This document shows positions 1-28,963 of a stretch of DNA of 28,963 nucleotides, piece by piece. This DNA is from a virus. Under the pieces are notes generated by a model. That model did no database searches. It had not been told where the DNA came from and saw nothing but the letters and a program-made list of their open reading frames with translations. Where the stretch lies: positions 1 through 28,963 of the IMG/VR virus record IMGVR_UViG_3300032088_000047, one strand, 5' to 3'. Made by a program: the position numbers and the translations under genes. The number at the start of each line of letters is the position of its first letter. Position 1 is the stretch's first letter.

Positions 1-1712
1 GGACGAGTAGGACGCAATACACCACCACGCGGTCCTAACATCTCAACTTGTTCTTGGGCCTGCCCTTCGATGGTTTCTAGCGCGCGTTGTTCTGCGGCTA
101 TTTGCTGGTCTAGGTCTGCGCTTACAGTAGCTTGTTGGGCTTGGGAGTCAGCAGGTTCTATAGTAGGTATCTCTAACTGAGCTTGGTCTGGCACTCGGCG
201 GCCCGTAGCTTCGGCAGCTTGTAATGCACCGCCCACAGCAGTAGGTACATCAGGACGACGAGCCGCTTTAGCTAGTGCGAACTCTTGCGCTCTACGCTCT
301 TCAGTTTCTTCACGACGGACATCTTGCTCAATACCCTCATCTATGGTCATTTGCTGCGGTGCAGGACCGGGGCCAGCCGCTACGTCTAATCTAGTGTCTG
401 CAAAAACTTTGTTCTGTAGAAGGTCGCCTATGCGATTACGGGTTGCAGGCTTGACGTTTTTGTTGCGGGCATACTTTTGCAGTTCGTCAAATACTTCTCG
501 TCGCTGTACAGGGTCAGCCAACTGCTTGCCTTCAATACGCTTAATAATAGGAGCAGTCGGGCTTACGCCTAACGCTACAAGACCTTCGGCCTGTTGAGCA
601 GGTTCCAGTTCTGGGAACAGTAGCTCCTGCCCTTCAAACACACCCTCGTCTTTACGTATTTCTCTGTCTTGGATTTCACTTATTACAGCAGAAAGCGCTT
701 CTTCATCGGCAGCCGACTCCGCCAAACGCGCCTGTATTTGCTCGTCAGTAAGTTCTTCATCAGGAAGGGCGTCGGCAGTTACTGGGGCTTGGGGTAGCGC
801 CGCAAGTTCTTCTTCAGTTAAATCGGTAGCGGTAGAAGTGCGCGGACCACGGTCACGGATAGCAAGTTCAGCAAGAGCGGCGATTAGACCACCAACACCA
901 GCGCCAATACCGAGGGACTCACCCGTACCTATAAACGTACCAGACTCGGGGTCGTAAATATTCTGTGCGATCAGGTTCTGTGCTACTTGCGCCGAGGCTT
1001 CCTGTAGACCTTCACCACCGGCAGCGCCACTTACCCTACGTAGTCTAGCTAGTACATCTGTAGCTGGCGCTTTGCCAATAGCATCTTCTAGCCCTTTAGC
1101 GACACGGGCCGCTTTTATAGTTTTACCTATAGCAAACGGTACTAGAGTCTCGCCCAGACCGGGGAGTAAACCCGCCCGCCCTGCTTGTTTGATTTGTCTT
1201 TCAGTAGCACCGGCAGCTTCCGCACGTTGTATAGCCTCACCAGAACCCGCAGCAGCACCAGTAGCAACACCGGCAGCTAAGCCCGCACCACCAAGAAATC
1301 CTGTGGCTAAGAAAGGCAGGGTAGAGCCTGCGCCACGCACTATATCTAAGTAAGTGCTATCTTCATAAGCCCGTCCGGGGGCTAAAGCTTCTTGTACGCT
1401 TGCACCCACTCCGCCAATAGCTTCACGGGCACCCGGTTCTAACTCGTCACGTAGTATGGGGGTAGCGCCAGTAGCGGCTGCTTCTAGTAGACCCGCAGCA
1501 CCAGCGAGTAAGCCTTTACCTGTTTCTTTAGCGTAGCCACCTAGAGTACGTCCGGAGGCACGGGGTTCAGACGGCTGTTCTACGTCTACCCCACGGCGCT
1601 TTAGTTGGTAGGCCGTAGGGGCATAGCGCAACGCAGCTTCGCTTGAGGTTCCTTCAGGTACAAAGTACTTAATGCTTTCCCCCGAAGGGGATTTAGCGGT
1701 AAATAAAGGCAT
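1..1712 (-). CDS. Giant internal/ejection-type virion protein, N-terminal part (cut by window edge)
   Basis: The reading frame is open from an ATG at 1712 to base 1, about 570 codons without a stop, so the C-terminus lies outside the window. I translated it by hand. It begins MPLFTAKSPSGESIKYFVPE, followed by a segment (EGTSSEAALRYA) that resembles the N-termini of large phage ejection proteins. Around residues 125-165 is a Gly/Ala-rich hydrophobic stretch with glycine-zipper spacing (FLATGFLGGAGLAAGVATG), which could insert in a membrane. The later part is Glu/Gln/Ala-rich and likely helical. It follows two other internal-type proteins, so a role in the ejected core is inferred. No transglycosylase or polymerase motif is visible in the part present. 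A weak AGGT site precedes the ATG. Confidence 0.75.
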   Translation of the reverse strand, partial: MPLFTAKSPSGESIKYFVPEGTSSEAALRYAPTAYQLKRRGVDVEQPSEPRASGRTLGGYAKETGKGLLAGAAGLLEAAATGATPILRDELEPGAREAIGGVGASVQEALAPGRAYEDSTYLDIVRGAGSTLPFLATGFLGGAGLAAGVATGAAAGSGEAIQRAEAAGATERQIKQAGRAGLLPGLGETLVPFAIGKTIKAARVAKGLEDAIGKAPATDVLARLRRVSGAAGGEGLQEASAQVAQNLIAQNIYDPESGTFIGTGESLGIGAGVGGLIAALAELAIRDRGPRTSTATDLTEEELAALPQAPVTADALPDEELTDEQIQARLAESAADEEALSAVISEIQDREIRKDEGVFEGQELLFPELEPAQQAEGLVALGVSPTAPIIKRIEGKQLADPVQRREVFDELQKYARNKNVKPATRNRIGDLLQNKVFADTRLDVAAGPGPAPQQMTIDEGIEQDVRREETEERRAQEFALAKAARRPDVPTAVGGALQAAEATGRRVPDQAQLEIPTIEPADSQAQQATVSADLDQQIAAEQRALETIEGQAQEQVEMLGPRGGVLRPTR

Positions 1713-1722
1713 AGTATGTTAC

Positions 1723-3459
1723 CTAATCAAAAGTACCTGAAGTGAAGTCTATACCGCCGCCCAGTCCTGTTTCTATATCGTAGCCAGCAGCTGGACTGCC
1801 CATAGCACGCTTATATATAGCTAAGCTTTGAGTTGCATACTCATCACTGGTTATATCGCCGTCTTGTCTTGCCTCTTCAAGCGCCATTAGTTCAGGATTC
1901 AGAACTGACTCTTTCTGTATTTCCTTTAACACATCAGCAATAAATTTACGACGGTCACCAGCTAAGCTCATTTGCTCTTCTAGGCCCGCTTCTACCATTA
2001 ACTGTTCTAGGTCGGCTAGGTTGTTCGCCACAAGCTCAGCCATACTAGCATCTATTTCACGCTGTAACTTTTCGTCTTCGCGCTCTAGCTCAATCAGTCT
2101 GTCTAAGTCACCTATCTGTAGAGCGTCTTGGCGCTGTTGTTCTCTAGTAAACGCTTCTGCTCCACCACCTAAACCTGTTTGGCCCAAGCCCGATAAGTAC
2201 GCACGCAGCTTGTCTCGCTGTAAACGCTCGGGGGAAGTGATACCGCTCATGATACCTTTGCGTCGATTGCGCAGTTCTTGGAGCCTACTAGGTGCCATTG
2301 CTTCGGCAAGACCGGCAAGGCCGTCACCTTTAGGAGCAGGAGCCTCGGGTTCAACGCCACGGTAAATATCTGACATCATGTCATCTACTTGTTGGTCACT
2401 ACCCATGTACTGCTCAGCCCTTACTCGGTCTGTATCCACAGCAGGAGGAGGCAGTTCTTCGTCATTAACCATAATCATTTTAGTAATAGCACGCACGTCA
2501 CCGGGGCTAGCGTCAGGGTAGGCGGCCTCCACAGCCTCAGTGGCCTTTTGTTCTGCCATACGCTCTCGACCAACTGAACCACCGCCGGGCATTACATCCC
2601 CTAAGAATTCTGCGGCTGCAAGGCTGCCTTGCTTGAACTTATCGCCAAGAATCTGGAAAGGCTCTCCCAAAAAATCAAAAAGCCCGTAATCTGGGTCAAG
2701 ACCTAACTCGCGCATTTTATCTTCACTAGTACCACTTTGTATAATACCGCCTTGAGCCATACCACTAGCTTTCTGTTCGTAGGTTTTACCTATGTTGTCG
2801 TAGAACTTTTTAAGGATTGCCTTGCTTTCTTCTACATCAAGCCCTGTGTCCATAAGTTTCTGACCCATACGCTGTATAAAGTTAGGGTCTCTGTTTTGTT
2901 TTTCTGCTGCTATTTGGTCGCGCACTTGCTGTATTGCTGCTGATCGGTTTCCGTAGGGCACGCCGATTCCGGCCTTAGCCGCTCTTAGTATATCCATACT
3001 TTCTTGGGCATTAGTGCCGTAGTTCTTAAGCCCTTGGCCTATGCGTTGGTAAAGATTAGGCTCTGGAGGACCCATAAACCCACCTTCTTGGTAGCCAACA
3101 ATACCGCCATCAGCCATACCTCGCATATTAGGAGCTGCCTGTGCCGGTAGTCCGCGCGCTTGCATTTCTCGCTGCTTATTAAGTGCGAGTTGTTGACCGC
3201 CTTGCATGGCCCGTTGTGCAACTTCATTCCTAGTCATATCAAGGACTTGCTGTTCGCGTTGATCCCTTACAGTATTCATAGGGGGCTGCATCTGCGTCTG
3301 CATATTACGCATAGCGGCTTCTTTTTCAGATTTAAGTTTCTGTAACGCAAGCAAGTCCAGCAGACTTTGGCTTTGTGTGTAACGCTGCATTAGTTTCTGA
3401 GGGTCAGAGGAATACGTATCCACGCGCTCACTAATTTGAGAATCTATTCCGTAAGCCAT
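1723..3459 (-). CDS. Internal virion/ejection-type structural protein
   Basis: A 578-residue protein rich in Gln, Glu, Arg and Ala, mostly predicted helical by eye. The N-terminal 100 residues are a Gln/Met-rich coiled-coil-like region. Two short Gly-rich boxes occur: MADGGIVGYQEGG near residues 113-126 and MAQGGIIQSG near residue 233. Similar boxes occur in other large virion proteins of marine phages (from memory) and in the 874-residue protein of this window. The C-terminal half has long charged helices. It lies between a smaller helical protein and the giant truncated protein, and I infer it belongs to the DNA-ejection core. No enzymatic motif is seen. The start ATG lies 4 bases after the upstream gene's stop. 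Confidence 0.7.
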   Translation of the reverse strand: MAYGIDSQISERVDTYSSDPQKLMQRYTQSQSLLDLLALQKLKSEKEAAMRNMQTQMQPPMNTVRDQREQQVLDMTRNEVAQRAMQGGQQLALNKQREMQARGLPAQAAPNMRGMADGGIVGYQEGGFMGPPEPNLYQRIGQGLKNYGTNAQESMDILRAAKAGIGVPYGNRSAAIQQVRDQIAAEKQNRDPNFIQRMGQKLMDTGLDVEESKAILKKFYDNIGKTYEQKASGMAQGGIIQSGTSEDKMRELGLDPDYGLFDFLGEPFQILGDKFKQGSLAAAEFLGDVMPGGGSVGRERMAEQKATEAVEAAYPDASPGDVRAITKMIMVNDEELPPPAVDTDRVRAEQYMGSDQQVDDMMSDIYRGVEPEAPAPKGDGLAGLAEAMAPSRLQELRNRRKGIMSGITSPERLQRDKLRAYLSGLGQTGLGGGAEAFTREQQRQDALQIGDLDRLIELEREDEKLQREIDASMAELVANNLADLEQLMVEAGLEEQMSLAGDRRKFIADVLKEIQKESVLNPELMALEEARQDGDITSDEYATQSLAIYKRAMGSPAAGYDIETGLGGGIDFTSGTFD

Positions 3460-3463
3460 CGTA

Positions 3464-4354
3464 TTAGTCCTCTTCCTTTCTGATGCCGAGCAAGTCTAGT
3501 ATAGTCAGTATCTCTGATGCGCCAGCGCCAAACTTTTGTAGAGCACTAGGGTCTGCGTACTGGGTTGTTGTTTGCTCTATAGGTAAGTTAGATAGCAGTC
3601 CTTTTTGAAAATCAACCTGCTTAAACGGATAATCCCGTTCTTCCTTAAACTGTGCGTAGTCTGCGGCAACTCCCTCGCTTTCAATGCCGCGTTGGGCCGC
3701 ACCACCCAGACGTTGCGCATTAAGTGCCTCTAGTCCGTAGGTTTGCGCTTGACGGGCTGCTTGCATCTGACGATCTTGTTCAGTGTTGAACTGGTTCTGA
3801 GCTGCGGTAAAAGCATCTTGGTAGCCCTGACCTGTAATACCAGACATACGATCTAGTAGGCCACGCTGCAATTCAGCTTCTGCAATACCCTGACGAGACC
3901 CACCGTAGGCACCTGCTTTACCGTACTGGCTTTGAAGGTTTTGAGCTTGTATTTCTGACTGCCGACGTGCCGCATCGTACTGTGGCTGAAGTGCGCCCTG
4001 TAGATAGGGTGTCATGTACTGCTGTAGTACGTTTCCAGAAGCAGGAGTATAGGTCCCCGTTTCCCCGTCCGCAGCTTGTTGTGCAGTAGGAGCTGCGTAG
4101 CCCGCCCCAGTAAACGACGTAGGATCGTAGGAGGTTTGAGCCTGAGTAGGCATAGTAAGATTAGCTAGCCCCTGAAATGCTGTGGTTTGCAGTCCAGATT
4201 GCCCCGCAGTTAGAGGTCCACCGTATCCCTGAAAAGGCATATTGGACAGCGCCTGCCCCTTGCCTAGCATATTAGTTACATACGGAGCTGCCCACGAAGA
4301 TAGAGTCTCAGTAGAACCCGTTGATGTACCTATCGGTAAGTCTAATCCGGACAT
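3464..4354 (-). CDS. Helical internal/virion protein, Gln- and Ala-rich
   Basis: A 296-residue protein with a low-complexity Ser/Thr/Gly/Gln N-terminus. A long Gln/Ala/Arg-rich segment (about residues 120-225), starting near VLQQYMTPYLQGALQPQYDA, looks like extended amphipathic helix. A charged tail ends in GIRKEED. The segment with AYGGSRQGIAEAELQRGLLD is familiar from internal proteins of marine podovirus-like phages (from memory). No catalytic motif or membrane span is seen. It is packed between the 874-residue repeat protein and the 578-residue internal protein, with short gaps, so a role in the internal core or ejection apparatus is inferred from position and composition only. Confidence 0.65.
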   Translation of the reverse strand: MSGLDLPIGTSTGSTETLSSWAAPYVTNMLGKGQALSNMPFQGYGGPLTAGQSGLQTTAFQGLANLTMPTQAQTSYDPTSFTGAGYAAPTAQQAADGETGTYTPASGNVLQQYMTPYLQGALQPQYDAARRQSEIQAQNLQSQYGKAGAYGGSRQGIAEAELQRGLLDRMSGITGQGYQDAFTAAQNQFNTEQDRQMQAARQAQTYGLEALNAQRLGGAAQRGIESEGVAADYAQFKEERDYPFKQVDFQKGLLSNLPIEQTTTQYADPSALQKFGAGASEILTILDLLGIRKEED

Positions 4355-4364
4355 TGTTATTGCC

Positions 4365-6989
4365 TCACGCTAAGTATTTGTTGGGGTCAATTTGACGCCC
4401 TTGTTTGGGGTTGCCAGTGCGGTCTTTACGTACTCGCTCCATCATGCCGTATAATTCTTTGGCCCCAGAGTCGGAGTTGCCGTTACCTAAATGACTCACT
4501 ACATCGGCAGGGATAACGAACTCCCCATCACTTAGCGCTGCTGGCTGCATGTTGTTGATTGTAGCAGGTATTTGGTCTGCCATACCATCTGTTGGGCCGC
4601 CAAGGTAGTACCCGTTTACATTGCCGCCTTGGGCATACCCTTGGGCTTTTAGTGCTGCATTTACGTCTGCTTCGCTAAGGCCGGGGTATCTGTCTTGGTA
4701 TAGTTCTACGGCTTGGTCTACAGTAAGATCGCCTGAGTTTATCAAGGCCCCAACCTCTTCGTCAGAAAGCCCGGTTAAATAATCGGAGGTCTTCTGCTCA
4801 TTTATCTTAGCTAGCTCAGCTTCTACGCCTTGCGCGGTTAAGTCCGCAAACTGCTCAGGGTCGGTGTTCCTATAGTAAGAAGCTATCTCTTCCGATTGTG
4901 CCCTGCCGGTGTTTAGCAAGTTAGCTATAAGGTCTACTTCCGTAAGCCCTTCGTTCTGTGGAGCTAGGCGCGCTGCCATTTCTGCTGGGGTTTCGTACCC
5001 GCCACGCAGTAAGCCTTCTACGACGTCCATACCTTCAACGCCATACTTCCCCGCTACGTTGCCTATGTCCGTTCTTCCTGACGTAATTAGGTCGGCAATA
5101 ATGTTTTGGTCATCCTTAGATATTCCGCCAACAGTGTTCACACCACTCAAAGTACGGTCGGTTTGTGCGCCTTCTATCGCGCGGCTAAGCACGTCTTCGC
5201 CCACCCCAAAAGTACTAGCTAAATAGTCCGTCGCCAGCCCGCTGTCCCCTAGTTGGTTGAGCTGGTCTAGGCTGAGACTTGTTTGCCCTTCGGCTAGTCC
5301 TAGGCTATCTAGCAGGGTTGCCCTAGTGTTGTAGTCGCCTAAGTACCGGTTTACATCGTCCGGACTCATATTAAAAAACTCACTAACCTGATCCGCTGTG
5401 GTGTAGTCTTGGTTCATAAGGGATGCAACACGACCTATTTCTGTCTCGTCAAACCCGTCGCTGGGGTCAATACCTTGAAACAAAGACTCCGAAGTATAGG
5501 TGTAGGGCGACGTGCTTGTGGTAGTTGTGCCACCCGTAGTCGCAGTAGTTCCGCCGGTAGTTGTGCCACCCGTAGCCGCAGTAGTTCCGCCGGTAGTTGT
5601 GCCACCCGTAGCCGCAGTAGTTCCGCCGGTAGTTGTGCCACCCGTAGCCGCAGTAGTTCCGGTTGTAGTTCCTGTAGGTGTAGTTGCCGCAGGTGTAGTT
5701 GCCGCAGGTGTAGTGCGGGCCGTTGGTATAGTGCCTGTTACTGTAGTTGGTAAGAGTCCTGCTAGTCCCGCCGCTCTTTGCGCCATAGACGTAGCTCTAT
5801 CCGTAGCGTTTCCGGGCCGTATTTGATACGCAGGGTTTTGCGCGTTAGCTAACGCCAGTTGCATAGCTTGAGTATTTGCTGCGGCTTGAGAACCTGCTAT
5901 ACCGCCTTGGGGTGCATACTGAACATCACTGAAATAACGCTGGCCCCCACTTCCTGCACGTCGATTAGGGTCATAAGTTCCGGGGACTGCACTACGAATT
6001 GCTGCCAAGTTAGCTATGTCAAACGCACCGCCAGCACTAGGAGTACCTACGTTTGATTCGTTCGTGTTAGCACCTTGTTGATTGTTTGAAGACGCAGTTA
6101 AAGGAGCGGTCTTTAGTTGCTCTAATTCTTCGGGGGTAAAGTCGGTAGTTAAATCTAACCCTCCGAGTCCTCCGGTAACAAAGCTAGGTATCCCTATTAA
6201 GTCACCGAATTTTGATATCACCGTATTAAGCGGCTGTTCTGCAAAAATTTGCTCTAGGTTAGGGTTATTAGCTATAAGGTTAGTGATAAACGAAGGTAAA
6301 CCACTGTCCTCCCCAAATTCTGTCTCTGGTACTACTAAAGGCTGTTCTGCAAAAATCTCTGTTATGTCAGTACCAGTAGGTATCCCGCCAGTAAAAGCAG
6401 GTAAAACACTGCCCTCTCCAAATTTTGTCTCCGGCACTACTAAAGGTTGTTCTGCAAAAATCTCTGTTATGTCAGTACCAGTAGGTGTAGCTCCGCCAGT
6501 AGAAATAGTACTTCCAGTATTTAACCCAGTAAGGCCCGTGCTGACAGGCTGGGCGGCGAAAATTTCATTTAGGGTCTGGTTGTTAACGGAATACGGACCT
6601 TGGTTGGGCACTTCTGCTGCTGCGGCAGTTTTGGGAGACATAGTAGCGCCAGCAGGAGTAACCCCATTTAAATACTGGTCAACAAAAGCTTGCCTAGCTA
6701 CTACTCCGCCCGGCCCTGCGGCCAACTGATTTAAGTAATTGCTTTGTTCTGTTTGAGATAAATTAGCAAATTGGGCGGCAGCTTGTGCTTGGTTCATCGT
6801 GGGGCGAGTCACGCCGTCTTTTGTAAGTAACCCCGCTTTTTGGCCTGAACCGGAAGTGGCACCTGCATTTCCTGAACCCGACCCAGTACCGCCCCAAGAT
6901 GAAACACTAGAGCTAGCCACGTCTTTTCTTACGCCTTCTAAAAATTCAGGTCCGCTTGCGCCGTATCCTGCTATTGCCATTCCACCCAT
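4365..6989 (-). CDS. Large modular repeat-containing virion protein with conserved C-terminal domain
   Basis: An 874-residue protein. Near residues 140-275 it carries four related segments with the core IFAxQP (two nearly identical 35-residue units, two diverged). A Thr/Gly-rich linker at about residues 443-490 consists of 12-residue units TTAATGGTTTGG encoded by a 36-bp tandem repeat. The middle part contains several short helical repeats ending in acidic turns such as DLTVDQAVELYQ. The last 85 residues include AQGGNVNGYYLGGPTDGMAD and PAALSDGEFVIPADVVSHLG, a tail that I recognise from memory in virion proteins of uncultured marine phages. The function is unknown; a structural or ejection role is inferred from the neighbours. 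Confidence 0.7.
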   Translation of the reverse strand: MGGMAIAGYGASGPEFLEGVRKDVASSSVSSWGGTGSGSGNAGATSGSGQKAGLLTKDGVTRPTMNQAQAAAQFANLSQTEQSNYLNQLAAGPGGVVARQAFVDQYLNGVTPAGATMSPKTAAAAEVPNQGPYSVNNQTLNEIFAAQPVSTGLTGLNTGSTISTGGATPTGTDITEIFAEQPLVVPETKFGEGSVLPAFTGGIPTGTDITEIFAEQPLVVPETEFGEDSGLPSFITNLIANNPNLEQIFAEQPLNTVISKFGDLIGIPSFVTGGLGGLDLTTDFTPEELEQLKTAPLTASSNNQQGANTNESNVGTPSAGGAFDIANLAAIRSAVPGTYDPNRRAGSGGQRYFSDVQYAPQGGIAGSQAAANTQAMQLALANAQNPAYQIRPGNATDRATSMAQRAAGLAGLLPTTVTGTIPTARTTPAATTPAATTPTGTTTGTTAATGGTTTGGTTAATGGTTTGGTTAATGGTTTGGTTATTGGTTTTSTSPYTYTSESLFQGIDPSDGFDETEIGRVASLMNQDYTTADQVSEFFNMSPDDVNRYLGDYNTRATLLDSLGLAEGQTSLSLDQLNQLGDSGLATDYLASTFGVGEDVLSRAIEGAQTDRTLSGVNTVGGISKDDQNIIADLITSGRTDIGNVAGKYGVEGMDVVEGLLRGGYETPAEMAARLAPQNEGLTEVDLIANLLNTGRAQSEEIASYYRNTDPEQFADLTAQGVEAELAKINEQKTSDYLTGLSDEEVGALINSGDLTVDQAVELYQDRYPGLSEADVNAALKAQGYAQGGNVNGYYLGGPTDGMADQIPATINNMQPAALSDGEFVIPADVVSHLGNGNSDSGAKELYGMMERVRKDRTGNPKQGRQIDPNKYLA
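5521..5661. repeat. 36-bp tandem repeat, 3.9 copies, in frame within a coding gene
   Basis: Units begin at 5521, 5557, 5593 and 5629; the last is 33 bp. The first unit differs from the others at one base (tagtcg against tagccg) and the others are identical. Since 36 bp is 12 codons, copy-number change keeps the frame. In the protein it encodes a Thr/Gly/Ala linker. Near identity suggests recent slippage or recombination. Confidence 0.95.
6230..6490. repeat. Imperfect 105/108-bp direct repeats encoding IFAEQP units
   Basis: Copies of the core ctgttctgcaaaaat lie near 6234, 6342 and 6447, spaced 108 and 105 bp. The two left-to-right later copies share long nearly identical stretches, including ctctgttatgtcagtacc. 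In frame they encode 35-36 residue units of the 874-residue virion protein, and a fourth diverged unit lies beyond 6540. Confidence 0.85.
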
Positions 6990-7004
6990 AATATTAGTCC
7001 TACT

Positions 7005-7655
7005 CTACGGTGTCGGTAGCGTTTCTGGCAACGCTGACACAAAAATTACTGTTAATAAAGTGGACGGCACGGCAGGGCGGGGGCTAGCAGCCGCCACATA
7101 GTCTATTGTTATGCCTGTATCGTCTGTTGCCCACATAATTTCTATATACTGCCCTGCTGTTAAGTCTATGGTAAAACTGTATTCAAAGTCATCTACCCCA
7201 CCAGACCCCGCCACGACGTGCATTCTACCAGTATTCGCTATGTCTACACCGCTTCTGCGCACCCAGAAGGACAGCTCCTTGGAGCTAGCATTAGTACTGG
7301 TCAACTCTACCGAAAGTTGAAAGTTATAAACCCCTGAGTAAAGTGGAGTTATTCTCGTCTTCGGCGTTCCTGTTATGCTTATGGCCTCGCCTAAATACGT
7401 GTTCTCAAACTGCAAGGCGTAGGCTGTGTTTATGGCACTGGCGTTCTGGTCTGTAGTAGAAAAGAACTTAGCGTTCGGAGACTCTACAAACCGCCCACCC
7501 TGCTCTCCAAATACGTTGTTAACCGCGTTAGCTAGCAGGTTAAAAAACAAGCGCAAGATATTATTCAGGTCGTCCAGATACTGCTTAAGCGGTCCCGGCT
7601 TAGGTATAGGCAGCGCGGGCGCTTGAACCTTCTGTACGAGCCTTTCTTGTGCCAC
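7005..7655 (-). CDS. Jelly-roll (C1q/TNF-like) virion protein
   Basis: A 216-residue protein with a helical N-terminal anchor (PGPLKQYLDDLNNILRLFFN) followed by a beta-rich domain from about residue 65. The pattern SGVYNFQLSVELTSTNASSK, then SFWVRRSG, then a Gly loop, then AGQYIEIMWATDD is what I associate with C1q/TNF-like beta sandwiches found in phage head or tail decorations. This is fold-level pattern recognition, not a proven match. The start is GTG (GTGGCACAAG), overlapping the TAG of the upstream gene as TAGTG, with TAGGAGGGG as ribosome site. It probably sits on the outside of the particle; receptor or trimerisation roles are possible. Confidence 0.65.
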   Translation of the reverse strand: MAQERLVQKVQAPALPIPKPGPLKQYLDDLNNILRLFFNLLANAVNNVFGEQGGRFVESPNAKFFSTTDQNASAINTAYALQFENTYLGEAISITGTPKTRITPLYSGVYNFQLSVELTSTNASSKELSFWVRRSGVDIANTGRMHVVAGSGGVDDFEYSFTIDLTAGQYIEIMWATDDTGITIDYVAAASPRPAVPSTLLTVIFVSALPETLPTP

Positions 7656-9502
7656 TAGCCCCTCCTACCGTCAGGGCGCATATCCAGTCGTGGTATACCT
7701 AGTTTCCAAGCCACACCCAGCTCAGTGGACTCAATCTTAAACGCCATCTGCCTGCCGCGTACTCGCACAAAGACCTGCCCTGTAAATTGCTCGATAGGCA
7801 CTGTGGCTGAACGAGTTACCGTAGCACTGCTGTTACCGCCTTCCGATAGGGGGTTGTTATACCCAGAACCAGAGTTCTCCATAGGAGATAAAGTCATCTC
7901 AGCGGCGGGGCTATCAGCCGTAGAACCCTCAAACGTTACGTCAGGTAACATTCTATTAACAAACATAAACTTATCGCCGTCGTCCAAGTCGAACTCAGAG
8001 GATATTAGCGTAGCTGTAATGGCACTTGGCGTAGTGTTTTCTTGGTTGTCGTAGCCCACTTCGTGGTTGACCAAGTTGTTGCTGTACGTAGCCGCCATAG
8101 GATTTTCCCGTAGGTCAGCGTCGATCCAAGCACTGCGTGAAAGCGTGCCGTAGTACCAAATGTCTTGTAGGTAGTTGTACACCACGTAGCGGTCGTTCTG
8201 AGTAGACTCAGCAGAGCAATAGAACCACCAAATCTCATCGAACCTCTCGTTAGTACCTGCAACAACTTGAGCGTACTGAGAGAAGTTGAAGTCGTTAAAC
8301 ACATAGCTTCTAACCGAGCAAGGCAGTGTCTTAACCGTACCGTCGTAGCTGTAGAACTTATCTGTGCCCATCCAGTAAGCAATGTTGCCTGAGTAAACCG
8401 CAGCGTTGGTGCTTGCTATCGTAATGTTGTCGCCTAGTAATTGCGCACCCCACACCTCTGGAGCACCTAGATACTGCAAGCCATAGACGGCCGTATCGGT
8501 CCAAATCAGTACTTCCTGACGTGCTTGGATGGCAGTAACAATCTCACTACCGCGTGACAGGCGTAGGCTACCGGCTTGGTTAGTAGCGGCAGGGGTCCAG
8601 TTAGCTACGTCTTCTTGGTCAGACCAACGGATAAGCATAGGGTCAAGCGTGCTAGTACCCAGATCGTTCGCACCAAAGCAAAACGCAAACCGGAAGATGT
8701 CCGATACAAACGCCTTGTTAACTATAGTGGGGACATCTGACGCCCCAGAAAGTGAGGTCACGTACACAGCACGGGTAGTTACCGCGTTGCTTGCATCCCA
8801 GTAGAAAAGCTCACCGCCACGGTAGGTAAAGAACAAGTCCTCACCAAAGTTAGCCTGACTCCAAAGCCGTATAGGAGCAAATGTAGAACCGCTGTTACCC
8901 CATGTATTCGCCCCCCAAGTACCCGCACTCCACCCAGTAAAAGGCACTGCAATCTCACTACCAGTATTTATTTGGTAAGTCGCAGTAACAGTACCGCCAC
9001 CCGTGGCGCTAGACGATGCGTTAGTAGTAGAGGTTATGTTGTAGGTATCTTCGCTTAAAAAGTTTATCTGAAACTCACCATTTAAGGTAAGCCCCCCAAC
9101 CGCAGCAGCGCCGCTAAACGTAACAAAGTCTCCCTGAAGCGCACCGTGGGCAACATCAGTAACAAGAACCGTTGCAGAGCCTGAAGTAGTAGTAAACGGG
9201 TTAGTCAGAGTAGCCGTGGCACGGATAGGAGTAATGTCGAAATACTCACCACCACGCTCAATGTAGTACTTGAGGTTAGTGCCAACCGAGACGAGGTTTT
9301 GCCCTTGGAGGGTGACCCAGTTGAGCATAGAGCGGCAGATGCCAAGAAAAGTAGCACTCGACAGGCGCACCCACCCACCGATCTTCTGAGGCATACCCCG
9401 TCTGAAACGCACTTTGTTGGTCTCATACCAACCGCCTTCGGCAGCGTAGCGGGTATTCTCGCGGTCAACTCCGGGCTTGAACTGTAGTTTCTGTAGCGGC
9501 AT
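7655..9502 (-). CDS. Tail/DNA-stabilisation protein, P22 gp10-like
   Basis: A 615-residue beta-rich protein beginning MPLQKLQFKPGVDRENTRYA, followed by GWYETNKVRFRRGMPQKIGG. This N-terminal pattern is typical of a phage protein family that caps the portal-adaptor stack in short-tailed phages (compare P22 gp10; family link from memory). The rest is a run of short beta strands with many Trp and Tyr residues, as in propeller-like tail hubs (for example WSDQEDVANWTPAATNQAGS). It starts 12 bases after the endolysin stop, and the GTG of the next gene overlaps its stop. It probably forms part of the tail nozzle. The exact homology to gp10 is uncertain; a tail structural role is likely. Confidence 0.75.
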   Translation of the reverse strand: MPLQKLQFKPGVDRENTRYAAEGGWYETNKVRFRRGMPQKIGGWVRLSSATFLGICRSMLNWVTLQGQNLVSVGTNLKYYIERGGEYFDITPIRATATLTNPFTTTSGSATVLVTDVAHGALQGDFVTFSGAAAVGGLTLNGEFQINFLSEDTYNITSTTNASSSATGGGTVTATYQINTGSEIAVPFTGWSAGTWGANTWGNSGSTFAPIRLWSQANFGEDLFFTYRGGELFYWDASNAVTTRAVYVTSLSGASDVPTIVNKAFVSDIFRFAFCFGANDLGTSTLDPMLIRWSDQEDVANWTPAATNQAGSLRLSRGSEIVTAIQARQEVLIWTDTAVYGLQYLGAPEVWGAQLLGDNITIASTNAAVYSGNIAYWMGTDKFYSYDGTVKTLPCSVRSYVFNDFNFSQYAQVVAGTNERFDEIWWFYCSAESTQNDRYVVYNYLQDIWYYGTLSRSAWIDADLRENPMAATYSNNLVNHEVGYDNQENTTPSAITATLISSEFDLDDGDKFMFVNRMLPDVTFEGSTADSPAAEMTLSPMENSGSGYNNPLSEGGNSSATVTRSATVPIEQFTGQVFVRVRGRQMAFKIESTELGVAWKLGIPRLDMRPDGRRG

Positions 9503-9514
9503 TTCTTAACCTCA

Positions 9515-9937
9515 TTATAGGTACTCACCCATCTCGATCATGTACGCGAGTTCGGTTGAGCGTCCCTTAACATCCCGACTCCACTTGGAATCTAAAAACT
9601 CTAAAGATGCGGTTTTGTAGTCTGCTGCGTCCATAGCAGCTAATGCGCGCCTGAAACCACGAAGTCGAGTGGCACCAAGGTTAAATCCGATGTCTATAAT
9701 AGCATCTTTTCGTACGTCATCAAGGTTCTTAAACCACGGATATTCCGAAGAAAGTTCCTTAATAACGCGTACTATGTCGTTCTCTAGTAGGTAATCGACT
9801 TCATCGTCTGACAGCCCTAAACCGGACTTAGAGATATTTCTGCCCACGCCTATAGTTTCGTATCCGGCAGAACAACGGTAGACGTGGCTTTCTACACCCT
9901 CATGCCGTTTCAACATCTCAAGTAACTTTTCGGTCAT
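9515..9937 (-). CDS. Endolysin, GH24 lysozyme (T4-lysozyme type)
   Basis: A 140-residue muramidase-type endolysin that would cleave the N-acetylmuramic acid to N-acetylglucosamine bond of peptidoglycan. The catalytic pattern Glu, 8 residues, Asp/Cys, 5 residues, Thr is met by E13, C22 and T28 in KRHEGVESHVYRCSAGYETI, so this is the Cys variant of the triad. The GFNLGATRLRGFRRAL stretch matches the second lobe of the family, where NxG and the F-R/K segment are conserved. Length is slightly below T4 lysozyme (164). There is no signal peptide or SAR-like N-terminal span, so it should need a holin. It lies next to a lipoprotein, a lipase and membrane proteins. No clear ribosome site is seen before the ATG. 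Confidence 0.92.
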   Translation of the reverse strand: MTEKLLEMLKRHEGVESHVYRCSAGYETIGVGRNISKSGLGLSDDEVDYLLENDIVRVIKELSSEYPWFKNLDDVRKDAIIDIGFNLGATRLRGFRRALAAMDAADYKTASLEFLDSKWSRDVKGRSTELAYMIEMGEYL

Positions 9938-9979
9938 AGCTGTTTCAACAATAGTATCAGTTGCGCAAAGTCGTACAGA

Positions 9980-10231
9980 CTAACCAGCGCTTTTGGTTAC
10001 GCCGTCAGCGGCGTTTTCCTCGACTTCTTCTTCAGCTACTATGTCGTCTATCGTGTCACAAACATCTTCTACTACAGCACCTGTAGTCATTGTAAGCGCG
10101 CCACGGCCTACTGCTCGAATGCCTTTGTACATACCTGAGCAATAAATCTCTTTGTTTTGGATAACTTGCTCTACAGAGGCGCACGACGCCATAAGCAGGG
10201 CTACACTAAATATCAACGCCAGTTTTGCCAT
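9980..10231 (-). CDS. Small lipoprotein, possible outer-membrane spanin-like lysis protein
   Basis: An 83-residue protein with a basic start, hydrophobic core and a lipobox-like LLMASC, giving Cys17 as the likely lipidated residue (Met at position -3 is slightly atypical). Two further cysteines are at 32 and 58. The C-terminal third is very acidic (IVAEEEVEENAADG). It overlaps the lipase gene by 26 bases and lies upstream of the endolysin, the usual place for a spanin or lysis lipoprotein. An o-spanin role is an inference: the Pro-rich mature region of classical Rz1 is missing, and no nested i-spanin frame was recognised. Confidence 0.7.
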   Translation of the reverse strand: MAKLALIFSVALLMASCASVEQVIQNKEIYCSGMYKGIRAVGRGALTMTTGAVVEDVCDTIDDIVAEEEVEENAADGVTKSAG

Positions 10232-10907
10232 TTTTCTGGTCCTCTAGGAACTTAGTTAAGCGGGCTTTATACCCGTCCATAAAGTGGTCTGAAACACGGT
10301 CTTTAACGCCACGGTCTTTCTTACGCAAGTACTTAGACGGGTTTATGTAGTCCACGCCGCCGTTGGAGAAGTACAGCATCTCTTGGGACTTGCTCGGCCC
10401 GTAGCACAAACGGGGTACACGAGCGACTGCATCACTGCCGTTTACCACAGAAATCTGGTCGTCGAGCGTAAGCGGCTTTTTAAACCCCTTGAAGAACGTG
10501 TTTGGTTTACCAAAAGTAATGACGCTCAAGTTATCGTGCTTACCGTTTAACTTAGCAGCGGACAGTTCCGCTAGTGCCCCACCGAGGCTATGCCCACAGA
10601 TTAGTGTGCGCTTCTTATAGTCTATGTGCTCTTCGATCTCACTCCAGACAGACTTATGCGCCGCTACAAACCCGCCGTGGCAGAGCCTACCGGCATACGG
10701 CAAGGGCACAGGGAACAAGTTAAACGCCCAGTCCCCCACCTGCTGAGTACCACGGAACACAATGATGTCTATGGTTTTGCGCTTAACAACAAACGCCGTA
10801 GTCGAGGTCAGCCCACACTCGATCTTGATCGCATCTTTGTTCTTGTCGTTGTAAGCCTTCATAGCCCACGAGCAGGCCATTGTTAGCAGGACGGGATCAA
10901 GTTTCAT
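10206..10907 (-). CDS. Class 3 lipase (alpha/beta hydrolase)
   Basis: A 233-residue lipase_3-type enzyme predicted to hydrolyse acyl esters of lipids. The nucleophile elbow GHSLGGALAEL places the catalytic serine at residue 107. The family's FRGT oxyanion-side motif is at 51-54 and HGGF at 77-80. Asp159 (NGSDAVARVP) and His208 (DHFMDGY) fit the expected Asp and His of the triad. No signal peptide is evident, so it would act in the cytoplasm or reach lipids once the membrane is breached. It sits between a small membrane protein (ATGA overlap) and the lipoprotein and endolysin genes, so a part in membrane or envelope disruption during lysis is inferred. Release of host lipids is an alternative. 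Confidence 0.9.
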   Translation of the reverse strand: MKLDPVLLTMACSWAMKAYNDKNKDAIKIECGLTSTTAFVVKRKTIDIIVFRGTQQVGDWAFNLFPVPLPYAGRLCHGGFVAAHKSVWSEIEEHIDYKKRTLICGHSLGGALAELSAAKLNGKHDNLSVITFGKPNTFFKGFKKPLTLDDQISVVNGSDAVARVPRLCYGPSKSQEMLYFSNGGVDYINPSKYLRKKDRGVKDRVSDHFMDGYKARLTKFLEDQKNGKTGVDI

Positions 10908-11125
10908 TTGTCAGCCTTGCTCTCAAGTCGCTTGAAGATAGCACCAAGCATCTCTTTGATTTCTCGTATGTCTTCGCGGTAGTCGTCTTTAGTGACGTAC
11001 TGCATGGGTATGGCTTTCATATCTGCGTCAATACGATCCAGCAGTGCAAATACTCTATTGACTAACCAACCGACAACAAATCCTGCTACTGCTATCGTTA
11101 CATTGAACATCACTTGATAATCCAT
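10904..11125 (-). CDS. Small single-span membrane protein, holin candidate
   Basis: A 73-residue protein starting MDYQVMFNVTIAVAGFVVGW with one transmembrane segment at about residues 8-29, followed by a charged helical tail ending KRLESKADK. A GTG one codon upstream (11128) is possible, but the ATG at 11125 has AGGG 7-8 bases before it. Size, single span and charged C-terminus, together with the location just before lipase, lipoprotein and endolysin, fit a holin or antiholin. No sequence family is recognised with certainty. Its stop overlaps the lipase start as ATGA, so the two are probably co-translated. Confidence 0.7.
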   Translation of the reverse strand: MDYQVMFNVTIAVAGFVVGWLVNRVFALLDRIDADMKAIPMQYVTKDDYREDIREIKEMLGAIFKRLESKADK

Positions 11126-11129
11126 CACA

Positions 11130-11612
11130 CTACCCTACTGTTACAGCCGCCATAAAAATTGCAGAACCCGCACATATCGCCAAAGCGACCAAGGCGATGA
11201 CTAAGTTCTTTATCTCACGTTGTCGTTGCAGCTTCTCGCGTTGTATCTTCAAAAGCTCACGTTGAGCCGCAGCTCTTCGGTCACGCTCTGCTGATCTCAC
11301 TCTAAGCATTTTTTGATAAAGCGGAGTCTTGCCCTGTGCCATGAACATTTTCTTGATTTTTGCCTCATACTCATCACAGGCAATCTCGGCTTGTATCACT
11401 TTTAGTGCGTAGGACTCTACGGATTCTTCCCCGTAGGCCCCGTTTGGCTTTCGCCTGTGCTCTTCTTTCGCTTCTTGGACTTTCTCTTTGGCGTCGTAGA
11501 AATCGCCAAGTTGATCCATTAGGCCACTGGCCTGCTGACCTGTATCAATCGCAGACTGTATCAAATCGAAGGCTTTCTTAGCCGCCCCTAATGCTAATCC
11601 AATCTCAATCAT
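11130..11612 (-). CDS. Coiled-coil protein with C-terminal membrane anchor
   Basis: A 160-residue protein. The N-terminus (IEIGLALGAAKKAFDLIQSA) is mildly hydrophobic and amphipathic. Residues 35-135 are strongly charged and helical, with a basic Arg/Gln-rich stretch (RAAAQRELLKIQREKLQRQR) next to a C-terminal transmembrane segment at about 136-158 (NLVIALVALAICAGSAIFMA). The topology is a cytoplasmic coiled coil with a tail anchor. Position at the head of the lysis module suggests a holin regulator, i-spanin-like or lysis-timing protein, but the anchor is at the wrong end for a classical Rz. Function unknown. Confidence 0.7.
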   Translation of the reverse strand: MIEIGLALGAAKKAFDLIQSAIDTGQQASGLMDQLGDFYDAKEKVQEAKEEHRRKPNGAYGEESVESYALKVIQAEIACDEYEAKIKKMFMAQGKTPLYQKMLRVRSAERDRRAAAQRELLKIQREKLQRQREIKNLVIALVALAICAGSAIFMAAVTVG

Positions 11613-11626
11613 TACTTACTACTCAC

Positions 11627-12367
11627 TTAGTTGTACACTGCGTATGCCTTTTCCCAAAGCTCGAAGTCGTGGGCGTATGTGTCTAGTATATCTTGCTTTC
11701 TGTCCGGTGTAAGCTCTGCTAGAAACACGTCTAGTTTGTTGTCGGGGTTCTTCCGCATTTCGATTCGCCCGTCTACGCTACCACCTCTTTCGAGTATGTA
11801 CTTACTAACATGCTCATGTAGGTTTTCGGTGTTAAACAGTTCCGCGTGGTCAGGAAAGTAGGAAGATTGGGGTTTTACGCTGTACTGTATCGGAGCGATA
11901 TCCCAGTTGTTTTTTATGTAGTCCCAGTATGAGTTTGGGTTACCGTAGTTAGTGGCACTATGTATTGTACCGCGGGTCATAAGCCCGTTGTTGTCCGCTA
12001 TAGTTACTGCGCGACGAACTTTTATGTAGTAAAACAAGGAGGCTAGCCACTCTAAAGGGTTGCGGATACCGCCAACACAGGGCATGTCTGCTTGTACCGC
12101 TCCTTTGGCCCGTAAGTCATCGAAAGTACGGTGTACGTCTTTTAGGCTGTTCGGGCCATACAAAGTTTGTGGCAGTTGAGAGTAGTCTAGCCCGTGCTTT
12201 TTGTCATAGGCTTCAAACTCTTCCCAAGTAGAGAACGGTCCTTCGATACTATAGGTGTCTTTCTCGGGGTCTATAAGGCCCGATTTAAAAAAGTAGAAAA
12301 CAAGCGAAGTCGAACCCGTTTTAGGGGCGCGTATTACGGAAAAGTTGTTTGAGTATGAAATAATCAT
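11627..12367 (-). CDS. PAPS-dependent sulfotransferase family protein
   Basis: A 246-residue protein with both signature sites of sulfotransferases. The 5'-phosphosulfate loop is RAPKTGSTSL at residues 13-22, and the 3'-phosphate site is the R-x7-S pattern R102 to S110 in GGIRNPLEWLASLFYY. The family transfers sulfate from PAPS to a carbohydrate or protein hydroxyl group. The acceptor cannot be read from sequence; surface glycan or a virion protein are possible. The stop codon of the gene before overlaps its ATG region (ATGA-type, 4 bases). It follows tail-fibre-associated genes and four oxygenases, which suggests a group of modifying enzymes made late in infection. Confidence 0.85.
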   Translation of the reverse strand: MIISYSNNFSVIRAPKTGSTSLVFYFFKSGLIDPEKDTYSIEGPFSTWEEFEAYDKKHGLDYSQLPQTLYGPNSLKDVHRTFDDLRAKGAVQADMPCVGGIRNPLEWLASLFYYIKVRRAVTIADNNGLMTRGTIHSATNYGNPNSYWDYIKNNWDIAPIQYSVKPQSSYFPDHAELFNTENLHEHVSKYILERGGSVDGRIEMRKNPDNKLDVFLAELTPDRKQDILDTYAHDFELWEKAYAVYN

Positions 12368-12588
12368 GGGGTAATTACCACCGTATCTGTGTCGCTAAAA
12401 AATAACATTTGACCTTCGCATACTATGTTCCAATCAGGGCCTTCTTGCTCGCTACGCGACGGGACTTCTATAATAACGTGCCTAGCTAACCACTCTGTGT
12501 TGCCTTGGAGTACGCGCCAAACATGTTCCTCTGTTCCTCTGCCCGGGTGCCCCCTGCCTTTATTAAACCTTATGCGGTATTTAGACAT
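12364..12588 (-). CDS. Small conserved hypothetical protein
   Basis: I place the start at the ATG at 12588, giving 74 residues beginning MSKYRIRFNKGRGHPGRGTE. This ATG overlaps the stop of the upstream gene by 8 bases, implying coupled translation. A longer frame to 12621 would overlap it far more and adds unconvincing residues. The protein looks like a small beta-rich domain (EHVWRVLQGNTEWLARHVII, then DWNIVCEGQMLFF). No family is recognised. It lies between a tail-associated gene and the sulfotransferase, whose start it overlaps by 4 bases. Confidence 0.7.
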   Translation of the reverse strand: MSKYRIRFNKGRGHPGRGTEEHVWRVLQGNTEWLARHVIIEVPSRSEQEGPDWNIVCEGQMLFFSDTDTVVITP

Positions 12589-12952
12589 TAGGGCGCATAG
12601 GGAACTTGGGGTCGCAATCAAAGTCCGGGCACCGACAAACCGCGTCTAAAACTAGTAGGTAGTCGCCCCAAGCCATCTTTTCACCAACGGTTATTGCATG
12701 GTTACTAAGCGCTGCGTTGGCAACATCTTTTTCTGCTTGTACTCGGGCTATAATTTCGGCTTTTCTTAACGTCTCTTGCTCAGCATCTACAAGCTCAACC
12801 CAACCCTGATCGACATACGCCGGGCCAACCCACGACAAATCGCCTATCTTTTCTAAAAACCCATGCAAGCCAAAGATTGGACCCCAGTTATTTGGAAGAG
12901 GTCCGGCTTCGCTTAGTGCTTCGTTTGTTGACAGCTTTCTTAGTTGCCACAT
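12581..12952 (-). CDS. Tail-associated small protein (fibre-assembly candidate)
   Basis: A 123-residue protein beginning MWQLRKLSTNEALSEAGPLP, followed by NNWGPIFGLHGF, a pattern I know from small proteins after tail fibre genes of marine phages (memory). The middle WVGPAYVDQGWVELVD is followed by a helix. The last 25 residues contain CRCPDFDCDPKFPM with three clustered cysteines. A strong site AAGGAG precedes the ATG by 8 bases, supporting this start even though it overlaps the upstream gene by 65 bases. Chaperone or minor tail role is inferred from position only. Confidence 0.75.
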   Translation of the reverse strand: MWQLRKLSTNEALSEAGPLPNNWGPIFGLHGFLEKIGDLSWVGPAYVDQGWVELVDAEQETLRKAEIIARVQAEKDVANAALSNHAITVGEKMAWGDYLLVLDAVCRCPDFDCDPKFPMRPNV

Positions 12953-13400
12953 TTTCTTGCTCCTTATGTTCTACTTTTTGCCGCCCTGCTTGTTCGTCTG
13001 GGTGGGGCATGTTAGCCCCGTTGTTGAGGTATTCTTGTTCGTCATACTTAGGAAACGGAGAAAACCCTACTCCCGGCATGTGCTGAACACCTCTAGCATG
13101 CGCTAGCTCCTCCGGGGTGACTTTCCAATCACGCCAAGCTCCAAAATCTTGCCTAGGTACAAGCTGTAAGTGGCACCCAACATTAGCAGAAAGTTGGTGT
13201 ATCAACTCTATTATTTCTACAGGCTGATATGTATTCCACAAAAATCTTCCCGACGCACTGCGCATCGTTATTTCTGTAGTGCCACCCCCGGCCGTACCGA
13301 CGGTTATAGACTGCGCGCGCGTGTCATTAGCTTCAAGAACTTCGAGTTGCCGCAGTTTATTTCGTCTATCTAGCTCTTTTTTTAGCTCTTTGTCGTTCAT
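12888..13400 (-). CDS. Hypothetical tail-region protein with basic tail
   Basis: A 170-residue protein. The N-terminus is a charged helix (MNDKELKKELDRRNKLRQLE), followed by a beta region with TAGGGTTEITMRSASGRFLW and a helix VEIIELIHQLSANVG. The C-terminus is unstructured and strongly basic (KKAVNKRSTKRSRTSSK), encoded where the gene overlaps the next one by 65 bases. I do not recognise a family. It directly follows the collagen-like gene, so association with that protein's assembly or attachment is possible but unproven. Confidence 0.7.
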   Translation of the reverse strand: MNDKELKKELDRRNKLRQLEVLEANDTRAQSITVGTAGGGTTEITMRSASGRFLWNTYQPVEIIELIHQLSANVGCHLQLVPRQDFGAWRDWKVTPEELAHARGVQHMPGVGFSPFPKYDEQEYLNNGANMPHPDEQAGRQKVEHKEQENVATKKAVNKRSTKRSRTSSK

Positions 13401-13401
13401 G

Positions 13402-14370
13402 CTATTGAGTATTCCATGATATAGTCAGTGTAGCCCCGCTATCTATTACAACGGGGTAACATCCAGTATTAACTGCTACGCAATTTGCAGTTGTCGGGTT
13501 GCCTGCATTACCGGGGTTGGCTGAGCCGCCCGAAGATGCGGGATTTCCGGCCCCGCCTCCTCCAGCGCCGGGAGCGCCGAAAGCGTTCAGTTTCGAACCT
13601 CCACCGCCCCCGCCACCTGCGGCACCCGCAACAGATCCGTTTTGTCCGACACCCGCCGGGGTCGGGGGAAATCCGAAAAACCCCTGATATACTGCACCGT
13701 CACCCCCGGTACCACCTCCGGGAGACCCCCCCAGACCGCGATCCCAAGGGCTGCCACCTAGCGGGCTAGAACCTGCGGTGAAACCATTATTACCACCCGA
13801 ACCCGCACCCCCGCCGCCACCACCGCCGCGGCTCAGGGGTGACGGTACAATAGGACAATTGCAAAGGGTAAAGCTTCCTTGGCCTCCGGCACCCCCAAAG
13901 CCCGAACCCCCGCCGCCGGGCATAGTGCCGCCGTTACCAACGGGGAAACAAGGCGCCGGGCTTCCGGCATTCCCGGGATTCCCGGCAGTTCCTCCGGCAC
14001 CTCCGGTGCCTCCGGTGCCCGCTACCCCACCGGGGAAAGACAAACCAAATACCGTAGATGCAACGCCGTTATTTCCGGGATTCCCGGGATTTCCGGCAGT
14101 TCCCCCCGCAGTTGCGGAGCCACCGGCAGCCCCGTTGAGGGAGTTAGTGTTGTCGCCGGGACTTCCTCCAGAGCCACCACTACCGCCAGTTCCCCGCACA
14201 CCCGGGCTTCCGTCATTTCCGGGATTTCCGGGGGACCCTCTTCCCGTTACTGAAACTCTTTCGAGTCCTTCAGGCACAACAAAAGTACCGGGATTCGAAA
14301 ACTCTTGACTGCCCGCTTGAACAATTGGCTTGCCACCAAATAAACCTACTTTGCTAGTTCCTATAGGCAT
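13402..14370 (-). CDS. Collagen-like glycine-rich tail/virion protein
   Basis: A 322-residue protein in three parts. The first 45 residues form a beta-type head (FSNPGTFVVPEGLERVSVTG), a pattern common at the start of Gly-rich phage adhesins. Residues 46-290 are dominated by Gly with Asn, Pro, Ser and Ala, including collagen-like GNPGNPGNNG and GNPGNAGSP segments. About twelve X-Pro-Gly triplets occur, and Gly-only runs break the strict triplet. The last 25 residues are again beta-type (VVIDSGATLTISWN). It is probably an adhesin or fibre on the particle. It follows four 2OG oxygenase genes, and X-Pro-Gly is the sequence used by prolyl 4-hydroxylases, so it is a candidate substrate. AGGAG sits 6 bases before the ATG. 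A polyglycine-II type bundle instead of a collagen helix is possible. Confidence 0.8.
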   Translation of the reverse strand: MPIGTSKVGLFGGKPIVQAGSQEFSNPGTFVVPEGLERVSVTGRGSPGNPGNDGSPGVRGTGGSGGSGGSPGDNTNSLNGAAGGSATAGGTAGNPGNPGNNGVASTVFGLSFPGGVAGTGGTGGAGGTAGNPGNAGSPAPCFPVGNGGTMPGGGGSGFGGAGGQGSFTLCNCPIVPSPLSRGGGGGGGAGSGGNNGFTAGSSPLGGSPWDRGLGGSPGGGTGGDGAVYQGFFGFPPTPAGVGQNGSVAGAAGGGGGGGSKLNAFGAPGAGGGGAGNPASSGGSANPGNAGNPTTANCVAVNTGCYPVVIDSGATLTISWNTQ

Positions 14371-14372
14371 AA

Positions 14373-14957
14373 TTAACTCCTACGCGCGGGAGAATCTAAA
14401 CCTAGAGCCTCTCGCCTATCAAATTTATATTCGGCGTGTGGGCCGTTTTTGTCTACATAATGCAACATAAACTGTACATTTATCTGGCTCTCGGGTAATT
14501 TTCTGCGCCAATGAGTCGCCTCGCAACCTTTGTAAATAACCGCATCGCCCGGATTTAGCATGCACTTTACCGGGTCATTATTTTCGTATTGCATCCAAAT
14601 GGGCCAAATATCACCAGTGCAAGCCACATTTATAGTAACGCTTATTTCGCAAGAAGGCCTATCTGTATGGGGCCTAAGCTCTTCTCCTTCTTGATATGCC
14701 CGACTAAAAGAGTAGGTCGGCTCCAACTCAAGCCCCGTTTTCTCCTCTATAGCAGGCTTACACTGTTTTAGCATAACCTCTATTAAAGGGTCGGCGTAGT
14801 ACCCGAATTTACTGGAGTCGTTAGGTTTTAAATTATCTTTAGCTTTCCATTCCCCGCGATTTATTTTGTTTTCAAAATACTGAGATATGGTTTGTATTGT
14901 TTGAGCGTCGATCAAATTCTTTACTTTGCAGTGCCCGGCGTTTTGAAAGCTATTCAT
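14373..14957 (-). CDS. 2OG-Fe(II) oxygenase (fourth of four)
   Basis: I choose the ATG at 14957 (194 residues, MNSFQNAGHCKVKNLIDAQT) because it overlaps the upstream stop by only 8 bases and gives the length of its sister genes; a longer frame to 15062 would lie over the upstream gene. H97-T-D99 in ELRPHTDRPSCEISVTIN is the HxD iron motif, and H149 (GCEATHW) is the distal histidine, preceded by the PGDAVIY strand typical of the family. The usual 2OG-binding Arg is not obvious. Predicted to hydroxylate a protein or small molecule using 2-oxoglutarate and O2. It ends 2 bases before the collagen-like gene. Confidence 0.85.
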   Translation of the reverse strand: MNSFQNAGHCKVKNLIDAQTIQTISQYFENKINRGEWKAKDNLKPNDSSKFGYYADPLIEVMLKQCKPAIEEKTGLELEPTYSFSRAYQEGEELRPHTDRPSCEISVTINVACTGDIWPIWMQYENNDPVKCMLNPGDAVIYKGCEATHWRRKLPESQINVQFMLHYVDKNGPHAEYKFDRREALGLDSPARRS

Positions 14958-15546
14958 GGTAGAACCACCCAGTAACAATATACTTTTCGTTGTCCCCGTA
15001 GACAGGGTTGCCTCTATGGGCGTGAGTAAACGCTGCGGGCCATAACACCATTGTATTCTCAACAGGGTTTAGTCTCCGCTGTTGGTATAAAAACTCTGTT
15101 TCTCCGTTGGCTTCTGTAGGGAGCGTATTTAAATAAAGCATATAAACTAACCCGCGGCGAGCTTGATCATCGTTACCTTTCTCACCGTGCCAAACATGAT
15201 AGCCGCCCCCACTAGAGGTCTTTTGCATCTTCATGTTGTTGCAATTTATCCTTGTGTCTTTTATAACGGAGAACTGGTTACCGTACTCTTCAAAACACGC
15301 TTGCAAACCGTCGAAAAACAGGTCCACAGTGTTTTTGTCTTGGAACGGTTCAAAGTTTATATTCTTGCCATTAGAAAAAATCTGGTAGTCGTTTTTGACG
15401 TGTTTAGCAGCTCCTTCTCCGTTCTGACGGTCAGTGCCTGCGCCAAGAGCTTGGTTACGGTCAAACTCTGCTATAAGATGTTGGCAAAACTCATCTGGGT
15501 AAACATCCGAAAATACGCCAATGAAGTCTTTATACTCTGTTTTCAT
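14950..15546 (-). CDS. 2OG-Fe(II) oxygenase (third of four)
   Basis: A 198-residue protein with the double-stranded beta-helix pattern of this superfamily. Residues 116-122 (YHVWHGE) contain H120-x-E122, an HxE form of the iron site (H117 is an alternative ligand). The next strands are GLVYMLYLN and GETEFLYQQ. The distal histidine is H175 or H177 in WPAAFTHAHRGNPV, and K188 or a nearby residue could hold 2OG in place of Arg. The start overlaps the preceding gene as ATGA. The HxE site is rarer than HxD, so activity is likely but less certain than in the second enzyme. Confidence 0.85.
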   Translation of the reverse strand: MKTEYKDFIGVFSDVYPDEFCQHLIAEFDRNQALGAGTDRQNGEGAAKHVKNDYQIFSNGKNINFEPFQDKNTVDLFFDGLQACFEEYGNQFSVIKDTRINCNNMKMQKTSSGGGYHVWHGEKGNDDQARRGLVYMLYLNTLPTEANGETEFLYQQRRLNPVENTMVLWPAAFTHAHRGNPVYGDNEKYIVTGWFYHE

Positions 15547-16127
15547 TTAAACGGTGGCCCCGCTACCCATGTTACTAATGTTTGTCTTGTTCCTTTGGTT
15601 ACAGGAGTTACTTGGTGCAATGTCCACGCAGGAAATACTGTTATAAGCCCTCGTTTCTTTTGCATGCTTTTAGGCTCTTTGCTAGTCAGTATTTGCAATT
15701 CTCCACCTTCGTACTCACTGGGGTCGGATAACTGTAAAACCATAGAAAGTTTACGTGATATACCGGAAGCGCCAAAGTCCTGATGCCAAACATAAGTTCC
15801 TTGCCGTGCCTCGTGGTAGTTGGTTAACTGTATAGACTCACCAAACCCGGTAAGCTCGAACCCAAAATGTTCAGCGTTTAAACTTGCCGCAACGTGCGCC
15901 AACCGCTCAAAAACCCACGCGCATTCGGGGTCTTTATTTAGCCAATTAAGCTCGGAGCGTCTTACATTACCGTTAACCTCTCCACTTTTTCCACCCCCTA
16001 TCTTGGCCGATTCTGTGGCTTCTTTAGCTTTCTGTTGTAGCCAATTAAGCTGTCCTTCAGTAAAAGCGTCATCCCACCACGCAAAAGTCTCTACCTTCCT
16101 AGTATGGGGCGTCAGCAAATGCTGCAT
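15543..16127 (-). CDS. 2OG-Fe(II) oxygenase, prolyl-hydroxylase (PKHD) type (second of four)
   Basis: A 194-residue protein with the complete catalytic set: H115-Q-D117 (TYVWHQDFGA), distal H171 (AWTLHQVTPV) and R181 (KGTRQTLVTWV) to bind 2-oxoglutarate. The strands LSMVLQLSD and YEGGELQI are diagnostic of the P4H/PKHD branch, which hydroxylates prolines or related residues. It is the best conserved of the four enzymes. Its start overlaps the stop of the first oxygenase gene (TAATG), so the set is translationally coupled. The substrate is unknown; the collagen-like protein encoded two genes later is the obvious candidate. Confidence 0.92.
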   Translation of the reverse strand: MQHLLTPHTRKVETFAWWDDAFTEGQLNWLQQKAKEATESAKIGGGKSGEVNGNVRRSELNWLNKDPECAWVFERLAHVAASLNAEHFGFELTGFGESIQLTNYHEARQGTYVWHQDFGASGISRKLSMVLQLSDPSEYEGGELQILTSKEPKSMQKKRGLITVFPAWTLHQVTPVTKGTRQTLVTWVAGPPFK

Positions 16128-16705
16128 TAAATAAACCTTTTTCTTTGCGACAAAATAAAGTGGATAAACTTTGTCGGGTCGTTAGATTGGTTCGGCGTTA
16201 TCATGTGCGGAAGCCATGAGTTAAATAGCATCATCGTCCCCGCTTGCACGTTGTTAAAGTGTATCTGAGGCGTAGCCATTGTAACTTGATCGCTAGGCGA
16301 TGCCCACAGGTCGGCCATACGTTTGCCCGGTCTTGGGTCATCAAATATAGGGTACGACCCGCCTTCCGGCACTTCTAAGAAGTAAAAACCCGATATTTGG
16401 CTATTCCCGTGTACGTGCATAATGTTGCTGCCCGTACACGCAAACTCTTGGCCCCACATCCCAGACACGTAAAACTCGTACTCGTCTGTTAAATAACCCT
16501 GATCCTTTAAAATACTAACGCCCTTATCTCGAAAGTAAGACGCTAAGTACCCAAGGTCAGGGTCATTTGCCATGTGCGTAGTCTGTTTAACTACCGATGG
16601 CTCCATTTGTTCGTAGTATTTCTGGGTATGCTTTAGCGTTTCTCCCGCCCACTCTGGCCGCTCTTCACGGTATATAGGCGTTGAGAAATGCGCATACGCT
16701 TCCAT
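16127..16705 (-). CDS. Putative 2OG-Fe(II) oxygenase, TIGR02466-like (first of four)
   Basis: A 192-residue protein. The N-terminus HFSTPIYRE and the central HVHGNSQISGFYFLEVPEGG match what I know of the TIGR02466-type branch, often found in marine phages and bacteria. Candidate iron ligands are H97 or H99 in MHVHGN and the distal H167 in FNSWLPHMITPN; an HxD is absent and the usual Arg position is unclear. The start ATG overlaps the upstream stop (TAATG). This branch is poorly characterised, so the reaction is not known. It opens a block of four overlapping oxygenase genes. Confidence 0.88.
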   Translation of the reverse strand: MEAYAHFSTPIYREERPEWAGETLKHTQKYYEQMEPSVVKQTTHMANDPDLGYLASYFRDKGVSILKDQGYLTDEYEFYVSGMWGQEFACTGSNIMHVHGNSQISGFYFLEVPEGGSYPIFDDPRPGKRMADLWASPSDQVTMATPQIHFNNVQAGTMMLFNSWLPHMITPNQSNDPTKFIHFILSQRKRFI

Positions 16706-16941
16706 TAACTATTTACAAATGAAGTCAAGTCTGTAGCTAAAGAAGTTACGGCACTGGCTGTAATGTCAGTAGCGTCAACCGCAGCTTGAGTACGACGGTT
16801 TTCGACTAATACTTCTTTAGCCATGCGTACCATTTCTAGCTTAACTCGCTTTGCTTCTGCCGCGGCTTGATTGGCGGCGCGGTTATTTTCTGTAGCATTT
16901 TGCATATCTACTTGCGCTTGAATTTCTGGTGTTAGTGCCAT
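16705..16941 (-). CDS. Small coiled-coil tail-associated protein
   Basis: A 78-residue protein starting MALTPEIQAQVDMQNATENN. Residues 10-55 are predicted alpha-helical with Asn/Ala/Gln and regularly spaced hydrophobics, likely a coiled coil. The end (TSLATDLTSFVN) is amphipathic. GAGGAGG lies 8 bases upstream of the ATG. It follows the tail fibre gene and its stop overlaps the first oxygenase. A fibre-trimerising or chaperone role is plausible, but no family is recognised. Confidence 0.75.
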   Translation of the reverse strand: MALTPEIQAQVDMQNATENNRAANQAAAEAKRVKLEMVRMAKEVLVENRRTQAAVDATDITASAVTSLATDLTSFVNS

Positions 16942-16968
16942 GTTAGTAGCCTCCTCGGCTGTCTTAAA

Positions 16969-18003
16969 TTAAGAGAAGTTTTTAGCGGGCAACGTGACAT
17001 ACCACGTTGTACCGTTATCTGGAGAAAAGAAAAACCAAATGTCTGTATCGTTAGCGCCCGTAGAGCGACTAACTGAACCGCCCGGATACTTAAATGTTCC
17101 GCCTGCAAAAGCCACGGTTCTGGACGCTGTAGCGTCGTTAGTAAGCACCAAAGTAAACGAAGTAGCTCGGTTAGCCGTGCTGTTAGGCGTAGCCAGTGTA
17201 AACGTGCAGTTACCTGTAAGGGTCGCAGTAAATACGTTACCCTCATTACAGTTAATTGTTTTGGCTGCTCCAGTGTTACCCAAAGCAGTTACTTCGTCAG
17301 AGAACGCACCGGCAAAGAACGTATTAGAATCCATTGAGATTACAGTAGCCGCACTAGCGTTTTGGATGCCGGTGGTGATCTTAGGGGTAGTAAGTGCGGG
17401 GCTTACGTTAAGAACGGTAGCGCCTGTACCCGTAGAAGTAGTAACACCCGTGCCGCCGTTGGCGACAGCAAGGGTTCCCGCCGTAGTAATTGTTCCAGAC
17501 CCTGTAATTGGCCCGCCGCTGTAAGTAAGGCCTGTTGATCCTCCTGCCATTTGAACAGAAGTAACCGATCCGCCTGTTTCAGTTGGGTTAGCATTAAGAA
17601 CCGCAGCTCCTGCGCCCGCGCCGTCTGTAACGATCATTACCTTGGAGCCGCTAGCCACGTTAACCGTAGCGCCAGAACCCTGCTTGATTGTGATGATCTG
17701 ACTGCCTGTAGTGGCGTTCTCAATCAACCACACTTTAGAAACAGTGTTTGGACCAAGCGTCACCTCACGAGTAGCCGTAAGAGAACCCGCCGAAGTAATC
17801 TTTAGGTAGAACCCGCGAGTCGCGTCTGCCGTAGCGTCAGGCATAGTGAAGGTCTGGTTAGCATCAGCAGAAAGTTGCTTAGTGCCGTAGCTAAAACCGT
17901 CGGTAATTAGCTCAAGGTTAGTATTGGTACTAGTACCCCAAGTGCCGTCTTCATCGCCGGTTGTAATTTCTTTTAACCGGAGGTTATTTACATAAGTAGC
18001 CAT
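16969..18003 (-). CDS. Tail fibre-like protein
   Basis: A 344-residue protein. The N-terminus MATYVNNLRLKEITTGDEDG, followed by TWGTSTNTNLELI, is a common opening of tail-fibre proteins in marine phages (virion-attachment end). The centre is Gly/Thr/Ser-rich with short beta repeats, including LAVANGGTGVTTSTGTGA, the widespread fibre repeat that ends in NGGTG. The C-terminal third (FTATLTGNCTFTLATPN, then FKYPGG and WYVTLPAKNFS) is beta-rich and resembles a receptor-side domain. No peptidase or lyase motif is seen. It precedes the oxygenase block and probably is the main host-contact fibre. Confidence 0.85.
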   Translation of the reverse strand: MATYVNNLRLKEITTGDEDGTWGTSTNTNLELITDGFSYGTKQLSADANQTFTMPDATADATRGFYLKITSAGSLTATREVTLGPNTVSKVWLIENATTGSQIITIKQGSGATVNVASGSKVMIVTDGAGAGAAVLNANPTETGGSVTSVQMAGGSTGLTYSGGPITGSGTITTAGTLAVANGGTGVTTSTGTGATVLNVSPALTTPKITTGIQNASAATVISMDSNTFFAGAFSDEVTALGNTGAAKTINCNEGNVFTATLTGNCTFTLATPNSTANRATSFTLVLTNDATASRTVAFAGGTFKYPGGSVSRSTGANDTDIWFFFSPDNGTTWYVTLPAKNFS

Positions 18004-18018
18004 CGTCTTTCTCCAGTC

Positions 18019-18231
18019 TTAAACTAGTGTGCTGCCACCAGCAGCAGGGATTGTGGTCGCGTAAATTGTTGTATTCTGACGCAAATTTAGTGGCTCACCA
18101 CAATCAGAACAAGTATCGGCGGTTAGCTCTGCTTCGTCAAGATCGTATCCGCAGTTACCACATACCACTTCAATTTCGTGTTTCGGGTCTATTGCGCTAC
18201 CAAGTGTTTTTGCTTCGTTTGTTGTTTTCAT
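18019..18231 (-). CDS. Small zinc-ribbon protein
   Basis: I place the start at the ATG at 18231 (70 residues, MKTTNEAKTLGSAIDPKHEI). It overlaps the upstream stop as ATGA and has GGAG 8 bases before it; an in-frame ATG at 18249 is less likely. Two CxxC pairs (C24/C27 in VCGNCGYD, C41/C44 in TCSDCGEPL) form a zinc ribbon of about 20 residues. The tail (NTTIYATTIPAAGG) is uncharged. It lies between beta-repeat and tail-fibre genes, so it may be a minor virion component. Nucleic-acid binding cannot be shown. Confidence 0.8.
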   Translation of the reverse strand: MKTTNEAKTLGSAIDPKHEIEVVCGNCGYDLDEAELTADTCSDCGEPLNLRQNTTIYATTIPAAGGSTLV

Positions 18232-18932
18232 GCTGCTATCTCCGTCCAATTAGGGTTACCGCCCGGAACTATTTCGCCCCATACGAGCACTTTTGCGACT
18301 TGTCCTGTAGCTTGTACTCCTGTGACGGATACTATACCCGCGCCATTTTCAGAAGTTTGACCAAGTATTACTGTGCCCGTAACGCTAGTCACGTTAACTG
18401 CTTGGATTAAGTCTACCGTAACACTGCCTAGTGCCGACGTTGCTTGCAGGCCAGTCTCGGGGATTATAGCATCTGCTGTAACGCTTACTGTGCCTAGAGC
18501 TGTGGTGCCTTGGACTCCAACGAGGTTTACCCCCGCACCTTGCTGGACATTAGCCGAACCTAAAGCGGTTGTGCCTTCAACACCAGTAACAGAAACATCC
18601 GCAGCAGCACTTGCCACCGAAGTTCCGAGTGCCGACGTTGCTGAAACCCCAGTGACCGAGAATACAGCGGTGCCCGTAACTGTCGGGTTACCAACCTCAC
18701 CCGTAGCGGCGTTACCTAAGACTAAGCCGCTCTTGTCGCCTTCTACGGCGGTATTGCCCAGTGTAAAACTAGCGGCAACCCCCGTAACGGCTACATTCGT
18801 CGCAAAGCCTTCAATTACGGTTACGGAACCAACTTCACCTGTAGCAATCGGCAGGGCATTACCTTCGCCCCACGAATCTGTACCCCAAGTGCTAAATCCC
18901 CAACCGGAGAGTGGGACCGTAACGTCAGCCAT
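18228..18932 (-). CDS. Beta-repeat virion protein
   Basis: A 234-residue protein with a Trp-rich start (GWGFSTWGTDSWGEG) followed by about six repeats of roughly 22 residues with the pattern VTGVxATxALGxVxV, for instance VSVTGVEGTTALGSANV and VNLVGVQGTTALGTVSV. Each unit would make two short beta strands, so a solenoid or fibre-like stack is likely. The last 20 residues (VLVWGEIVPGGNPNWTEIAA) cap it. It lies between structural genes and is probably a fibre or baseplate-type component. No enzyme motif is present. Confidence 0.75.
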   Translation of the reverse strand: MADVTVPLSGWGFSTWGTDSWGEGNALPIATGEVGSVTVIEGFATNVAVTGVAASFTLGNTAVEGDKSGLVLGNAATGEVGNPTVTGTAVFSVTGVSATSALGTSVASAAADVSVTGVEGTTALGSANVQQGAGVNLVGVQGTTALGTVSVTADAIIPETGLQATSALGSVTVDLIQAVNVTSVTGTVILGQTSENGAGIVSVTGVQATGQVAKVLVWGEIVPGGNPNWTEIAA

Positions 18933-18935
18933 CTA

Positions 18936-19370
18936 CTAGGCAATCCGAATGATCGCGTTGCTTGCATCAGCAGCAGGGAAGACAATAGTAAAGTCACCCG
19001 CGGTCGAAGTCTTATCCGCACCAAAGTCTAGTACCGCTACCGCAGGGTTAGTACCGCCGTTAGCCAAGTATATAAGCGCGCCACGAGCAGTAATTGTTGC
19101 AGTAGAAAACGTCAGGTCGGCAAAGTCCAAGAACGCAGTAGTGCCGCTCGAAGCAGGGTTAGCGGAGATAGTCAGCGTGCCGCCGCCTGCGCTGTAGCCT
19201 GTGCCTGAGACTTCGTTTGTCGCTGAATACGCAGTAGTAGTTGCGCCTAGCGTAGCTGAGCTAGTGTACAAAGCCAGCTTAAAGACCTGTGACGTGCCCG
19301 AAGCAAAGTCAAAGTCTCCACCAAGGATTTGAACTTTGAATGATGTTGCCATAGCTTGTGAAATAGCCAT
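18936..19370 (-). CDS. Virion structural protein, beta-rich
   Basis: A 144-residue Gly/Ala/Thr/Ser-rich protein. It starts MAISQAMATSFKVQILGGDF and contains QVFKLALYTSSATLGATTTA, a pattern I recall from minor structural proteins of uncultured marine phages. The strand pattern suggests a compact beta sandwich. No cysteine, membrane span or catalytic motif is seen. It lies between the second adaptor and the beta-repeat protein, 3 bases from the latter, so a tail or head-fibre role is inferred. Confidence 0.7.
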   Translation of the reverse strand: MAISQAMATSFKVQILGGDFDFASGTSQVFKLALYTSSATLGATTTAYSATNEVSGTGYSAGGGTLTISANPASSGTTAFLDFADLTFSTATITARGALIYLANGGTNPAVAVLDFGADKTSTAGDFTIVFPAADASNAIIRIA

Positions 19371-19387
19371 TTGTGTTTCCTCTTAAA

Positions 19388-20017
19388 TTAACGCGGTTCT
19401 ATTCTAAGTTGACCAGAGCGGTACATATCTTCCCGCATCTTTCCGTCGCCCAAGTTCTTTAATAACGCCATAGCGTCTACGTACATCTTCTGGTACAAGG
19501 CTACCATATCTGGTTCGCCCTTAATAAAACGTATTGCTTCAACTAAAGCGCCGTTAAGCAGGGCAGAATCAAACTCATCGCCAAGCCACGTAGTACCCGC
19601 AGTAACAATAGTCTCGGGGTAGTAGCCGTAATGTAACTCTACTTCATACGCTGCATTAGGCGTTGGGCCTATGATAAACGCGGTGTCGTCAAAAATTCCG
19701 TAGTGTACGGGCGTACCTGTACTTGTTGGTCCGGGGTACGCCTCACGAATAAAGTTAACGTCTTTATTTAGTAAGTATGTGTAGTTGCCCTGCGCATCAA
19801 TAACCGCCAAAGAGAACGTGTACAAGAAGTCTGTAGGGTAAATTAAATACTTATTACCAATAGTTAAGCTGCCTGTCTGGTTTCGACGCAGCGCAGGAAT
19901 CTGAACAGTGTTATATATCTTCTGCTCGGCCTGTTCAGTAAACATAGCAAGCTGGGCATCCGTAAACGACTGCTCGCAAATGTCCTCAATGTTTGTCTTA
20001 AGCTCGGTGTAATTCAC
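19388..20017 (-). CDS. Head-tail adaptor protein
   Basis: A 209-residue protein with an N-terminal helical bundle (MNYTELKTNIEDICEQSFTD, then QLAMFTEQAEQKIYNTVQIP), a beta region (FLYTFSLAVIDAQGNYTYLL) and a C-terminal helix pair (LLNGALVEAIRFIKGEPDMV). This layout is that of phage adaptor proteins that sit under the portal ring and bridge to the tail (recognised from memory as a common marine-phage family). Since another adaptor-like gene (20575-21279) lies upstream, the phage probably has two stacked rings. Confidence 0.82.
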   Translation of the reverse strand: MNYTELKTNIEDICEQSFTDAQLAMFTEQAEQKIYNTVQIPALRRNQTGSLTIGNKYLIYPTDFLYTFSLAVIDAQGNYTYLLNKDVNFIREAYPGPTSTGTPVHYGIFDDTAFIIGPTPNAAYEVELHYGYYPETIVTAGTTWLGDEFDSALLNGALVEAIRFIKGEPDMVALYQKMYVDAMALLKNLGDGKMREDMYRSGQLRIEPR

Positions 20018-20027
20018 CTGCTACTCC

Positions 20028-20210
20028 TTAAGCCATTGGGCCTCGGGCCATAGTGCCCTTAGTAGCTGCACCTACGCCGCGAACCTTAACACCGCTAGTC
20101 TTCATGTCTTTAGGCGGCTGGTTGCAAGTATCTACTTTGTACATTGTAGGCTCATTCGGGAACTCGATGACCTTGGGTACTTTTACGTTTGATCGTGACT
20201 TCATTTTCAT
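20028..20210 (-). CDS. Small basic protein with Gly/Lys tail
   Basis: A 60-residue basic protein with a central PKVIEFPNEPTMYKVDTCNQ and a Gly/Arg/Lys tail VKVRGVGAATKGTMARGPMA. The tail shares the RG-x(0-4)-TKGTM-x-R motif with the end of the 136-residue protein at 21896-22306. No known domain is recognised. It lies in tight order between the zinc-ribbon and adaptor genes (gaps of about 10 bases). A small virion or DNA-binding role is possible. Confidence 0.75.
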   Translation of the reverse strand: MKMKSRSNVKVPKVIEFPNEPTMYKVDTCNQPPKDMKTSGVKVRGVGAATKGTMARGPMA

Positions 20211-20219
20211 TTCTGTCTC

Positions 20220-20570
20220 CTAGGTTGTAGTGACCGTTACTTGTCCTACGACGCCTGTCCCTTCCAAATTGTCTGGTGTAAGTCCAAAAGGATCGTTTAG
20301 CCCTACTGGGTCCCAACCCCACTGTATGTCTCTGCTTGCTACTAATTCTGCTGAGTCCGGTCTCGGGTCACGTATAGCTTGTGGATCATCTACCGGAAAC
20401 TCACCTAGCATAAGCTGCGGTTGGTCTGGGTTCCAACACTCTGGGCAAGCCTTAATGTTAGTTTTATTTCCCTTAACAATCAGCTCTTTAAGCTGCGATA
20501 ACCTGTATTGAAACCCACATACGTCGCATATTGCTAACGCTTTTTGTCCCGAGGCGTATTTATAGCTCAT
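20220..20570 (-). CDS. Zinc-ribbon virion-region protein
   Basis: A 116-residue protein. Two CxxC pairs (C15/C18 in AICDVCGFQY and C42/C45 in KACPECWNPDQ) form a zinc ribbon at the N-terminus. The C-terminal half is acidic and Pro/Gly-rich (NDPFGLTPDNLEGTGVVGQV). Proteins with this arrangement next to an adaptor gene are frequent in marine phages (from memory), but I do not know a function. It overlaps nothing: 4 bases separate its start from the adaptor stop. Likely a minor structural or connector-associated protein. Confidence 0.78.
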   Translation of the reverse strand: MSYKYASGQKALAICDVCGFQYRLSQLKELIVKGNKTNIKACPECWNPDQPQLMLGEFPVDDPQAIRDPRPDSAELVASRDIQWGWDPVGLNDPFGLTPDNLEGTGVVGQVTVTTT

Positions 20571-20574
20571 AAGT

Positions 20575-21279
20575 CTACCTTATGCTGCTTATACGGGGCA
20601 CCAAGCTAAGCGTTGCTTTCTCCCTGTCTTCACCCGCTGCTAGCTCAAACTGACGCTCGTACTCGGCCTGTAGCATAGGAATACGAGGCATCAATTCAGG
20701 GTCTTTTTGAGCTATATAATATGCAAGCCCTGCAACGAGGCAGGGCAAGAAACGGAAGTTAACGTCGGCGGTATTAACCCCTGTCCCAGAATCTTGTATA
20801 CGGCGCATCCGCCAGTACTTAAGTATGTAAAACGGTGCAAGTGCAGTACCTTGGTCTGGTACAGGCCACACAGTAACCGAAGGGTTAGCTTGCCCACGGT
20901 CTACATAAAGCTGTATAGGGCGACCTTGGCTTAGCTTGTTGGGGATGCTTGAGTAGGTAGAGACACTGATACGCGTGATGTTTAGATCAGACTGAGTAGT
21001 TACACTACCATCGCCTGTGCGTACAACGTGCTCTAAAAGGTCTATTGTGTCGGCGGGCAGGTCGTATGTGGCTGTGCCTGTTACGAGGTTTGTTGTACCT
21101 TCCTCGATAGTCCACATGTTTATACCACGGTTCTGCCACTCAATAGTCAACAGATTCATAGACCTACGAGCAGTGCGCAGGTCGTAACCAGAACGCATTT
21201 CTCTACCGGCACGCTCCCACGCTTCTTCCGCAATCTCGGTGAAGTCCATGTTGAATGTAGCTGTGCCAGATGTAGCCAT
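20575..21279 (-). CDS. Head-tail connector/adaptor protein (P22 gp4-like or T7 gp11-like)
   Basis: A 234-residue protein. The start FTEIAEEAWERAGREMRSGY, followed by TARRSMNLLTIEWQNRGIN, is a hallmark of phage tail-tube-A/gp4-type adaptors: helices binding the portal. It is followed by a beta region (TGTATYDLPADTIDLLEHVV) and C-terminal helices (LPCLVAGLAYYIAQKDPELM). Its ATG overlaps the stop of the tiny gene before it. It should form a ring below the portal that helps keep packaged DNA inside. The assignment as adaptor is firm; the exact family is not. Confidence 0.85.
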   Translation of the reverse strand: MATSGTATFNMDFTEIAEEAWERAGREMRSGYDLRTARRSMNLLTIEWQNRGINMWTIEEGTTNLVTGTATYDLPADTIDLLEHVVRTGDGSVTTQSDLNITRISVSTYSSIPNKLSQGRPIQLYVDRGQANPSVTVWPVPDQGTALAPFYILKYWRMRRIQDSGTGVNTADVNFRFLPCLVAGLAYYIAQKDPELMPRIPMLQAEYERQFELAAGEDREKATLSLVPRISSIR

Positions 21280-21461
21280 TATTTACCCCAACTTTCCCGC
21301 GCTTTCTTCTGCGCAGTTTTAGATAAATCTTTGTAATGAAATAACTTTGCGGACTTAGCTGACATCGTTTTGCCTGTCATTACAGTCCCGTCGGGGTGTT
21401 TGTGCGTGCCCCCTCGGTGCGTTTTACCGTCTTTAAAGTAGTGGTTTACGCCCTTAGCCAT
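21279..21461 (-). CDS. Small basic conserved phage protein
   Basis: A 60-residue basic protein rich in Lys, His, Gly and Thr. Its core, KDGKTHRGGTHKHPDGTVMT, is followed by LFHYKDLSKTAQKKARESWG. I recall close relatives in marine phages and no known function. It is the last of a run of tiny basic genes; its ATG overlaps the stop of the previous gene by one base, and its stop touches the adaptor start. A DNA-binding or minor virion role is a guess from the charge. Confidence 0.75.
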   Translation of the reverse strand: MAKGVNHYFKDGKTHRGGTHKHPDGTVMTGKTMSAKSAKLFHYKDLSKTAQKKARESWGK

Positions 21462-21739
21462 TATTTCTTCTTCCTTTTAAGCGATGCTACACGCTTAGGT
21501 TTACCTGCCGGTTGCCCTAGGCGCTTCTTCTGCGCTATACGGGACTTCTTCTCTGCCGCTGTCATCTCACCAGAGGTCTTAGGCGTTTTACTAGAGACCC
21601 GCTTTGTGGGTCTACAGTACGGGGTTCCCCGCTTATCGCCCTTTTTACGTCCACAAGCCTTGCCTGTCTTGACGTCTTTCCAGTCCTCTTTGAACCACCG
21701 CTTTAGGGCTTTGCCCTTCTCGGTTTTACGAACGGCCAC
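21461..21739 (-). CDS. Small highly basic protein, GTG start
   Basis: A 92-residue, very basic protein. Its core is GKALKRWFKEDWKDVKTGKA, then CGRKKG and YCRPTKRVSSKTPKTSGEM, with two cysteines. I recall similar WF-x-EDW-x-DVKTGK sequences in marine phages and in giant viruses, but cannot name a domain with confidence. The C-terminus is Lys/Arg-rich (KPKRVASLKRKKK). The start is GTG at 21739, overlapping the preceding micro-gene by 14 bases. It may bind DNA or the capsid interior. Confidence 0.75.
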   Translation of the reverse strand: MAVRKTEKGKALKRWFKEDWKDVKTGKACGRKKGDKRGTPYCRPTKRVSSKTPKTSGEMTAAEKKSRIAQKKRLGQPAGKPKRVASLKRKKK

Positions 21740-21899
21740 TGGCTTTCTTCTTTCTGCACTTGGCTATAGCACCCGAGGCGTACGCAGAAGGGAAGACTTT
21801 GTACGATGCCTTCACCTTGCGGTAGCAGTCGTCTTTGACCGTGCCGCCTTTCTTAAACGTAACGGGCTTCATTTTGCCCATGCCTCTGCACTTCATCAT
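21726..21899 (-). CDS. Small basic protein (57 aa)
   Basis: A short minus-strand frame that I translated by hand: starts at ATG 21899 (or 21896) and stops with TAA at 21728-21726. Key segments are MKPVTFKKGGTVKDDCYRKV and VFPSAYASGAIAKCRKKK, which I recognise from memory as a recurrent motif in small proteins of marine phages and giant viruses. AAGGG lies 9 bases before the first ATG, the start overlaps the stop of the upstream gene, and the gene overlaps the next start by 14 bases. This packing and the conserved motif support a real gene. Two cysteines and a high Lys/Arg content are notable. Function unknown. Confidence 0.85.
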   Translation of the reverse strand: MMKCRGMGKMKPVTFKKGGTVKDDCYRKVKASYKVFPSAYASGAIAKCRKKKASGRS

Positions 21900-22306
21900 C
21901 GCATTGTGCCCTTAGTTCGACCTCGGATAGCACAGCCGTCACCAACACAGCCACCTTTTTTTAGACCTTGTACTTCTTTGCCGCCCATTTCTACTCTAAA
22001 ACTAGGATCATCTAGCTTACTACCCAGCTCATCTCGGAGCATGTTTCGCATCGCCAATTCTTCTTGCTTAGCTTTTAAACGCCTAAGCGCTGTAGCAGAC
22101 TTAGGAGACGTGCGTTCAAGCGCAGTTTCTGGAGGCGCTTTTTTCATTGGGGTGGCTTTGCCACCAGCTTTGTACTTCATGACTTTGCCGCCCATGTTCA
22201 TCTTGCCTTTGCCGTCAGCTGCGTAGAACGGGACTTTCTTACCGCCCTTCTCTACCATTTCCAGCTTGCCACCCATGTTGTACCGCTTTGTTTTACAACC
22301 TGCCAT
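21896..22306 (-). CDS. Basic Gly-Gly-Lys repeat protein
   Basis: A 136-residue basic protein with repeated MGGK/AGGK units (NMGGKLEMVEKGGKK, NMGGKVMKYKAGGK) in its first 55 residues. A central charged helix (SATALRRLKAKQEELAMRNM) follows, then a tail GCVGDGCAIRGRTKGTMR. The last part shares an RG..TKGTM.R motif with the 60-residue protein at 20028-20210. AGGAG, overlapping the stop of the pqqA-like gene, lies 6 bases upstream of its ATG. Similar proteins occur in marine phages (memory). Function unknown. Confidence 0.75.
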   Translation of the reverse strand: MAGCKTKRYNMGGKLEMVEKGGKKVPFYAADGKGKMNMGGKVMKYKAGGKATPMKKAPPETALERTSPKSATALRRLKAKQEELAMRNMLRDELGSKLDDPSFRVEMGGKEVQGLKKGGCVGDGCAIRGRTKGTMR

Positions 22307-22315
22307 GATGTTCTC

Positions 22316-22387
22316 CTAGCGAGTCTTAAAATACATAGTAATTTCAAAGCCTAACCGTACATTTTCGTATGAAGGTTTAGTCCACAT
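22316..22387 (-). CDS. pqqA: PqqA-like peptide, precursor of coenzyme PQQ (23 aa)
   Basis: A 23-codon gene, ATG at 22387 to TAG at 22316, found by reading the gap between two small genes. It begins MWTKPSYENV and continues RLGFEITMYF, ending KTR. This fits the PqqA family residue by residue: the M-W-x-K-P start, R11, G13, E15, T17, Y19 and the C-terminal R23, at the exact length of the classical 23-residue PqqA (family facts from memory). In PQQ synthesis, PqqE (radical SAM) with the chaperone PqqD links the side chains of this Glu and Tyr, and PqqB/C and proteases finish the cofactor. AGGAG (22398-22394) overlaps the stop of the upstream gene and lies 6 bases before the ATG; the next gene's AGGAG overlaps this gene's stop. 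No other pqq gene is in the window, so host enzymes would have to act on it. Confidence 0.93.
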   Translation of the reverse strand: MWTKPSYENVRLGFEITMYFKTR

Positions 22388-22393
22388 AACAGT

Positions 22394-22398
22394 CTCCT
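22394..22398 (-). promoter_or_regulatory. Ribosome binding site of the pqqA-like gene
   Basis: AGGAG, six bases before the ATG at 22387. Its first two bases are part of the TAG stop of the upstream gene. The strength and exact spacing argue that the 23-codon frame is translated. Confidence 0.88.
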
Positions 22399-22672
22399 AC
22401 CACTTAACCTTATCAGCCCAGTAGGCTGCGCTCATTTTGCCTTTGGCGATATTCTTGCCGTGACGAGCCTTAAACGACTTGCGCTTAGCTTTCATCTTGG
22501 CAGACTCGCCAGCTTTGGGTTTGCCAGCAGTGCTTGCGCCTTTCTCGCCAAAACGAATTATCTTCTCCTTCCCGTTCTCACAAGCCTTCACAATGTGGGA
22601 CTTCTTAGCATGGGACGGAGTTCGTCTTGGCTTATTACAAGCCATTGCTTTCTTATCTACTTGCTTAGCCAT
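22397..22672 (-). CDS. Small basic conserved phage protein
   Basis: A 91-residue, Lys-rich protein. It contains MACNKPRRTPSHAKKSHIVK, then ACENGKEKIIRFGEKGASTAGKPK, and ends in FKARHGKNIAKGKMSAAYWA before DKVKW. I recognise this as a recurrent small protein of marine phages (memory); its function is unknown, although some resemble DNA-associated or zinc-binding proteins. It overlaps the upstream gene by 8 bases. The stop codon forms part of the ribosome site of the pqqA-like gene. Confidence 0.8.
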   Translation of the reverse strand: MAKQVDKKAMACNKPRRTPSHAKKSHIVKACENGKEKIIRFGEKGASTAGKPKAGESAKMKAKRKSFKARHGKNIAKGKMSAAYWADKVKW

Positions 22673-23072
22673 ATTGCTTGTTCACAGTAAATATAAAGGT
22701 ATAGGTATCTCCAGCAGTTGGAGCTACTGTAGTTGCTACTATGTCGCCAGTTTTACCAGCTCCAGCGTTGTTGGGAATTCCGCTAAAGGCAGTGAAGTCG
22801 TACTCCTCTGTCCAGTTTACTGGTAGATCAAAGATAAGAACGTTAGCATTTGCCTTCCATTCTAGTTTGACCCCTACTCCAACACCTACGTACACAAGCT
22901 TTGCCAAAACAGCGCCAGTACAGGCTCTACGGCTTACCGGATCAACCGATAATGTAGAGACATCAACCATTGTGCTAGTTACTACGTCGGTATTTCCTAC
23001 AACCGCAGTAACCTTAATGATCGCCTGCTTGCTGCCATCTTGGATTATTTGAGTCGATACTGTATCAGCCAT
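22665..23072 (-). CDS. Beta-rich virion structural protein
   Basis: A 135-residue protein starting MADTVSTQIIQDGSKQAIIK. The pattern of alternating strands (VKLEWKANANVLIFDLPVNW, then DTYTFIFTVNKQYG) suggests a beta sandwich. No cysteine pairs or catalytic motifs. I recall similar minor structural proteins in phages with this gene order. It follows the 69-residue protein and starts the tightly packed run of small genes. Probably a head or decoration component. Confidence 0.7.
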   Translation of the reverse strand: MADTVSTQIIQDGSKQAIIKVTAVVGNTDVVTSTMVDVSTLSVDPVSRRACTGAVLAKLVYVGVGVGVKLEWKANANVLIFDLPVNWTEEYDFTAFSGIPNNAGAGKTGDIVATTVAPTAGDTYTFIFTVNKQYG

Positions 23073-23083
23073 GAGTTAGCTCC

Positions 23084-23293
23084 TTATGAAAGAGCAGCGC
23101 CCGTAGCAGTAACCCAAGCAGCGCCTGTGTTAATTACTAGACAAAACTCGTTATTGCCTGCGCCATTATCGCTGACGATGTACACCGTACCAGCGGAAAC
23201 AGAAGCAAAAGCGGGAAGATTAGCCGTAGTTACAATAGGAAAATCAAAACCATTTGTAGAAACGACGGGACCTGAAAAGGTAGTTGTAGCCAT
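23084..23293 (-). CDS. Small beta-rich virion protein
   Basis: A 69-residue protein starting MATTTFSGPVVSTNGFDFPI, followed by PAFASVSAGTVYIVSDNGAG. Such a segment (G-T-V-x-x-V-S-D-N-G) is found in many short head-fibre or decoration proteins of marine phages (memory). It is the first gene behind the putative promoter at 23389-23417 and a leader of about 90 bases. It may be a capsid-bound or fibre-anchor protein; function unproven. Confidence 0.72.
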   Translation of the reverse strand: MATTTFSGPVVSTNGFDFPIVTTANLPAFASVSAGTVYIVSDNGAGNNEFCLVINTGAAWVTATGAALS

Positions 23294-23388
23294 TTTGAAA
23301 CCTCACATGCGAGTTATGGGGCATATCTGTCTGCATGTCGTCAGCCGGAAGCTGTCAGATACACCGGTTAGTTCCGGATTTAGGTAAG

Positions 23389-23417
23389 TATATAACACTT
23401 ATTTGTCTAACGCACAA
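23389..23417 (-). promoter_or_regulatory. Putative sigma70-type promoter
   Basis: On the minus strand, TTGTGC (23417-23412) and TATATA (23394-23389) are separated by exactly 17 bases. It lies immediately downstream of a terminator and upstream of the 69-residue gene, so it could restart transcription of the remaining late genes. The -35 box is only a partial match, and no start-site data exist. Confidence 0.45.
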
Positions 23418-23418
23418 A

Positions 23419-23447
23419 TAAAAAAGACCCGTCTGTGGGGACGGGCC
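23419..23447 (-). terminator. Rho-independent terminator after the HNH gene
   Basis: The minus-strand RNA reads GGCCCGUC, a 6-base loop, GACGGGUC, then UUUUUUA. The 8-bp stem includes one G-U pair that is an A-C mismatch on the opposite strand, so the hairpin works only for the minus strand. It follows the HNH endonuclease gene by about 70 bases. Confidence 0.9.
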
Positions 23448-23518
23448 AACTTCTCAAGGGATAGGAACGTACTGTCGGGTAAGTTCCACCTACAAATTAC
23501 CCCTATCGGGACCGTAAA

Positions 23519-24031
23519 TCAACTTAATAGGTGATTATGGATGTTTTTTACCCACCAAATAAACATTTCTTCGCCTAGAGTGTGCTTCATAATATTTACT
23601 CTAGCCGCCGCTAGTTGCACGTTCTCGCGGGAATAAGGGCCTTGAGGGTTTACCCGATCTATCGACGCGTTAAGGTCTTTCTGCTTACCGTCTCCAAGAG
23701 CACCGTCTCGGTGGTGGGTCATGAGTACGCCAGACAGAGCACATCGCCCGTCTTGGGTTTCCCACATCTGGCACAGTTCTTCATGGGTAAGAGAAAACTC
23801 TATGCCTTGTTTGCGGCGTTGGGACTTAAGTTGGACGTATACAATTTTTAGGTACGCTTCAGGTGTAGCAGAGGTTTTCTTTGCTCGTTGGGCTAACACG
23901 CAATCACGGCATACCCCACGATAATTGCCGTCTTTAAATAGCTCAAACTGAGTAGTCTTGCGGATTTTATTGCACGATGTACATAACCGTGACTTAGCCG
24001 GTTCTGTGGTTTTGGGTGGCTGTCTAGGCAT
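23519..24031 (-). CDS. HNH endonuclease with N-terminal zinc ribbon
   Basis: A 170-residue protein with two parts. The N-terminus has CxxC pairs C17/C20 and C41/C44 (LCTSCNKIR and VCRDCV), a zinc-binding domain. The C-terminus has an HNH-like core (CALSGVLMTHH, then NASIDRVNPQGPYSRENVQL and AARVNIMKH). This is a typical free-standing phage HNH enzyme that would nick or cut DNA. It stands alone between two terminators and the next gene, without a strong ribosome site (AGGT 11 bases before the ATG), which suggests weak expression and an inserted, homing-type gene. Confidence 0.85.
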   Translation of the reverse strand: MPRQPPKTTEPAKSRLCTSCNKIRKTTQFELFKDGNYRGVCRDCVLAQRAKKTSATPEAYLKIVYVQLKSQRRKQGIEFSLTHEELCQMWETQDGRCALSGVLMTHHRDGALGDGKQKDLNASIDRVNPQGPYSRENVQLAAARVNIMKHTLGEEMFIWWVKNIHNHLLS

Positions 24032-24051
24032 AACTCATTATTACCTATAAA

Positions 24052-24073
24052 AGAAAAGGGGGCCGAAGCCCCC
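24052..24073 (-). terminator. Rho-independent terminator after the major capsid gene
   Basis: On the minus strand, GGGGGC, a UUCG tetraloop and GCCCCC are followed by UUUUCUUUU. Six G-C pairs and the extra-stable UUCG loop make this a very strong terminator. It starts about 20 bases after the major capsid stop and lies before the HNH gene. Confidence 0.96.
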
Positions 24074-24094
24074 AATCCTAACACCGTTTGCTTA

Positions 24095-25003
24095 TTAAGC
24101 GCCCGGTGAACCGAAGATACCCAGTGGGTCAGATACGCCGAAGCTGTATCGCTCACGAGCCTTATAACGGCTGTTGCCTGTGTCGAAGTCTGCGTCCATG
24201 CTAGTGCTCATAGGTGAGCGGACGAAGTGCTTCAGGCCGTTGGGGATGTCAGTCATCAAGAACCAAGCATTGGTATCAGTCAGGTAGTTGTTAACTTTAT
24301 AACCACCGGGGATTGAACCGTTGTTGTTCAGTGCGTTGATGTCGTTATCCGCTGTAGCCACACGAAGGTTGGTATCCAACAGGCGAGTAGCAACGAATTG
24401 CAGTGCCGGTGGAATAACAAGCGTCTTAGGCTTGGCTGCAATAAGCAGACCGCGCTCATCAGTCCAACCAGCAATCTGAATAACAGCAGCTTCGAGTGAA
24501 GCCTCGTTAAGGTCAGCAGCAACAGCAGGACGGTTTGAGTTTACACCACCAGATACGAGAGGGTGAGCAGTTGAACAGAGAGTCTGTCCATCACCGTACG
24601 TAGTACCAGCAGCGAATGCGTTGTTTAGGATGCTAGCACCCTTAACTTGCTTAGTGTACGCCATAGCGCGGGCAAGTGCCTTTGTATAACGTGAAGAGAG
24701 TGAATCGTAGAGGTTATCTTCGATTGCTTCTTCAGTGAGCGAGAAGCCCATTGCAACTGTCTCGTGAGTGTAACGAGCAGTCCACGCTTCTTGCGCATTG
24801 TCATACTCGATTGCAGAACCTTCACCTTTAACAGGTGCGGCACTGAAACCAGACAACTTAGTTTCTTCTTCAAAAGAACGATCCGAAGATTCAGTCTCGA
24901 AGATTTCAGCAGCCTCGTCACCATACTTAGCGTATTCGAGGCCAAATAGGGCGTTTAGACCCGGTAGTAGCTCCTTAAGGAGTTGCGCTCTTGAAATAGC
25001 CAT
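24095..25003 (-). CDS. Major capsid protein (HK97 fold, Mu gpT-like)
   Basis: A 302-residue protein beginning MAISRAQLLKELLPGLNALF. It carries blocks that I know from the Mu gpT-like family of major head proteins: FEEETKLSGF, YDNAQEAWTARYTHETVAMG, FSLTEEAIEDNLYDSLSSRYT, STAHPLVSGG, GWTDERGLLIAAKPKTLVIP and NDINALNNNGSIPGGYKVNN. The C-terminus ARERYSFGVSDPLGIFG is equally typical. It forms the shell. No N-terminal delta/protease domain is present, in agreement with a separate scaffold gene upstream. AGGAG lies 8 bases before the ATG. A strong terminator follows, as expected for the most expressed gene. Confidence 0.93.
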   Translation of the reverse strand: MAISRAQLLKELLPGLNALFGLEYAKYGDEAAEIFETESSDRSFEEETKLSGFSAAPVKGEGSAIEYDNAQEAWTARYTHETVAMGFSLTEEAIEDNLYDSLSSRYTKALARAMAYTKQVKGASILNNAFAAGTTYGDGQTLCSTAHPLVSGGVNSNRPAVAADLNEASLEAAVIQIAGWTDERGLLIAAKPKTLVIPPALQFVATRLLDTNLRVATADNDINALNNNGSIPGGYKVNNYLTDTNAWFLMTDIPNGLKHFVRSPMSTSMDADFDTGNSRYKARERYSFGVSDPLGIFGSPGA

Positions 25004-25015
25004 CTGCTAGTCTCC

Positions 25016-25603
25016 TTATACGCCAGTTGTGTTGTTGTACTGATGCAGATTAATCTTTACGACAATCTCCACAAAAGTATCAGCAGCAGTTTTAGTTTCG
25101 TCTATTGTGTCGATAACTCGCACAACCAGACCCGCTGTTGTAGCTTCTGAACCCGCTAGTACTGATGCACCAGAGTTTCCAGTAGCTGTGTCGCCTGTAC
25201 CCGCTAAGACAGACATGTTTGCGCCTACAGCAGCACGAGCCGCCGAGGACATGCTGCTGTTAGCAGCAGTTACAGCAACTTTAAACGCTGCTAGTGGGTC
25301 GTCAACTACGATAGCAAAAGCTTCAGTAACGCTAGTGCCGGGGTAGTACTGAGCCGGTGTGAACTGACCCAATGAATTGACGTACTGAACACCTACACAG
25401 ACACCCGCAGGGGAACCAGTAGTAGTGCCAGTAAACTTCTCGATTGTGCCTGCCGCTACGATTTTAACCAAATCACCTGCGAAGATAGCCGTATTGTAGG
25501 TGCTCGCGATAGGAACAAGGCGAGTCTGACCTGCGTAAGGCATACCGTCTACACGGTTAATTGGCTGAAAGCCGTAGGGAGCACTGACTGTTGGATAAGC
25601 CAT
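25016..25603 (-). CDS. Putative capsid decoration/minor head protein
   Basis: A 195-residue protein. It starts AYPTVSAPYGFQPINRVDGM and continues LVPIASTYNTAIFAGDLVKI, which resembles phage head-associated proteins located just before the major capsid gene (from memory). The composition is Gly/Ala/Thr/Val-rich without cysteine or charged low-complexity regions, suggesting a stable beta fold. It lies 12 bases upstream of the capsid gene. A role as decoration or stabilising protein on the shell is inferred from position and composition. Confidence 0.75.
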   Translation of the reverse strand: MAYPTVSAPYGFQPINRVDGMPYAGQTRLVPIASTYNTAIFAGDLVKIVAAGTIEKFTGTTTGSPAGVCVGVQYVNSLGQFTPAQYYPGTSVTEAFAIVVDDPLAAFKVAVTAANSSMSSAARAAVGANMSVLAGTGDTATGNSGASVLAGSEATTAGLVVRVIDTIDETKTAADTFVEIVVKINLHQYNNTTGV

Positions 25604-25621
25604 TGTATATAACTCCTAAGT

Positions 25622-26071
25622 TTAATTTCCTTTGCCGAAAGTAACCTTCGATTTCCTATCGTTAAACAGGGGCATACGAGGATCATTTTCGCGCATTAAG
25701 TTATTGTCTACTGAACGCATCTGAGACTGAGCCATATTGTCATAGTACTCAGTACGCTCTTCGACAAGTTCTAGGGGGGCCTTACACAGCATTAGTCCGC
25801 CGACGATGACATTATCTTTGAAACGCACGTCGTCAACGGCGTCGCTAAATATCTCGGGGTGGTCTTCTGCGCGTACTGGCTCCCATCCTTCACGTAATTT
25901 TGAGGACACATTAGTGGAATCAGGTTGACCCATAGTGCTTACGCGAACCCAGTGAAACTTGTACCCCTCTTGAGGTGTAGGATCAGGCAACACTGTTGGC
26001 CGACTCCACGCCTTTTTACGGGTAGTTTTCTCACGGGTTTGTAGCTCTCTATCTAGTCTGTTTGCAGCCAT
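25622..26071 (-). CDS. Conserved head-module protein of unknown function
   Basis: A 149-residue charged protein. It contains EGYKFHWVRVSTMGQPDSTN, then KLREGWEPVRAEDHPEIFSD and DNVIVGGLMLCKAPLELVEE. This pattern recurs in head-assembly gene clusters of marine phages (memory) and has no known role to my knowledge. The ATG overlaps the scaffold stop as TAATG. It is placed between scaffold and decoration genes, so it is likely involved in head assembly. Confidence 0.72.
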   Translation of the reverse strand: MAANRLDRELQTREKTTRKKAWSRPTVLPDPTPQEGYKFHWVRVSTMGQPDSTNVSSKLREGWEPVRAEDHPEIFSDAVDDVRFKDNVIVGGLMLCKAPLELVEERTEYYDNMAQSQMRSVDNNLMRENDPRMPLFNDRKSKVTFGKGN

Positions 26072-27117
26072 TATTGTTTCCTCATTAGTTCAGCAGCCTG
26101 TTTGGCGTATGTTTCCAGTGGTACCCCAAGTTTTTTCGCAATAGCTATTTGTGATTGCGTTAACCTAATTTTTTTAGGTCCTGTGCTCCGCGAGGCGGGG
26201 GCAACCACGTTGCTAGATTTAGGCTTGGCATGTACTTCTGGTTCGTCTTCTATCCCATCATCGAATTGATCGGGAAATACTTGTCGCATACGAGAGTTGA
26301 TTTTCTCGTAGTAAGTATCTGATTGGGGGTCTACCCCGTCTTTCGTTAACTTGTTATGCAACCCTAATGCAAAGGCAGTCATCTCGTCGTCTGAGCCGAA
26401 CCACGGGTTATCGTCGCGCCATGAATCTGCTTTTTCGTCTCGCTGCACTTGAGGTTGGGGTGCCGTTGGTGCCTGTTCTACAGGAGTTTCTTGGGGTTGT
26501 AAAGCCTGAATCTGCTTAGGTTTCAACCCGTTAACTTTCTCTTGGCGTATTTGAGCAGTATTCAGAGCAGTTTGAGCTTCTAATATAGCATCAGGCTCAC
26601 CTGACTCATACGCCTCTCTATACTGACGTTGGGCCAAAGCCATTTCACCCTGCACTTGTTTTTTGGCAGATTCAATAAGCGTATTATGGCTCTGGTCTAC
26701 CGAACCCTTTAGCTTTTCGTTCTCAGCCATCAAGTTTTTAGCGTAAGCTTCAAGGGCCTCTTGCTGTCGTTGAGCTTCTTCTTTAGCCCTGCGCTCGTCG
26801 TGGTAGCCCTTACTAAAGTGCTTGATACGGTTCTTAACCTTATCAGAATAGTTCTCTAGCTCTTCGTTAGTAACTTCGTCTGGCGGCGGGGACGCCTTTC
26901 GCCCACGGTCAGCCTCTGGGGTATCGTCCTCCACTTCAATTTCTACTTCGCCCGCTTGGATAACATTTTTATCCTTAGCGGACTTCATGTCTTCTCGACC
27001 CACAGCACCTTCTACTTCAAGGGGCGCGTCTTCTTCAACAATATCAACCTCAACTTCTTGAGATGATTCATCTTTATCGGGATCGGGAAACTCAAATTCT
27101 ACATTTTGTCTAGGCAT
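26071..27117 (-). CDS. Capsid scaffolding protein (candidate)
   Basis: A 348-residue, highly charged protein. Residues 1-80 are acidic (VEVDIVEEDAPLEVEG), residues 85-190 form a long helix/coiled coil (KRIEELEK-like pattern, for example KGYHDERRAKEEAQRQQEAL), followed by a Pro/Gln-rich linker and a basic C-terminal end (KKIRLTQSQIAIAKKLGVPL). Acidic N-terminus, coiled-coil centre and basic C-terminal helix are the layout of phage scaffolds, which bind the capsid protein through the C-terminal end. It lies between portal and capsid genes. No protease motif is seen. The scaffold call rests on architecture and position. Confidence 0.82.
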   Translation of the reverse strand: MPRQNVEFEFPDPDKDESSQEVEVDIVEEDAPLEVEGAVGREDMKSAKDKNVIQAGEVEIEVEDDTPEADRGRKASPPPDEVTNEELENYSDKVKNRIKHFSKGYHDERRAKEEAQRQQEALEAYAKNLMAENEKLKGSVDQSHNTLIESAKKQVQGEMALAQRQYREAYESGEPDAILEAQTALNTAQIRQEKVNGLKPKQIQALQPQETPVEQAPTAPQPQVQRDEKADSWRDDNPWFGSDDEMTAFALGLHNKLTKDGVDPQSDTYYEKINSRMRQVFPDQFDDGIEDEPEVHAKPKSSNVVAPASRSTGPKKIRLTQSQIAIAKKLGVPLETYAKQAAELMRKQ

Positions 27118-27127
27118 GGTCTATTCC

Positions 27128-27589
27128 TTATGCACGCGAAACTGCTCGCGGATCGTCTACGACGGCCTCAATAGAGTCGTCATTCATTAAGCGAAACTCC
27201 TGCCCGTTCACCTTAAAACGCGTACCGGTGTTGGCTCGGAACATCACATGGTCGCCTACTTTGCACCAAGGCCCAGTAGGGAAACGCTCTTTGTCGCTAT
27301 AGGCTTCATTACCCATATCAAGTACAGACCCAACAGTAGACAGGATATATTCCTCTCGACGAGTAGATTCTGCCTTAATAAGCCCGCTTTCCCCGAAGGT
27401 CTCCTCGACGTTAGGCAAGGCAATAAGCACCCTGTAGCCAACTGGCTTAGGGATAGAGGCTTCTAGCTCTGCCTCTTCTATAGCTTCCTCTTCTATACGT
27501 TCTTTGCGCTTTAGTTCTAATGCAGTCATTGCTGGAGATACGGACGCGTCAGCGCCGACTCCACTAACTGTTACTGTCTCAGTCATCAT
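27128..27589 (-). CDS. GroES-like co-chaperonin
   Basis: A 153-residue protein whose residues 48-146 fit the GroES (Cpn10) fold: KPVGYRVLIALPNVEETFGE, the mobile loop SGLIKAESTRREEYILSTVG, then CKVGDHVMFRANTGTRFKVN and FRLMNDDSIEAVV. It would cap host GroEL and help fold the capsid protein, like T4 gp31. An unusual acidic and helical N-terminal extension of about 45 residues (KRKERIEEEAIEEAELEASI) has no counterpart in host GroES (about 97 residues). Its start (ATGATG) overlaps the stop of the 65-residue gene by about 10 bases. No phage GroEL is in the window, so the host ring would be used. Confidence 0.85.
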   Translation of the reverse strand: MMTETVTVSGVGADASVSPAMTALELKRKERIEEEAIEEAELEASIPKPVGYRVLIALPNVEETFGESGLIKAESTRREEYILSTVGSVLDMGNEAYSDKERFPTGPWCKVGDHVMFRANTGTRFKVNGQEFRLMNDDSIEAVVDDPRAVSRA

Positions 27590-27776
27590 CGTCTTCCATA
27601 TAGTTACGCGAAAGGTCGTTGATCTCTCTTAATGCAGCGTTCAGACCTCGGATCACGCCACATACTTCCCGATATTCAGCAAAGTCTTTAGCTCCGCCAC
27701 TTTTCAGGAAATCTTCGCTAGAGCCTTGAAGCCCCGTTAGTTTTTCGTTCAGCACGTCAAAGACGGTAGTAGACAA
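27579..27776 (-). CDS. Small acidic-tailed protein, TTG start
   Basis: A 65-residue protein, probably helical (FDVLNEKLTGLQGSSEDFLK, then VIRGLNAALREINDLSRNYM) with a C-terminal acidic run EDDDD. It starts with TTG, preceded by AAGGAGGTGA at 27790-27781, a perfect match to the anti-Shine-Dalgarno sequence at a 4-base spacing to TCCG, 7 from AGGAGG. That strong site supports the rare start. It overlaps the GroES-like gene. Function is unknown; a head-assembly role is inferred from its place between portal and co-chaperonin genes. Confidence 0.75.
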   Translation of the reverse strand: MSTTVFDVLNEKLTGLQGSSEDFLKSGGAKDFAEYREVCGVIRGLNAALREINDLSRNYMEDDDD

Positions 27777-27780
27777 CGGA

Positions 27781-27790
27781 TCACCTCCTT
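27781..27790 (-). promoter_or_regulatory. Perfect Shine-Dalgarno site deciding a TTG start
   Basis: AAGGAGGTGA on the minus strand overlaps the TAA stop of the portal gene and directs the TTG at 27776. It is the strongest ribosome site noticed in the window and may compensate for the weak start codon. Confidence 0.85.
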
Positions 27791-28963
27791 ACTGGGGCAT
27801 CTGCCCCTCTCTATTGGCTTTCGCCATGTCCAAAATAGCTTTAGCTTCGTCCAAATCATTCTTGGCTTGAGCCTGTTCGTTCTGAGATGCTACGCGACTA
27901 GCCTCGATTGCTGCGGTGCGTTCACTTTTCTGCGCGTCCAACTGTAGTTCTGCCGCACTAATCTGCGCGTCTGCCTGATCTTTAGCTGCTTTGCGCTGTT
28001 GTTCGGCAACTTTAAGCTGCAACTCTTGCTGCTGCATCTGAAAGATTGGGTCTTGGGCCTGTTGCTGGGCCTGCTGTTGAGCAGCCTGTTGTTGTTTCTG
28101 CTGCGTAAGCTGCTGCCCCGCTTCTGCCATAGTCTGCGCAAGAAGTACTTCCATCTCTTCCGGTAGCTCTTCGTTCGGTGCAGGTAGGGTAACGCCCAGC
28201 TTGTTCTCCATCTCTTGGCGGTATTGGAAGGCTACGTGTTCACCAATGTGCGCACTCAATGCTGCCATAATCTGCTGCGCTGCTGGGTTTTGCCCAATGA
28301 ACGCCATGATGGATGGGTCTTGCATAAACGCTTGGTGGGTAGCAATGTGCGCCGCATGGTCTTGATAAATAAACGCTTTTATCGGCTTGCCAACTATAGC
28401 GTTCATGTTCTCACTTACCGGATCGGAAGGCTTAATATCGTCCGTAGTCGGTACAAGCTTGTCGGCGTTCTTGATACCCAAGACCTCGATCATCTGGCGA
28501 TGAAGCTGCGGTAGGTCATAGATTTGTGGGGTGGCCTGCGCCATCTGCAACACGGTTTGGTACTGGACCACTCGTTGGGCCATCGTGCTGCTATTAGGAT
28601 CACTGACAGGAATTACTTCCACCATAGCGTAATCGGCGCGTCGCGCACGGGGTTCACCACGGTCAGGCACATACAGATACTCTTCTGGTGCGTACTCAGC
28701 AATGATCTTTCTTAGGAGTTTAAACTCCTGCTTCATTGAGTAATGGACACGGGATTGCACCGCCGCCATTGGCTTGAGAGTACGCTCTAGTAGAGCGAGG
28801 GTAGTTCCAACAGGCGCATTAGCACTCATGTCGGAGATGTTCATGTCGGAGATCGCCCCCAAACGTCGCCCTTCTTCGGTGATCTGCTTGAGTAAGGCGA
28901 AAAGAGTTTGGCTAGGCTCCTTATAAGGGAGCGGCATAATGTTGTCGCGGATAGAACCGGACG
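27789..28963 (-). CDS. Portal protein, C-terminal part (cut by window edge)
   Basis: The frame is open to base 28963 (upstream codons read SGSIRDN before IMPLPYKEPSQ), so the N-terminus lies outside. At least 391 residues are present. The segment RDNIMPLPYKEPSQTLFALL and then ISDMNISDMSANAPVGTTLA are characteristic of P22-type portals of marine podovirus-like phages, in the part lining the channel. From about residue 255 to the end the protein is Gln/Ala/Glu-rich and helical (QQAAQQQAQQQAQDPIFQMQ), the barrel-like C-terminal coiled coil. It forms the dodecameric DNA entry ring. Gene order portal, co-chaperonin, scaffold, capsid supports this. Confidence 0.85.
   Translation of the reverse strand, partial: SGSIRDNIMPLPYKEPSQTLFALLKQITEEGRRLGAISDMNISDMSANAPVGTTLALLERTLKPMAAVQSRVHYSMKQEFKLLRKIIAEYAPEEYLYVPDRGEPRARRADYAMVEVIPVSDPNSSTMAQRVVQYQTVLQMAQATPQIYDLPQLHRQMIEVLGIKNADKLVPTTDDIKPSDPVSENMNAIVGKPIKAFIYQDHAAHIATHQAFMQDPSIMAFIGQNPAAQQIMAALSAHIGEHVAFQYRQEMENKLGVTLPAPNEELPEEMEVLLAQTMAEAGQQLTQQKQQQAAQQQAQQQAQDPIFQMQQQELQLKVAEQQRKAAKDQADAQISAAELQLDAQKSERTAAIEASRVASQNEQAQAKNDLDEAKAILDMAKANREGQMPQ

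What the first reader, a model, noticed from the sequence alone, without database searches (positions are those of the whole stretch)
22316..22387. A phage-encoded PqqA: the precursor peptide of the redox cofactor PQQ, in a late structural operon
Seen directly: a 23-codon gene with perfect ribosome-site spacing reads MWTKPSYENV then RLGFEITMYF then KTR. It matches the classical PqqA length and all residues I know to matter, with Glu15 and Tyr19 in their exact places. Known: these two residues are cross-linked by PqqE/PqqD to make PQQ, and one peptide is used up per molecule. Inference: the phage raises the host's PQQ supply, or titrates PqqD/PqqE, late in infection; PQQ serves alcohol, methanol and sugar dehydrogenases. 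That would be an auxiliary metabolic gene only 72 bases long, which gene callers with size limits miss. I am not aware of a characterised phage PqqA. Expression in the virion operon instead of an early operon is puzzling: a peptide packaged with or bound to the particle is another possibility.
Basis: partly seen in the sequence, partly recalled or inferred. Interest (0 to 1): 0.95.

Follow-up and report, generated by a model that had tools for sequence, protein, structure and literature searches.

The report
Phage-carried PqqA, the PQQ precursor peptide
A marine phage carries an intact 23-residue copy of the peptide that bacteria use up to make the redox cofactor PQQ, and the same tiny gene turns up, under strong selection and usually overlooked, in many unrelated phages, including cultured phages of methanol-eating bacteria.

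Summary
Confirmed. The 23-codon ORF at 22387-22316 (-) scores 41.3 bits on Pfam PqqA (cut-off 21.1) and 44.7 on the NCBIfam equivalog (cut-off 20). It sits between head genes, with TAGGAG stop/ribosome-site overlaps on both sides. It is not unique. DNA-pattern scans found 160 other IMG/VR contigs with an intact 23-codon pqqA, in about 22 gene contexts that include T4-like, T7-like and this SU10-like group. Nine isolated methylotroph phages also have it, annotated as nothing or as something else. In scans that left codons 15-17, 19 and the stop free, 135 of 135 contigs kept Glu15, Thr17, Tyr19 and 23 residues. In 50 pqqA phage records I found no PqqD, true PqqE or PQQ alcohol dehydrogenase. Close relatives of this phage lack the gene and hold other small ORFs in the slot. 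Bacteria with the same motif are Gammaproteobacteria, mostly marine, with pqqA in a pqq operon. Best reading: an auxiliary gene supplying only the consumable substrate of host PQQ synthesis (inferred, untested). Phage pqqA was reported once, in a T4-like Lake Baikal methylotroph virus (2020), so the kind is known. The breadth, this phage group and the overlooked isolate copies appear new.

The parts
22316..22387 (-). pqqA: 23-codon gene for the PQQ precursor peptide MWTKPSYENVRLGFEITMYFKTR (Glu15 and Tyr19 are the pair cross-linked by PqqE)
   Evidence: PF08042 41.3 bits; TIGR02107 44.7 bits
22394..22398 (-). AGGAG ribosome-binding site of pqqA, 6 nt before the ATG, overlapping the TAG stop of the upstream gene
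   Evidence: sequence; a similar purine-rich site precedes most of the 119 viral copies
22313..22317 (-). AGGAG ribosome-binding site of the downstream gene, overlapping the pqqA stop codon
   Evidence: sequence
22397..22672 (-). upstream neighbour, small basic protein, phrog_7595 (function unknown); boundary of the accessory slot
   Evidence: phrog_7595 E = 6.4e-38; kept in relatives with and without pqqA
21896..22306 (-). downstream neighbour, Gly/Lys-rich small protein
   Evidence: no Pfam or PHROG match
24095..25003 (-). major head protein of this phage group (marks the structural region)
   Evidence: phrog_371 E = 1.3e-20
20575..21279 (-). SU10-type adaptor protein (marks the structural region)
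   Evidence: PF24175 48.9 bits, cut-off 27

Best explanation
It is a real PqqA carried as an accessory (auxiliary metabolic) gene. Shown: the peptide is intact, its coding frame and the two residues that become PQQ are under strong purifying selection, and 50 examined phage records with pqqA lack the other PQQ genes tested. Inferred: during infection the phage makes PqqA; host PqqD binds it, host PqqE joins Glu15 to Tyr19, and host protease, PqqB and PqqC finish PQQ, so that periplasmic PQQ alcohol or methanol dehydrogenases stay charged. One peptide is destroyed per cofactor while the enzymes are catalytic and persist, so after host takeover the consumable substrate is the one part worth carrying, much as cyanophages carry the fast-turnover protein D1. 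The host of this phage is inferred to be a marine gammaproteobacterium with its own pqq operon.
For: Profile matches. Of 119 IMG/VR contigs plus the window, 120/120 have an intact 23-codon ORF. With codons 15, 16, 17, 19 and the stop left free, 135/135 contigs (68 distinct DNA sequences) keep E15, T17, Y19 and length 23, while T17 uses all four codons and Y19 both. pN/pS is 0.13 for close pairs, 0.09 in codons 17-23 outside the search pattern, and 0.17 within this phage group. About 22 gene contexts, with T4 gp23, baseplate, UvsX and gp32 genes and a T7-like head gene beside it. Nine methylotroph phage isolates carry it. No PqqD, no PQQ alcohol dehydrogenase, and only weak generic radical-SAM hits (no true PqqE) in 50 pqqA phage records. 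All 19 bacterial genomes with the same motif are labelled Gammaproteobacteria or proteobacteria, and 18 show pqqB or pqqE next to pqqA; some phage peptides differ from a cellular one by a single residue. Precedent: a methylotroph with three orphan pqqA copies outside its operons, and reports that single-gene pqqA overexpression raises PQQ in Gluconobacter (PMC9851590; PMC7936290).
Against: No expression, binding or PQQ measurement exists for any phage copy that I found. Most close relatives of this phage lack the gene (79 of 80 by head protein; 41 of 52 by the nearest structural neighbour, some of these loci being truncated), so it is dispensable for the particle and for many hosts. The host is inferred only from peptide resemblance. 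Expression inside a structural operon would be late, when metabolic help has the least time to act. The presumed PQQ enzymes are the host's and were not identified.
Confidence: 0.82

Rival explanations
1. Decoy: the peptide occupies PqqD/PqqE and lowers PQQ synthesis, for example to shut down host respiration or divert carbon.
For: Phage peptides often inhibit host enzymes (general knowledge); the leader part that would bind PqqD is conserved.
Against: A decoy needs the leader but not the two residues that become PQQ, nor their spacing; these are invariant in 135 of 135 contigs with the codons left free. Some phage peptides nearly equal a cellular PqqA (1 residue apart), so they should be normal substrates.
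Confidence: 0.06
2. A virion-associated or structural peptide that resembles PqqA or has been co-opted from it.
For: In this phage it lies between structural genes with tight stop/ribosome-site overlap.
Against: In Venkman it lies between genes of the replication/recombination region on the opposite strand, in P19250A at the end of an operon, in Melnitz beside tRNA genes; relatives with the same head proteins lack it.
Confidence: 0.04
3. Recently captured host DNA or assembly contamination without function.
For: Peptides resemble bacterial PqqA closely.
Against: Phage hallmark genes flank it in many contexts; every copy is intact; synonymous sites are highly diverged (pS about 0.5) while residues are kept; isolated phages carry it.
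Confidence: 0.02
4. The PQQ made from it serves mainly as an antioxidant or as another redox or signalling molecule during infection, not as a dehydrogenase cofactor.
For: PQQ is redox active (general knowledge); the phage records examined carry no PQQ alcohol dehydrogenase of their own.
Against: The isolates with the gene infect methylotrophs, whose central enzyme depends on PQQ; the Baikal virus with pqqA also has methanol dehydrogenase (PMC7678222).
Confidence: 0.06

Closest known systems
Cellular PqqA (Pfam PF08042 / TIGR02107), e.g. 23-residue copies in Gammaproteobacteria
   Same: Length, Trp2-Lys4-Pro5 start, Arg11, Gly13, Glu15, Thr17 and Tyr19; both curated cut-offs passed; two residues from a cellular copy
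   Different: Lies in a phage structural operon, without pqqB-E beside it or, in the 50 related phage records tested for PqqD and PqqE, anywhere in the record
PqqA of the Lake Baikal methylotroph virus VP_266 (PMC7678222, 2020)
   Same: Phage-carried pqqA proposed as an auxiliary metabolic gene
   Different: That virus is T4-like with its own methanol dehydrogenase; this one is an SU10-like phage, probably of a marine gammaproteobacterium, in a group where the gene comes and goes
Unannotated pqqA in methylotroph phages Venkman, P19250A, MEP301, MEP401/402 and Melnitz
   Same: Intact short PqqA with Glu-x3-Tyr
   Different: Different phage families and gene positions; peptide of the RFGFEVTMY type instead of RLGFEITMYF; the isolate papers read here (MEP301, MEP401/402, Melnitz) do not mention it
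Orphan pqqA copies of methylotrophs (pqqA3-5, PMC9851590)
   Same: pqqA outside the pqq operon as extra substrate dosage
   Different: Chromosomal, not known to be phage-borne
Cyanophage psbA (general knowledge)
   Different: A protein subunit, not a peptide precursor of a cofactor

Membership tests
PqqA family (PF08042 / TIGR02107) | Score above the curated cut-off of the family model | tested here: met
   41.3 vs 21.1 bits; 44.7 vs 20 bits
PqqA family (PF08042 / TIGR02107) | Glu and Tyr at Glu-x3-Tyr spacing, the residues that become PQQ | tested here: met
   E15 and Y19 here; kept in 135 of 135 phage contigs with those codons unconstrained
PqqA family (PF08042 / TIGR02107) | Short leader-plus-core peptide of about 20-30 residues | tested here: met
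   23 residues; all 120 copies 23 residues
PqqA family (PF08042 / TIGR02107) | Located at the head of a pqqBCDE operon (usual, not obligatory: orphan copies exist, PMC9851590) | tested here: not met
   Neighbours are phage structural genes; no PqqD and no true PqqE in 50 related phage records. Not a defining requirement
PqqA family (PF08042 / TIGR02107) | Binding to PqqD and cross-linking by PqqE | not testable with these tools
   Needs biochemistry
Phage auxiliary metabolic gene | Phage-borne homologue of a cellular metabolic gene, intact and under purifying selection | tested here: met
Phage auxiliary metabolic gene | Accessory: present in some, absent from other close relatives | tested here: met
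   present in 11 of 52 loci with the neighbouring structural gene, none degenerate; the slot holds other small ORFs elsewhere
Phage auxiliary metabolic gene | Expressed in infection and alters host metabolism | not testable with these tools
   Needs infection experiments

The most novel reading that the evidence does not exclude
A widespread, almost unseen class of phage micro-gene: phages of PQQ-dependent bacteria across many unrelated families repeatedly carry only the consumable peptide of a cofactor pathway, relying on host enzymes. Some T4-like phages extend this into a periplasmic redox module (pqqA with cytochrome c-like genes and a CopC-like gene).
Probability: 0.6. Interest if true: 0.75.

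Novelty: new member of a known kind. Interest (0 to 1): 0.64.

Why it matters
PQQ powers methanol and alcohol oxidation in abundant marine bacteria. If phages commonly supply its precursor, they steer one-carbon flow in the sea with a gene too short for most gene callers.

Tried and rejected
The 'Acinetobacter phage MD-2021a' hits carry the other pqq genes (pqqB, pqqC, pqqD and a radical-SAM gene) plus ppk, so the contig is probably bacterial DNA deposited as phage and was not counted. Weak PqqE-model hits in two phage records are generic radical-SAM proteins far below the cut-off. Direct nucleotide relatives of the window in GenBank phages: none. tRNAs in the window as host clue: none. Promoter scan around pqqA: none found, so expression is presumed to be operonic. 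Organism names of searched genomes are hidden, so the host genus could not be fixed. Methylophilales phages MEP431-434 are listed in the taxonomy but their genomes were not examined.

Full report
Observation. The ORF at 22387-22316 (-) reads MWTKPSYENVRLGFEITMYFKTR and stops at codon 24. It scores 41.3 bits on Pfam PqqA (cut-off 21.1; ungapped over all 19 model positions) and 44.7 bits on the NCBIfam equivalog TIGR02107 (cut-off 20). PHROGs has no family for it. The ribosome site AGGAG (22398-22394) overlaps the stop of the upstream gene, and the pqqA stop overlaps the AGGAG of the next gene, so the three genes look translationally coupled. Upstream lies the major head protein (phrog_371) and downstream an SU10-type adaptor (PF24175). 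The window is a 28,963-base virus record.

How common. With the window, all 120 carry an intact 23-codon ORF. That pattern fixed part of the N-terminal and core codons, so I repeated the search with codons 15, 16, 17, 19 and everything after 18 left free, in two exhaustive scans. All 135 contigs (68 distinct DNA sequences) keep Glu15, Thr17, Tyr19 and exactly 23 residues; Thr17 uses all four codons and Tyr19 both. Together the scans give 160 viral contigs besides the window. pN/pS is 0.13 for close pairs over codons 2-23, 0.09 over codons 17-23, and 0.17 within this phage group found through its neighbour genes.

Where. Grouping loci by shared neighbours gives 22 contexts. Neighbours include the T4-type major head protein, baseplate hub, UvsX and gp32, and a T7-like major head protein. 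Among isolated phages, Venkman, P19250A, MEP301, MEP401, MEP402 and four Melnitz strains carry it; in the records it is unannotated or covered by a gene on the other strand. The Melnitz and MEP301/401/402 papers do not mention it. Outside the structural setting of this window it lies in replication, recombination, tRNA or intergenic regions, which argues against a role in the particle.

Accessory nature. Of 80 loci with the closest head proteins, one has pqqA. Of 52 with the neighbouring structural gene 22665-23072, 11 have it, all intact, and none shows a decayed copy. In the nearest relatives, which keep the upstream neighbour, the slot between the flanking genes holds other small ORFs. So pqqA is a swappable cargo gene in a common marine phage group.

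Hosts. The one bacterial-genome scan for the window-type motif gave 19 genomes, labelled Gammaproteobacteria (Halieaceae, Pseudohongiella and unnamed groups) or simply proteobacteria; 18 show pqqB or pqqE beside pqqA, and the other locus ends too early to tell. Some phage peptides differ from a cellular one by a single residue (for example [23 protein letters not shown] against [23 protein letters not shown]); the window peptide differs by two from its nearest. In the order of one of these genomes, 49 of 245 genomes have a PqqA match. The phages of methylotrophs carry a distinct RFGFEVTMY type. The inference is a marine gammaproteobacterial host with its own pqq operon; the genus is not fixed.

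Mechanism. In 50 phage records with pqqA, including three complete isolates, no PqqD and no PQQ alcohol dehydrogenase was found, and only weak generic radical-SAM matches. Many are fragments, so absence is secure only for the complete ones. From the literature, PqqE with PqqD cross-links Glu to Tyr in PqqA, and a protease, PqqB and PqqC then make PQQ (PMC10906245). A methylotroph carries five pqqA copies, three outside operons (PMC9851590), and single-gene pqqA overexpression is reported to raise PQQ in Gluconobacter (cited in PMC7936290). The peptide is destroyed for each PQQ while the enzymes are reused, so a phage that shuts off host expression would need to supply only the peptide. That step is inference. 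A decoy would not need Glu15 and Tyr19, which are invariant.

Relation to what is known. The Lake Baikal study reported pqqA in one T4-like methylotroph virus with methanol dehydrogenase (PMC7678222), so the idea of a phage pqqA is not new. What I did not find in the searchable literature is its breadth, its presence in isolates, its use without a dehydrogenase, and its presence in this SU10-like group. I therefore rate it a new member of a known kind, with above-average interest because it can be tested in cultured phage-host pairs.

Noticed in passing
L034 and L051 (T4-like IMG/VR contigs), about 3.3 kb upstream of pqqA to 0.5 kb downstream: Between the gp23 head protein gene and a UvsW-like helicase gene lie proteins with CxxCH motifs (in L034 one is a Pfam cytochrome c), pqqA and a CopC-domain protein (58 bits): an apparent phage periplasmic redox module. 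L022/L047 and L044/L081 have related CxxCH proteins next to pqqA.
   Followed up: partly
window 15543-16705 (-): Two adjacent genes both match 2OG-Fe(II) oxygenase families of phages (phrog_61, phrog_81).
   Followed up: no
window 21279-22672 (-): A run of small Lys/Gly-rich basic proteins (phrog_7595, DUF5872-like and others) around pqqA; the slots between them carry different small ORFs in relatives, as in a cargo hotspot.
   Followed up: partly
L121 (CAKLQF020000010.1): A record named Acinetobacter phage MD-2021a carries bacterial ppk, pqqB, pqqC, pqqD and further metabolic genes; it is probably a bacterial contig mislabelled as phage.
   Followed up: partly
L122 3961-4056 (Melnitz-1): The annotated hypothetical gene Melnitz1EXVC043M_151 appears to be on the wrong strand; the pqqA ORF (MKWTKPVAQEMRFGFEVTMYIMTR) lies on the opposite strand with a strong ribosome site, just before a tRNA-Leu.
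   Followed up: yes
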